A DNA stretch of 45,663 nucleotides from Acidimicrobiales bacterium (GTDB lineage Bacteria > Actinomycetota > Acidimicrobiia > Acidimicrobiales > Palsa-688), in assembly GCA_035533095.1 (NCBI GenBank), contig DATLUM010000044.1, positions 1 through 45,663 on the forward strand. The letters run 5' to 3'. A model generated the notes under the pieces. That model was not told the DNA's origin. It ran no database searches and saw only the letters and a program-made list of their open reading frames with translations. The position numbers were made by a program, and so were the translations under genes. Of the stretch, positions 1 through 45,663 are shown in pieces; the first letter of the stretch is position 1, and the number at the start of each line of letters is the position of its first letter.

Positions 1-116
1 AGGTCCTGAACGGCATCCACGAGCACACCGGAAATGCTCGCACAGCCCGTGCCGAACGATCCATACCGAGCGACTCGCAACGCACTCGGCCCCCCGCCAA
101 CGGCGCGAGAATCGGC
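1..116. repeat. 116-bp inverted repeat, left copy
   Basis: The reverse complement of this stretch is identical, by eye, to 3556-3671. Identity ends abruptly at position 116 and may continue to the left beyond the window. It carries, on the minus strand, the upstream region and the first eight codons (26 down to 1) of a second copy of the small DUF6966-like gene found at 3646-3906. The two copies face away from the intervening TA genes and IS110 element. Confidence 0.9.
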
Positions 117-307
117 GATCGGCGTCAAAGATCTCCGGCTACCCTGACCATTGTCCGGGCTCCCCGGTGGGCCAGCCGCCATCTCGGCGGAAGTAGCCCC
201 GTTCGACTCGGGGCACCCGGACGACATCCGCCCCTGGCCGCCCAGACAACGACGCAACTGATTACAGCCCGATGGCTATGGGGCGCTCGTAGTCGGCGAT
301 CTGGGCC
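117..307. other. Intergenic stretch, no gene seen
   Basis: No convincing reading frame on either strand. Positions 281-300 (reverse complement) match 3914-3933 at 19 of 20 bases, so this stretch shares a second short motif with the DNA just downstream of the 3646-3906 gene. Confidence 0.5.
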
Positions 308-520
308 TTAGTCGCGGGACGCCTGAGGTCGAGCTTCCTCGACGATGACGACGAAGGTCTGGCCTCCAACCTCGACGCTGGCGTCGTTGCTTCCTAATCG
401 GGTCACACAGAGGTCCGTGGCGTCTCGAAGGAGAGGACCGTCACCGAGTCCGGCGATGATCTCAGTGATCACATCCTTTTCCGTGATTCCCATGCGCCCA
501 TAATGCTCCGACTCGGTCAT
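308..520 (-). CDS. Small hypothetical protein (70 aa)
   Basis: I do not recognise the family. From the ATG at 520 the protein is 70 residues. It has an amphipathic N-terminal half (TEKDVITEIIAGLGDG) followed by a beta-rich C-terminal half (ASVEVGGQTFVVIVEEA), and it has no signal peptide or membrane segment. An in-frame upstream extension runs through the toxin-antitoxin promoter region and into the antitoxin gene, so the internal ATG is the more credible start. The gene is transcribed away from the YefM/RelE pair. The composition of the C-terminal half resembles real protein, but existence and function are uncertain. Confidence 0.4.
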   Translation of the reverse strand: MTESEHYGRMGITEKDVITEIIAGLGDGPLLRDATDLCVTRLGSNDASVEVGGQTFVVIVEEARPQASRD

Positions 521-602
521 CCCTGGCAGCTTGTCGTCAAGATGTCGCCGACGCGAGATTCGATCACGAGCAGCTCCCGAGGCTGGCTCACGGAACCGAA
601 AG

Positions 603-663
603 TTGTACAGATCGTCGGCCCGGGGACGAGAAATATTGTACAACTCTGCTCCGATCTTGTACA
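603..663. promoter_or_regulatory. Three TTGTACA boxes upstream of the toxin-antitoxin pair
   Basis: TTGTACA occurs at 603-609, 636-642 (extended to TTGTACAA) and 657-663, each containing the palindrome TGTACA. The last one ends nine bases before the antitoxin ATG. The starts are 33 and 21 bp apart, close to three and two helical turns, so all boxes lie on one DNA face. Known for the family: YefM/Phd antitoxins repress their own operons through short palindromes. Assigning these boxes as the operator is inference. Confidence 0.6.
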
Positions 664-671
664 TTACTGTC

Positions 672-920
672 ATGTCCACGATGAACGTCAGCGAGGCCCG
701 AGAGAAGCTCGCCGAGGCCATTGACGCGGCTCAGTCTGAAGCGGTGGTCCTCGAACGCTACGGCCGGCCGGCCGCAGTGTTGGTGAGCATGGAGCGATAC
801 GAACAGCTCCTCGACGCGCTTGAAGAGGCCGAGGACATCACGGCGTTCGATGCGGCGATGGCCGAAGCAGGCGACAACATCCCCTGGGACAAGGTCAAAG
901 CCGACCTCGGCTGGTCGTGA
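672..920 (+). CDS. Type II antitoxin, Phd/YefM family
   Basis: An 82-residue protein starting MSTMNVSEAREKLAEAIDAA, which is the Phd/YefM N-terminal DNA-binding fold. It continues with VVLERYGRPAAVLVSMERYE, the typical second part of this fold, and an acidic toxin-wrapping C-terminus. Known role: it binds and neutralises the partner toxin and represses the operon. The ATG at 672 is chosen because the family motif begins right after it; an in-frame ATG at 681 is the alternative, and longer upstream in-frame sequence is not family-like. The stop codon overlaps the GTG start of the toxin (GTGA), so the pair is translationally coupled. Three TTGTACA boxes sit directly upstream. Confidence 0.88.
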   Translation: MSTMNVSEAREKLAEAIDAAQSEAVVLERYGRPAAVLVSMERYEQLLDALEEAEDITAFDAAMAEAGDNIPWDKVKADLGWS

Positions 921-1174
921 GTCGATATCGGGTCGAAGTCCGCCCAGCCGCGGTGCGAGCACTGCGCAAAATCGACCCGAAGACGCGGCCCCGCATCGAG
1001 GGGGCCATTGCCCTATTGGCGGAAGACCCTCGACCTCCAGCATCGCGGCCACTAACCGGCCGAGACGGATACCGAGTCCGAGTCGGTGACTACCGGATCA
1101 TCTACACGATCCACGATGACGTGCTCCTCATCGTGGTCGTCACACTCGGGCACCGCCGAGACGTGTACCGCTAG
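917..1174 (+). CDS. Type II toxin, RelE/ParE superfamily
   Basis: An 85-residue protein with the RelE layout: an N-terminal YRVEVRPAAVRALRKI segment, a central helix pair, then PLTGRDGYRVRVGDYRIIYT and a final beta strand ending LGHRRDVYR. The basic C-terminal residues, including GHRRDVY, are typical of RelE-type ribosome-dependent mRNA interferases. ParE-like gyrase inhibition cannot be excluded from sequence alone. It starts with GTG at 917, overlapping the antitoxin stop by three bases. Length is normal for the family and nothing looks broken, so the system is probably functional. Confidence 0.88.
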   Translation: MSRYRVEVRPAAVRALRKIDPKTRPRIEGAIALLAEDPRPPASRPLTGRDGYRVRVGDYRIIYTIHDDVLLIVVVTLGHRRDVYR

Positions 1175-1221
1175 CGCAGAACATCGAGCCGCTCTTCACA
1201 AGCTCGCCGATCAGACACCCA

Positions 1222-1398
1222 CTTGACAGATGCCGAATCGGCGTTCGGGAACACGTGCTGGAACCCACCCGAGCCCGCGGGCCGCGAGCATAATGTTCGG
1301 TGCTCCGTTGCTAGCGCTGACCGAGATTATGCGTCTACCGGAACGGCGCAGCGAGCCGCGGGCGGGCCACGCCGAACGCCGATTCGGCGTCTGTCAAG
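1222..1398. repeat. 177-bp imperfect palindrome, MITE-like
   Basis: The ends are 27-bp inverted repeats (1222-1248 and 1372-1398) matching at 26 of 27 positions and beginning CTTGACAG. Inner arms GCATAAT (1288-1294) and ATTATGC (1326-1332) are exactly concentric, both pairs centred on about 1310, with partly matching GC-rich arms in between. The whole element could fold into one long hairpin. No target-site duplication is visible. It fills most of the gap between the RelE toxin and the Fic gene, and no gene is seen in it. Confidence 0.7.
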
Positions 1399-1456
1399 GC
1401 GCAGCGCCATTCTCCTGCAGGAGCGCCGTACGGAATATTCGGCGTCCATGGATAGA

Positions 1457-1825
1457 TCAGCCGTGGCGACGACGCAGAACTTCGACCATCTCCGCTTCTA
1501 CGTCAACACCGGAGGCGGCTCTCACCAGGAGCGCCGCGAACTCGCGGTCATCGGGCGGCAGCAAAGCGGCACCGTCTTCGCCGTTGCGGTCCAAGATCCA
1601 CTTGGCGAGCAAGAAACCCGTCCTCTTGTTGCCCTCGCCGAACGCCTGTGCCTTGGCTACCCGATAAGCGACGACCGCCGCCGCGGTGATCGGGTCGTCA
1701 ATGCTGTCTAGGACCTCGAGAGCCCGTTGCAGCCGGTCGAACTCGTCGGGCTCGTCGAACCATTCATCGTCTTGGCGGGCGAGACGATTGAACGCGACAG
1801 CCAGTTCCAGGGTCGGCCGTATCAA
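1457..1825 (-). CDS. Fic/Doc-family toxin with altered motif
   Basis: A 122-residue death-on-curing/Fic fold protein. The active-site loop is at residues 60-69 and reads QAFGEGNKRT, where the family motif is HxFx(D/E)GNKRT. The catalytic histidine is therefore glutamine, while the phosphate-binding GNKR is intact. Doc-type proteins phosphorylate EF-Tu and Fic proteins AMPylate targets; without the histidine this copy may be inactive, or it may belong to a divergent subfamily. Translation would start at TTG 1825, overlapping the stop of the short upstream ORF by three bases, so the two are coupled. Length matches Doc (about 120-130 residues). Confidence 0.8.
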   Translation of the reverse strand: MIRPTLELAVAFNRLARQDDEWFDEPDEFDRLQRALEVLDSIDDPITAAAVVAYRVAKAQAFGEGNKRTGFLLAKWILDRNGEDGAALLPPDDREFAALLVRAASGVDVEAEMVEVLRRRHG

Positions 1826-1947
1826 TGGTCGTGGAGGTAAGCGAGCAGTTCCCGGTAGGTAACTACCTGCTCATCGAGCCAGGCACGCTCCTCCGAGGGC
1901 AGGTCCTCAAGGAGCTTCTCGGCCACGATGCGCTCGGCCTGACTCAC
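1822..1947 (-). CDS. Candidate 41-aa antitoxin for the Fic/Doc protein
   Basis: A very short frame immediately upstream of, and overlapping, the Fic gene. From GTG 1947 it encodes 41 residues starting MSQAERIVAEKLLEDLPSEE and ending YRELLAYLHDH. It is strongly helical, with alternating charged and hydrophobic residues, as expected for a toxin-binding peptide. A GGAGG lies just before the GTG but with only one base of spacing; an in-frame ATG at 1995 would add 16 residues. The family is not recognised. The antitoxin role is inferred from position and translational coupling only. Confidence 0.5.
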   Translation of the reverse strand: MSQAERIVAEKLLEDLPSEERAWLDEQVVTYRELLAYLHDH

Positions 1948-2169
1948 ACCTCCAGGATACCGAATCCTGCCGACACCGGCCTGGGCCCGGAACATTCTGA
2001 GTGTCCGAGTATCCCCGGTCCCAAGGACTCGAACCTTCCGAGATCGACACTCCTATGGTTGTCAAGGGGCAGTTTCTGCTGGCGCGGACACGACATGGAT
2101 GGGCCACTCCGGTGGGGAGGGCAAACTCTTATTAGGTCTCGCTAGCAGAGGGTGTTGCTCGGGGACGGC

Positions 2170-2224
2170 CGACGGGTCGATCGCAGGTCAGCCAGTGGCG
2201 ACAGCCGATTCGTGGGTCAGACCG
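2170..2224 (+). repeat. Left direct repeat flanking the IS110 transposase
   Basis: Aligns with 3421-3476 with about 11 differences in 56 columns and one gap. The best conserved blocks are the first 13 bases, CAGCCAG in the middle, and GGTCAGACCG at the end. It starts 17 bases downstream of the transposase stop. Confidence 0.75.
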
Positions 2225-2241
2225 TCCCCGAGAAGGGTGCT

Positions 2242-3291
2242 TCAGTCGGGCGTCCAGAGGAGGTGGTGGTAGACCTCGCGGGCGACGAAACGCTTCAGGC
2301 AGCGGATGATCTCGGGTTTGGTTTTGCCTTCTTTGAGGCGTCGTTCGACGTAGGCCTGGGTGGGTAGGTGGTGGCCCATGCGGCTGAACACGATCCGCCA
2401 GAGAGCGTGGTTGGCTTGGCGGTCACCGCCGGGGTTGAGCCGGTATCTGCCGGTGGTCTTGCCCGACCCGGCGGGGATCGGCGCGGCCCCGCAGAGATGC
2501 GCCCAGGCTGCCTCGGATCTCAGCCGGTCGGGGTGATCGCCGGCTGCGATGATCAGGATGGCGGCGACGTGCGGTCCGATTCCGTACGTCTCGAGGAGGC
2601 TGGGAGCTTGTAGTTCGATCAGCGGAAGCAGGAGCTGATCGAGGTAGTCGATCTGATCAGCCAGGAACTCAGCCCGACGTCCCAGTTCTCGCAAAGCGAT
2701 GCGGGTGGCGTATCCGACGGTGTCGCCGGGGCGGGGGCGCAGTCCGGCCAGCTCGGCCGGCAGACTGTCGGTGGAGTGACGTTCGAAGCGGGCGCGGAGG
2801 TCGTCGGGGCCAGTAACGACAAGGGATCTGGCCTGATTGATCGACCTGGTCCGCTCTCCTCGGGCGGAGCGTTTGGCCACCATCAACGCCCTGATCGCCT
2901 CGACCGTGTTGTCCCGGCCTCTCGGCGCCCCTTTGGCCTTGCCTGACAGCGCGGCGCGCGCTGCGCTCTCGGCGTCGAGAGGATCGGACTTGCCTGAGCG
3001 GTAGCGGGCCTGGCGATCGGAGCGGTCCACCTCCACCACCTTCACCCCGGCGGCCACCAAATGTCGGGTTAGGCCGGCACCGTAGCTGCCGGTACCTTCC
3101 ACCCCGACCAGGGCGACAGGTCCGAGGCTTTGCAGCCAGCTGAGGAGCCGGGCGTAGCCGGCCGGGGTGGTCGGGAAGCTCTGGGTGCCGAGCAGTCCGC
3201 CGATGTGGTTCAGCGCGGCGGCGACGTGGGCGTCGGCGTGGGTGTCCACACCGCCAGTGACGGTGGCTGTCTCTACGATGGTCAAGGCCAT
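2242..3291 (-). CDS. IS110-family transposase (DEDD recombinase)
   Basis: A 349-residue transposase. The N-terminal RuvC-like DEDD domain shows GGVDTHADAHVAA, VGVEGTGSYG and SGKSDPLDAESAARAAL, which carry the acidic metal ligands. The C-terminal transposase_20 domain contains GIGPHVAAILIIAAGD and PIPAGSGKTTGRYRLNPGG with the conserved serine. Both catalytic parts are intact and the length is normal, so the gene may be active. ATG 3291 is preferred; TTG 3300 is in frame upstream. The family cuts and rejoins DNA as a circular intermediate guided by a bridge RNA encoded in a non-coding end. Confidence 0.93.
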   Translation of the reverse strand: MALTIVETATVTGGVDTHADAHVAAALNHIGGLLGTQSFPTTPAGYARLLSWLQSLGPVALVGVEGTGSYGAGLTRHLVAAGVKVVEVDRSDRQARYRSGKSDPLDAESAARAALSGKAKGAPRGRDNTVEAIRALMVAKRSARGERTRSINQARSLVVTGPDDLRARFERHSTDSLPAELAGLRPRPGDTVGYATRIALRELGRRAEFLADQIDYLDQLLLPLIELQAPSLLETYGIGPHVAAILIIAAGDHPDRLRSEAAWAHLCGAAPIPAGSGKTTGRYRLNPGGDRQANHALWRIVFSRMGHHLPTQAYVERRLKEGKTKPEIIRCLKRFVAREVYHHLLWTPD

Positions 3292-3300
3292 CCCTTTCAA

Positions 3301-3420
3301 GGTTGAGGGGTGGAACGCACCCGCTGGCCGACCGATCCCTGTGAACCCCGACCTCTAGATCAGGACGGGCGGATCAGAACGGTGTCACCGGTGGATGCCG
3401 GGATATCCCTGGGTCCCGGT
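3301..3420 (-). other. Non-coding end of the IS110 element, possible bridge-RNA region
   Basis: About 120 bp without a gene between the transposase start and the right direct repeat. In IS110-group elements the bridge RNA is transcribed from the end upstream of the transposase, which is this side. No secondary structure was computed, so this is a positional inference only. Confidence 0.3.
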
Positions 3421-3476
3421 CGACGGATCGATCACAAGACAGCCAGCCGGCGTCAACCGGTTCGCAGGTCAGACCG
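3421..3476 (+). repeat. Right direct repeat flanking the IS110 transposase
   Basis: Partner of 2170-2224 in the same orientation, ending in the same GGTCAGACCG. The following 79 bp up to 3555 hold no gene. Confidence 0.75.
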
Positions 3477-3555
3477 AGACCCAGGACTCCCGACCATACG
3501 ACCCCACCAGCTGACTGATCGGGATGGTGGTCAGGAGCACCCCTTCATTCTCCAT

Positions 3556-3671
3556 GCCGATTCTCGCGCCGTTGGCGGGGGGCCGAGTGCGTTGCGAGTC
3601 GCTCGGTATGGATCGTTCGGCACGGGCTGTGCGAGCATTTCCGGTGTGCTCGTGGATGCCGTTCAGGACCT
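3556..3671. repeat. 116-bp inverted repeat, right copy
   Basis: Perfect reverse complement of 1-116. It spans 90 bp upstream of the 3646 start codon and the first nine codons of that gene. Identity stops sharply at 3556; the match to the right beyond 3671 cannot be tested because its partner leaves the window. Confidence 0.9.
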
Positions 3672-3906
3672 GGCTGACCACTTCCGAACGTATGGCGAAC
3701 CGGATCTCGCACGCGCCCTCGACGGACTCATCCAGGGGGCGCCCGACGGTCTCCCGCGGCGAGTCCTAGCGATGTTCACTCACGGGATGGGCGGGCTGCT
3801 GGACCGTCCGCTTTATTCGGGCGGACGGGTGAATGCTGAAGCGACCCAACGCCGGGACGACTTGGCTCATGTGATGTACGAAGCCGCGAAGGCCGAACTT
3901 CGATAG
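3646..3906 (+). CDS. DUF6966-like small protein
   Basis: An 86-residue cytosolic protein: an N-terminal helix DAVQDLADHFRTYGEPDLAR, a middle segment, then RVLAMFTHGMGGLLDRPLY and a C-terminal helix. The (F)xxGMG...D pattern after a helical N-terminus resembles DUF6966 proteins, whose function is unknown; family assignment is tentative. GTG 3646 is chosen because upstream in-frame sequence is not protein-like; GTG 3652 is also possible. Its start region lies in the 116-bp inverted repeat, so a second gene with the same promoter and N-terminus begins at position 26 on the minus strand and leaves the window. Confidence 0.55.
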   Translation: MLVDAVQDLADHFRTYGEPDLARALDGLIQGAPDGLPRRVLAMFTHGMGGLLDRPLYSGGRVNAEATQRRDDLAHVMYEAAKAELR

Positions 3907-3996
3907 AGCGCCTATCGCCGAGTACGAGCGCCCTCACCCCTCTGTTCAGTACCCTCTTGCGCCGGTGTTCTGCAGTACCTACGGCGACGGACCATC

Positions 3997-4266
3997 GTGG
4001 CGGACGTGGTGGATGACATGACGACTGGTGACGAGGGCGATGTCGAGACCGACGCTGATAGGGGAAAAGCGTGGTGGTTCTACCTGGGCTACGCGACCAT
4101 CGCAGCGGCCTTGGGGGTTGGTGCCTACTTGACGGCTGGAACCGTCCGAGTCGTCCTAATTATCCTGGCCGCCCTCTTTGCAGGCATCACGATTTGGTCC
4201 GTGTTGTTCATGACCGTGATTGAGTACGTGGCCCACGTGGGCAAGCAAGCACTGGGAAGAGATTGA
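3997..4266 (+). CDS. Small two-span membrane protein
   Basis: An 89-residue protein with an acidic soluble N-terminus (about 25 residues) followed by two hydrophobic helices: WWFYLGYATIAAALGVGAYL, and one around VVLIILAALFAGITIWSVLF. The tail is short and basic. No family is recognised and no enzyme motif is visible. The start shown is GTG 3997; ATG 4018 is a shorter option that keeps both membrane spans. It lies 90 bp after the DUF6966-like gene in the same direction. It may be an accessory cassette gene. Confidence 0.5.
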   Translation: MADVVDDMTTGDEGDVETDADRGKAWWFYLGYATIAAALGVGAYLTAGTVRVVLIILAALFAGITIWSVLFMTVIEYVAHVGKQALGRD

Positions 4267-4347
4267 ATCCCTAACGCCGAATCCCGGGCGTATGCACTAC
4301 CTCTGGCTCCGGTACTCGGCGAGGCGGGATGGTTCATTCTGCATCGG

Positions 4348-4881
4348 TTAGGTGTCGGAGACCGGGGAACGTTCGGCAGCTCGACGCACCCGCTCGCTCC
4401 GGTCCGACGCCAGCCGTTCGCGGAGCGCGTGGTGGGAGGAGTCGCGTGCTAACACCTTGCGGAACTCGGTGGTCGCCCTCGGGTCGCTCACCAGCCGAAT
4501 CAGCACGTCTTCGTGAACGCCGGACCTTTGCGATAGGGCTACGCCCGCCTCGAACGCCTTGTGGTCGTCTCGGACGTGAAGCCTCGGCAGGATGAGCTCG
4601 GGCGCGGAGTTGAGTTCCTCCGGGGGCATCGAGGGGTTCCGGATGAGAGCGATCAGGCGGGCGCTGTCATTCCAGGTACGGAGTTCCCGCGGCATCAGCG
4701 CCACCAGCACATCAGGGGGAGTTAGCGGGTGTCCTGCAACTTGGACCACTACGAAGTCATAGGGGCACTGGGCCAACGCTCGAAGATGTTCCGGAGTAAC
4801 CCCTTCCGAGGCTACGAAGTCGAGGTAGTCCTTCGGAGAGTGGAACGTCGGAAGGTCCGCCACGACGCCCGATTCTTTCAT
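4348..4881 (-). CDS. Helical-repeat (LRV-like) hypothetical protein
   Basis: A 177-residue soluble protein without signal or membrane segments. It contains repeated short helix pairs, for example HLRALAQCPYDFVVVQVAGH, RLIALIRNPSMPPEEL and VLIRLVSDPRATTEFRKVLA, with recurrent (N/H/D)P turns. This resembles leucine-rich-variant or HEAT-like alpha-solenoid proteins, which usually serve as binding scaffolds. No catalytic motif is seen. It starts at ATG 4881 and converges on the small membrane protein gene with an 80-bp gap. Function unknown. Confidence 0.55.
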   Translation of the reverse strand: MKESGVVADLPTFHSPKDYLDFVASEGVTPEHLRALAQCPYDFVVVQVAGHPLTPPDVLVALMPRELRTWNDSARLIALIRNPSMPPEELNSAPELILPRLHVRDDHKAFEAGVALSQRSGVHEDVLIRLVSDPRATTEFRKVLARDSSHHALRERLASDRSERVRRAAERSPVSDT

Positions 4882-5135
4882 CTGCGCTCGCCGTCATGCC
4901 GAGTGGGGCCAGCGGGGACCCGCTCCGAACGACGGCTCGGGTCGCAGCCGTAAGCGACCTGGACGAGACAGAACGAGCGACCAGAACGCTCGCAACGTCG
5001 GCGTGCGCGATCCGTGCGCGATCCGTGCGCGAACGGGCCGGAATTTGGCGACACCCGCCGGCACCCCCCGAACGCGAAAGTGCTGGTCAGGGGCCTAATT
5101 GCCCGGGAACACCTGTTCGGAAAGCTCGTCTGGGC
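4882..5135. other. Gene-free stretch before the tRNA-Glu fragment
   Basis: No reading frame with protein-like composition was seen. It contains an 11-bp tandem repeat, GTGCGCGATCC, two and a half copies at 5003-5032. It may be the remains of an integrase end, but I cannot show this. The stretch 5182-5569 after the tRNA fragment is also without a convincing gene. Confidence 0.4.
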
Positions 5136-5181
5136 CGCCCTTTCAAGGCGGCAGCACGGGTTCGAATCCCGTTGGGGGTGC
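5136..5181 (+). pseudogene. Truncated 3' half of tRNA-Glu(UUC), att-like
   Basis: Contains the anticodon loop CTTTCAA (anticodon TTC), the 3' anticodon stem GGCGG, the T-arm ACGGGTTCGAATCCCGT and the acceptor 3' strand TGGGGGT plus discriminator G. No D-arm or acceptor 5' strand precedes it, so it is not a functional tRNA. The same 46 bp recur at 9062-9107 with one mismatch. Integrative elements that use tRNA genes duplicate exactly this anticodon-to-3'-end portion. Confidence 0.88.
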
Positions 5182-5569
5182 TGGGTTTTTCCGTTCGCGA
5201 CGTCATTCGCGACCTGAACGTGACCTAACTCTGCAGGCGTGACTTCGCGTCCTCTGATCTGCACGACTGCCGCCGCCTTGTCTGCCCAAACTGGCCATCC
5301 CTGTCTTGCCCCCCCGTCGGCAGCCAACCCGAGAGAAATCGAAATGACCCCTTGACTTCCCTAGAAGCATCTTGCGGAGCTGGGTGAGGCCGACGTCAGC
5401 GATTCTTGTCCAGTCCCGTCGATCCGCACTCAGAAACGGCAGGAATCGCCAAAGACTCGGTCAGCCCGGAGGTGATGTGTCGCCCTCGACCTTGCACGAT
5501 TCGGCAGTCTTGTCTGACGGGCGGGAGGCGGGGAGATACGGTGCAACGGTTACGTAGAAGGAGGGGAAC

Positions 5570-5965
5570 ATGGCCGATTTCCCAAGCGTCACTCATGTGG
5601 CGCTCACTGTCACCGATCTCGAACGCAGTCGACCCTGGTACGAAAAGTTGTTCGGGACCAAGCCGGTGATCGACGAGGACACCGGTCCCTTCCATCACGT
5701 CGTGTGGCTTCTCGGGAGCCAAACCCTGGTAGGCATCCATCAGTTCCCTGATCTCCATGGAAGCGAACCCTTTGACGAGCGGCGGCCTGGGCTCGATCAT
5801 CTCGCCTTCGCCTGCCCCAACCGGTCCGAACTGGAACAGTGGAAGGCAAGGTTGGATGACCTCGGCATCGAAAACGGCGGCATCGTCGATGCGCCATACG
5901 GCTCGGGTCTGTCGTTCCGCGATCCTGACAACATCGCACTGGAGTTCTTCGCGCCACCAGGGTGA
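5570..5965 (+). CDS. VOC-superfamily (glyoxalase-like) protein
   Basis: A 131-residue single-chain vicinal-oxygen-chelate protein with two beta-alpha-beta-beta-beta modules. Module one starts THVALTVTDLERSRPWYEKL and module two GLDHLAFACP. The usual four metal-ligand positions are filled by H9, H57, H77 and E125, so a divalent-metal site is likely intact. The family covers glyoxalases, extradiol dioxygenases and resistance proteins; the substrate cannot be told. ATG 5570 follows a clear GGAGGGG ribosome-binding site. It lies inside the tRNA-Glu-bounded segment as a single gene. Confidence 0.85.
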   Translation: MADFPSVTHVALTVTDLERSRPWYEKLFGTKPVIDEDTGPFHHVVWLLGSQTLVGIHQFPDLHGSEPFDERRPGLDHLAFACPNRSELEQWKARLDDLGIENGGIVDAPYGSGLSFRDPDNIALEFFAPPG

Positions 5966-6190
5966 CCGTCCGGGGGCATTCGCGATCCGTGCGAGTACAG
6001 CACAACGCCAGGGCAAGGCGAGGCGCTCAAAGGCGGCCGGCGCGGAATCGGCAGTGGGGCATCTGACGGCGTCGTTGGCTACGGCTCGCTAGAAGCGACA
6101 ACGGCTCCAAGGTGCCGCTCCGGAGGCGGAGCGAGCAGAGGAACGACGTTCGCGCTCATCCACGGACGCCGGATTCGGCTCGCTCCCGGA

Positions 6191-6226
6191 TTGACAAAGG
6201 ATACTTTGCAAAGATATCTTTGCGTT
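6191..6226 (+). promoter_or_regulatory. Promoter with 16-bp palindromic operator
   Basis: A consensus TTGACA (-35) at 6191-6196 is followed after 18 bases by TATCTT (6215-6220) as -10. The expected transcription start is then at or next to the A of ATG 6227, giving a leaderless message. A perfect 16-bp palindrome, GCAAAGATATCTTTGC (6208-6223), covers the spacer and -10. Binding of the encoded HTH protein here would block its own promoter; this is inference. Confidence 0.7.
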
Positions 6227-6787
6227 ATGGGAGAGACGATACCGGGCACGGCAAGCGGCGTCGAGGGTGTCCGGGCGTTGGCCCACCCGTTGCGCTTAGA
6301 GTTGCTTGATGTATTGCGTTTCGGCGGCCCGTCGACCGCAACGCTGCTTGCAGGTCGTTTGAACGAGTCGAGCGGTGCGACCAGCTATCACCTGCGGCAA
6401 CTCGCCCGGTACGGCTTCGTCGAGGAAGTCGAGCAAAGCGGCGGGCGTGAGCGCTGGTGGCGTTACCGGGAGCGAAAGGTCTCAGTCCCCGCAGGCGCCG
6501 ACGACGAGACCGGCGGTCGAGCAGTAGCCGCGGCACTCCTCACCCATGAGGCGCAGGCACTCGACCGGTTCCTGAGCGAACAGCCGCGCTCTGACGACTG
6601 GGACGATGCTGCGTTTCTCCAGTCGCGCTCGCTATGCCTCACCTCGAAAGAACTCGACGCTCTGCGTTGTGCGATCGAGAGTCTGCTCGCGCCACTCCGA
6701 CGTGCCGACGCCGAAGACGCCCCCGTAGACGCGTTACCGGTGAGGGTCTTCGCGTTCGGTTTCCCGGTCACTGTGGCGGGGTCATGA
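6227..6787 (+). CDS. ArsR-like winged-helix repressor
   Basis: A 186-residue regulator. Residues about 10-90 form an HTH_20/ArsR winged helix: GVRALAHPLRLELLDVLRFG, then the recognition region SSGATSYHLRQLARYGFVEE and the wing GGRERWWRYR. The C-terminal half is helical with a single cysteine and no obvious metal-binding cluster, so the ligand is unknown. ATG 6227 is preferred over the upstream TTG 6191, because that TTG is part of the -35 box. The stop overlaps the start of the S41-like gene (ATGA), so the two are one transcript. Confidence 0.85.
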   Translation: MGETIPGTASGVEGVRALAHPLRLELLDVLRFGGPSTATLLAGRLNESSGATSYHLRQLARYGFVEEVEQSGGRERWWRYRERKVSVPAGADDETGGRAVAAALLTHEAQALDRFLSEQPRSDDWDDAAFLQSRSLCLTSKELDALRCAIESLLAPLRRADAEDAPVDALPVRVFAFGFPVTVAGS

Positions 6788-7647
6788 GCACTCCGGACGG
6801 ATCGGCGGTGCTGGTCAACACGGTGATCGAGCGACTCACTGCGTCGTACATCTTCCCGGACCGCTCAGCTCGCGCCGCCAGCCTGCTACAAGCCCGGCTC
6901 GCCGACGGCGCATACGATCTCCCCGCCGGTTCAGTCCTCTGCGAGCGTCTCTCCGCTGACCTCTTCGAAGCGTGCGCCGACAAGCACTTGCGGCTGCTCT
7001 GGCACGATTCGGTCGAGTCAAGCCGCGATGAGACCGAACTCGTCGACGCGCTACATGAGACTTTCCGCCGCGAGAACCACGGCATCCACAGCGTCGAGCT
7101 ACTGCCTGGAAATGTGGGCCTGATCGCCCTCACGATCATCCCACCTGCTGCTACTGGCGCAACGAAGCTTGCGGCCATGATGCAACTGGTACAAGACACC
7201 GACGCGCTCATTCTCGACCTGCGAGAAACGCGAGGGGGCGCCCCCGACGGTGGCGCCTTCCTGTCCAGCTTCTTCTTCCCTGACGGCGACGTCCACCTCA
7301 GCGACATCATCGAAGGCCCGAACGGTCCACCCCGCCAATACTGGACCTATGCCCACCTACCCGCGCCACGCTACCTCGACCGGGCGACCATCGTCGGCGA
7401 GACAACACGCGGCGGCGCGCACCCCTCAGAGGTCGTGTCAATCGCTGAACAGATCGAGCTGCGCCTACCCGTCGCCCGGTCCCACAACCCCATCACCGGC
7501 ACCAACTGGGAGGCCGTCGGCGTCCAACCGGACCATTACGCGCCGGCGACAACCGCAGTCACCGTCGCCCACCGCCTTGCTCTAGAAGCCAGCGCCAACA
7601 ACGACGAAACCTCTGAGTCCAGCCGAGCCGCCCGACGCCACCTCTAG
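6784..7647 (+). pseudogene. S41-family protease relic lacking the catalytic-serine segment
   Basis: A 287-residue protein related to the IRBP/tricorn-like S41 family. The N-terminal domain (1-110), the LILDLRETRGGAPDGGAFLS region and the FFFPDGDVHLSDIIEGPNGP region are well preserved, as is the later VGETTRGGAHP stretch. In family members about 25 residues, including the nucleophile serine in a TFSGGE-like motif, separate the RYLDR and ATIVGETTRGG segments. Here they are joined directly at residues 200/201 (base 7384), in frame. The protein should therefore be catalytically dead, or be a regulatory or binding homologue. It is coupled by a four-base overlap to the upstream repressor. Confidence 0.7.
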
Positions 7648-7766
7648 CCCCTCGAACTCGCCCGTCGAGCGGGATGATCCCAGTAACGAGAGCCTCACCC
7701 ACACCCAACCGCTGGGCTGGGGTTGTCGACATTTGCCGCTCGCTGTATCGCCCCACCCAAAAGTTA

Positions 7767-8306
7767 CTAGCGGTTGCGGACCGACCGATCCCGGGTCCGA
7801 TCCCACCACGATGCGATCCGGGTGGTCAGACGATATAAGGGCCCGAGGGCCAGAAGGTGGGGGTGGGGATGGGAGACGATCACCGACTCGGCGGCGTGCA
7901 TCTTGGCTCCCAGTTCGTCGAGTTGGGCCTGATCGAGCGCGTCGCGCAACGCTGGTAGGAGTTCGCTCTCGCAGCGCGCCAAGTGCTCCTCGAATACGTC
8001 GAGCAGCTTGGTGACCAGCTCGGGCATGTCGGGCGAGTTGATCTTCCTCCGCTCCGTGAGGACCACGAGATGCTCCATGGAGCGGTACTCGTATCGAAGT
8101 AGATCAGCTAGGTGCGTACCGCCGAGTCGGCGTCGCTTCACGAGCGGGTAGACGAAGCTTCGCTCGACGGCCACGTGCGCGGACATCAACTTCACAAACT
8201 CCAGCCACGCCGCCCGTCGGTCGGCGTCGGGGTCGCGGACCTGCGCGAAGTGCTCTTGGAGGTTCCGGTGCTCCCGGACCAACACGTCGAGCGCGCTCTC
8301 GCTCAC
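7767..8306 (-). CDS. Hemerythrin-like HHE-domain protein
   Basis: A 179-residue helical protein from GTG 8306. The four-helix-bundle pattern is visible: LVREHRNLQEHF (helix 1), LMSAHVAVERSFVYP (helix 2), EYRSMEHLVVL (helix 3) and FEEHLARCESELLP (helix 4). These supply the H/E residues for a di-iron site. Proteins of this kind bind oxygen or nitric oxide or sense redox state; the actual role is unknown. Longer in-frame starts upstream (to 8456) add low-complexity, non-family sequence and are rejected. It is oriented opposite to the other genes of the island. Confidence 0.8.
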   Translation of the reverse strand: MSESALDVLVREHRNLQEHFAQVRDPDADRRAAWLEFVKLMSAHVAVERSFVYPLVKRRRLGGTHLADLLRYEYRSMEHLVVLTERRKINSPDMPELVTKLLDVFEEHLARCESELLPALRDALDQAQLDELGAKMHAAESVIVSHPHPHLLALGPLYRLTTRIASWWDRTRDRSVRNR

Positions 8307-8457
8307 ACGCGACAAGGTAGAGCGTCCAACGGTCACACCCTGTGGGCGGGCGGTGACCGACGATGCGAGCCGACTCGGCGACCTTGAGCACGCAGCGGCA
8401 TGCAATCCCAACGACACGGGGCCGCGGGAGTCGGGCCCGTGCTGTGGGCGCCACAAG

Positions 8458-8763
8458 CTAGGAGCGTCTACCTTGCCAGGCTTCCAGACGCGATCGAATC
8501 CCCCTCCGAGGCGAAGTCTGGGATTTGCGACCGTCCTCAGAACGAGGGCCGCTGAGCCCTACGGGGGCCACAGCAGCGGCCTTGACTGAAGTCGGGTCCG
8601 CCGACAAGTGTTCCCAAACAATGGTCCATCCTGCGCCGTTCATCCGGAAGTCCTCTGTGTGAGTTGCACAGAGAGGGAGGGGTCCGGGAAGGGAATCTCG
8701 GATTACGGATGCCGCTGCGCGGCGGTCGCAGTCGTCAACGCGACACTTGCCGGACGGGTTCAT
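8458..8763 (-). CDS. Small Cys/His protein, possible zinc finger
   Basis: A 101-residue protein from ATG 8763, preceded by a GGAAGGA ribosome-binding site with normal spacing. The first 50 residues contain a compact CxxxxC...CxxH arrangement: C7, C12, C32 and H35 (KCRVDDCDRRAAA and PLCATHTEDF), followed by MNGAGWTIVWE. This looks like a small metal-binding finger, common in hypothetical actinobacterial proteins. The remaining half is basic and low in complexity. No function can be assigned. Upstream in-frame sequence to 9165 crosses the tRNA-Glu fragment and is not protein-like. Confidence 0.55.
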   Translation of the reverse strand: MNPSGKCRVDDCDRRAAASVIRDSLPGPLPLCATHTEDFRMNGAGWTIVWEHLSADPTSVKAAAVAPVGLSGPRSEDGRKSQTSPRRGIRSRLEAWQGRRS

Positions 8764-9061
8764 ACCCCATCCTTCCTCGTTCGCTCGAAGGCCGGCTCCC
8801 GATCTGGGAAACCCCGGTACGAACTTGTTGGCCCCCAGCGTAGGCGGCTTCGTGCGGCCACGCGGCGGCTGGGTGCAGAGACGAACCGGTTGACGCCGGC
8901 CCGGAAGGCAAGCAGCCGACGCGGCACCTGCAGCCCTCCATCCCCCTGAAGACCAGAGCCGAGTACGACCTGCTCCCCTCCGCGGTACGGACGCAACCTC
9001 TGCCGTCAGCGCTCCACCAGGCTTTTTGGAGTTGCATCCCTGGTATTCGAAGCTGCTCAGT
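8764..9061. other. Gene-free stretch before the right tRNA-Glu fragment
   Basis: Several open frames exist on both strands, but all have the composition of GC-rich non-coding DNA and none carries a recognisable motif. No RNA gene or clear terminator is seen. Confidence 0.45.
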
Positions 9062-9109
9062 CGCCCTTTCAAGGCGGCAGCACGGGCTCGAATCCCGTTG
9101 GGGGTGCCA
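9062..9109 (+). pseudogene. Truncated 3' half of tRNA-Glu(UUC), second copy
   Basis: Same 46 bp as 5136-5181 except T to C at 9087 in the T-loop region, and here the encoded CCA end (9107-9109) is also present. It again begins inside the anticodon stem with no 5' half. It forms the right boundary of the accessory region; core-type genes follow. Confidence 0.88.
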
Positions 9110-9509
9110 GCCCGCGGGACGTCAGCCATGCCTTCGCTCGTCTCGGTGAGGCCTGCGCGAGCCATGCGTCTTGAACCACCTCAGCCAGCTCGTCGCGGGT
9201 CATCTCGCCGAGCCTGCTGGCCCTCACCAGAACAGACGGATGACCGCTGAAGTGAGGGGTTGTGAAGAACGGTGACGACGGATCCTGGATGAGCGCCTCC
9301 TTGTCGGCCTCCGAGGCGACCCAGAAGATGATCACATCCTGGTAGCGCTCGCCGGTGTCGGGGTCGACGGCGTCGGGGCGTGGATTGCGGAAGTAGACAA
9401 ACGACTTCCCCCCCACCTGGTACACCGGGCTCTCTGTCCGGCCGTGGTGGACGACGGTGACGTGGGGCATGCCCAGAGCGAGCTCGTGGACGTCGTCCAC
9501 CCCTGCCAT
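9069..9509 (-). CDS. MmcQ/YjbR-family protein
   Basis: A 146-residue YjbR-like protein (CyaY-like fold, DNA-binding-like surface). It begins MAGVDDVHELALGMPHVTVV and contains VYQVGGKSFVYFRNPRP and LVRASRLGEMTRDELAEVVQ, the conserved blocks of the family. ATG 9509 is chosen because the family starts here; an in-frame ATG at 9572 adds non-family residues. The last residues (TGFEPVLPP) are read from the antisense strand of the tRNA-Glu fragment, so its original 3' end has probably been replaced by the integration event. Function is not known. Confidence 0.8.
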   Translation of the reverse strand: MAGVDDVHELALGMPHVTVVHHGRTESPVYQVGGKSFVYFRNPRPDAVDPDTGERYQDVIIFWVASEADKEALIQDPSSPFFTTPHFSGHPSVLVRASRLGEMTRDELAEVVQDAWLAQASPRRAKAWLTSRGLAPPTGFEPVLPP

Positions 9510-9611
9510 CTTGGGTCGTTTTGGCACCGCGAGAAGGCTAGGTCCCGGCGGGGCATAGACTTCGCGGGTCATTCAGGGACTCAGATCTGAAATCGGGTAA
9601 GGAATCTTGGA

Positions 9612-10571
9612 GTGACTGTCGCGTCCCCCCCGCGCAGATTTGACCACGACGCCTTCGTCCACGACACCGACGAGGGATATGTCGCGGCCCTGGTGCCTCT
9701 GCTCCACGGCGCACTCGAGAGCGGAGAGGTCGCCGTCGCCGTGGTGTCGTCGCCCAAGGCGTCACTTCTTGCGAAGGCGCTCGGCCACCACGCCGCCCGC
9801 GTGGAGTTCGTGAGCGCCGAAAGCTGGTACATGCACCCGGTCGGGACCATCTCCGCCTACGAGGCTCGCCTGAGGGAGACGCCCGCAGGGAGACGGACGG
9901 TCCTGATCGGCGAGGTTCAGTTCGGCGACCATCCTGGGGACTGGACGTCGTGGACCCGCTACGAGGCGCTGCTCAACACAGCTCTGTCGACCTACGACGC
10001 GAACGTCGTCTGCCCTTACGACCGCAGGAAGTTGCCCCCCGGGGTCGTCGAGGACGCCCTACGAACCCATCCCTTCGTGGTCGACGGTGCCGGCCGCCAC
10101 GCCAGCTACGCCTACAGCGAACCAGACCTGATCCTCTCGTCGTTGCCCGCCACCGTGGAGGTCCCCGAGCGCGCGCCGGACTTCGAGATGCCCCTCTCCC
10201 GTTCCCTGCGCGATGCGAGACGGCTGTTCTCGGCCGTCACGGTGTCCGCCGGATTCGATCCTGACCGCACCGAAGAGTTGACGCTGGCCGTCAACGAGAT
10301 CGCCACCAACGCACTCACACATGGCCGGGGCCCCGGCCTGATGCAGTTGTGGGCGGACCCTACCGGGCTCACTTGCGTCGTCAGCGACCACGGAGCTGGT
10401 GCGGAGCCGCAGGTCGGCTTCCAGCCACCCCCTCTGGGTTCGACGTCCGGCTATGGCCTGTGGCTGAGCCGCAGGATCTTCGACCGCGTCGATACCGTCG
10501 TCGAAGATGACGGTTTCCGGGTTGCTCTTTTCGCCTCTCCGACGGGGCAGTCGGCTCGAGAGCGTGCGTAG
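9612..10571 (+). CDS. MEDS sensor / HATPase anti-sigma-type regulator
   Basis: A 319-residue two-domain protein. Residues 10-180 match the MEDS (DcmR-like sensory) domain: FVHDTDEGYVAALVPLLHGA, VEFVSAESWYMHPVGTI and VVCPYDRRKLPPGVV. Residues 200-319 form a GHKL ATPase of the RsbW/anti-sigma kind: the N-box ELTLAVNEIATNALTHG and the G-box VVSDHGAGAEPQVG. Such proteins phosphorylate anti-anti-sigma factors or sequester sigma factors in stress regulation. No partner is encoded nearby. It starts with GTG 9612 and overlaps the following yjbQ gene by eight bases, so they are co-transcribed. Confidence 0.85.
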   Translation: MTVASPPRRFDHDAFVHDTDEGYVAALVPLLHGALESGEVAVAVVSSPKASLLAKALGHHAARVEFVSAESWYMHPVGTISAYEARLRETPAGRRTVLIGEVQFGDHPGDWTSWTRYEALLNTALSTYDANVVCPYDRRKLPPGVVEDALRTHPFVVDGAGRHASYAYSEPDLILSSLPATVEVPERAPDFEMPLSRSLRDARRLFSAVTVSAGFDPDRTEELTLAVNEIATNALTHGRGPGLMQLWADPTGLTCVVSDHGAGAEPQVGFQPPPLGSTSGYGLWLSRRIFDRVDTVVEDDGFRVALFASPTGQSARERA

Positions 10572-10974
10572 CGAGACGGTAGGTATCACGACCGGCTCCA
10601 AGCCGGGAGTCTTCGAGATCACCGCCGACTGTGAGCGCTTCTTGTCATCGGCCGGTGCGGACGATGGCATGCTCAACGTGTTCGTGCCGCACGCGACCGC
10701 CGGGTTGGCCCTGATCGAGACCGGTGCCGGCAGTGATGGCGACCTCCTCGAGCTGCTCGACACCCTCTTGCCGGCCGACGAGCGGTGGCGTCACCGCCAC
10801 GGCTCGCCGGGCCACGGAAGGGACCACGTCCTGCCCGCTCTCGTCGCCCCGTCGATCACGATCCCGGTGCTCGCCGGTCGGATGCAACTGGGCACATGGC
10901 AATCCGTCTGCCTCGTGGACACCAACCCCGACAATCACAGTCGCACGGTTCGGTTCAGCTTCCTGCAAGGGTGA
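10564..10974 (+). CDS. YjbQ-family (UPF0047) protein
   Basis: A 136-residue protein of the YjbQ/UPF0047 family. Conserved blocks are NVFVPHATAGLALIE, WRHRHGSPGHGRDHVLPALV and GRMQLGTWQSVCLVDTN. Some members have weak thiamine-phosphate synthase activity, but the physiological role is unclear. GTG 10564 gives the normal family length; the frame is open further upstream inside the previous gene and is ignored. It ends 20 bases inside the convergently transcribed GHMP kinase gene. Confidence 0.88.
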   Translation: MRSETVGITTGSKPGVFEITADCERFLSSAGADDGMLNVFVPHATAGLALIETGAGSDGDLLELLDTLLPADERWRHRHGSPGHGRDHVLPALVAPSITIPVLAGRMQLGTWQSVCLVDTNPDNHSRTVRFSFLQG

Positions 10975-11899
10975 CTTCGAGTCCCCGCTCACACGGGCGC
11001 AGGGGTAAAACGCGCCAACGGCCTGTCTTATCGACCTCTTCCTCGAACGACAGCCGCTCCGGCAGAGAAGCGTGCAGGACCGCAACCGACCCACCCTCTC
11101 CGCCGGCGCCGTTCACCTTCCAACCGATAGCTCCTGCGGACCGGGCCAGATCGATCACTCCGCCGGCCGCCGCCCCAACTGTCTGGGAGTGCAATTCCCG
11201 CTGGGCTCGCGTGTTGTCCCTCATCGCTGACGCGAGCGCGTCGAGATCCCGGTTCAAAACGGCCTCGCGCGCCGCTTCGGCCGCGTCTCGTAACCGGTCG
11301 AGCGCGGCCCTGTCGCCGGAGGCGATCACCTCACGGTGAACCGCAGACGAAACGTGGGGCGCACCGAGGAACACCGTGCTCAACAAGTCGCTCAACTCCG
11401 GCCAGCCCGGCAACGGCTCGACGTCCGCGTCGGGATAGCGCTCGACTGTGATGTAGCTGATCCCGCCGAACGCGGCGGACAGCTGGTCCTGCACTCCGCA
11501 CTCATCGCCGAGCACCTCGGACTCCAGCCGGTGGGCCGCCCGCGCGACCAGCTCAGGGGCCGGTTCGTCGCCTCGCAGCGTGAGGAGCGCCCCGATCAAC
11601 GCGACCGCAACCGCTGACGACGTTCCGAGGGCGCTGCCGGCAGGGGCCCCGGAGGACACGAGAACGTCAAGAGCGACCCCGGCCGGGTACTCGTTCAGCG
11701 CGGCCTCGATGAGCCGGTTACCAGCACGGCCCGTTGATGCACCGGCCCGTGTCAGCGCCACCTCGATGCCCGGCGACACCGCGACGTTGAGGACACGCCC
11801 GGGGCCGCCGAACCAGGTGTCGGTCCACCCGCCGATGTCACAGGTGCGCACGGGAGCCGACGCGCGCGCGAGGGGTGGGGCGGGGCTACTCGTCGGCAA
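10955..11899 (-). CDS. GHMP-family sugar kinase
   Basis: A 314-residue GHMP kinase. The N-terminal motif reads ASAPVRTCDIGGWTDTWFGG, the phosphate-binding loop SSGAPAGSALGTSSAVAVAL is intact, and a C-terminal GGEGGSVAVL block is present. The (R)xxDxGGWTD start and overall layout are like fucose kinase or D-glycero-D-manno-heptose 7-phosphate kinase (HddA). The substrate is not determinable. TTG 11899 is the only start that keeps the N-terminal motif without running far into the upstream gene; it overlaps the nitrobindin-like gene by 14 bases. It is the third gene of the lysR operon. Confidence 0.8.
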   Translation of the reverse strand: MPTSSPAPPLARASAPVRTCDIGGWTDTWFGGPGRVLNVAVSPGIEVALTRAGASTGRAGNRLIEAALNEYPAGVALDVLVSSGAPAGSALGTSSAVAVALIGALLTLRGDEPAPELVARAAHRLESEVLGDECGVQDQLSAAFGGISYITVERYPDADVEPLPGWPELSDLLSTVFLGAPHVSSAVHREVIASGDRAALDRLRDAAEAAREAVLNRDLDALASAMRDNTRAQRELHSQTVGAAAGGVIDLARSAGAIGWKVNGAGGEGGSVAVLHASLPERLSFEEEVDKTGRWRVLPLRPCERGLEVTLAGS

Positions 11900-12452
11900 C
11901 CTTGCGGAGGGTGTTGCGGTCGGTGTGGTGCATCTCGTCGCCACCGAGCATCTCGAGCCTCACGACGGTGTCCGACTCGTACTTCCAGGTTCCGTCGTCG
12001 AGGACAGTCACCGTGCATTCGTAATGGCGGGTGCTTGCACGGGAGGCGAGGTAGACGTTCTCGAGGATGCCGTAGGTCGCCACGCCCGGATCTGCTTGAA
12101 GGGTGAAAGACTTCGCGTCCGCTTCGCACGCCGCTCCTGCGATGAGGACCGCACCGCGCGGAACCATGAAACAGCGCATCACCTGCCCGTCGGCAGCGTC
12201 CCACAGCCAGTAGCCGACCTCCGTGTGGAACGGGTTCTGGTCCTCCTCGCCGTGGCGCCACGCCGCCATGCGGTAATCGAGGCCGTAGAGGCTCTGCTTG
12301 CCGTTGTCGACCGGACCGAACGGCTTCAACTGAACCTTCTCGAGGTATCGCGTCTCGCCGATCGAGCCATTGACGTTGTGGTAGGAAACATCGAGCCCGT
12401 CGGTGCCTTCCCAGGTTCCGGCGAGCGCTGCAAGAGGGCCCCATTCGTTCAT
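11886..12452 (-). CDS. Nitrobindin-like heme-binding beta-barrel (DUF1794/FABP)
   Basis: A 188-residue beta-barrel protein. The family signature LAGTWEGTDGL is near the N-terminus, followed by strands such as YLEKVQLKPFGPVD and NPFHTEVGYWLWD. The FHTEVGYW stretch corresponds to the conserved core of the nitrobindin/THAP4-like barrel. Relatives bind heme b and isomerise peroxynitrite, but this copy is somewhat divergent and heme binding is not proven. Its ATG overlaps the stop of the lysR gene (ATGA). Confidence 0.72.
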   Translation of the reverse strand: MNEWGPLAALAGTWEGTDGLDVSYHNVNGSIGETRYLEKVQLKPFGPVDNGKQSLYGLDYRMAAWRHGEEDQNPFHTEVGYWLWDAADGQVMRCFMVPRGAVLIAGAACEADAKSFTLQADPGVATYGILENVYLASRASTRHYECTVTVLDDGTWKYESDTVVRLEMLGGDEMHHTDRNTLRKVADE

Positions 12453-13333
12453 GCCGCCAAACGTAGATGCTCCCGCAGCGCGTCGACGAAAGCATGTGCA
12501 GCCGGCGAGAAAGGCCGGTCCCGCCTGGACGCGAGTCCGATGGTCCGCCGGAGCGCCGCGTTTCTGAACCTGACGGCGACCAGTGGACCGGTTCCGCCGA
12601 CGACCGATTCGGGCACCACGGCAGCCCCCACCCCGGCCGCGGCGAGCGCCAGCGCACCGTCCATCTCCAAGCCCTGCATCACCAGCGTCGGGGCGAACCC
12701 GGCTAGGCGGCAGGCCTCGAGGGTCGCCTCCCGCAGGTCGTAACCGTCTTTGAACATGACGAGGGGGATCTGCTCGAGGTCGGCCACCCGAACGCTGCGC
12801 CGCTGTGCCAACACATGGCCCTGGTGCACGGCGAGCACCAGCTCCTCTTGCTTCAGCTCGGTCGTCTCCACCCAGGGCCGGTCGACCGGGAGGATGACCA
12901 CTGCCAGGTCCATCTCACCTTTTTCCAGACGATCGACGAGATCCTGCGATCCTGCTTCGTGCAGCGTCAGGTCCAGCCCCGGGTGGGTCGCATGAAAGGC
13001 CGCAAGCACCGGTGGGAGCAGGTTGGTCGTGAGGCTCGGCGTCGATCCGAGCGCCAGGCGACCTCGCCGCAGGCCGAGGAGGTCGCGCACGGCGGCGGTG
13101 CCCGCCTCGCAGTCGGCCAGGACCTGGCGCGCCCACGGCAGGAAGACCTCGCCTGCTCCGGTGAGGGTCACCTCGGTGCGCTCCCTGTGGAACAGGGCGG
13201 CGCCCAGCTCCTGCTCCAGCGCGGCGATAGCGCTGCTGACCGAGGGCTGCGCAACGTGCAACCGGGTGGCGGCCCGGGTGAAGCGTCGCTCCTCGGCCAC
13301 GCACACCATGTAGCGCAGCTGGTTCAGTTGCAC
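12449..13333 (-). CDS. LysR-type transcriptional regulator
   Basis: A 294-residue LTTR. The N-terminal winged HTH reads QLRYMVCVAEERRFTRAATR then LHVAQPSVSSAIAALEQELG, and the effector domain (about 90-290) includes RGRLALGSTPSLTTNLLPPV. It starts at GTG 13333. It is transcribed divergently from the succinate dehydrogenase operon 111 bp away, with a LysR-type T-N11-A dyad between them, so it probably controls sdh and itself. It leads an operon with a nitrobindin-like protein and a GHMP kinase. The inducer is unknown. Confidence 0.92.
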   Translation of the reverse strand: MQLNQLRYMVCVAEERRFTRAATRLHVAQPSVSSAIAALEQELGAALFHRERTEVTLTGAGEVFLPWARQVLADCEAGTAAVRDLLGLRRGRLALGSTPSLTTNLLPPVLAAFHATHPGLDLTLHEAGSQDLVDRLEKGEMDLAVVILPVDRPWVETTELKQEELVLAVHQGHVLAQRRSVRVADLEQIPLVMFKDGYDLREATLEACRLAGFAPTLVMQGLEMDGALALAAAGVGAAVVPESVVGGTGPLVAVRFRNAALRRTIGLASRRDRPFSPAAHAFVDALREHLRLAA

Positions 13334-13341
13334 CCCCTAGT

Positions 13342-13358
13342 TATAGCTGACGCCTATA
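13342..13358. promoter_or_regulatory. LysR box between lysR and sdh
   Basis: TATAG-N7-CTATA is a 17-bp dyad containing T-N11-A, the classical LTTR recognition pattern. An eight-base direct repeat TATAGCTG also occurs at 13342 and 13355. On the minus strand TATAAC (13346-13341) could be the lysR -10, which would give an almost leaderless message and autorepression. Confidence 0.6.
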
Positions 13359-13379
13359 GCTGGCAGAGGAAACGGGTCC

Positions 13380-13408
13380 TTTACCTGTAGCCGCCCTGGC
13401 CTTACCGT
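13380..13408 (+). promoter_or_regulatory. Candidate sdh promoter
   Basis: TTTACC (13380-13385) and TACCGT (13403-13408) are separated by 17 bases, downstream of the LysR box and 35 bases before the sdhC start. Neither hexamer is a perfect consensus, so this is tentative. Confidence 0.35.
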
Positions 13409-13443
13409 AACTCTGTTCTACCGGCACACAACGAGAGGAACCG

Positions 13444-14283
13444 ATGGCAGCTCCCGTAGCGCCCCCACCGGCTTCGCCCACCCCGCTCAAGGCCCGAGCC
13501 GCGATCGCCGCTCGGACGCTGCGCACGGACCGCTGGTGGGTCTCCCCACTCATGTCGGGAGCGGTGCTCTTCTCCTTCATCGTGTACGCGACCTGGGCGG
13601 CACTGCAGAACTCCGACTACTTTTCCCGGCCCTACATATCGCCGCTGTACTCGCCGTGCATCGCCAGCCTGTGCAACCATGCCAGGTCTGGCGCACAGCA
13701 CAACATCCACGTGCCCAACGTCGGCATCGTCGGAACGTGGTGGCCGTACTCGGCGGCGATCCTCATCCTCGCCTTCCCCGGCCTGTTCAGGGCCACGTGC
13801 TACTACTACCGAAAGGCGTACTACCGGTCGTTCCTGCTGTCGCCGCCGGGCTGTGCCGTCGCCGAGCCGCGCAAGAAGTACACCGGCGAGAGTCGTTTCC
13901 CGCTGATCCTGCAGAACGTCCACCGGTACTTCTTCTACATCGCGGTCCTTTTCGCAGCGATCAACGCCTACGACGCAGTAGTGGCGTTCCGGGACACACA
14001 CGACCGGTGGGGGCACATGGGCTTCGGCACCGTCGTGCTCGTCGCCAACGCGGTGATGCTCACCCTCTACACAGTGTCGTGCCACTCCTGCCGGCACATT
14101 ATCGGCGGCCGGTTGAAGCACTTCTCGAGGCACCCGCTCCGCTTCCGCATGTGGGGTTGGGTGTCCGCGCTCAATCGCAGGCACATGGAACTGGCATGGA
14201 TAAGCCTCGTCGTCGTCGCCCTGGCGGACGTTTACGTACGCCTGGTCGCCAGCGGCACCATCACCGATCCGAGGTTTTTCTGA
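13444..14283 (+). CDS. sdhC: Succinate dehydrogenase membrane anchor (Sdh1 type)
   Basis: A 279-residue integral membrane protein with about five hydrophobic spans, for example SGAVLFSFIVYATWAAL, WPYSAAILILAFPGLF and WISLVVVALADVYVRLVA. Several histidines lie in or near spans (NVHRYFFYIAV, CHSCRHIIGG) and could ligate heme. It resembles the single-subunit anchor of mycobacterial Sdh1 rather than separate SdhC/SdhD pairs. It anchors SdhA/SdhB and passes electrons to quinone. ATG 13444 follows GAGAGGA. The stop overlaps the sdhA ATG (TGATG). First gene of the operon. Confidence 0.85.
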   Translation: MAAPVAPPPASPTPLKARAAIAARTLRTDRWWVSPLMSGAVLFSFIVYATWAALQNSDYFSRPYISPLYSPCIASLCNHARSGAQHNIHVPNVGIVGTWWPYSAAILILAFPGLFRATCYYYRKAYYRSFLLSPPGCAVAEPRKKYTGESRFPLILQNVHRYFFYIAVLFAAINAYDAVVAFRDTHDRWGHMGFGTVVLVANAVMLTLYTVSCHSCRHIIGGRLKHFSRHPLRFRMWGWVSALNRRHMELAWISLVVVALADVYVRLVASGTITDPRFF

Positions 14284-16088
14284 TGAACGAGATCGAACGC
14301 CACTCCTACGACGTCGTCGTCATAGGCGCCGGCGGCTCCGGCCTGAGAGCGGCTATCGCGGCGCACGACGCCGGAGCCAAGACGGCCGTCATCTGCAAGA
14401 GCCTGCTCGGCAAGGCACACACCGTGATGGCCGAAGGCGGGATCGCCGCGGCCATGGGCAACCTCTACCCGGAGGACAACTGGCAGGTCCACTTCCGGGA
14501 CACCATGCGCGGCGGGAAGCTTCTCAACCACTGGCGCATGGCGGAGCTGCACGCAAAGGAGGCACCCGAGCGGGTCTGGGAGCTCGAGCAGTGGGGGGCG
14601 CTGTTCGACCGCACACCGGACGGGTTGATCAGCCAGCGCGACTTCGGAGGCCACCGCTACGCCCGCCTCGCCCACGTCGGCGACCGCACGGGGCTCGAGA
14701 TGATCCGGACCCTCCAGCAGCGGACCGTTTCGCTCGGGGTAGACGTGTTCATGGAGTGCACGGTCACCCACCTGCTCAAAGAAGGTGACCGGATGTCGGG
14801 AGCGTTCGGGTACTGGAGGGAGTCCGGCCGCTTCGTGCTGTTCGAGGCGCCTGCGGTCGTCCTTGCGACAGGCGGCATCGGAAAGTCCTGGAAGGTCACC
14901 TCCAACTCGTGGGAGTACACCGGCGACGGCCACGCCCTGGCGCTGCGTGCGGGGGCCGGCCTGATCAACATGGAGTTCGTCCAGTTCCACCCGACCGGCA
15001 TGGTGTGGCCGCCGTCGGTGCGGGGGATCCTGGTCACCGAATCGGTCCGCGGCGACGGGGGCATCCTGCGCAACTCCGAGGGCCGGCGCTTCATGTTCGA
15101 CTACATCCCCGAGTTCTTCAAGGCGGAGACCGCTGACACCGAGGAGGAAGCGGACCGCTGGTACACCGACAAGCGCAACAACCGCCGCCCGCCGGAGCTG
15201 CTGCCTCGTGACGAGGTCGCCCGCGCTATCAACACGGAGATCAAGGCCGGCCGCGGTTCACCCCACGGAGGGGTCTTCCTCGACATCGCCAGCCGGCGTA
15301 GCCCCGAGTACATCAAGAAGCGGCTCCCCTCGATGTACCACCAGTTCATGGAGCTCGCCGAGGTGGACATCACCAAGGAGCCGATGGAGATCGGCCCCAC
15401 CTGCCACTACGTGATGGGCGGCGTCGAGGTCGACCCGGACAGCGCGATGTCCAAGGTGCCGGGTCTGTTCGCCGCGGGAGAGGTCGCCGGCGGCATGCAC
15501 GGGGCCAACCGGCTCGGGGGCAACTCGCTGGGCGACCTCCTGGTCTTCGGCAAGCGCGCCGGCGAGTACGCTGCCGACTACGTCCGTGAGCTGTCGGGGA
15601 GTCGCCCGCTGGTATCGGACTCCGACGTGGACGTCGCTGCAGCGGCGGCGCTCGCTCCATTCGGAAGCGAAGGCGGCGAGAACCCCTACACGGTCCACCA
15701 GGCGCTCCAAGGGGTCATGCAGGACCTCGTCGGCATCATCCGCAACGAGCAGGAGCTCACCTCCGCGCTCGAAAGGATCCGTTCGCTGGAGGAACGGGTG
15801 AGTTCCGTCAGCGTCGAGGGCCACCGCCAGTACAACCCGGGATGGCATCTCGCTATCGACCTTCACAACATGTTGCTGGTCTCGGAGTCGGTCGCGCGAG
15901 CGGCGCTCGAGCGCAAGGAGAGCCGTGGCGGCCATACCCGCGACGACTACCCCATGACCGACTACGACTTCTGGGGCAAGCTCAACCTCATCGTCGAGCT
16001 GGATGGTAGCGGCCGCCCGGCCGTGAAGCAGCAACCCCTTCCCGTTCCCCCGCCAGAGCTGGCGGCTCTCTTGGAGGACGAGCATTGA
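14283..16088 (+). CDS. sdhA: Succinate dehydrogenase flavoprotein subunit
   Basis: A 601-residue flavoprotein. The FAD-binding Rossmann motif is DVVVIGAGGSGLRAAIAA near the N-terminus. The HTVMAEGGIAAAMG block includes the histidine next to the covalent-FAD region. The catalytic segment is EFVQFHPTGM, and the C-terminal GEVAGGMHGANRLGGNSLGD completes the FAD site. It oxidises succinate to fumarate in the TCA cycle and respiratory chain, on the cytoplasmic side. The length and motifs fit the Sdh1-type SdhA of actinobacteria. Its stop overlaps the sdhB start. Confidence 0.95.
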   Translation: MNEIERHSYDVVVIGAGGSGLRAAIAAHDAGAKTAVICKSLLGKAHTVMAEGGIAAAMGNLYPEDNWQVHFRDTMRGGKLLNHWRMAELHAKEAPERVWELEQWGALFDRTPDGLISQRDFGGHRYARLAHVGDRTGLEMIRTLQQRTVSLGVDVFMECTVTHLLKEGDRMSGAFGYWRESGRFVLFEAPAVVLATGGIGKSWKVTSNSWEYTGDGHALALRAGAGLINMEFVQFHPTGMVWPPSVRGILVTESVRGDGGILRNSEGRRFMFDYIPEFFKAETADTEEEADRWYTDKRNNRRPPELLPRDEVARAINTEIKAGRGSPHGGVFLDIASRRSPEYIKKRLPSMYHQFMELAEVDITKEPMEIGPTCHYVMGGVEVDPDSAMSKVPGLFAAGEVAGGMHGANRLGGNSLGDLLVFGKRAGEYAADYVRELSGSRPLVSDSDVDVAAAAALAPFGSEGGENPYTVHQALQGVMQDLVGIIRNEQELTSALERIRSLEERVSSVSVEGHRQYNPGWHLAIDLHNMLLVSESVARAALERKESRGGHTRDDYPMTDYDFWGKLNLIVELDGSGRPAVKQQPLPVPPPELAALLEDEH

Positions 16089-16837
16089 CCTACGACCTGA
16101 AGATGCGTATCTGGAGAGGGGACCCCGCCGGAGGCGAGTTGGTCGACTACACGGTTCCCGTCGACGACGGGGAGGTCGTCCTCGACGCCGTGCATCACGT
16201 GCAGGCGATACACGCCGGCGACCTGTCCGTCCGCTGGAACTGCAAGGCGGGCAAGTGTGGCTCGTGCTCCGCCGAGATCAACGGTCGCCCCCGGCTCATG
16301 TGCATGACGCGGTTGTCGACCTTCGATCCTGACGAGACCATCACGATCACCCCCATGCGTGCGTTCCCGGTGATCCGTGACCTCGTGACCGACGTGAGCT
16401 TCAACTACGTGAAGGCCGCGCAGGTACCCGCCTTCACGCCGAAGGAGGACCAGCCGCAAGCACCTTTCCGGATGCAGCAGGTCGATGTCGAGCGGTCGCA
16501 GGAGTTCCGCAAGTGCATCGAGTGCTTCTTGTGCCAGAACGTCTGCCACGTGATCCGCGACCACGAGGAAAACAAGGAGGCCTTCTCCGGCCCCCGCTTC
16601 TTCCTCCGATACGCCGAACTGGACATGCACCCCAACGACGCCCTCGACCGGCGTGCCCTCGCGCAGGACGGGCGGGGCCTCGGGATGTGCAACATCACCA
16701 AGTGCTGCACCGAGGTCTGCCCGGAGCACATCAAGATCACGGACAATGCCATCATCCCGATGAAGGAGCGGGTCGCCGACATCAAGTACGACCCGATCCG
16801 GTTCCTGGGAAGGCGCAACAAGGCCCGCAAGGAGTAG
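16085..16837 (+). CDS. sdhB: Succinate dehydrogenase iron-sulfur subunit
   Basis: A 250-residue iron-sulfur protein. The N-terminal 2Fe-2S site is CKAGKCGSCSAEINGRPRLMC. The C-terminal 4Fe-4S/3Fe-4S motifs are CIECFLCQNVC and CNITKCCTEVCPEHI. It relays electrons from the SdhA flavin to the membrane anchor. TTG 16085, overlapping the sdhA stop, gives the normal N-terminus (TYDLKMRIWRGDP). It is the last gene of the operon, 81 bp before tRNA-Asp. Confidence 0.95.
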   Translation: MTYDLKMRIWRGDPAGGELVDYTVPVDDGEVVLDAVHHVQAIHAGDLSVRWNCKAGKCGSCSAEINGRPRLMCMTRLSTFDPDETITITPMRAFPVIRDLVTDVSFNYVKAAQVPAFTPKEDQPQAPFRMQQVDVERSQEFRKCIECFLCQNVCHVIRDHEENKEAFSGPRFFLRYAELDMHPNDALDRRALAQDGRGLGMCNITKCCTEVCPEHIKITDNAIIPMKERVADIKYDPIRFLGRRNKARKE

Positions 16838-16918
16838 GACGCCCTCCGCAGGCTTCCGGCCCCGTTGCTAGGATGCTCCCTCGCCCCTTGCGGCGACGCC
16901 GGAAACCCGGCGAAGCAA

Positions 16919-16993
16919 GGTCCTGTGGTGCAGTTTGGAGTGCACGCCGGCCTGTCAAGCCGGAGGCCGCGGGTTCAAATCCCGTCAGGACCG
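16919..16993 (+). tRNA. tRNA-Asp (anticodon GTC)
   Basis: Acceptor strands GGTCCTG and CAGGACC pair fully. The anticodon arm is CCGGC-CTGTCAA-GCCGG with anticodon GTC. The T-arm is GCGGGTTCAAATCCCGT. Discriminator base G, CCA not encoded. It is one base upstream of tRNA-Phe. Confidence 0.95.
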
Positions 16994-16994
16994 C

Positions 16995-17067
16995 GGTCGG
17001 ATAGCTCAGCTGGTAGAGCGCGCGCCTGAAAAGCGCGAGGTCCGCGGATCGACACCGCGTCCGACCA
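16995..17067 (+). tRNA. tRNA-Phe (anticodon GAA)
   Basis: Acceptor GGTCGGA pairs with TCCGACC. The D-arm is GCTCAGCTGGTAGAGC and the anticodon arm CGCGC-CTGAAAA-GCGCG with anticodon GAA. The T-loop region reads GCGGATCGACACCGC, somewhat unusual. Its 3' part is repeated in degenerate form at 17690-17734. Confidence 0.95.
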
Positions 17068-17071
17068 CTCG

Positions 17072-17096
17072 AAAAGGCCCTTCTCAGGGGCCTTTT
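17072..17096 (+). terminator. Rho-independent terminator after the tRNA pair
   Basis: AAAAGGCCC (17072-17080) pairs with GGGCCTTTT (17088-17096) around a seven-base loop, giving a nine-base-pair stem. The T stretch forms the end of the stem and is followed by CTC. Confidence 0.85.
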
Positions 17097-17242
17097 CTCG
17101 CGTCGAAGGGGCCATGCTTGCTCCTTCCCTGGATCTGGTAGCGATTGCGGCGACCGTCTTACTCCTTGACTACATATCCCGCATCGGTCAGGTCAGCGAC
17201 GATCCCGCACCACTACATTTGAGGTTCAATACTAGAAATGAC

Positions 17243-17271
17243 TTGCTAGTTTTATCGAACAGGTGTACGGT
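17243..17271 (+). promoter_or_regulatory. Candidate promoter for the DUF6458 gene
   Basis: TTGCTA (17243-17248), 17-base spacer, TACGGT (17266-17271), in a locally AT-rich patch. An inverted repeat ACTAG/CTAGT (17231-17250) overlaps the -35. Confidence 0.4.
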
Positions 17272-17319
17272 GACTGGTGAGGCCCGCCGGGCCACCAAGA
17301 CCAGGAAGAGAGTTCCACC

Positions 17320-17589
17320 ATGGGTATCGTCACCAGCATGTTGCTGATAGCCGTCGGCGCGATCATGCGCTTCGCGGTGACCGTGCAAGGACACGGGTTC
17401 AACGTCCATACCACCGGTATCGTGCTGATGATCGTCGGTGCCGTCGGAGCGGTGCTCTCGATCGCGTTCTGGGCGAGTTGGGGCGGCTTCGGCCACTACG
17501 GACATCGCGGGACGCTCGTCGCGAGTCAACGCACCGCCATGGCCGGACCGGCCGCACCTATTCAACCGACCGAGACAGAAGTCCGGTAA
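17320..17589 (+). CDS. DUF6458-like small membrane protein
   Basis: An 89-residue protein with two hydrophobic helices: GIVTSMLLIAVGAIMRFAVT and TGIVLMIVGAVGAVLSIAFW. The intervening segment carries TVQGHGFNVHTTG, and the tail is variable and hydrophilic. Layout and sequence fit the DUF6458 family of actinobacterial membrane proteins, whose function is unknown. ATG 17320 follows an AGGAAGAG ribosome-binding site. It is the only gene between tRNA-Phe and the duplicated tRNA-Phe fragment. Confidence 0.75.
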   Translation: MGIVTSMLLIAVGAIMRFAVTVQGHGFNVHTTGIVLMIVGAVGAVLSIAFWASWGGFGHYGHRGTLVASQRTAMAGPAAPIQPTETEVR

Positions 17590-17689
17590 TCACAGGGTCC
17601 CCGCGCCGCCCAAACGGCCGCGGGGACCCGAACGTGCCAGCACCCAAGGCGTGCCGACTCAGGGGGATCGGCTGAAACCCTCCGCACCC

Positions 17690-17734
17690 CGCCTGAAAGG
17701 CGCGAGGTCGCGGATCGACACCGCGTCCGACCAC
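17690..17734 (+). pseudogene. Degenerate 3' half of tRNA-Phe, att-like
   Basis: Matches 17023-17068 of the intact tRNA-Phe, from the anticodon stem through the acceptor end, with one substitution (A to G after the anticodon) and one missing C in the variable region. It lacks the 5' half. The direct repeat brackets about 620 bp with only the DUF6458 gene and is probably the scar of an integrated element. Confidence 0.85.
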
Positions 17735-17738
17735 CAAA

Positions 17739-17763
17739 GAAGTCCCTGTTAAAGGGGTACTTC
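17739..17763. terminator. Hairpin at the end of the GntR gene
   Basis: GAAGT-CCC pairs with GGG-GT-ACTTC around the GntR stop codon (17749-17751), which lies in the loop. No long T run follows on the minus strand, so termination strength is doubtful. Confidence 0.4.
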
Positions 17764-18537
17764 GGTAGCCACGGGGAACGCAATGCCGGACTGGTACGGC
17801 TCGAAGGCCGCGTCGACCCGAGTAGCGGACCAGCGGGTGACGAAGGAGAACCGGTCGGTGCGTACCACGCCGTGGCGCCATTCGACCGGTACGGAGCTCG
17901 AATAGGCGAGGCGCTCGATGCCCAGGGCGGGGGTGCGGGCGCCAACGCCGAGTAGCTGACGCTGCTCGGCGTTGGGCAGGACAGGATGGAATCGCTCCCA
18001 TCCCGAGTCGATGCGGACCCGACAGCGCTCCTGCAGCTCGCGGTAGAGGGCGGTGTGCCCGAAATCGACTTGCAACAGGGGACGGGCCAGCCGGGCCGGC
18101 ATCCAAGAGCAGTCCAAGACGATTGGCTGCTCGTCGGCGAGTCGGAGCCGTTCCAGATATATAAGGGGGTCGTCGGGGTCGCAGCCGAGCACGTTCGCGG
18201 CTTGTTCGTCTCGGCGTTCCTCCAGATGCCGCACGATGCTCCGCTGCACGAAGCCCTGTTCTTCCACTGAGCGGAAAAGGCTGTAAAGGGTACCAAGGGG
18301 TTGCTCGATGACCGGCTGGCGTACGAACGTTCCCCGCCCCCGGCCCCGTTCGACGACACCTTCGCTGTGCAGGTGGCGGACCGCCTCGCGCACGGTGTGC
18401 CGACTGACCGCGTAGTGCGCGGCGAGCTCGTTGTCCCCCGGGAAGCGGGGGGCGAACTCCCCCTCCGCGAGGCGCCGGCGAAGATCGTCCAGGACCTGGG
18501 CCCACAGAGGCATCGGGCTAGCGCGGTCGAGAGCCAC
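17749..18537 (-). CDS. GntR-family regulator with UTRA domain
   Basis: A 262-residue regulator. The N-terminal GntR winged helix reads LWAQVLDDLRRRLAEGEFAP then AAHYAVSRHTVREAVRHLHS, and GRGRGTFV closes the DNA-binding domain. Residues about 95-255 form a UTRA effector domain of the HutC/FarR type. Known relatives repress until a small ligand binds. It is divergent from the sulfur-oxidation-like operon, with 163 bp between start codons, so local control is likely. The inducer is unknown. Confidence 0.9.
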   Translation of the reverse strand: MALDRASPMPLWAQVLDDLRRRLAEGEFAPRFPGDNELAAHYAVSRHTVREAVRHLHSEGVVERGRGRGTFVRQPVIEQPLGTLYSLFRSVEEQGFVQRSIVRHLEERRDEQAANVLGCDPDDPLIYLERLRLADEQPIVLDCSWMPARLARPLLQVDFGHTALYRELQERCRVRIDSGWERFHPVLPNAEQRQLLGVGARTPALGIERLAYSSSVPVEWRHGVVRTDRFSFVTRWSATRVDAAFEPYQSGIAFPVATEVPL

Positions 18538-18628
18538 CTTTCAAGTATGCGGCCGGTTCTCGTTTCGCATCTACGTCGAGACGATGGGTACCCCGATCGG
18601 AGAGCTTGACCCATGTCGCCCCCGGAAG

Positions 18629-18650
18629 TTGAATGTACGTACTTATGTAC
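18629..18650. promoter_or_regulatory. Candidate GntR operator/promoter region
   Basis: The palindrome GTACGTAC (18635-18642) is followed after four bases by another GTAC (18647-18650), just after a -35-like TTGAAT (18629-18634). It lies between the divergent GntR gene and the MBL/rhodanese gene. HutC-type GntR proteins bind short AT/GTAC-containing dyads, so this is a reasonable operator candidate. No convincing -10 was seen. Confidence 0.4.
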
Positions 18651-18700
18651 TTTGGCCTTGGAAGCCGCAGGGAAGGAGACCCAAGGGAAGACCGGCCAGG

Positions 18701-20080
18701 GTGACCCTTCACGTGGTAACCATCGAGACTCCCGCCCTGGGCGATAGGAGCTATCTGGCCCACGACGGGGAAGCGGGAGTGCTGATCGATCCCCAGCGGG
18801 ATCTCGACCGGGCCCTCGCCGCGGCGGAGTCGGCCCGTGTGAGGGTGACCCACGTCCTCGAGACCCACATTCACAACGACTACGTCACCGGCGGGCTGGC
18901 CCTCGCCGAGGAACTCGGCGCGTCGTACGTGGTCGCCGCCGGAGAGGAGGTCGACTTCGACCGGCTGCCGGCCGTCGAAGGCATGCGCTTCCAGTCGGGG
19001 AGCCTGGCGATCACCGCCATGCACACCCCCGGCCATACTCCCTACCACCTGTCCTACACGGCGGGCATCGATGGGAGCGAGCCGCAGGCGGTGTTCACCG
19101 GGGGCTCCATGCTCTACGGAAGCGTGGGCCGAACCGACCTGGTCGGCCCCGAGCTCACGGAGTCGCTGACCAGGGACCAGTACCACTCGGTTCGTCACCT
19201 GGCCCGGGTTCTGCCGCCGGGCACCCAGGTATTCCCCACCCACGGCTTCGGAAGCTTCTGTTCCGCGGTGGAGACCACGGGTACCTCCTCGACCATCGGC
19301 GACGAGTGTCGCACCAACATCGCGGTCCGTCTCGACGACGAGGACGTCTTTGTCAAGACCCTGATGGAGGGCCTGGCGGCCTACCCCCGCTACTACGCCC
19401 ACATGGCCCCCCTCAACCGTCAGGGGCCGGGCGCCGCCGACCTCACCCCGCCCGTGCCCGTCGACGCCTCGGAGCTCCTGCGTCGCATAGACGCCCGGGA
19501 ATGGGTCGTGGACCTCCGGGATCGGACGGCGTTCGCCCGCCGCCACGTGGCCGGGACGATCTCAGTGGAGCTGGGAGACTCGTTCTCCACTTTCCTCGGC
19601 TGGGTCATTGCTTGGAACACCCCGCTCACTCTGATCGCCGACTCACCCCACCAGATCGCCGAGGCCCAGCGGCAGCTGAGCCGGATCGGCATCGACCGCC
19701 TTGCCGGCGCCGCCACCGGCGGCATCGGGCAGCTCGCCGGCGGCCTGACCGCCAGCTACCCGGTGGGCCGTTTCGACGACCTCTACAACGGCGGCGACCA
19801 CGATGGCCGGGTGATCCTGGACGTGCGCCGACCCGACGAGTGGCGGGCCGGGCACCTCTCTGGCGCGATCCACATCCCCTTCTGGGAAATCGAATCCCGG
19901 GTCGGCGAGATCCCGGCCGGTGAGGTGTGGGTGTACTGCGCCAGCGGGTTCCGAGCGTCGATCGCCGTGTCGCTGCTCGACCGGGCCGGTCGGCGGGCGG
20001 TGCTCATCGACGACGACTGGGCACGGGCCGCCGAGCTGGGCCTGCCCCTGTCCTACCCCGAACGAAGGGGCGCGCCATGA
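18701..20080 (+). CDS. MBL-fold / double rhodanese protein, persulfide-dioxygenase-like
   Basis: A 459-residue protein. Residues 1-250 form a metallo-beta-lactamase domain like ETHE1/persulfide dioxygenase, with THIHNDYVTGG, TPGHTPYH and FPTHGFG. Two rhodanese domains follow. The first (about 285-355) lacks a catalytic cysteine. The second has VYCASGFRAS with cysteine near residue 413. Persulfide dioxygenases oxidise glutathione or similar persulfides to sulfite, and rhodaneses move sulfane sulfur. Oddity: the metal motif is HxHxDY instead of HxHxDH, and the usual GD(S/T) aspartate, an iron ligand in ETHE1, is glycine (G135 in VFTGGSML). Start GTG 18701; GTG 18713 is also possible. It is the first gene of the operon. 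Confidence 0.82.
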   Translation: MTLHVVTIETPALGDRSYLAHDGEAGVLIDPQRDLDRALAAAESARVRVTHVLETHIHNDYVTGGLALAEELGASYVVAAGEEVDFDRLPAVEGMRFQSGSLAITAMHTPGHTPYHLSYTAGIDGSEPQAVFTGGSMLYGSVGRTDLVGPELTESLTRDQYHSVRHLARVLPPGTQVFPTHGFGSFCSAVETTGTSSTIGDECRTNIAVRLDDEDVFVKTLMEGLAAYPRYYAHMAPLNRQGPGAADLTPPVPVDASELLRRIDAREWVVDLRDRTAFARRHVAGTISVELGDSFSTFLGWVIAWNTPLTLIADSPHQIAEAQRQLSRIGIDRLAGAATGGIGQLAGGLTASYPVGRFDDLYNGGDHDGRVILDVRRPDEWRAGHLSGAIHIPFWEIESRVGEIPAGEVWVYCASGFRASIAVSLLDRAGRRAVLIDDDWARAAELGLPLSYPERRGAP

Positions 20081-21639
20081 GCACGGTCGCGCGCGAAGCG
20101 GTCAGCGAGGCCATCACAGAGTCCCGCCGGCCGGTGTGGGTGAAGGTCCTCGATCAGACCCGCTGTATCGGCTGCCATGCGTGCACGACTGCCTGCAAGA
20201 GCGAGAACGAGGTTCCCCTGGGGGTGACCAGGACCTACGTGAAGTCGGTGGAGGTGGGGTCGTTCCCGCAAGTGCGGCGGGCGTTCCAGGTGACCCGGTG
20301 CAACCAGTGCGAGGACGCCCCATGCGTGGCTGCCTGCCCGACCGAAGCGATGTACCGCCGTCCAGACGGGATAGTCGATTTCGACAAGAGGATTTGTATC
20401 GGCTGCAAGGCGTGCATCGCGGCCTGCCCCTACGACGCCATCTTCATCAATCCGGAGGACCACTCGGCGGAGAAGTGCAACTTCTGCGCCCACCGCCTGG
20501 AGGTCGGGTTGGAGCCGGCCTGCGTGACGGTGTGCCCGACCGAGGCGATCCTGGTCGGCGACGTGAACGACCCCACCTCGAAGGTGGCCTCGATCGTCGG
20601 CCGCCAGCCCGTCACGGTGCGCCGCCCGGAGAAGGAGACCCGCCCGAAGCTGTTCTACAAGGGCGCCCACCAGGCGACGCTGGACCCGCTGGCCGCCCGC
20701 CGGCCCGACGGGGGGCTGTTCGCCTGGTCGACCCAGGGCGACCCCCTCGACCCGACTTTGGTCGTATCCGGCCACCCCGGCCGACCGGCCTCGAGTGCGG
20801 CAGCACTGCTGTCATATGACGTCCCCCACCATGCGCCGTGGGGGTGGCCGGTGAGCCTCTACACCTGGACCAAGGGGATAGCGGCAGGGGCCATGCTCGT
20901 CCCGCTGATCCTGGCTATCGCGGGGCGCTTGCCGTGGTCGAACGATCTGGCCCAGTGGTCGGCACCGCTGCTCGCCGGAGCCTCCCTCGCCCTGACCGGT
21001 CTGCTCCTGATCTGGGACCTCAAGCACCCGAGCCGGTTCTACCTGATCCTCACCCGCCACCACTGGAGCTCCTGGCTGGTCAAGGGCGCGGTGGTGATAG
21101 GTGCCTACGCCGCCATCCTGGGCGTCTACCTGCTCGGCTCCATCGTCGGATCGGTGGGGGTGCGCCAGGTACTCACCGGCTTCGCCTTGCCTCTCGGCCT
21201 GGCCACCGCCTGCTACACGGCCTACCTGTTCGCCCAGGCCAAGGCCCGCGACCTCTGGCAAAACCCGCTGCTGGTGCCGCACCTGGCCATCCAGGCGGTG
21301 CTGGCCGGGTCGGCCGCCATGCTGCCCCTGGCGGAGTGGCAGGCTCCCCATTCGGCCGTGGTCGGCATCGAGGCATTGTTGTGCGGCGCGGCGGCCGCCC
21401 ACCTGCTGGCGGTCGCCGGGGAAGTCACACTGACCCACCCCACCGCGCACGCCCATCTGGCGACCATGGAGATGATCAGGGGCCGGTTCGCCGGATTCTT
21501 CTGGACCGGAGTCGCCGGGGTGGCCGTGGCGGTGGCCGCCCCGTGGATCGGGGTGGCGGCGGTTCCGTTCGCGCTGGTCGGCCTGCTGACACACGAGCAC
21601 GCGTACGTCCAGGCCGGCCAGTCGGTCCCGTTGGCTTGA
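20077..21639 (+). CDS. Fused four-cluster ferredoxin / NrfD membrane subunit (SoeB-SoeC like)
   Basis: A 520-residue fusion. The N-terminal 190 residues form a DMSO-reductase-type electron-transfer subunit with 16 cysteines in four clusters: C30/33/36/40, C75/78/83/87, C107/110/113/117 and C134/137/149/153. Residues about 255-515 form an NrfD/PsrC-type integral membrane domain with about eight helices. In most systems these are separate B and C subunits. There is no signal peptide, so the Fe-S part should face the cytoplasm. It passes electrons between the molybdoenzyme and the quinone pool. ATG 20077 overlaps the previous stop (ATGA). Confidence 0.87.
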   Translation: MSTVAREAVSEAITESRRPVWVKVLDQTRCIGCHACTTACKSENEVPLGVTRTYVKSVEVGSFPQVRRAFQVTRCNQCEDAPCVAACPTEAMYRRPDGIVDFDKRICIGCKACIAACPYDAIFINPEDHSAEKCNFCAHRLEVGLEPACVTVCPTEAILVGDVNDPTSKVASIVGRQPVTVRRPEKETRPKLFYKGAHQATLDPLAARRPDGGLFAWSTQGDPLDPTLVVSGHPGRPASSAAALLSYDVPHHAPWGWPVSLYTWTKGIAAGAMLVPLILAIAGRLPWSNDLAQWSAPLLAGASLALTGLLLIWDLKHPSRFYLILTRHHWSSWLVKGAVVIGAYAAILGVYLLGSIVGSVGVRQVLTGFALPLGLATACYTAYLFAQAKARDLWQNPLLVPHLAIQAVLAGSAAMLPLAEWQAPHSAVVGIEALLCGAAAAHLLAVAGEVTLTHPTAHAHLATMEMIRGRFAGFFWTGVAGVAVAVAAPWIGVAAVPFALVGLLTHEHAYVQAGQSVPLA

Positions 21640-21654
21640 TCCCCTTGGCTTGAT
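21627..21654 (+). repeat. 14-bp tandem duplication at the gene junction
   Basis: CCCGTTGGCTTGAT (21627-21640) is followed directly by CCCCTTGGCTTGAT (21641-21654), one mismatch. It spans the stop of the fused Fe-S/NrfD gene and the first possible start of the molybdoenzyme gene. Confidence 0.85.
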
Positions 21655-24607
21655 GGAGGTTCCGGTGGTGTCGTCTGGCGAGGTGGATCTGGACCGGCTG
21701 GGCGAGCGGGTCTCGGCCGCCCGGGCCGCCGTCGAGTCCAGGGGCGAGACCTTCTACCAAGGGGCCAGCAGGGTGCACCTGGCGGCTTTCCCGCCGAAGG
21801 AGCGTTGGGACGACTGGGTGGAGCTGTCCTCGAGGGCCTGGCCGGTCCGGGAGGAGCACCACTACATGTTGGTGCCCACCACCTGCTTCAACTGCGAGTC
21901 GGCCTGCGGCCTGCTGGCATACGTGGACAAAGAGACCGGCCGCGTGCGCAAGTTCGAGGGCAACCCGGAGCATCCCGGGTCGCGGGGCCGCAATTGCGCC
22001 AAGGGGCCGGCGACCATCAATCAGATCACCGATCCCGATCGCATTTTCTATCCGCTCCGCCGGGTGGGGGCACGGGGGGAGGGCAGGTGGGAGCGCGTCA
22101 CGTGGGACGAAGCCCTGGACGCCCTGGCGGCGCGGACCCGCGCCGCGCTGGTCGAGGGCCGGCACAACGAGATCATGGTTCACATCGGCCGGCCTGGCGA
22201 GGACGGCTTCACCGAGCGGGTGCTGGCGAGCTGGGGGGTCGATGGTCACAACAGCCATACCAATGTGTGCTCGAGCGGCGGGCGGGCCGGCTTTCAGTTC
22301 TGGTCGGGTATGGACCGGCCCAGCCCGGACCACGAGAACGCCGAGGTCATCTACCTGATCAGCTCGCATCTGGAGGCCGGCCACTACTTCAACCCGCACG
22401 CCCAGCGGATCACCGAGGCCCGTGCCCGCGGCGCGAAGGTGATCGTGCTCGACACCCGCCTGTCCAACACGGCCACTCACGCCGACTACTGGCTGTCCCC
22501 GCAGCCGGGTAGCGAGGCGGCCATCAATCTGGCCATCGCCAACCACCTGATCCGCACCGGCCGCTACGACGCCACCTTCGTGCGCCGGTGGTGGAACTGG
22601 GAGGAGTACCTACGCGAGTGCCGCCCGGAACTTCCGGCCACCTTCGAGACGTTCCAGTCCATCCTCGCCGAGCTGTACGAGCCCTTCACGTTCGAGTTTG
22701 CGGCGCGCGAGTCCGGGATCGACGTGTCAGTGCTGGAGGAGGTGGCCGAGGTGGTGGCCGGCGCCGGCCACCGCTTCTCATGCCACTCGTGGCGATCCGC
22801 GGCGGCGGGCAACCTGGGCGGCTGGCAGGTGTCGCGCACCGTGTTCTTCCTGGCCGCCCTGCTCGGGGCGGTGGGCACCGAGGGCGGCACCTTCCCCAAC
22901 GCCTGGAACAAGTTCGTCCCCCGCCCCATCCACGTGCCTCCTCACCCGAAGATGTGGCAGGACCTGACCTGGCCGCTCGAGTACCCGCTCTCCCAGAACG
23001 AGATGTCGTTCCTCCTGCCGCATTTCCTGAAAGACGGCCGGGGGCGGCTCGACACCTACTTCATACGGGTCTACAACCCGGTGTGGACCAACCCCGACGG
23101 TCTGTCGTGGATGGAGGTCCTCACCGACGAGGACAAGGTCGGCTGCTTCGTAGCGCTCACCCCCACCTGGAACGAGTCGGCCTACTTCGCCGACTGGATC
23201 CTTCCCATGGGGCACGCCTCCGAACGGCACGACACCCATTCCTACGAGCAGTACAACGGCCAGTGGGTCGGATTCCGCCAGCCCGTGCTGCGCGCCGCCC
23301 GCCAGCGGGGCGGCGAGACCGTGACCGACACCCGCCAGGTGAACCCCGGAGAGGTATGGGAGGAGAACGAGTTCTGGATCGAGCTGTCGTGGCGCATCGA
23401 TCCCGACGGCAGCCTCGGCATCCGCCGCTACCACGAGTCGGTCGCCCGGCCCGGCACCAAGCTGACCGTCGATGAGTACTACGGCTGGATGTTCGAACAC
23501 TCCGTGCCCGGGCTACCCGAGCGGGCCGCAGCGGAAGGGCTGACCCCTCTTGAGTGGATGCGCCGCTACGGGGCATTCGAGATCACCGCCGCGGACGGTC
23601 CGGTACACGCAAGGGAGGTGCCGGCTGAGGAACTGGTCGACACCAGCATCTCCCCGACCGGCCGCGTGTACACCGCCACCCCCCAACCGCACAGCCCCAA
23701 CGTCGTCCCCATGGGTGCGCCGTCACCTGACGACGCGGGCCGCCGGCCCGTCGGGGTCATGGTCGACGGGGTGGCCCGTCGCGGCTTCCCGACCCCCTCG
23801 GGCCGGCTGGAGTTCTGGTCGTCCACACTGGCCGCCTGGGGATGGCCCGAGCACGCCCTCCCCGGATACATCAAGAGCCACGTGCACCCCGACCGTCTCG
23901 AGCCGGACCAGGTGGTGCTGCTCTCCACCTTCCGGCTACCCACGCAGATCCACACCCGCTCGGCCAACAGCAAATGGCTCGACGAGCTGTCACACACCAA
24001 CCCGGTGTGGATCCACCCGTCCGACGCGGCCCGCTTCGGCGTGGCCCGCACCGGCGATCTGGTGCGGGTCGAGACCGAGATCGGCTACTTCGTCGCCAAG
24101 GCGTGGATCACCGAGGGGATCCGTCCCGGCGTCGTCGCCTGTAGTCACCACATGGGCCGCTGGAAGCTGTCCGGCCAGCCGCTCAACTCCGGGGGTCTCA
24201 TGGCCACTGTGGCCATCGACCGCTCCGACAGCAGATGGCAGATGCGAACCGAGACCACCGCCGGGCCCTACCCGTCGACCGACGCCGACACCCGGCGAAT
24301 CTGGTGGTTCGACACCGGCGTGCACCAGAACCTGACATTCCCGGTCCACCCCGACCCGATCTCCGGCATGCACTGCTGGCACCAGGCGGTCAGAGTCCGG
24401 CCCGCCGAGCCGTCCGACCGCCACGGCGACATCTCCGTCGACACCGACGCCGCCCGACAGGTGTACAGGCGCTGGCTCGAGTTGGCCCGCCCCGCCGGCG
24501 CCGTGTCCCCCGACCACACCCGCCGGCCGGCGTGGTTGATGCGGCCGCTCAAACCTTCGGCCGACGCGTTCGCGATTCCGCAGACTCCCGTGCCGGTGGA
24601 GCAGTGA
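21653..24607 (+). CDS. Molybdopterin oxidoreductase catalytic subunit (SoeA-like)
   Basis: A 984-residue DMSO-reductase-family enzyme. The N-terminal 4Fe-4S site is C78/C81/C85 with C115 (TTCFNCESACG, GRNCAKG). Typical blocks follow: PATINQITDPDRIFYPLRRV, GRPGEDGFTERVL and GHNSHTNVCSSGG, where C206 is the likely Mo ligand. The C-terminal pterin-binding domain has FRLPTQIHTRSANSKWL. There is no Tat signal, so it is cytoplasmic, as in sulfite dehydrogenase SoeA; polysulfide and thiosulfate reductase catalytic subunits are normally exported. GTG 21665 or 21668, after GGAGG, could be the true start. The substrate assignment (sulfite) rests on topology and neighbours. Confidence 0.82.
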   Translation: MEVPVVSSGEVDLDRLGERVSAARAAVESRGETFYQGASRVHLAAFPPKERWDDWVELSSRAWPVREEHHYMLVPTTCFNCESACGLLAYVDKETGRVRKFEGNPEHPGSRGRNCAKGPATINQITDPDRIFYPLRRVGARGEGRWERVTWDEALDALAARTRAALVEGRHNEIMVHIGRPGEDGFTERVLASWGVDGHNSHTNVCSSGGRAGFQFWSGMDRPSPDHENAEVIYLISSHLEAGHYFNPHAQRITEARARGAKVIVLDTRLSNTATHADYWLSPQPGSEAAINLAIANHLIRTGRYDATFVRRWWNWEEYLRECRPELPATFETFQSILAELYEPFTFEFAARESGIDVSVLEEVAEVVAGAGHRFSCHSWRSAAAGNLGGWQVSRTVFFLAALLGAVGTEGGTFPNAWNKFVPRPIHVPPHPKMWQDLTWPLEYPLSQNEMSFLLPHFLKDGRGRLDTYFIRVYNPVWTNPDGLSWMEVLTDEDKVGCFVALTPTWNESAYFADWILPMGHASERHDTHSYEQYNGQWVGFRQPVLRAARQRGGETVTDTRQVNPGEVWEENEFWIELSWRIDPDGSLGIRRYHESVARPGTKLTVDEYYGWMFEHSVPGLPERAAAEGLTPLEWMRRYGAFEITAADGPVHAREVPAEELVDTSISPTGRVYTATPQPHSPNVVPMGAPSPDDAGRRPVGVMVDGVARRGFPTPSGRLEFWSSTLAAWGWPEHALPGYIKSHVHPDRLEPDQVVLLSTFRLPTQIHTRSANSKWLDELSHTNPVWIHPSDAARFGVARTGDLVRVETEIGYFVAKAWITEGIRPGVVACSHHMGRWKLSGQPLNSGGLMATVAIDRSDSRWQMRTETTAGPYPSTDADTRRIWWFDTGVHQNLTFPVHPDPISGMHCWHQAVRVRPAEPSDRHGDISVDTDAARQVYRRWLELARPAGAVSPDHTRRPAWLMRPLKPSADAFAIPQTPVPVEQ

Positions 24608-25596
24608 CGACCGGCAACTGGGAGCTGTGGCGGGCGCTGGCCGCTGTCGCCGACAATCCGGCGGACGCGCGGACAGCCGCCGGCGCGCTAGGGATACCGG
24701 TGCCCGACCCGGCCGAGCACACCGAAGTGTTCGTCCTCAACTGCCCGCCGTACGCGTCGATCCATCTCGGCGCGGAGGGAGGGATCGGCGGCGAGGGGGC
24801 CGACCGGGTCGCCGGCTTCTGGAGGGCCATCGGCCTCGACCCGCCGGCCGAACCGGATCACCTCTCGTCTCTCCTCGCCCTCTACGCGCATCTAGGAGAG
24901 GCCGGCGCCAGCGTCCGCCATGCCGTGACGGCAGAGGCACTAGCCCACGCCCGCGCCGTGCTGCTCTGGGAACACCTGTGGTCGTGGGTGCCCAACTGGC
25001 TCGACTCGGTCACTGATCTCGGCACCGAGACGGTCGGCGGCTGGGCCGAGCTGACGTGTGCTGCCCTCCAGCGTGAGGCACGCTCCCAGCCCCGAGGTCA
25101 CCTACTCCCCGCCGCCTTGAGGGACGCACCCCCAGCCGTCGAGCCCGGATGCCACACCGAGGACCTGCTCGACGCACTGATCAGTCCGCTCCGAAGCGGC
25201 TTCGTCCTGACCCGCACCAGTCTCGCCCGGATCGCCCAACAAGCCGGAGCCGGGTACCGCCTGGGCGAGAGGCGCTTCGCACTGCGGGCCATGCTCGAGC
25301 AGGACCGCCGAGCCATCCTCACCGGGCTAGGCACCGAAGCCGGCCGCTGGTCAGCCCGGCAGGCCCGGCGTCCCACCGACGATCCAGCCACCAAGTGGTG
25401 GGCGCGCCGGTCGGCCCACACCGCCGCCATACTTGCCGGCGACTCCGATGACGGAACCACACCCGCGTTGGCCCAGGACTACAGGAACGAGTCCATCCCG
25501 ACCACCGGCCCGTTCAGCGCCGTGCTGGCCGTCGACCCACGGAATGGCGCTGCGCCGCGGTTGAAGACTCCACCGTCGGCAGCCACAAGCCAGTAG
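24604..25596 (+). CDS. TorD/DmsD-like molybdoenzyme chaperone, long form
   Basis: A 330-residue protein whose first 230 residues are all-helical and TorD-like: NWELWRALAAVADNPADART, LNCPPYASIHLGAEGGIGGE and EHLWSWVPNWLDSV. Chaperones of this family insert the molybdenum cofactor and quality-check the dedicated enzyme. GTG 24604 overlaps the upstream stop (GTGA). The last 39 codons are antisense to the repeat protein gene and look non-native, so the 3' end may have been extended by rearrangement. It is the last gene of the operon. Confidence 0.8.
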   Translation: MTTGNWELWRALAAVADNPADARTAAGALGIPVPDPAEHTEVFVLNCPPYASIHLGAEGGIGGEGADRVAGFWRAIGLDPPAEPDHLSSLLALYAHLGEAGASVRHAVTAEALAHARAVLLWEHLWSWVPNWLDSVTDLGTETVGGWAELTCAALQREARSQPRGHLLPAALRDAPPAVEPGCHTEDLLDALISPLRSGFVLTRTSLARIAQQAGAGYRLGERRFALRAMLEQDRRAILTGLGTEAGRWSARQARRPTDDPATKWWARRSAHTAAILAGDSDDGTTPALAQDYRNESIPTTGPFSAVLAVDPRNGAAPRLKTPPSAATSQ

Positions 25597-26678
25597 CCGT
25601 CTCCGCTCGGGGTCGGGATCATACCGACCACCGGCGCGTTGAGATGCATCCCGGCCAGCGACCCGTAGAACGCGGCGCCCCCGAAGGCGAACACACCACC
25701 ACCGGCCGCCACGAGCGAGTAGCCGTCACCGGTCGGGGTAGAGGCCATGCCCACGACCGGGGCGTTCAGATTCCTTCCGGCAAGCGACCCGTAGAACGCA
25801 GCGCCCCCGAAAGTGAACACCCCACCATCCGCCGCGACCAGCCAGTAGCCACCAGACACCGGATCCTCGACCATGCCCACCACCGGTGCGTTCAGATGCC
25901 TACCCGCCAGAGACCCGTAGAACGCAACGCCCCCGAAAGCGAACACCCCACCATCCGCCGCGACCAGCCAGTAGCCACCGGACACCGGATCCTCGACCAT
26001 GCCCACCACCGGTGCGTTCAGATGCCTACCCGCCAGAGACCCGTAGAACGCAGCGCTCCCGAAAGTGAACACCCCACCATCGGCTCCCGCCAGCAGGTAG
26101 CTCACGGGGTTGGCGGGTGTCTGCACTTTCAAGCTGTCGAGCGAGTACCAACCCTCGGACGGGTATTTCGTCCAACCGGTCTCGCAATCATCGCCTGTCG
26201 TGGACTCTTCGGCTGCCAATGGGCGATATCGGACGCGGAAGAGCATCGCCCCGCTCGCGAGTTGCCGGACATCGGTACGCACGAGAAGCGCTTCACCATC
26301 AAGCTTGGCCTCGCCGACCGCATGCGCGGTGATTGCTCCTTCTGGGTAGGTCATCCCACAGTTGCCGTTCGAGGGCTGACCCGGTATGTGCTGCCACACC
26401 CGGCACCAATCTGTCACTACCAACCTCTGCGCACCGACATTGAAGATGAGTGTGCCGGACCCCCGTCCTGAAGCGTCTGTCGTGATAGCGAGGAAGTACC
26501 CCGGCACGGAAGGTCCGTTGGCCTGAGCCACGACTTCGAGATTGGGGTCGCTGCGGCCGTTGCACATCTCTGGCAGCTCTGCAGCGTTCGCGGATCTCAA
26601 TACAGTTGGTGCCACCGGAATCAGCCCTAATGCGATGGCCATCATCGTGGCGATGACTGCGATGACCTTGATCCTCAT
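25479..26678 (-). CDS. Secreted repeat protein of GGVFAFGG type
   Basis: A 399-residue exported protein. The N-terminus is a signal peptide (MRIKVIAVIATMMAIALGLI... with an ANAAELP-like cleavage site). Residues about 37-190 form a cysteine-containing domain of unknown family. The rest is a run of 42-residue repeats built around YWLVAADGGVFAFGGAAFYG followed by GSLAGRHLNAPVVGM. Such repeats occur in secreted proteins of Acidimicrobiia and probably fold into beta-propeller blades. ATG 26678 follows GGAGG. Its end overlaps the convergent TorD-like gene by 118 bp. Function unknown, probably surface or extracellular. Confidence 0.8.
   Translation of the reverse strand: MRIKVIAVIATMMAIALGLIPVAPTVLRSANAAELPEMCNGRSDPNLEVVAQANGPSVPGYFLAITTDASGRGSGTLIFNVGAQRLVVTDWCRVWQHIPGQPSNGNCGMTYPEGAITAHAVGEAKLDGEALLVRTDVRQLASGAMLFRVRYRPLAAEESTTGDDCETGWTKYPSEGWYSLDSLKVQTPANPVSYLLAGADGGVFTFGSAAFYGSLAGRHLNAPVVGMVEDPVSGGYWLVAADGGVFAFGGVAFYGSLAGRHLNAPVVGMVEDPVSGGYWLVAADGGVFTFGGAAFYGSLAGRNLNAPVVGMASTPTGDGYSLVAAGGGVFAFGGAAFYGSLAGMHLNAPVVGMIPTPSGDGYWLVAADGGVFNRGAAPFRGSTASTALNGPVVGMDSFL
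25600..26098 (-). repeat. 126-bp tandem coding repeats
   Basis: Successive 126-bp units inside the secreted protein gene, for example the same boundary at 25872 and 25998. The two units ending there are nearly identical at DNA level, while the outer ones have diverged. This points to recent duplication of internal blades. Confidence 0.8.
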
Positions 26679-26857
26679 AACTCCTCCAGGCTCGAATGCC
26701 AGCCGTCTTGAGTCCGATCGAACTCTCCGGCGAGCTCTCTGGCATAGAGGCGTTGGTCCTCCACCGGTCCAGGACTGCTTCGTATGTGACTTTCGGCCCT
26801 GCCTCTCGCGACAGCGGCTCCGACCGCTCGGACCCCTCCGCGGACGAAAAGGGCTGC

Positions 26858-28627
26858 CTAGCCGGCAGCGGCGGTTGACGCAGTGGTCCCGGGCAAGCCG
26901 GGGCTCCACTTCATCGTCCCCAGGTCCAGCCCGCAGACCCCGTCCCCGATCCCGTTTGCGGCCACCCAGCTGGCGACGTACATGGGGTAGGCCGGATCGC
27001 CGGGATTTTCGAGGTTCCAGCCGGCAGGGTTGTACGCGGTGTACCCGTTCAGCGTCGGGATTCCCAACTCCTGCGAGATGAGCATGGCGTCGATCTGGTA
27101 CTCGAAGAAGGGCCCGTTCGCCCGGCTGGCGTCGGTGACATAGAAGCTGCGGCAACGCGGGCCAGGAGACCTCACCCAGCGGAGGAGGGCGACCTGCTGG
27201 GGCCGGTTCACTTGTGAGACCGGCGTGGTGTTGACCTGCTCGATCACGGCGAACGCCAGCACGGCGGTGACGGCAACGCGAAGGAGGGCCGTGTGCCGAG
27301 CGCCACGCAGCTTCGCTGTACGCACTTTCGCTGCTACCTCTGTTGCCGACGCCACGATGACCAGTGCAGCCACCAGACTGGTCACGAGCTCGAGCCGGTC
27401 GATGGCGCGGATCGGGGTCGCGCCGGGCAGGTGCCAGATGAACGCCCACGGCGTCGCGAAACGGGTCCGCAGGGGCAGGACGCACAGCACGACCGCGGTC
27501 ACCGCGAGCACAACCGCCGTTACGGCGCGCGCCTCTCCTGCCGCGCTCCGGGTTACGAGTAGCCGGAGGCCTGCAAGCCCGCCGGCCACGACCAGCAGCA
27601 TCACAAAGGGGGTCACCGCGTAGCTCACCTCGCTCGCGACGACCATGGACGGGTCGAAGTGCTGGAGCAACCGGCTCCAGACGAGGTTCCCGCCACCCAC
27701 GTTGACGACGTCGCGCATCCGGCCGCCGTAGCCGATGATCTGGGCGTATGTCAGGTGATGGCCGCGCGTCGGCCAGTAGACGATCAGGAACGGGACGATG
27801 CCGAGCGCGAATCCGACCCCTGCGCCGACCAGGGCTCTTAGCGACTCGCCGGCGGCCCGCACGGTCCGGCGGCCCCGGCCGCAGACCACGAGCACGACGA
27901 GCGCGACCGCGCCGGCAAGGGCCGCGAACCACGATATGTAGTAGGTGCTGAGGAACAGCAGCGCGGCGAGGAGCCCACACGATCCTCCGAGCAGCAAGGA
28001 CCGAGTCGGGCGGGCCGACCTCGACCTAAAGGCGAGGGCCCCCAGCAGAAGCACGAGCGGCACGAAGTAGATACCGCTGAACTGGAACGACCCGGCGTGC
28101 AGGAACAGGTCGTTCGCGAAGGTGAACACGAGAGCACCCGCGAGGGCGATGAGCCGGGGGGCACCGAGCGCGACGCGGACGAGACATACGAAGGAGACGA
28201 AGCCCACGAGGCTCAGGGCCACGATGGTGAGCTGCATCGCGAGGAACGGATCGCAGCCGAGCTCACGGAACGGCGCGTAGAAGACCTCGTAGAGCAAGAA
28301 CGTGTCGCTCCAGCCGAGGAGACCCTTGACCGGGTGGAAGAAATGCGGGGACAGCCAGGACGACCGCCCGTGCATGACACCGAACCAGTGCTCGCAGATG
28401 TATATGGCCAGGCGCGCATCGCCGTCGTTGCCCATCATCTTGTCGAAGCCGCTGCCGAGCTGCTGGCGGAAGAACATCGCCGCACCGGCCACCCAGACGG
28501 AGAGGGTGAGGGCGGCGTCGAGGGCGAATGGCAGCCCCGCCCCGCGGCGCCCTGGAGCGATGGGCGGGTCTTCCACCGGTAGGGCGGGAGCGGAGGTGGC
28601 CATGATGGCCACCTCGGTCTGGCTCAT
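26858..28627 (-). CDS. Polytopic membrane protein, glycosyltransferase-like
   Basis: A 589-residue membrane protein with about ten or more hydrophobic helices, for example [22 protein letters not shown] and [16 protein letters not shown]. An extracytoplasmic C-terminal domain of about 120 residues follows. [18 protein letters not shown] segment in the first loop is reminiscent of the acidic loop of GT-C membrane glycosyltransferases, but no family motif is certain. ATG 28627 overlaps the stop of the upstream GT2 gene (ATGA). The pair may build or transfer a polyprenyl-linked sugar; this is inference from context. Confidence 0.65.
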
Positions 28628-29373
28628 CGGCCCCGTGGCACCCGGGTCAGGCGACCCCACAGGGCGGAGTAGCGGAGGATGCACCGTGCGGCGTGGATCC
28701 CGTCCCGCCACCCGATCTTCTTGCCCTCCGCATACGTCCTGCCCGCGTAGCTGATGCCCACCTCATAGATCCGCCATCCGCCCTTGGCCACCTTGGCGGT
28801 GATCTCCGGTTCGATCCCGAAGCGGTTCTCGCGAAGGTCGAGACCTTGGACGACCTCGCGCCGGAACGCCTTGTAACAGGTCTCCATGTCCGTGAGGTTG
28901 AGGTTCGTGAACGCGTTCGACGCCGTCGTGAGGATCCGGTTGCCCATCGAGTGCCAGAAATAGAGCACCCGGTGCGGGCGGTCGGTGATGAACCGGGACC
29001 CGAACACGACGTCCGCCTTGCCGTCGATCAGGGGTTCGAGCATCCGCCCGTATTCGGTGGGGTCGTATTCGAGGTCCGCGTCCTGGATGATGACGAAGTC
29101 GGAGTTGGCCTCCTGGAACCCGCGTCTCAGAGCGGCGCCCTTGCCCATGTTGCGGGGCTGCACGAAGACCCTCACCCGCGGATCGGCTACCGAGCCGACA
29201 GCTGCCAGGGTCCCGTCGGACGAGCCGTCGTCGACGACTATGACCTCCCCGACCCAGGGAGATTCGAGGACGCGGACCAGGAGCTCCTTGACCGTCGCTT
29301 CCTCGTTGTAGCAGGGCACAACGACGGATAGGCACCGTGTGGCTTCCCCGCCCACTGCCCCCTCCATTTCCAT
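28624..29373 (-). CDS. Family 2 glycosyltransferase, DPM1-like
   Basis: A 249-residue GT-A enzyme. Motifs are [41 protein letters not shown] and [11 protein letters not shown] (the DxD metal/sugar-nucleotide site), followed by VVFGSR. This is the pattern of dolichol/polyprenyl-phosphate mannosyl- or glucosyltransferases. It has no C-terminal membrane helices, so it acts at the inner membrane face. ATG 29373 is preferred; ATG 29367 is two codons later. It is coupled to the downstream polytopic membrane protein. Confidence 0.88.
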
Positions 29374-29426
29374 GACGAGCCGGGATTTTAGAGCCCCGGG
29401 ATCCCCGGCGCCGGGCATCTCAATGT

Positions 29427-31592
29427 TCAGGCCGGGGAGTGCTCGTGGAGCCGCAGGCCCGGGGTTTTTTCGCCGGTACCCGTCGGCGACGACCACCCCC
29501 GGAGCAGGTTCTCCGCCGCTTGGCGCGGGACGGGCGGAGAGAAGAGGAACCCCTGACCGTGCTCGCACCCGAGGGACCTGAGCCTTTGCATCTGGTCTTC
29601 CCGCTCGATCCCTTCGGCTATGACCTCCAGGCCCAGGCTGTGCGCAAGGGCAATCGTCGTCCGGACGATGACCTCACCTTCTTCGGCTGTCAGGGCCGCT
29701 ACGAAGCTCTGGTCGATCTTCAAGGCGTTCACCGGGAACTGGTGGAGCGAGGCCAGGGACGAATAGCCGGTGCCGAAATCGTCCAGCTCCAGCCCGACCC
29801 CGGTCGAGCAGACCTCGGACACGATCCGTGCAATCCTCTCCGGTTCGCGCATGAGTGTGCCCTCGGTGATCTCGAGGCGCACCACGCTGCCCGGCAAGCC
29901 GGTCGCCGCGATCACGTCGATGACGTCTTCGGGGAACCGGGGGTCGTCGAGCTGGCGGCCCGAGACGTTCACGCTCATACGGACGTCGGGGCCGACGAGA
30001 CGATCGGTGCGCCACGCGGCGAGCGTGCCCAAGGCGGTGCGCAGGACATGCAACCCGAGGGGCGTGATGAGTCCCGTCTCCTCGGCGATCGGAATGAACT
30101 CCGACGGCGACAACGCCGGCCAACCCTCGGGCCATCGGGCGAGCGCCTCGAAACCGTGGATCCGGCCAGAAGCCAGGTCCAGCACCGGCTGGTAGTAGAC
30201 CTCGATCAGGCCCCGTTCGATGACCTCGCGGAGGTCGTTCTGCCTCAACAGCCGATCGGAGATACGGCGGTGCATGCTGTCGTGGTAGACCATGCAGCCG
30301 CCGCGGTCGCGGTGCTTGGCCTCGTACATCGCGATGTCGGCGTTGCGGATCAGGTCCGATGCAGAGATGTCCGGCTCCGGGACTCCGATCCCGATGCTTG
30401 CGGTCACGAAGAGCCGGTGGCCGTCGATGTTGAACGGGCCCCGCAGGATCTCGTTGATCCGGGCGGCCACCTCCAGAGCTCTGGCTTCCAGGTTCGCCGA
30501 AGGGCGCCCGTCGAGGAGGATCGTGAACTCGTCTCCTGCCATGCGGGCGACCGTGTCCTCTGGTTCGATCTCGCTCACTATCCGGGCCGCTAGCGCTATC
30601 AGCAGCCAGTCTCCCACGGTGTGGCTGAAGGTGTCGTTGACGAGCTTGAAGCGGTCGATGTCCAAGAAGAGGACCGCGCAACCCCTGGAAGGCTCCCGGC
30701 GGAAGCTCATCATCGAACGCTCGACGCGGTCGATGAACAGTGCGCGGTTGGGAAGCCCCGTCAAAGTGTCGTGGAGGGCGTCGTGTTGGAGTTGCCGCTC
30801 CGTCCGGCGCGAGATCGTTATGTCGGAGAGGCTCCCTGCCATCCGTGTCGGCTCGCCGGCACTGTCGCGAACCGCCATCCCTCTCGTGAGCACCCACCTC
30901 CAGGTGCCGTCTGCGTGGCGGATGCGATGCTTGGACTGCAGAAGAGACGTCCGCCCGCTGAGGTGGGCTTCTATGGCGAGACGGAGGCCGGGCAGGTCGT
31001 CCTCGTGCACAAGGTCGAACCACGTATCGGGGACCCCGGCCTCGACGAGCCTCGCGTCCTCGTCGAGCCCGAGCAATGCCTGCCACCTCGGGGAGTAGTA
31101 GACGAGGTCGGTCCCGAGGTCCCAGTCCCAGATTCCGTCGTTGACGGCGCAGGCGGCGAGCGCATACCTCTCCTCGCTCACCGCCAGGTCCCGAAGCGCC
31201 CGGTGATGGTTGATGGCGTAGCGGAGCGCGCGCTCGAGTGAATAGGGGTTCAGCTCCTGCTTGAGCATGAAGTCGGTCACGCCGAGCGCCGACGCTTCGA
31301 GGTCGATCTCGTAGTCGGCTTGGCCCGTCAGCACTATGACCGGGGCCTTCGGTCGGGACGCAAAGCCCTGTCTGACCAGGTCGAGGCCGTTGCGCGACCC
31401 GAGCCGGTAGTCGATGAGGTAGACGTCGTGGCGGGCATCGGCGATCGCCTCGAGCGCACCTTCGTAGTCCGAGCACCATTCGACCTTGAACCTGGCACGC
31501 TCCTGACGTTCGAGCAGGTCGCGGGTGATCAGGAAGTCGTCTTCGTCGTCTTCGACCAGGAGGACCTGGACAGCCTCGGGGCGGTTTTGCAT
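29427..31592 (-). CDS. REC-PAS-GGDEF-EAL signalling protein
   Basis: A 721-residue protein. Residues 8-125 are a receiver domain (LLVEDDEDD with D-acceptor in [10 protein letters not shown]). A PAS/PAC segment follows at about 140-270. The GGDEF domain (about 280-450) has MAGDEF in place of GGDEF, so cyclase activity is doubtful. The EAL domain (about 460-710) is intact: [33 protein letters not shown] and KIDQSF. Net activity is probably cyclic-di-GMP hydrolysis gated by phosphorylation. ATG 31592 shares one base with the stop of the response regulator gene. Confidence 0.93.
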
Positions 31593-32071
31593 CACCGCTC
31601 TCCGTGCGAGAGGTGTCTGGGTTCGGGAAGCTCGACGAGCTCGAACCAGTACCGCTGCCAAGTCTTCATGACCTCGACCAGCCCGGCGAAGGTCACCGGC
31701 TTCGTGATGAACGAGCTCACGCCCAGGTCGTAGGTCTTGAAGACGTCCTCCTCGTCCTTGGAGGTCGTCAGAACCACCACGGGTATCGACCGCAGCGACT
31801 CGTCGGCCTTGATCTCCGCCAGGGCTTCGCGGCCGTCCTTTTTCGGCATGTTCAAGTCGAGGAGGATGATGCCGGGCCTGGGCGCGCTAGATGGGTCGCC
31901 CGCGTACCTTCCTTCGTGGCGCAGGTAGTCCATGAGGTCCTGACCGTCGACTGCGAAGCGCATCTCGTTCGCGAGGTGCGAGCTCTGCAGAGCGTCGCGC
32001 GTCAACTCGCGGTCTTCGTCGTCGTCGTCGGCCATGAGGATGACGACCGGGCGCCTTCCGCTACCGGGCAT
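31592..32071 (-). CDS. Response regulator, Rcp1-like single receiver domain
   Basis: A 159-residue stand-alone receiver. ADDDDEDRELTRDAL gives the acidic pocket, IILLDLNMPKKDG the phospho-acceptor aspartate, VVLTTSKDEEDV the switch threonine and FITKPVTF the lysine. This is the Rcp1/phytochrome-partner subtype, which has no output domain. Its start overlaps the upstream kinase gene by 11 bases and its stop overlaps the downstream REC-GGDEF-EAL gene. It probably relays phosphate from the kinase, possibly to the next REC protein. Confidence 0.93.
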   Translation of the reverse strand: MPGSGRRPVVILMADDDDEDRELTRDALQSSHLANEMRFAVDGQDLMDYLRHEGRYAGDPSSAPRPGIILLDLNMPKKDGREALAEIKADESLRSIPVVVLTTSKDEEDVFKTYDLGVSSFITKPVTFAGLVEVMKTWQRYWFELVELPEPRHLSHGER

Positions 32072-33842
32072 CGGCTGTCACCTCCGAGTGGTTATCCCCG
32101 CTCCCTGCGCCGGCAGCAGTGGACACGGCTTCGCCTGGCACGTCGCCACCAACCGGATCCCTCGAGACGTCGAGCGTGAGGTTCTGCCGCTTGTCGCGCT
32201 GATGGACGGGGAGGAGGACCGTGAACGTCGATCCGGCGCCCGGCTCGCTGTCGGCTTCGATGGTCCCGCCGTGCCTGTCTGCGATCTTCCTGCACAGGGC
32301 GAGGCCGATACCGGTCCCGGAGTACTCGCTGCGGCCGTGGAGGCGCTCGAACACCCGGAATATCCGCAGGCTGTAGCGGGGCTCGAAGCCGATCCCGTTG
32401 TCTCTTACCGTGAGGCGGACGATGTCACCCTCGATCTCACCGGAGACGTATATCTCGGGCTGGACCCCCTCCTTGCGAAACTTGACGGCGTTGGACACGA
32501 GGTTCTGGAGCAGCTGCTGCATCTGCAGGGCGTCCGCTTCGATCACGGGCAGCTCGTGCAGCCGCACGAGGGCCCCTGCGTCCGCGATCTGGGTCTCGAG
32601 GTCCGAGACGACCTCATGCGCCACGTCGCCAAGGTCGACCTGCGTGAAAGGTCGGCCTTGTGTCGACACCCGCGAGAACTTCAACAAGTCCTCGATCAAG
32701 CGCTGCATCCGCTCGGCTGCGGCGTTGGCCCGCCGGAGGTACTCCCGTCCCAGCTCCGAAACATGGTCGGATTCCATGACGGCGAGCTGCTCGGTGAAGG
32801 TCCGTACCTTCCTCAGCGGCTCCTGCAGGTCGTGCGAGGCGATCGACGCGAACTGATCGAGCTCCTCGTTGGAACGTGCCAACTCGGCCGCCCGGCGCTC
32901 CAGCGACGCGTTGGCGTCTACGAGGTCCTGATTGACCCGGGCGAGCTGGAGGTTCACCACGCGCAGCTCGTCCGCTGAGAGAGCGAGGCGCAGGCCAAGG
33001 AGGAGCGCGACGATGGCGACGACGGCGAACGCGCCGAAGATGATCCAAGGGACCAACTGGCGCCAGCCGGTGACGGTCGCGAACAAGGGGCCGTCCGGTG
33101 AGGAAAGGACGACTCTCCAAGTCGAATTCTTGAGGTGGGCCTGATCAAAGTAGGTTCCTGCCGAGTCGCCGGCGGTGTGCTTCAGCGCCGACGTGGCACC
33201 CGGCGCGTTGATCGGGTGCCCCACCTTCGAAGCCGGGTTCGTGGATGCAAGCACGACACCGTTGCCGTCAAGCAGGTAGTTGAAGCTGCCCCTGACGCCC
33301 GGAATGTTCTTGAGTTCGCTGTTGACGAACGTGCTGAGTGCCGAAGGGGCGAACCCCGTAACCAGGGTTCTGGTCCCGAAGCCGGTGGGAAAAGACACCG
33401 CGAAGTCGATGACGCCTGTCTGCTTGTAAGGCAGGTAGTCGCCGAGGCCATAGAGATGGCCGGACCGTAGGAGAGCGAGGGCAGTAGAAGACGGAAGCTC
33501 GCTGCTCGCCTGGGCGTCGAATCCCTGGGAGCTGGCGAGCACCTCGCCGTTCGAATCGAGCAGTACCAGGTAGATGTCCTGCCCCGCTTTGGCGTCGAGG
33601 ACCTGGTTCGGGACGGTCTGCCCTCCATAGGTCTGCGCGTCCGTCGGTACTTGCTGCTGCACCGTTTGGAAGAGGCTGTCGATGAGCGCGGCTGCCAGCA
33701 CGGCTCTGTCGTGAACCTGACCCTTGACCTCGTTCCTGTTCCGGGTCTGCGTGTCGGAGAGTTCCAACGCGAAGACTGCGAGCAGAGCGAGAACGATGCA
33801 TGCGCCGACGACGGCTACTAGCCCGGCCCGCTTCGACCTCAT
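32061..33842 (-). CDS. Membrane sensor histidine kinase
   Basis: A 593-residue kinase. One N-terminal membrane helix (AVVGACIVLALLAVFAL) is followed by a periplasmic sensing region of about 250 residues that looks like a double-Cache fold. A second helix follows (WIIFGAFAVVAIVALLLG). Then come a short coiled coil, the H-box FASIASHDLQEPLRKV, and a HATPase domain (LQNLVSNAVKF, VRDNGIGFEP, GTGIGLALCRKI). The DLQEPLR H-box is typical of phytochrome-like kinases that pair with Rcp1-type regulators, as here. It starts at ATG 33842 and leads a three-gene operon. Confidence 0.93.
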   Translation of the reverse strand: MRSKRAGLVAVVGACIVLALLAVFALELSDTQTRNRNEVKGQVHDRAVLAAALIDSLFQTVQQQVPTDAQTYGGQTVPNQVLDAKAGQDIYLVLLDSNGEVLASSQGFDAQASSELPSSTALALLRSGHLYGLGDYLPYKQTGVIDFAVSFPTGFGTRTLVTGFAPSALSTFVNSELKNIPGVRGSFNYLLDGNGVVLASTNPASKVGHPINAPGATSALKHTAGDSAGTYFDQAHLKNSTWRVVLSSPDGPLFATVTGWRQLVPWIIFGAFAVVAIVALLLGLRLALSADELRVVNLQLARVNQDLVDANASLERRAAELARSNEELDQFASIASHDLQEPLRKVRTFTEQLAVMESDHVSELGREYLRRANAAAERMQRLIEDLLKFSRVSTQGRPFTQVDLGDVAHEVVSDLETQIADAGALVRLHELPVIEADALQMQQLLQNLVSNAVKFRKEGVQPEIYVSGEIEGDIVRLTVRDNGIGFEPRYSLRIFRVFERLHGRSEYSGTGIGLALCRKIADRHGGTIEADSEPGAGSTFTVLLPVHQRDKRQNLTLDVSRDPVGGDVPGEAVSTAAGAGSGDNHSEVTADAR

Positions 33843-34018
33843 AACGATTTACCCCCTGATGCGGGCGGGACTCTACGCCCAAATGACCTTGAGAGGAAGG
33901 CCAATTCTTCGTGATCAGAGCAGTTGGTAGCTAATGCGGTTTATGAGCTGAATACCGCCGTTCGGGACTGACCTCCGCTTTTGTGGACATGCCCCATGCA
34001 GGCCTGCGAGCATCTTGC

Positions 34019-34849
34019 ATGATCAGCGATCAGCCCCTTGCCGGTCGCGTCGTCGGCATCACCGCCGAGCGGCGTGCGGAGGATCAAGCATTGCTGTTCC
34101 GCCGGCTCGGCGCGGACGTCGTGCTAGCCCCGACGATGCACACCAGGCCACTGGCAGATCCCGATGGACTTCGGAGGGTGACCGTCCAGCTGATCGACGA
34201 GCCTCCGGACTTTCTGGTGGCGAACACCGGAATGGGGATCCGCACCTGGATGGAAGCGGCGGCCGAATGGGGCATGCAAGGCGCACTCGTCGACTCGTTC
34301 CGCCGGTCGAAGGTCGCGGCGCGGGGCCCAAAGGCGGCCGGCGCGATCTCGTCGTCCAAGCTGAAGGTGTGGTGGCGCTCGCCGACGGAGCAGCTTACGG
34401 AGGTAGCCGGTCACCTCGTCGAGACGGGGGTCGCCGGCAAGCGGATCGCCTTTCAGCTGCACGGCGACGAGCAAGCCGGGTTCGTCTCCGGCCTGGAGGC
34501 AGCTGGCGCGACGGTGATCCCGGTCCCGGTGTACGAGTGGTCCGTTCCGGCCGGGCACGGTGCCGACGCCGCGCTGGCACTGATCGAACGGTCCTGCGCC
34601 GGCGAGATTGACGCGATCACCTTCACTGCAGGGCCCCAGGTCCGGAACCTGTTCGTCATCGCAGAAGAACACGGCCACTCGACCAAGCTCGCCGAGGCGT
34701 TCGGTCAGATGCGCCCTGTTGCCGGATGCATAGGCCCTGTCTGCGCCTCGGTCGCCCGCGACGAGGGGATCATCGATCCGGTGGTGCCGGACAACTGGCG
34801 CCTCGGGTCCCTCGTCAAGACCGTCGCCGCGTCGTTGCAGGGTTCCTGA
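34019..34849 (+). CDS. Uroporphyrinogen-III synthase-like (HemD) protein
   Basis: A 276-residue protein of the HemD fold with two alternating alpha/beta domains. Conserved elements are GRVVGITAERRAEDQALLFR, FLVANTGMGIRTWMEAA, AARGPKAAGAI and AITFTAGPQVRNLF. HemD cyclises hydroxymethylbilane to uroporphyrinogen III. It is not in a heme gene cluster, and similar stand-alone copies in actinobacteria are fused to or act with regulators, so enzymatic function is not certain. ATG 34019 is preferred to ATG 33983. It ends ten bases before the convergent acyl-CoA dehydrogenase stop. Confidence 0.8.
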   Translation: MISDQPLAGRVVGITAERRAEDQALLFRRLGADVVLAPTMHTRPLADPDGLRRVTVQLIDEPPDFLVANTGMGIRTWMEAAAEWGMQGALVDSFRRSKVAARGPKAAGAISSSKLKVWWRSPTEQLTEVAGHLVETGVAGKRIAFQLHGDEQAGFVSGLEAAGATVIPVPVYEWSVPAGHGADAALALIERSCAGEIDAITFTAGPQVRNLFVIAEEHGHSTKLAEAFGQMRPVAGCIGPVCASVARDEGIIDPVVPDNWRLGSLVKTVAASLQGS

Positions 34850-34859
34850 GCGTCATAGC

Positions 34860-36122
34860 TCAGGACGGAGCGAGTGACTGCAGCTCCTTCCAGCTCTTCC
34901 CGTGGATCTGACCGGCTGGCTCCTTGGGCAATCCGAGGACCATCTCGCCGATGATGTTGCGCTGGATCTGCGACGACCCGGCGTAGATGCTGCCGGCGCG
35001 GCTCATCAGGAACGCCGTTGTCCAGGAGGCGCTGTCGTTGGGAGCCCCGACGTCGTCCGCTTGGAAGCCTGTCGACATGCGACCGGTCGGAGTGAGCGCC
35101 GCCGCCCCGAGGATGTCCACGCCGAGTTCGGTGACCACCTTGTGGTACTCACTCCAGAAAAGCTTGAAGGTGGACTCCGCGGGCCCCGGCTGGCCGCCCG
35201 CGAGGAACTTGGTCAGGGTTCGCATGCCGAGGTATCGCATGATCTCGACCTTCGAGTAGCACCAGGCAAGACGTTGCCGGATCAGCGGGACCCGGGCGGC
35301 TCCGTTTGCGCGTGCCAGCTCCATCAGCCGTTCTACCTCGGCGCGGAACATGATCGGGAAGGTCGCGGCCGCCTCGCCCCGCTCGTAGCCGAGCAGGGTC
35401 ATGGCGACCGCCCAACCGGCGTTCACCGCTCCCACGACATTGTCCCTAGCTGTACGGGCGTCAGTGAAGAATGTCTCGTTGAACTCCGACAGGCCGGTCA
35501 TCATCTTGATCGGACGAACCTCCACCCCGGCCTGTTCCATCGGCACCAACAGGAATGTGATCCCCTTGTGCTTGGGGGCGTCGGGATCGGTGCGGGCCAA
35601 GACGAAGATCCAGTTCGCGAGGTGCGCCGCGGAGGTCCAGATCTTCTGGCCGTTGATCACCCACTCGTCCCCGTCGAGCACCGCGCGGGTGCCGAGGTTG
35701 CCCAGGTCCGACCCGGCCCCCGGTTCGGAGTACCCCTGGCACCACACGTCCTCGCCGGAGAGGATCCGGGGTAGGAAGTGCCGCTTCTGCTCCTCCGTGC
35801 CCCAGTGCAGGATGGTGTTGCCGACCATCTGGATGCTGAACGTGTCGTTGGTCCCTCCGGTCGGGACCCCGGCCCGGTAGAACTCCTCCGCCACCACGAC
35901 CTGCTCCAGCGGCGTGAGACCGCCCCCGCCGAACTCCTTGGGCCACGAAGGGGCCAGCAGTCCGTTCTCGTAGAGAGTTGCGCGCCACTCGGAGGTGAAT
36001 GTCCGGACCGACTCGTGATCGAGCGCCCCTAGCCCCTTCCATCCCGGGGGCAGGTGCTCACCCAGGAAGGCGCGGATCTTCTCTCGGTAGGCCTGGGCCT
36101 CGGGCGGATAGTTCGGATCCAC
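34860..36122 (-). CDS. Acyl-CoA dehydrogenase
   Basis: A 420-residue FAD enzyme. An N-terminal helical domain is followed by the beta domain with CQGYSEPGAGSDLGNLGTRA and GQKIWTSAAHLANWIFVLAR. The C-terminal helical domain ends GSIYAGSSQIQRNIIGEMVL. This is a FadE-type enzyme that introduces the alpha-beta double bond into an acyl-CoA. Chain-length or steroid-side-chain preference cannot be told. It starts at GTG 36122. No beta-oxidation partners lie nearby, so it appears as a lone gene downstream of serA. Confidence 0.9.
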   Translation of the reverse strand: MDPNYPPEAQAYREKIRAFLGEHLPPGWKGLGALDHESVRTFTSEWRATLYENGLLAPSWPKEFGGGGLTPLEQVVVAEEFYRAGVPTGGTNDTFSIQMVGNTILHWGTEEQKRHFLPRILSGEDVWCQGYSEPGAGSDLGNLGTRAVLDGDEWVINGQKIWTSAAHLANWIFVLARTDPDAPKHKGITFLLVPMEQAGVEVRPIKMMTGLSEFNETFFTDARTARDNVVGAVNAGWAVAMTLLGYERGEAAATFPIMFRAEVERLMELARANGAARVPLIRQRLAWCYSKVEIMRYLGMRTLTKFLAGGQPGPAESTFKLFWSEYHKVVTELGVDILGAAALTPTGRMSTGFQADDVGAPNDSASWTTAFLMSRAGSIYAGSSQIQRNIIGEMVLGLPKEPAGQIHGKSWKELQSLAPS

Positions 36123-36162
36123 GTACGCGACGCTACCGCCGATCCCGAAACGCCCGGTCGCG

Positions 36163-37380
36163 TTAGAGCACCCTGAGGCGGATCGTCTCGTCCATGTGCG
36201 CCAGGCGGCTGAGCATGTCCTCGGTGTAGTCGCTGGCGATGTCGGTGATCACATAGCCGACGTCGCCCTTGGTCCCGAGCGACTGGCCCTCGATGTTGAC
36301 CCTGTGCTCGGCGAAGATCGCGTTGATCGCAGCGAGCACCCCCGGCGTGTTGCGGTGGATGTGAACCAGTCCGTGGGCACCGGCCCTGCTGGCCAGGTCG
36401 ACGTTCGGCATGTTGACCGACAGCGACGTGCTCCCAGTGCACGCATACGAGATCAGCTTGCCGGCGACGAAGTTCCCGATGTCGGCTTGGGCCTCTTCCG
36501 TGCTGCCGCCGATGTGCGGGGTCAGGATCACATTCGGCAGGCCCTGCAGGCGAGAGGTAAACGACGTGTCGTCCCCCGACGGCTCCTCGAAGAACACGTC
36601 GACCGCGGCGCCGGCCAGTCTCCCTGAGAGGATCTCCTGGCGCAGCGCACCGTGGTCGACCACGAAGCCACGGCTCAGGTTGAGGAAGAGCGCTCCGTCG
36701 CGCATGGCCGAGAACTCGGCGGCTCCGAACAGGCCGCGGTTGTCGGGGCGCCCGTCTACGTGCAGCGTCACAACGTCCGCCCATCCGAGGAGCTCTTCGA
36801 GGCTCGCGCACCGCCGTGCATTCCCCAGCGCGAGGCGATCGGCGGTGTCGTAGAACGAAACCGACATCCCCAGGTTCTCGGCCAGCACCGACAGCTGCGA
36901 CCCGATGTTGCCGTACCCGACGATCCCGAGCCTACGGCCGCGAACCTCGTGCGCTCCGGCAGCCGACTTCGACCAGACGCCTGCGTGCATGTCACGGTTC
37001 TTGTCGGTGAGCCGGCGGGTCAAGGCGATGATCTCGGCGATCACGAGCTCGACGACACTTCGGGTGTTCGAGAACGGTGCGTTGAACACGGCTACGCCCC
37101 GGCGGGTGGCGGCCGGGATGTCGATCTGGTTGGTGCCGATGCAGAAGGCTCCGACCGCGAGCAGGCGCCTGGACTTGTCGAGAACCGCATCTGTCAGGTG
37201 GGTACGCGACCTGATTCCGAGCAGGTCGATGTCGGCTATCCGGTCTGCCAGCTGGCTCTCGTCGAACGCGCCTTTGACCGTCTCCACCTCGAAGCCCGCG
37301 GCGGTCAAGGCCTCCGCCGCCCCGGGGTGGATGTTCTCTAGCAGGAGCGCTCGACGGCGGGGGGGTCGCTCGTCGTGCAT
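36163..37380 (-). CDS. serA: D-3-phosphoglycerate dehydrogenase
   Basis: A 405-residue enzyme of the E. coli SerA type. The NAD-binding motif is GRRLGIVGYGNIGSQLSVLA. The catalytic arginine is in LNLSRGFVVDHGAL, the glutamate in FFEEPSG and the histidine in LTPHIGGSTEEA. The C-terminal ACT domain (about 335-405) starts near GLVHIHRNTPGVLAAINAIF and would bind L-serine for feedback control. It catalyses the first step of serine synthesis. ATG 37380 gives the expected length. Confidence 0.93.
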   Translation of the reverse strand: MHDERPPRRRALLLENIHPGAAEALTAAGFEVETVKGAFDESQLADRIADIDLLGIRSRTHLTDAVLDKSRRLLAVGAFCIGTNQIDIPAATRRGVAVFNAPFSNTRSVVELVIAEIIALTRRLTDKNRDMHAGVWSKSAAGAHEVRGRRLGIVGYGNIGSQLSVLAENLGMSVSFYDTADRLALGNARRCASLEELLGWADVVTLHVDGRPDNRGLFGAAEFSAMRDGALFLNLSRGFVVDHGALRQEILSGRLAGAAVDVFFEEPSGDDTSFTSRLQGLPNVILTPHIGGSTEEAQADIGNFVAGKLISYACTGSTSLSVNMPNVDLASRAGAHGLVHIHRNTPGVLAAINAIFAEHRVNIEGQSLGTKGDVGYVITDIASDYTEDMLSRLAHMDETIRLRVL

Positions 37381-37432
37381 GGTCCTTCGATCCTACCGCT
37401 GTACTTAAACGCCGCCCTTTACGGGCCGGTTC

Positions 37433-38068
37433 TCACTGCCCGCTGCCGGTGTAGGCCTCGAGCGGTTGGATCTGGATCGTCCCCCCACCGCAGACCGAGG
37501 AATTCGGCCCGGGTACGACGAGGAACTGCGTGTCGTCTGGTGGGGTTACCTCGGTCTTCGTCGCCTCTGGCTGGCAAGGGGGTGTCGGCGAGTCGCCGTT
37601 GCTCGACACATCAGGGCTGAACTGCGCCAGGGCCGAAGCCGACGCGCCAGGGGCCACCGTGACGTCCTGCTCGGTGCCGGGGACACGGACCACGTTGGTG
37701 GGGAGCGGCGCTCCCGACGAATCGAGGAGCTGCATCCCCACGTACCCGAACATGTGGCAAGGCGAGGTGCCGGAGTTGGTGAGTATCAACCGTGCTTCGA
37801 CGTGGCCGGCGGATGCACCCCCGGGCACAAGGGAGAAAGTGCCCTTCAACGACACCGGCGTGCAGCGTCCCGGCCCCGCAGCAGAAGTCGAGGGGGCGGT
37901 GGTGACACTTCCGCCGGTGGTGGATGGCTGCGTATTACTTCCAGGCGCAAGCGTGGTGGCAACCGGGGTCGTAGGCGGTGTGGACCGCTTCGACGGCGAA
38001 GAACTGCAGGCCGCGGCGATGAGCGCGACGGCGGTGAAGGCGACCGGTGTCCGGGCGGTTCGGCGCAT
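37433..38068 (-). CDS. DUF4232 lipoprotein
   Basis: A 211-residue lipoprotein. The signal sequence ends in LIAAAC, a lipobox with the lipidated cysteine. A Ser/Thr/Pro-rich linker of about 45 residues follows. The DUF4232 domain begins near GRCTPVSLKGTFSLVPGG and includes LTNSGTSPCHMFGYVGMQLL with paired cysteines. Such proteins sit on the outer face of the membrane; function is unknown. ATG 38068 is favoured because it directly precedes the signal peptide. It is divergent from the NiCoT gene. Confidence 0.85.
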   Translation of the reverse strand: MRRTARTPVAFTAVALIAAACSSSPSKRSTPPTTPVATTLAPGSNTQPSTTGGSVTTAPSTSAAGPGRCTPVSLKGTFSLVPGGASAGHVEARLILTNSGTSPCHMFGYVGMQLLDSSGAPLPTNVVRVPGTEQDVTVAPGASASALAQFSPDVSSNGDSPTPPCQPEATKTEVTPPDDTQFLVVPGPNSSVCGGGTIQIQPLEAYTGSGQ

Positions 38069-38128
38069 GGACTCGAACCTAACCGTAGCCATCCGCCGTA
38101 GCGCGGAGTAGCCGGTAAGTTCTCGGGC

Positions 38129-39277
38129 ATGACGGTCGGCATCGAAAAGCCAGCCGGACGCCTCGAGCGGATCGGTCGGTCGATGACCCCCGCCGAGTGG
38201 CGCCGCGCCGCAGGGATGGGCGGCTTCGTGTTGGCGCTGCACGTGGTCGGCTTCTTCCTGCTGTTCCTCGCGGCGCCGAGACATTTCCACATCGACCGGA
38301 CCCGCACCTTCGGGATCGGAACCGGCCTCCTCGCTTACACGCTGGGGATGCGACACGCGTTCGACGCCGACCACATCTCCGCGATCGACAACACGACACG
38401 CAAGCTCATGTCCGAGGGGAAAAGACCCTTGTCGGTGGGCTTCTGGTTCTCCCTGGGCCACTCGAGCGTCGTGTTCCTGATGGCCGTGGTGCTCGGATTC
38501 GGCGTCAGGACGCTCAACCTCGGGATAAGCCAGCCGAACTCCCAGATCCACCACGTCAGCGGGGTGGTCGGCACCATCGTTTCGGGGACCTTCCTCTACC
38601 TGATCGCCGCGCTCAACCTGATCATCCTGGTATCGATCGTGCGAATCTTCTTCGCTCTGCGCCGAGGCGAGTTCGATCACGATGAACTGGAGCGCCGCCT
38701 CAATGCCCGAGGTCTCATGAACCGCTTCTTCGGGCCCCTGGCGAGGCGAGTCGACTCCGCGTGGAAGATGTACCCGATCGGTTTCCTATTCGGGCTGGGG
38801 TTCGACACGGCGACAGAGATCGCCCTGCTCGTCCTGGCGGGCACGAGCGTCGTCTCCGGCCTTCCGTACTGGGCGGTGCTGTGCCTTCCCATCCTGTTCG
38901 CGGCAGGGATGTCACTCCTGGACACCGCCGACGGGTCTTTCATGAACTTCGCCTACGGGTGGGCCTTCTCCAACCCGGTTCGGAAGGTCTATTACAACAT
39001 CACGATCACGGGACTCTCAGTCGTGGTCGCGTTCGTCATCGGCACGATCGAAGTGTTCTCGGTCCTTCAGTCCGAGTTCGGCCTGACCGGCGGGCTGTGG
39101 GATTACGCCGCCCGCTTCAACATCAACACAGCCGGCTTCTTCATCGTGGGGCTGTTCGTGGTCACCTGGGTGGTAGCGCTACTCGTGTGGAGGTTCGGCC
39201 GCGTGGAGACGCGGTGGGCTGGGGCGGAACTGGTCCTGGGGGATTTAACCGACCCGGAGGGGTCGCGCACCGCCTGA
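38129..39277 (+). CDS. NiCoT-family nickel/cobalt transporter
   Basis: A 382-residue transporter with about eight membrane helices. The defining second-helix signature HAFDADHISAIDNTTRKL is present, as are GFWFSLGHSSVV and the LGFDTATEIALL motif. HoxN/NixA/NhlF-type permeases import Ni2+ or Co2+ with high affinity for hydrogenase, urease or cobalamin. The metal preference is not decidable. ATG 38129 is 60 bp from the divergent lipoprotein start, leaving no room for a cobalamin riboswitch. No nickel enzyme is encoded in this window. Confidence 0.93.
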   Translation: MTVGIEKPAGRLERIGRSMTPAEWRRAAGMGGFVLALHVVGFFLLFLAAPRHFHIDRTRTFGIGTGLLAYTLGMRHAFDADHISAIDNTTRKLMSEGKRPLSVGFWFSLGHSSVVFLMAVVLGFGVRTLNLGISQPNSQIHHVSGVVGTIVSGTFLYLIAALNLIILVSIVRIFFALRRGEFDHDELERRLNARGLMNRFFGPLARRVDSAWKMYPIGFLFGLGFDTATEIALLVLAGTSVVSGLPYWAVLCLPILFAAGMSLLDTADGSFMNFAYGWAFSNPVRKVYYNITITGLSVVVAFVIGTIEVFSVLQSEFGLTGGLWDYAARFNINTAGFFIVGLFVVTWVVALLVWRFGRVETRWAGAELVLGDLTDPEGSRTA

Positions 39278-39282
39278 CCTCA

Positions 39283-39303
39283 AAGAGGTTCGCAGAACCT
39301 CTT
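39283..39303. terminator. Bidirectional hairpin between convergent genes
   Basis: AAGAGGTTC (39283-39291) and GAACCTCTT (39295-39303) form a perfect nine-base-pair stem with a three-base loop between the stops of the NiCoT gene and argJ. The U tract is short on both strands. Confidence 0.7.
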
Positions 39304-40493
39304 CAGGTCGTGTAGTCGGCGTTGATCCGGACGTAACCGGCTGAGAGGTCGCATCCGAAGACCGTCGCTTCGGCCTGGCCGGTCCCGAGCTCCACTTCGA
39401 TCTCCACGTGGTCCGCGGACATGATCTTGGTGAGACGCTTCAGGCCCTCGGCGTCCGGCAGTTCGGGATACGTTTCCATGCCGCCGAAGCGGATGACGAC
39501 CGAACCCGGGTGGATGTCGGTGTCCTCCTCACACTTCCCTATCGCCATCGCGACCCGGCCCCAGTTGGGGTCCGCTCCGTGCACTGCTGTCTTGACGAGA
39601 GGCGAGTTGACGATCGCCTTCGCGACGCGACGCGCCTGTGCCACGTCGCGTGCCGCGCGCGCCGTGACCGTTAGCAGCTTTGTCGCCCCCTCTCCGTCCC
39701 GGGCGAGCTGGAGCGTCAGGTCAAGGCACACTTCACGCAGCGCCACCCCGAGGGCCGCCTCGGGCACCGGGCCAGCCGCTCCGCTCGCCATGACCAAGGC
39801 CGTGTCGGAGGTGGAGGTATCCGTGTCGACGCTCAGGCAATTGAAAGTCTCGTCGACCGCTCGGCGCCACATGCGGTCCAGGGTCGCGTGGTCCACCTCG
39901 GCGTCGGTCAACACGAACGCGAGCATGGTCGCCATGTGCGGCTCGATCATGCCGACACCCTTCGCGACCCCGACGACGCGCGCTCCTCCTGCAGTCTGGA
40001 CGGCGGTCTTGGGCACCGTGTCGGTGGTCATGATCGCACGAGCGACCGCCGACGCGTCGGCGCCGAATGGCGTCCCTCCCAACGCCGTCAGGTAGCTGCG
40101 GAGCAGGGGCATCGGGTACGGGCGCCCTATCACGCCGGTACTCGCCACGAGCACCTCGTGGGGGCTCAGGCCGACAGCGTCGGCGACGAGCGACGTCACC
40201 TCCTCGGCATCGCGATCACCCTGCTCGCCGTTGGCGACATTGGCGTTCCTCGCGACGACCACGAAGGCCCTCGCCGCTCCCGAAGCGACCCGTTCGCGGC
40301 TAAGGAAGACGCTCGGGCCGGCGAATCGGCTCTGGGTGAACACCCCTGCGCTCGCACAGGGCCCCGTGCAGACGACGACGCTGACGTCGTCACCTTCGTC
40401 GCGCAGCCCAGCGTGGCCGGTCTGAGCGACGAACCCGACGGGAAGCTCTACCCGCGCTGCAGCTCCGGGGCGGGCGGGGCGCTCCCCTTGCAC
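39303..40493 (-). CDS. argJ: Bifunctional ornithine acetyltransferase / N-acetylglutamate synthase
   Basis: A 396-residue ArgJ. The autocleavage site and nucleophile threonine are in EPHMATMLAFV. Other conserved blocks are VVARNANVANGEQGDRDAEE, VLVASTGVIGRPYP and HGADPNWGRVAMAIG. The enzyme recycles the acetyl group from N-acetylornithine to glutamate in arginine synthesis and is cut into alpha and beta chains. GTG 40493 is chosen; GTG 40505 and GTG 40562 are in-frame alternatives. It stands apart from other arg genes and lies downstream of bldC. Confidence 0.92.
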   Translation of the reverse strand: MQGERPARPGAAARVELPVGFVAQTGHAGLRDEGDDVSVVVCTGPCASAGVFTQSRFAGPSVFLSRERVASGAARAFVVVARNANVANGEQGDRDAEEVTSLVADAVGLSPHEVLVASTGVIGRPYPMPLLRSYLTALGGTPFGADASAVARAIMTTDTVPKTAVQTAGGARVVGVAKGVGMIEPHMATMLAFVLTDAEVDHATLDRMWRRAVDETFNCLSVDTDTSTSDTALVMASGAAGPVPEAALGVALREVCLDLTLQLARDGEGATKLLTVTARAARDVAQARRVAKAIVNSPLVKTAVHGADPNWGRVAMAIGKCEEDTDIHPGSVVIRFGGMETYPELPDAEGLKRLTKIMSADHVEIEVELGTGQAEATVFGCDLSAGYVRINADYTT

Positions 40494-40611
40494 GTCGACG
40501 TCCACCCCGAGATCATCGCACGCGCACGCCCCGTCCCCCTGGTTGGGCCCCGGCGCTGCCACCCACCGTTGGGCCTCACCCTCCCCGGCTGCCAGCCCCC
40601 GCGACCGGCAA

Positions 40612-40812
40612 TCAGCCGAGCTCGGAACTCTCCATCTGCTCTAGGCAACGACGGATCTCCGAGGCCCTGAACCGGCGGTGTCCACCGAGGGTACGGATCG
40701 CGGTGATCTTGCCAGCACGAGCCCAGCGGGTAACGGTCTTCGGGTTCACGCGGAACAGAGCTGCAACCTCTGCAGGGGTCAGTAGTGCGTCGGCGTGGGT
40801 GTCTTCGGCCAT
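40612..40812 (-). CDS. bldC: BldC-type MerR-like DNA-binding protein
   Basis: A 66-residue protein consisting only of a MerR-type winged helix: LLTPAEVAALFRVNPKTVTR followed by AGKITAIRTLGGHRRFR. This is nearly the BldC sequence of Streptomyces, a developmental and global regulator that binds direct repeats head to tail. ATG 40812 follows AAGGAA and gives the normal length; the longer in-frame start at 40848 is rejected. It lies between purM and argJ on the same strand. Confidence 0.92.
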   Translation of the reverse strand: MAEDTHADALLTPAEVAALFRVNPKTVTRWARAGKITAIRTLGGHRRFRASEIRRCLEQMESSELG

Positions 40813-40919
40813 CTCTACAGGTTCCTTCCAAGCTGTCCGTTTCAGCACTCAACGTACGAGAAGACCGGGATGCCGCACATGACACGTGCGGGCCATTTTG
40901 TTGGCGCAAATCGGACTAG

Positions 40920-41990
40920 TCAGCGGCCTGGGATCAGGCGAACGCTTCCGGCGCCGGCGACAACGGAGCCGACGACCACCGCCTCGTGTCCCGCACCGCG
41001 CAGGACCTCCACCGTCTTGGGCGACTCCGCGGGCGGCACCGCGACGACCATTCCGAGGCCCATGTTGAACACCCGGTGCATCTCGCCGCTTTCGACGCTG
41101 CCGGCCTGCTGGATCTCGGCAAAGATCCGCGGTACCTCCCAGCTGCCGAGATCGAAGACGGCGTCGAGGCCGCTGGCAAGGACCCTCGGCACGTTCCCGG
41201 GGAGGCCACCGCCGGTTATGTGCGCGACTGCGTGGACCTCCGCGACGCCCAGCAACTCGAGGACCGCTGGGGTGTAGATCACCGATGGCCTCAACAGTTC
41301 GTCTGCCAGGCTCCAGCTTCCCGCCCCGTCCCAGGCCGGCTCGTCGAGACCCCGCCCGGCCGTCTCGAGCAGCGCCTTGCGGGCGAGCGAGTAACCGTTG
41401 GAACGCAGACCGGGCGACGGGAGCCCGATGAGAATGTCTCCTGCTACGGTTCGGGCCGGTCCGTCGAGGATCCGGTCGTGCTCGACGATGCCGACGGCGA
41501 AACCGGCCACATCCAGCTCCCCCGGCGCGATCAGCCCGGGGTGCTCGGCCATCTCGCCCCCGACGATGGCGCAACCCGCCTGGCGGCAACCGGCGGCGAT
41601 CCCCTTCATGACCTCTGACACCAGTCCCGGGTCGACCCGCCCGAGGAGCTGGTAATCGAGGAAGAAGAGCGGCTTGGCGCCGCAGCAGACGAGGTCGTCC
41701 ACGCACATGGCAACCAGGTCGATGCCAACCGTGTCGAAACGACCGGTTGCCATCGCAACCGCCATCTTCGTCCCCACACCGTCGGTGCTCGAGACGAGCA
41801 CCGGTCGCTGGTAACCGGCCGGCACCTCGAACATCCCGCCGAACCCGCCGATGGCGCCGATGACACCCGGTACTCCCGTAGTGGATCGCACCAGGTCACG
41901 TATGGCCTCGATTGCCGCGTCGGCCGCCTCGATGTCGACACCTGAGCCGGCGTAGGTGAGCCCGCCCGGCGCCGATGTGCCCTCAGCCAA
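40920..41990 (-). CDS. purM: Phosphoribosylformylglycinamidine cyclo-ligase
   Basis: A 356-residue PurM. Conserved motifs are LTYAGSGVDIEAADAAIEAI, STDGVGTKMAVA, DLVCCGAKPLFFLDY, CAIVGGEMAEHPG and AHITGGGLPGN. It makes aminoimidazole ribotide from FGAM with ATP in purine synthesis. TTG 41990 overlaps the purF stop by eight bases; no ATG gives the full family N-terminus. It is the last gene of the pur run in this window. Confidence 0.94.
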   Translation of the reverse strand: MAEGTSAPGGLTYAGSGVDIEAADAAIEAIRDLVRSTTGVPGVIGAIGGFGGMFEVPAGYQRPVLVSSTDGVGTKMAVAMATGRFDTVGIDLVAMCVDDLVCCGAKPLFFLDYQLLGRVDPGLVSEVMKGIAAGCRQAGCAIVGGEMAEHPGLIAPGELDVAGFAVGIVEHDRILDGPARTVAGDILIGLPSPGLRSNGYSLARKALLETAGRGLDEPAWDGAGSWSLADELLRPSVIYTPAVLELLGVAEVHAVAHITGGGLPGNVPRVLASGLDAVFDLGSWEVPRIFAEIQQAGSVESGEMHRVFNMGLGMVVAVPPAESPKTVEVLRGAGHEAVVVGSVVAGAGSVRLIPGR

Positions 41991-43467
41991 CAGGAAGGCC
42001 GACTCGCTCCGCCGGCAACCCAGTGCGCAACACCACGGGTACGTCCTCGGGGTAGTCGCCCGTGAGGCAGGCGTCGCAAAATCCCGCCTGGGGGGCGCCG
42101 GTCGCTTCCTTGAGCCGGTCGAGGGTCAGGTAGGCCAGGCTGTCAGCGCCGAGGTAGGCGCAGATCTCGTCCTGGTCCATGCGGGCGGCTATCAGTTCGG
42201 AACGGGTGCCCGTATCGAGGCCGTAGTAGCAGGGCCAGCGGTAGGGAGGCGACGAGATCCGGAGATGCACTTGCTTCGCACCGGCGTCGCGGAGCATCTT
42301 CACCATCGCCCTCGTTGTGGTCCCCCGCACGATCGAGTCGTCGACGACGACCAGCCGTCGCCCTTCGATCGCCCCTTTGAGCGGATTGAGCTTCCGCCTC
42401 ACGCCCTGGGCCCGCTGGGCCTGGTCGGGGACGATGAAGGTCCGGCCGATGTAGCGGTTCTTCACCAGACCGTGCCCGTAGCGGATGCCGCTCCGGCGCG
42501 CGTACCCCTCCGCCGCGGGGAGACCCGAGTCAGGTACTCCCATCACCATGTCAGCGTCCACCGGGGCTTGGTCCGCGAGCATCTCGCCCATCCGGATGCG
42601 CGCGCTGTGCAACTCCTGTCCGTAGAGCTGACTGTCGGGGCGGGCCAGGTACACGAACTCGAACAGGCACAGCTTGGGTTCGGCGACGCCTTCGGGCCAC
42701 GGGCGCATCGAAACCGGACCGTCCGAGTCGATCACGACCATCTCGCCAGGCTCGATCTCGCGCACGAATTCGGCACCGGTCACGTCGAGGGCCGGCGTCT
42801 CCGAAGCAAGGATCCACCCCTCGGGAAGCCGGCCGAGGCACAACGGCCGGAAACCACGGGGGTCCCGCACACCGATCACCCTGTCGCGGTCGAGCAGGAC
42901 CAGGGAGAAGGCGCCCTGCAGCAAGGGAAGCACTGCCATGAGCGCCGCGACCAGGTCGTCGGCCGGATTGGAGTCGAGGTGGCGCACCACCATCTCCGCG
43001 ATGACGTCGCTGTCGCTCGTGACGGTCCCGGGCAGCATTCCCGCCCCTTCAGCGAGGGATTCCGTGTTGGTCAGATTCCCGTTGTGACCGAGGGCGAACG
43101 CGAGCGGGTCGGGGCGAGCAGGGCTCGACGCGGTGATCCGGTACACCGGTTGGGCGTTGTGCCACGTCGAGGAACCCGTGGTGGAGTACCTGGTGTGGCC
43201 GATGGCCAGGTGGCCCTGCAAACCGGCGAGCTTGTACTCGTTGAAGACGTTGGTCACCAGGCCCATGTCCTTGACGACCATCATCTCGGCGCCGTCGCTC
43301 ACCGCCATTCCCGCGGACTCCTGGCCGCGGTGCTGGAGGGCGTACAGGCCGTCGAACGTCATGTGTGCCACCTCGCTGCCTGGCGAGCACACTGCGAAAA
43401 CGCCGCAGGCCTCCCGCGGAGGCTCGTGGGTCACGCTCAACTGCTCGGGCCCGGGCACGTGCCCCAT
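41983..43467 (-). CDS. purF: Amidophosphoribosyltransferase
   Basis: A 494-residue PurF. The glutaminase nucleophile is C21 in EACGVFAVCSPG, so about 20 residues of propeptide must be removed. The Fe-S ligands of the Bacillus-type enzyme are present: PKLCLFEF, RWPCYYGLDT and FCDACLTGD. The PRPP loop reads RRLVVVDDSIVRGTTT. It makes phosphoribosylamine, the committed step of purine synthesis. It starts at ATG 43467, 38 bp after the purL stop, and overlaps purM by eight bases. Confidence 0.95.
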   Translation of the reverse strand: MGHVPGPEQLSVTHEPPREACGVFAVCSPGSEVAHMTFDGLYALQHRGQESAGMAVSDGAEMMVVKDMGLVTNVFNEYKLAGLQGHLAIGHTRYSTTGSSTWHNAQPVYRITASSPARPDPLAFALGHNGNLTNTESLAEGAGMLPGTVTSDSDVIAEMVVRHLDSNPADDLVAALMAVLPLLQGAFSLVLLDRDRVIGVRDPRGFRPLCLGRLPEGWILASETPALDVTGAEFVREIEPGEMVVIDSDGPVSMRPWPEGVAEPKLCLFEFVYLARPDSQLYGQELHSARIRMGEMLADQAPVDADMVMGVPDSGLPAAEGYARRSGIRYGHGLVKNRYIGRTFIVPDQAQRAQGVRRKLNPLKGAIEGRRLVVVDDSIVRGTTTRAMVKMLRDAGAKQVHLRISSPPYRWPCYYGLDTGTRSELIAARMDQDEICAYLGADSLAYLTLDRLKEATGAPQAGFCDACLTGDYPEDVPVVLRTGLPAERVGLPVG

Positions 43468-43505
43468 TGTCGCACGCGGAGAGCCGGTTCCGGGGGCCAG
43501 ACCCG

Positions 43506-45663
43506 TCATCCCGCCGTTCCGGTCAACGCGAGAGGCAGCGCGCCCTTCCAGGCACGGGTGGTTTCGGCGACCCCGATATCGGCCAGCCCCTCGAAGACGA
43601 CCCGATCGCCTCCCGCCTCGCCGAGGACGGAGGCAGGCACGCCGGCAGACTCCGCGAGGTCGAGCACCCGCTGAAGGGTTCCGGAAGGGACGCTGAGCAG
43701 CACCCGGGAAGGACCCTCTCCGAACAGTGCGACGTGGTCGGGTATCCCCGCCACCCTGCAGCCGACACCGCTGCGCACGGCCATCTCGGTCAGCGCAACA
43801 CCAAGGCCTCCTTCGGAGACGTCGTGGATGCCGTCGACGAGCCCGCTGGTTCCGGCGATATCGGCCACGAGCGCTACGAGGCGAGCGTGGAACTCGAAAT
43901 CGATCCCTGCCAGCTTCCCGCCCCGGTGCCCCCGGCGCTCGACGGCCCACTTCGATCCGGCCAGCGACACCGGGCCGTCCACCGAGCCTAGGAGCACGAT
44001 CCTGCTCCCGGGAGTCAGCGCCGGTCCCGCCGGCGCCGTCTCCAGGCGTTTCACCAGCCCGAGCGTCCCGACGACGGGCGTCGGGTCGATGTCGCGCCCC
44101 CGGCTCTCGTTGTAAAGGCTGACGTTGCCGCCGATCACCGGAAGCCCAAGGGCCCGGCAAGCCTCGGACATCCCGTCGATCGCCTCAGAAAGCTGCCACA
44201 TCACCTCGGGGTGCTCGGGGTTCCCGAAGTTGAGGCAGTTGACGACTGCGACCGGCGTCGCACCCACGCACGCGACGTTGAGCGCCGACTCGGCGACGAT
44301 CAGCGCGGTCCCGAGCCTGGGGTCGAGCGCGCACCACCTGGCGTTCCCGTCGGTGGAGAGGGCGATTCCGCTGCGTCCGCCGGCGGGTTGGGGTACGCCT
44401 GGGCCGGCGAGCCGGAGGAGGGCCGCGTCGGCACCCGGGGCTACGACCGTGTTGAGGAACAGTTGGTGGTCGTACTGCCGGTAGATCCAAGACGGGTCCT
44501 GCACCATCGAGAGCAGGTCGTCCCTGCAGTCGGCGGGCGGCGAAAGCCTCGCCGGGTCGTCCAAGGCTCGCTCGTCGAGGTCCGCGGGAGGTGACATCGG
44601 CCTGTCGTACAGCGGTGCGTCGTCGTGAAGCGTCGACGCCGGCACGTCGGCGAGGACCTCCCCTTCCCAGCCGTCGAGGATCCTCAGCCGCCCCGACGAG
44701 TTGACCCGGCCGACCACCGACGCTCGGACTTCCCAGCGCAGGCAGATCTCGAGCACCCGGTCGAGCGAATCGGGCGTGACTATCGCGAGCATCCGCTCCT
44801 GGCTCTCGCTCGTCATGATCTCCCAGGGCTCCATGCCCGGTTCGCGAACAGGCACGGCCGTCACATCGACGTCCATCCCAGCACCCCCGCGTGAAGCCGT
44901 CTCGCTCGTCGCGCAGGTAAGGCCGGCGCCCCCCAGGTCCTGGATGCCGATCACGAGAGACTCGTCCAGCAGCTGGAGGCACGCCTCGATCAGTCGCTTC
45001 TCCTCGAAGGGATCCCCGACCTGCACGTTGGGCCGCTTCGCCTGCTCCGCCGCCTCATCATCTGTGAACCCGGCGGAAGCGAGCACGCTGACACCGCCGA
45101 TCCCGTCCCTTCCGGTCGTGCTCCCGAGAAGCACAGCGAGGTTCCCGTCGCCGCACGCCCGGCCGAAAACCAGCCGGTCAACGGGCAGGACGCCGCAACA
45201 CAAGACGTTGACCAACGGGTTGTCGGCGTAGCACTCGTCGAACGCGATCTCCCCGCCTACTGTCGGCACGCCGACCGAGTTCCCATATCCAGATATACCG
45301 GATATCACGCCGGTCGCTATCCACCGTGAACGCGGGTCGTCGGGGGGGCCGAACCGCAACGGATCCATAAGAGCGATCGGCCTTGCACCCATCGTGAAGA
45401 TGTCCCGGAGAATTCCTCCGACGCCTGTCGCTGCACCTTGATATGGCTCTATGGCGGATGGGTGATTATGGCTTTCAATTCGGAGAGCGACCGCAAGACC
45501 ACCGCCTGCATCGACCACGCCGGCGTTCTCCCCCGGTCCGACCAGCACGTGTTCGCCAGTGGTCGGCAGGCGCTTGAGGTGTATGCGGCTCGACTTGTAC
45601 GAGCAATGTTCGCTCCACATGACCGAGTACATGGCCAGTTCCAAATGGTTCGGCGCCCTGCCG
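43506..45663 (-). CDS. purL: Phosphoribosylformylglycinamidine synthase subunit PurL (5' end outside window)
   Basis: The visible 718 residues are the small-type PurL, which works with PurQ and PurS. The frame stays open to the window edge, where it reads [20 protein letters not shown], so only some tens of N-terminal residues are missing. [20 protein letters not shown] is the ATP/substrate site; [17 protein letters not shown] and [17 protein letters not shown] mark the repeated AIRS-like halves. It converts FGAR to FGAM using ammonia from PurQ. No purQ or purS is seen here; they may lie upstream beyond the window. Confidence 0.95.

Follow-up and report, generated by a model that had tools for sequence, protein, structure and literature searches.

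Two tRNA-Glu(UUC) half scars mark a probable site of tRNA-targeted element accretion in an Acidimicrobiales genome

Insertion into tRNA genes in succession is a well-known bacterial route of collecting foreign genes, and two incomplete tRNA copies bracketing 3.9 kb in an Acidimicrobiales genome raise the question of whether this DNA was acquired in that way and, if so, where the target gene lies. The window analyzed here is the complete 45,663-nucleotide contig C44 of a 3.44 Mb metagenome-assembled genome. A previous sequence-only reading had described 46-bp direct repeats with one mismatch, and this was borne out: positions 5136-5181 and 9062-9107 are identical at 45 of 46 bases, and both copies are the 3′ half of tRNA-Glu(UUC). 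A 23-base part of this pattern, with up to three mismatches allowed, occurred at two places in the window, compared with a maximum of zero in 100 shuffles. Across the whole assembly, a 45-base pattern at the same tolerance was found at three places, namely both copies and an intact gene on another contig (C137), while a reversed-pattern control had no matches.

5135 to 5183, plus strand: copy 1, tRNA-Glu(UUC) 3′ half; predicted attR left by the newest element, also the left edge of an older remnant
9062 to 9109, plus strand: copy 2, tRNA-Glu(UUC) 3′ half with encoded CCA; predicted outer boundary with the chromosome

The gene on C137 (3474-3547, minus strand, 3.5 kb from the contig end) is the sole intact tRNA-Glu(UUC) found in the assembly. 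Its 3′ part (3472-3520) is identical to copy 1 (5135-5183) over 49 bp, and the identity of the copies with the intact gene ends at the anticodon stem. Between the gene and the contig end are a tyrosine integrase (L027:885-2138, PF00589), an HTH_17 excisionase-like gene, and a nucleotidyltransferase gene with AbiEii-like matches in PADLOC, which returned no match for the remaining six proteins scanned. The earlier reading expected the true tRNA gene to the left and proposed searching there for an intact tRNA-Glu in the same orientation together with a tyrosine recombinase. Both were found, the gene in the right orientation and the integrase toward the contig end, but on C137 and not on C44, leaving the position to the left dependent on a proposed join. 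The same reading would have been weakened by an intact gene with unrelated flanks; the downstream flank is instead a mobile element. The proposed newest element, consisting of C137:1-3473 (its likely left part, with the integrase, excisionase-like gene and AbiEii gene) and window positions 1-5136, has two features of an integrative mobilizable element (IME): its own site-specific integrase, located on C137 with none found in the C44 part, and direct repeats at the tRNA 3′ end, as given by the 49-bp identity.

The following features were assigned to the window left of copy 1.

1 to 5136, no strand: probable right end of the newest insertion; resembles the G001 element in its attR arm and Fic region, and G014 in its attR arm
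654 to 1174, plus strand: Phd/YefM antitoxin and ParE toxin pair, cargo (PF02604, PF05016)
1457 to 1825, minus strand: Fic/Doc-family protein, cargo (PF02661)
2242 to 3300, minus strand: IS110-family transposase (PF01548, PF02371)
4990 to 5135, plus strand: attR inner arm, similar to G001 and G014, with candidate arm-type motif CTGGTCAG at 5083

Positions 4990-5177 (188 bp) are 89% identical to the attR of the relative G001 (L155), whose end encodes CCA; the element in G001 also carries the Fic region (87% identity to window DNA 1433-1999). Positions 5011-5181 are 79% identical to G014 (L068), whose attL comes with an integrase (67-69% identical to that on C137), Xis (77%), AbiEii (64%) and u113 (65%), in addition to a 926-amino-acid TrwC relaxase. 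The attL and the homologous attR of G014 are likewise split between two contigs of the same genome. Relatives carrying homologous arms belong to other genera. Since these relatives share the arms (79-89%), the Fic region, or an integrase of related type together with a MobF relaxase, window positions 1-5136 are probably the right end of an IME, and copy 1 with the arm to its left reads as the attR of the C137-type element family. The motif CTGGTCAG occurs at the C137 attL (+11) and at copy 1 (-52) and is absent at copy 2 and at most collected sites, an enrichment that is post hoc, since the motif was picked after inspecting the sequences.

That C137 and C44 are the two ends of one element is an inferred join across an assembly gap. 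No contig spans the two, and their first 300 bases have no sequence in common. C44:1-116 is an exact inverted copy of 3556-3671, matching only there, and the contig end itself may therefore be an assembly artefact. A relaxase for the newest element was found neither in C137:1-3473 nor in C44; the search of the genome itself gave eight matches, the best (76%) in an element at tRNA-Ala on contig C100 and the others at 40% or less. The MobF relaxase of this copy may lie in the gap. The C100 element is related, spans 9.1 kb between exact 49-bp repeats, and has a TrwC relaxase as does that of G014. Pfam named no type IV secretion family on six of its ORFs (integrase, excisionase-like, relaxase and three others).

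The DNA between the two copies has different contents.

5187 to 5285, minus strand: candidate integrase C-terminus stub, directed at copy 1 (reading frame; nucleotide and tblastx similarity)
5570 to 5965, plus strand: glyoxalase-fold protein, remnant cargo (PF00903)
6191 to 6787, plus strand: ArsR-like winged-helix regulator, remnant cargo (PF12840)
6784 to 7647, plus strand: S41/IRBP-like protein with apparent internal deletion (PF03572)
7767 to 8456, minus strand: hemerythrin-domain protein, remnant cargo (PF01814)
8894 to 9061, plus strand: inner arm of another attR type than that at copy 1, matching DNA left of the G018, G004 (second scar) and G023 scars

HMMER with --max found no integrase in this piece (best E 1.1), and within 5182-9061 no integrase, excisionase or TrwC relaxase match rose above chance with the queries used; other relaxase families were covered by Pfam on the main ORFs. 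The putative stub shares 26 of 27 bases (5208-5234) with DNA from the integrase tail next to the scar of G027 (E 1.6e-5) and gives a tblastx match at 5285-5187 (48% over 33 amino acids). At the nucleotide level, the case for this stub rests on 27 bp. The alignment of the S41 protein to IRBP repeats skips one segment. Base composition is mildly different (64% vs 67% G+C), and the arm lies 92 bp from the core at copy 2, compared to about 209-217 bp in relatives. With both att sites kept (copies 1 and 2) and integration and transfer genes lost, save at most a short integrase-tail stub, the piece is CIME-like and appears to be what is left of an older element. The earlier description of a 3.9-kb island thus stands as far as its boundaries are concerned, but with no detectable recombinase of its own the piece is a remnant and not an autonomous island. 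Conserved synteny of 5136-9107 in relatives lacking signs of mobility, named beforehand as evidence against the reading, was not seen: a comparison with loci of relatives gave no match for the four proteins at a cutoff of E 1e-12, and the S41 protein, the one searched for in whole genomes, was found in 1 of 61, the window's own, with no other match at that cutoff.

To the right of copy 2, two flanking features were compared with relatives.

9069 to 9572, minus strand: flanking YjbR-like gene whose final codons read into copy 2 (PF04237)
16919 to 17068, plus strand: tRNA-Asp(GUC) and tRNA-Phe(GAA), which adjoin tRNA-Glu in five relatives' loci

In these five loci the three tRNA genes are adjacent, whereas they are apart in the window genome and nine others, with a Glu-to-Asp spacing of 1-38 kb in nine genomes. 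A gene read from its ORF as a putative SdhB neighbors tRNA-Asp in the window; of 29 Asp-Phe loci compared, five show this too (G014, G007, G011, G012, G022), and in G020 the gene is about 6 kb away. In G014 a YjbR homologue follows 4.8 kb after the scar, but YjbR was rejected as a family-wide neighbor of the empty site, as it occurs in 6 of 61 genomes, of which only G000 and G014 have it on one contig with a scar of tRNA-Glu. Matches to the 3′ half of tRNA-Glu were present in 14 of 32 family genomes by our count, and in all five loci with named integrases (at least 72% identical) the integrase was within 0.5 kb of tRNA-Glu(UUC).

The 3′ ends differ as well. Copy 2 encodes CCA where copy 1 and the intact gene read CT, and the same CT/CCA difference separates the ends of the C100 element. 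All eight family intact genes with an integrase match within 1.5 kb end in CT (hand count; in G027 the counted integrase piece overlaps the next scar), and family genes without a nearby integrase end in CT, CG or CC. The idea that native 3′ ends always encode CCA was not upheld, CCA being encoded in one of five Glu-Asp adjacent loci (G045) and beside the integrase in three of the five named Glu(UUC) loci. The G001 scar, although ending in CCA, was scored as non-CCA because one G is lacking. The CT/CCA difference is taken as supporting evidence within the window's family alone.

Collectively, we consider it very likely that this is an accretion site at a single tRNA-Glu(UUC) gene, in which C137 and C44 hold the two ends of one IME and the 3.9 kb is an older CIME-like remnant. 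A tyrosine integrase would recombine the gene's half from anticodon stem to acceptor with the identical half on the element, restoring the gene at one end (attL) and leaving a 3′-half scar at the other (attR); the newer element would have inserted behind tRNA-Glu, with the older remnant between copies 1 and 2. The scars, the C137 gene with its integrase and excisionase-like gene, the attR arms common to other genera, and a site repeatedly occupied in relatives are all seen in the sequence and fit this account, and the earlier proposal of stacked tRNA-targeted integration gains support from relatives in which this gene likewise has scars, integrases and attR arms.

It is hardly credible that the copies are instead functional or pseudo-tRNA genes arising by duplication. 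ARAGORN does call tRNA-Glu at both (5109-5181 and 9036-9109), and Rfam calls only the first (32.2 bits), but copies given random upstream DNA were also called in 151 (copy 1) and 73 (copy 2) of 1000 trials each (a second control with 300 trials gave 58 and 16), making the calls weak evidence for a 5′ half and leading us to reject them as proof of genes. The statement that neither copy has a 5′ half therefore stands. Six of 27 collected scars were called (one of the 27 lies at the end of its contig, with just one base upstream), against 3.3 expected from the summed per-scar controls, and a tRNA-like 5′ mimic in attP was dropped as not clearly above chance. The end of identity at the anticodon stem and the integrases of matching family sitting at the gene also argue against duplication.

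A single island reaching from the intact tRNA to copy 2, with copy 1 an internal duplicated or captured att and the 3.9 kb ordinary cargo, would agree with both contigs forming one unit and with the piece retaining no integrase, but seems very improbable: to the left of copy 1 stands a complete attR arm like those of G001 and G014, while the arm at copy 2 is of the other type, common to G018, G004 and G023, so that two different element ends are present, and a possible integrase tail follows copy 1. It is similarly improbable that the C137 element and the left end of C44 are different, possibly from co-binned strains, with C44 the tail of another stack. The assembly gap, the lack of shared contig ends and a contamination estimate of 2.03% would allow this; the one tRNA-Glu(UUC) gene, the 49-bp identity, CTGGTCAG at both C137 attL and copy 1, and the two-contig arrangement in G014 speak against it.

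Building on the accretion reading, the CIME-like remnant could still move together with the newer element. A broader proposal, which we regard as doubtful, is that the position just behind the sole tRNA-Glu(UUC) gene serves the whole family as a permanent site of capture, where each integration would swap the CCA end for an element-borne CCA-less one, leaving an essential tRNA gene a mosaic dependent on the CCA-adding enzyme, and where the newest element, with its AbiEii-type nucleotidyltransferase beside the tRNA, may excise with the remnant via copy 2 and spread its cargo.

Accretion with a CIME-like remnant at a tRNA hotspot is of a kind already known. PMC5704250 (ICE/IME/CIME accretion at one tRNA site) and PMC9513070 (a Streptomyces tRNA-Arg case) describe tandem elements at a tRNA 3′ end, direct repeats and att-only remnants as seen here, although in another lineage and target gene; here, the newer element adjoins the intact tRNA. 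According to PMC5704250, MobF was absent from all canonical IMEs known at that time, and Actinobacteria had yielded a single one. MobF IMEs have since been reported, for example in Mesorhizobium (PMC8627217); the actinobacterial elements described here resemble them in tRNA target and excisionase-like gene, and those of G014 and C100 also in the relaxase, the C100 copy being att-bounded at 9.1 kb. Actinomycete AICEs (PMC3218068) similarly have a tyrosine integrase, an excisionase, a tRNA 3′-end target and known tandem insertions, whereas relatives of the newest element carry a TrwC relaxase; that survey lists none outside Actinomycetales, Acidimicrobidae included.

The general picture of tRNA-targeted islands is unchanged by this locus. 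The tRNA half scars and arm types serve as markers of insertion order in fragmented metagenome assemblies. The locus adds a much-used integration hotspot, probably driven by mobilizable elements of the MobF type, to a mostly uncultured and little-studied branch of the actinobacteria.

The two tRNA-Glu(UUC) 3' halves at 5136-5181 (copy 1) and 9062-9107 (copy 2) are a genuine direct repeat, as the sequence-only reading had claimed, with 45 of 46 bp identical and an extent from the anticodon stem to just beyond the discriminator base. A pattern search of the 3.44-Mb, 142-contig assembly found three places, two in the window and one intact gene. Although tRNA genes can be called over copies 1 and 2, such calls also appeared in 151 and 73 of 1000 trials, respectively, in which the upstream DNA was random, and thus no true 5' half is demonstrable for either copy.

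The window is the entire contig C44, so the DNA to its left is not directly readable. The sole intact tRNA-Glu(UUC) found in the assembly is on contig C137 (3474-3547, minus strand). Between this gene and the end of C137 are encoded:

C137: 113-aa protein
C137: AbiEii nucleotidyltransferase
C137: tyrosine integrase, 417 aa, oriented toward the tRNA
C137: HTH_17 excisionase-like gene
C137: 111-aa protein

These genes make up the attL side of an integrated element, the end beside the restored tRNA. With the queries used, no integrase, excisionase or relaxase on C44 matched above chance. We infer that C137 and C44 are joined as one element across an assembly gap, and the earlier expectation of a true tRNA gene to the left was right. 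Window positions 1-116 repeat 3556-3671 exactly in inverted orientation; this may be a fold-back artefact of assembly at the end of the contig. On C137, a luciferase-like monooxygenase and two amidohydrolases (3581-7490) separate the gene at 7794-9047 from tRNA-Glu; in 9 of the 11 relatives' loci that have a homologue of that gene, the homologue is no more than 0.2 kb from the tRNA, and 3581-7490 may be a further insertion, on the upstream side of the tRNA.

Judged by sequence similarity, copy 1 is the other end (attR, bearing the 3'-half scar) of a C137-type element. The 188 bp at 4990-5177, ending within copy 1, are 89% identical to an attR in G001, a genome from another genus of the same family. 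The G001 element to which this attR belongs also contains the window's Fic region (1433-1999, 87% identity); its scar is one G shorter and ends in an encoded CCA. The arm at copy 1 (5011-5181) is 79% identical to a scar in genome G014, whose intact tRNA-Glu is on a different contig. That intact gene is accompanied by counterparts of four C137 proteins, at identities of 67-69% for the integrase, 77% for the excisionase-like protein, 64% for AbiEii and 65% for the 113-aa protein, together with a TrwC (MobF) relaxase of 926 aa. The Fic-family protein (1457-1825, minus strand) has glutamine at the usual first motif position, as does its G001 relative; Fic/Doc motifs usually start with histidine. 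Several overlapping matches link 25493-26107 to the end of a G014 contig (C34), which suggests a repetitive gene.

A related element on contig C100 of the same assembly is bounded by tRNA-Ala(UGC) and an exact 49-bp repeat of its 3' half, 9.1 kb apart. Its integrase, excisionase-like and 111-aa proteins are 50%, 83% and 77% identical to those of C137, and its TrwC relaxase is 76% identical to that of G014. After the shared core, its attL reads CT and its attR CCA, the same contrast as between C137 and copy 1 (CT) and copy 2 (CCA). C100 also has a gene for an integrase from the same HMM family (positions 1508-2794 of its locus L086) that overlaps an opposite-strand tRNA-Gly(CCC) gene (2748-2819 of L086), possibly another integration site. 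Further TrwC-like relaxases on C100, C47, C105, C40 and C97 (34-40% identical to that of G014) suggest several mobilizable elements within one 3.4-Mb genome.

The short motif CTGGTCAG stands 52 bp to the left of copy 1, and it recurs at a distance of 11 bp on the right side of the intact gene. Picked post hoc, after viewing the site sequences, it occurs on the same strand right of 3 of 34 intact genes and left of 5 and right of 4 of 28 scars (one a tRNA-Asp cross-match, L138:10723), and on the opposite strand in 2, 3 and 0, respectively, compared with 144 of 20000 random 150-mers on a single strand. Spacing was 52-55 bp in 4 of 5 left of scars and 10-13 bp in 6 of 7 on the right. It may be an integrase arm site.

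The piece between the two copies encodes:

5570-5965: glyoxalase-fold protein
6191-6787: ArsR-like regulator
6784-7647: S41/IRBP-like protein
7767-8456: hemerythrin

Alignment of the S41 protein to the IRBP repeats falls into two blocks, and three of the four repeats have 15 to 24 residues of the intervening chain skipped; the active serine known from S41 peptidases presumably lies in this segment. The protein was absent from every other genome among the 61 searched (E 1e-12). A 27-base stretch directly to the right of copy 1 agrees at 26 positions with the integrase-tail region next to the scar in genome G027, which a reading frame at this place also resembles. The arm to the left of copy 2 differs from the copy 1 arm and resembles those of G018 (77 bp, 77%), the second scar of G004 (88 bp, 74%) and G023 (32 bp, 94%), at an arm-core distance of 92 bp versus about 209-217 bp in those genomes. 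No integrase was detectable in the 3.9-kb piece (best E 1.1, HMMER --max). Given this arm type, the lack of a detectable integrase and the integrase-tail match, the piece resembles a degraded element with a different att type. With two copies carrying unlike arms on their left, the stacked integrations proposed earlier hold. The newer element probably entered at the intact gene, pushing the older piece outward, since it is the newer element that adjoins that gene.

The tRNA was matched in 59 of 61 genomes. A hand count from the match table gives 3'-half-only matches in 14 of the 32 genomes of the family, this one included, and in 8 of the 29 remaining genomes; a few of these, such as G005 and G001:C182, are closer to a tRNA-Glu(CUC) gene. 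The tRNA-Glu, -Asp and -Phe genes are adjacent in five extracted loci (G031, G044, G045, G053, G055). In nine genomes (G005, G018, G019, G032, G036, G040, G041, G048, G052), Glu and Asp share a contig but are separated by 1-38 kb; in two of these (G018, G041) a scar was found in the interval. The corresponding pair in the window is:

16919-17068: tRNA-Asp and tRNA-Phe, 7.8 kb right of copy 2

In several contigs of the family the sequence stops at tRNA-Glu itself or within a few kb downstream, which is what a variable, repetitive site would be expected to produce.

Related integrases were found at 20 loci in named Acidimicrobiaceae or 'Actinomycetes' metagenome assemblies, and because of these records the host is probably acidimicrobial. 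The five with at least 72% identity (over at least 213 residues) are all no more than 0.5 kb from tRNA-Glu(UUC). One (L191), at 71% over just 35 residues, is beside tRNA-Glu(CUC). Among the remaining 14 (45-62%), six adjoin tRNA-Gly, -Leu or -Asn, two adjoin a tRNA-Glu 3'-half match, and six are not close to any tRNA.

Accretion of integrative elements, and remnants retaining att sites alone (CIMEs), are described in passages of PMC5704250, and accretion in Streptomyces in part of PMC9513070. The same passages of PMC5704250 place a MobF relaxase in none of the canonical integrative mobilizable elements (IMEs) then known, and only one canonical IME in Actinobacteria; an excerpt of the later PMC8627217 reports MobF IMEs in Mesorhizobium. 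According to part of PMC3218068, actinomycete integrative conjugative elements (AICEs) were absent from Acidimicrobidae in that survey, and the portion of PMC11389934 consulted held nothing further on this host group. In a limited search of open-access literature, which included acidimicrobial tRNA genomic islands and MobF IMEs since 2018, no listed title concerned this system. The tRNA-Glu stack is a fresh example of an already known phenomenon.
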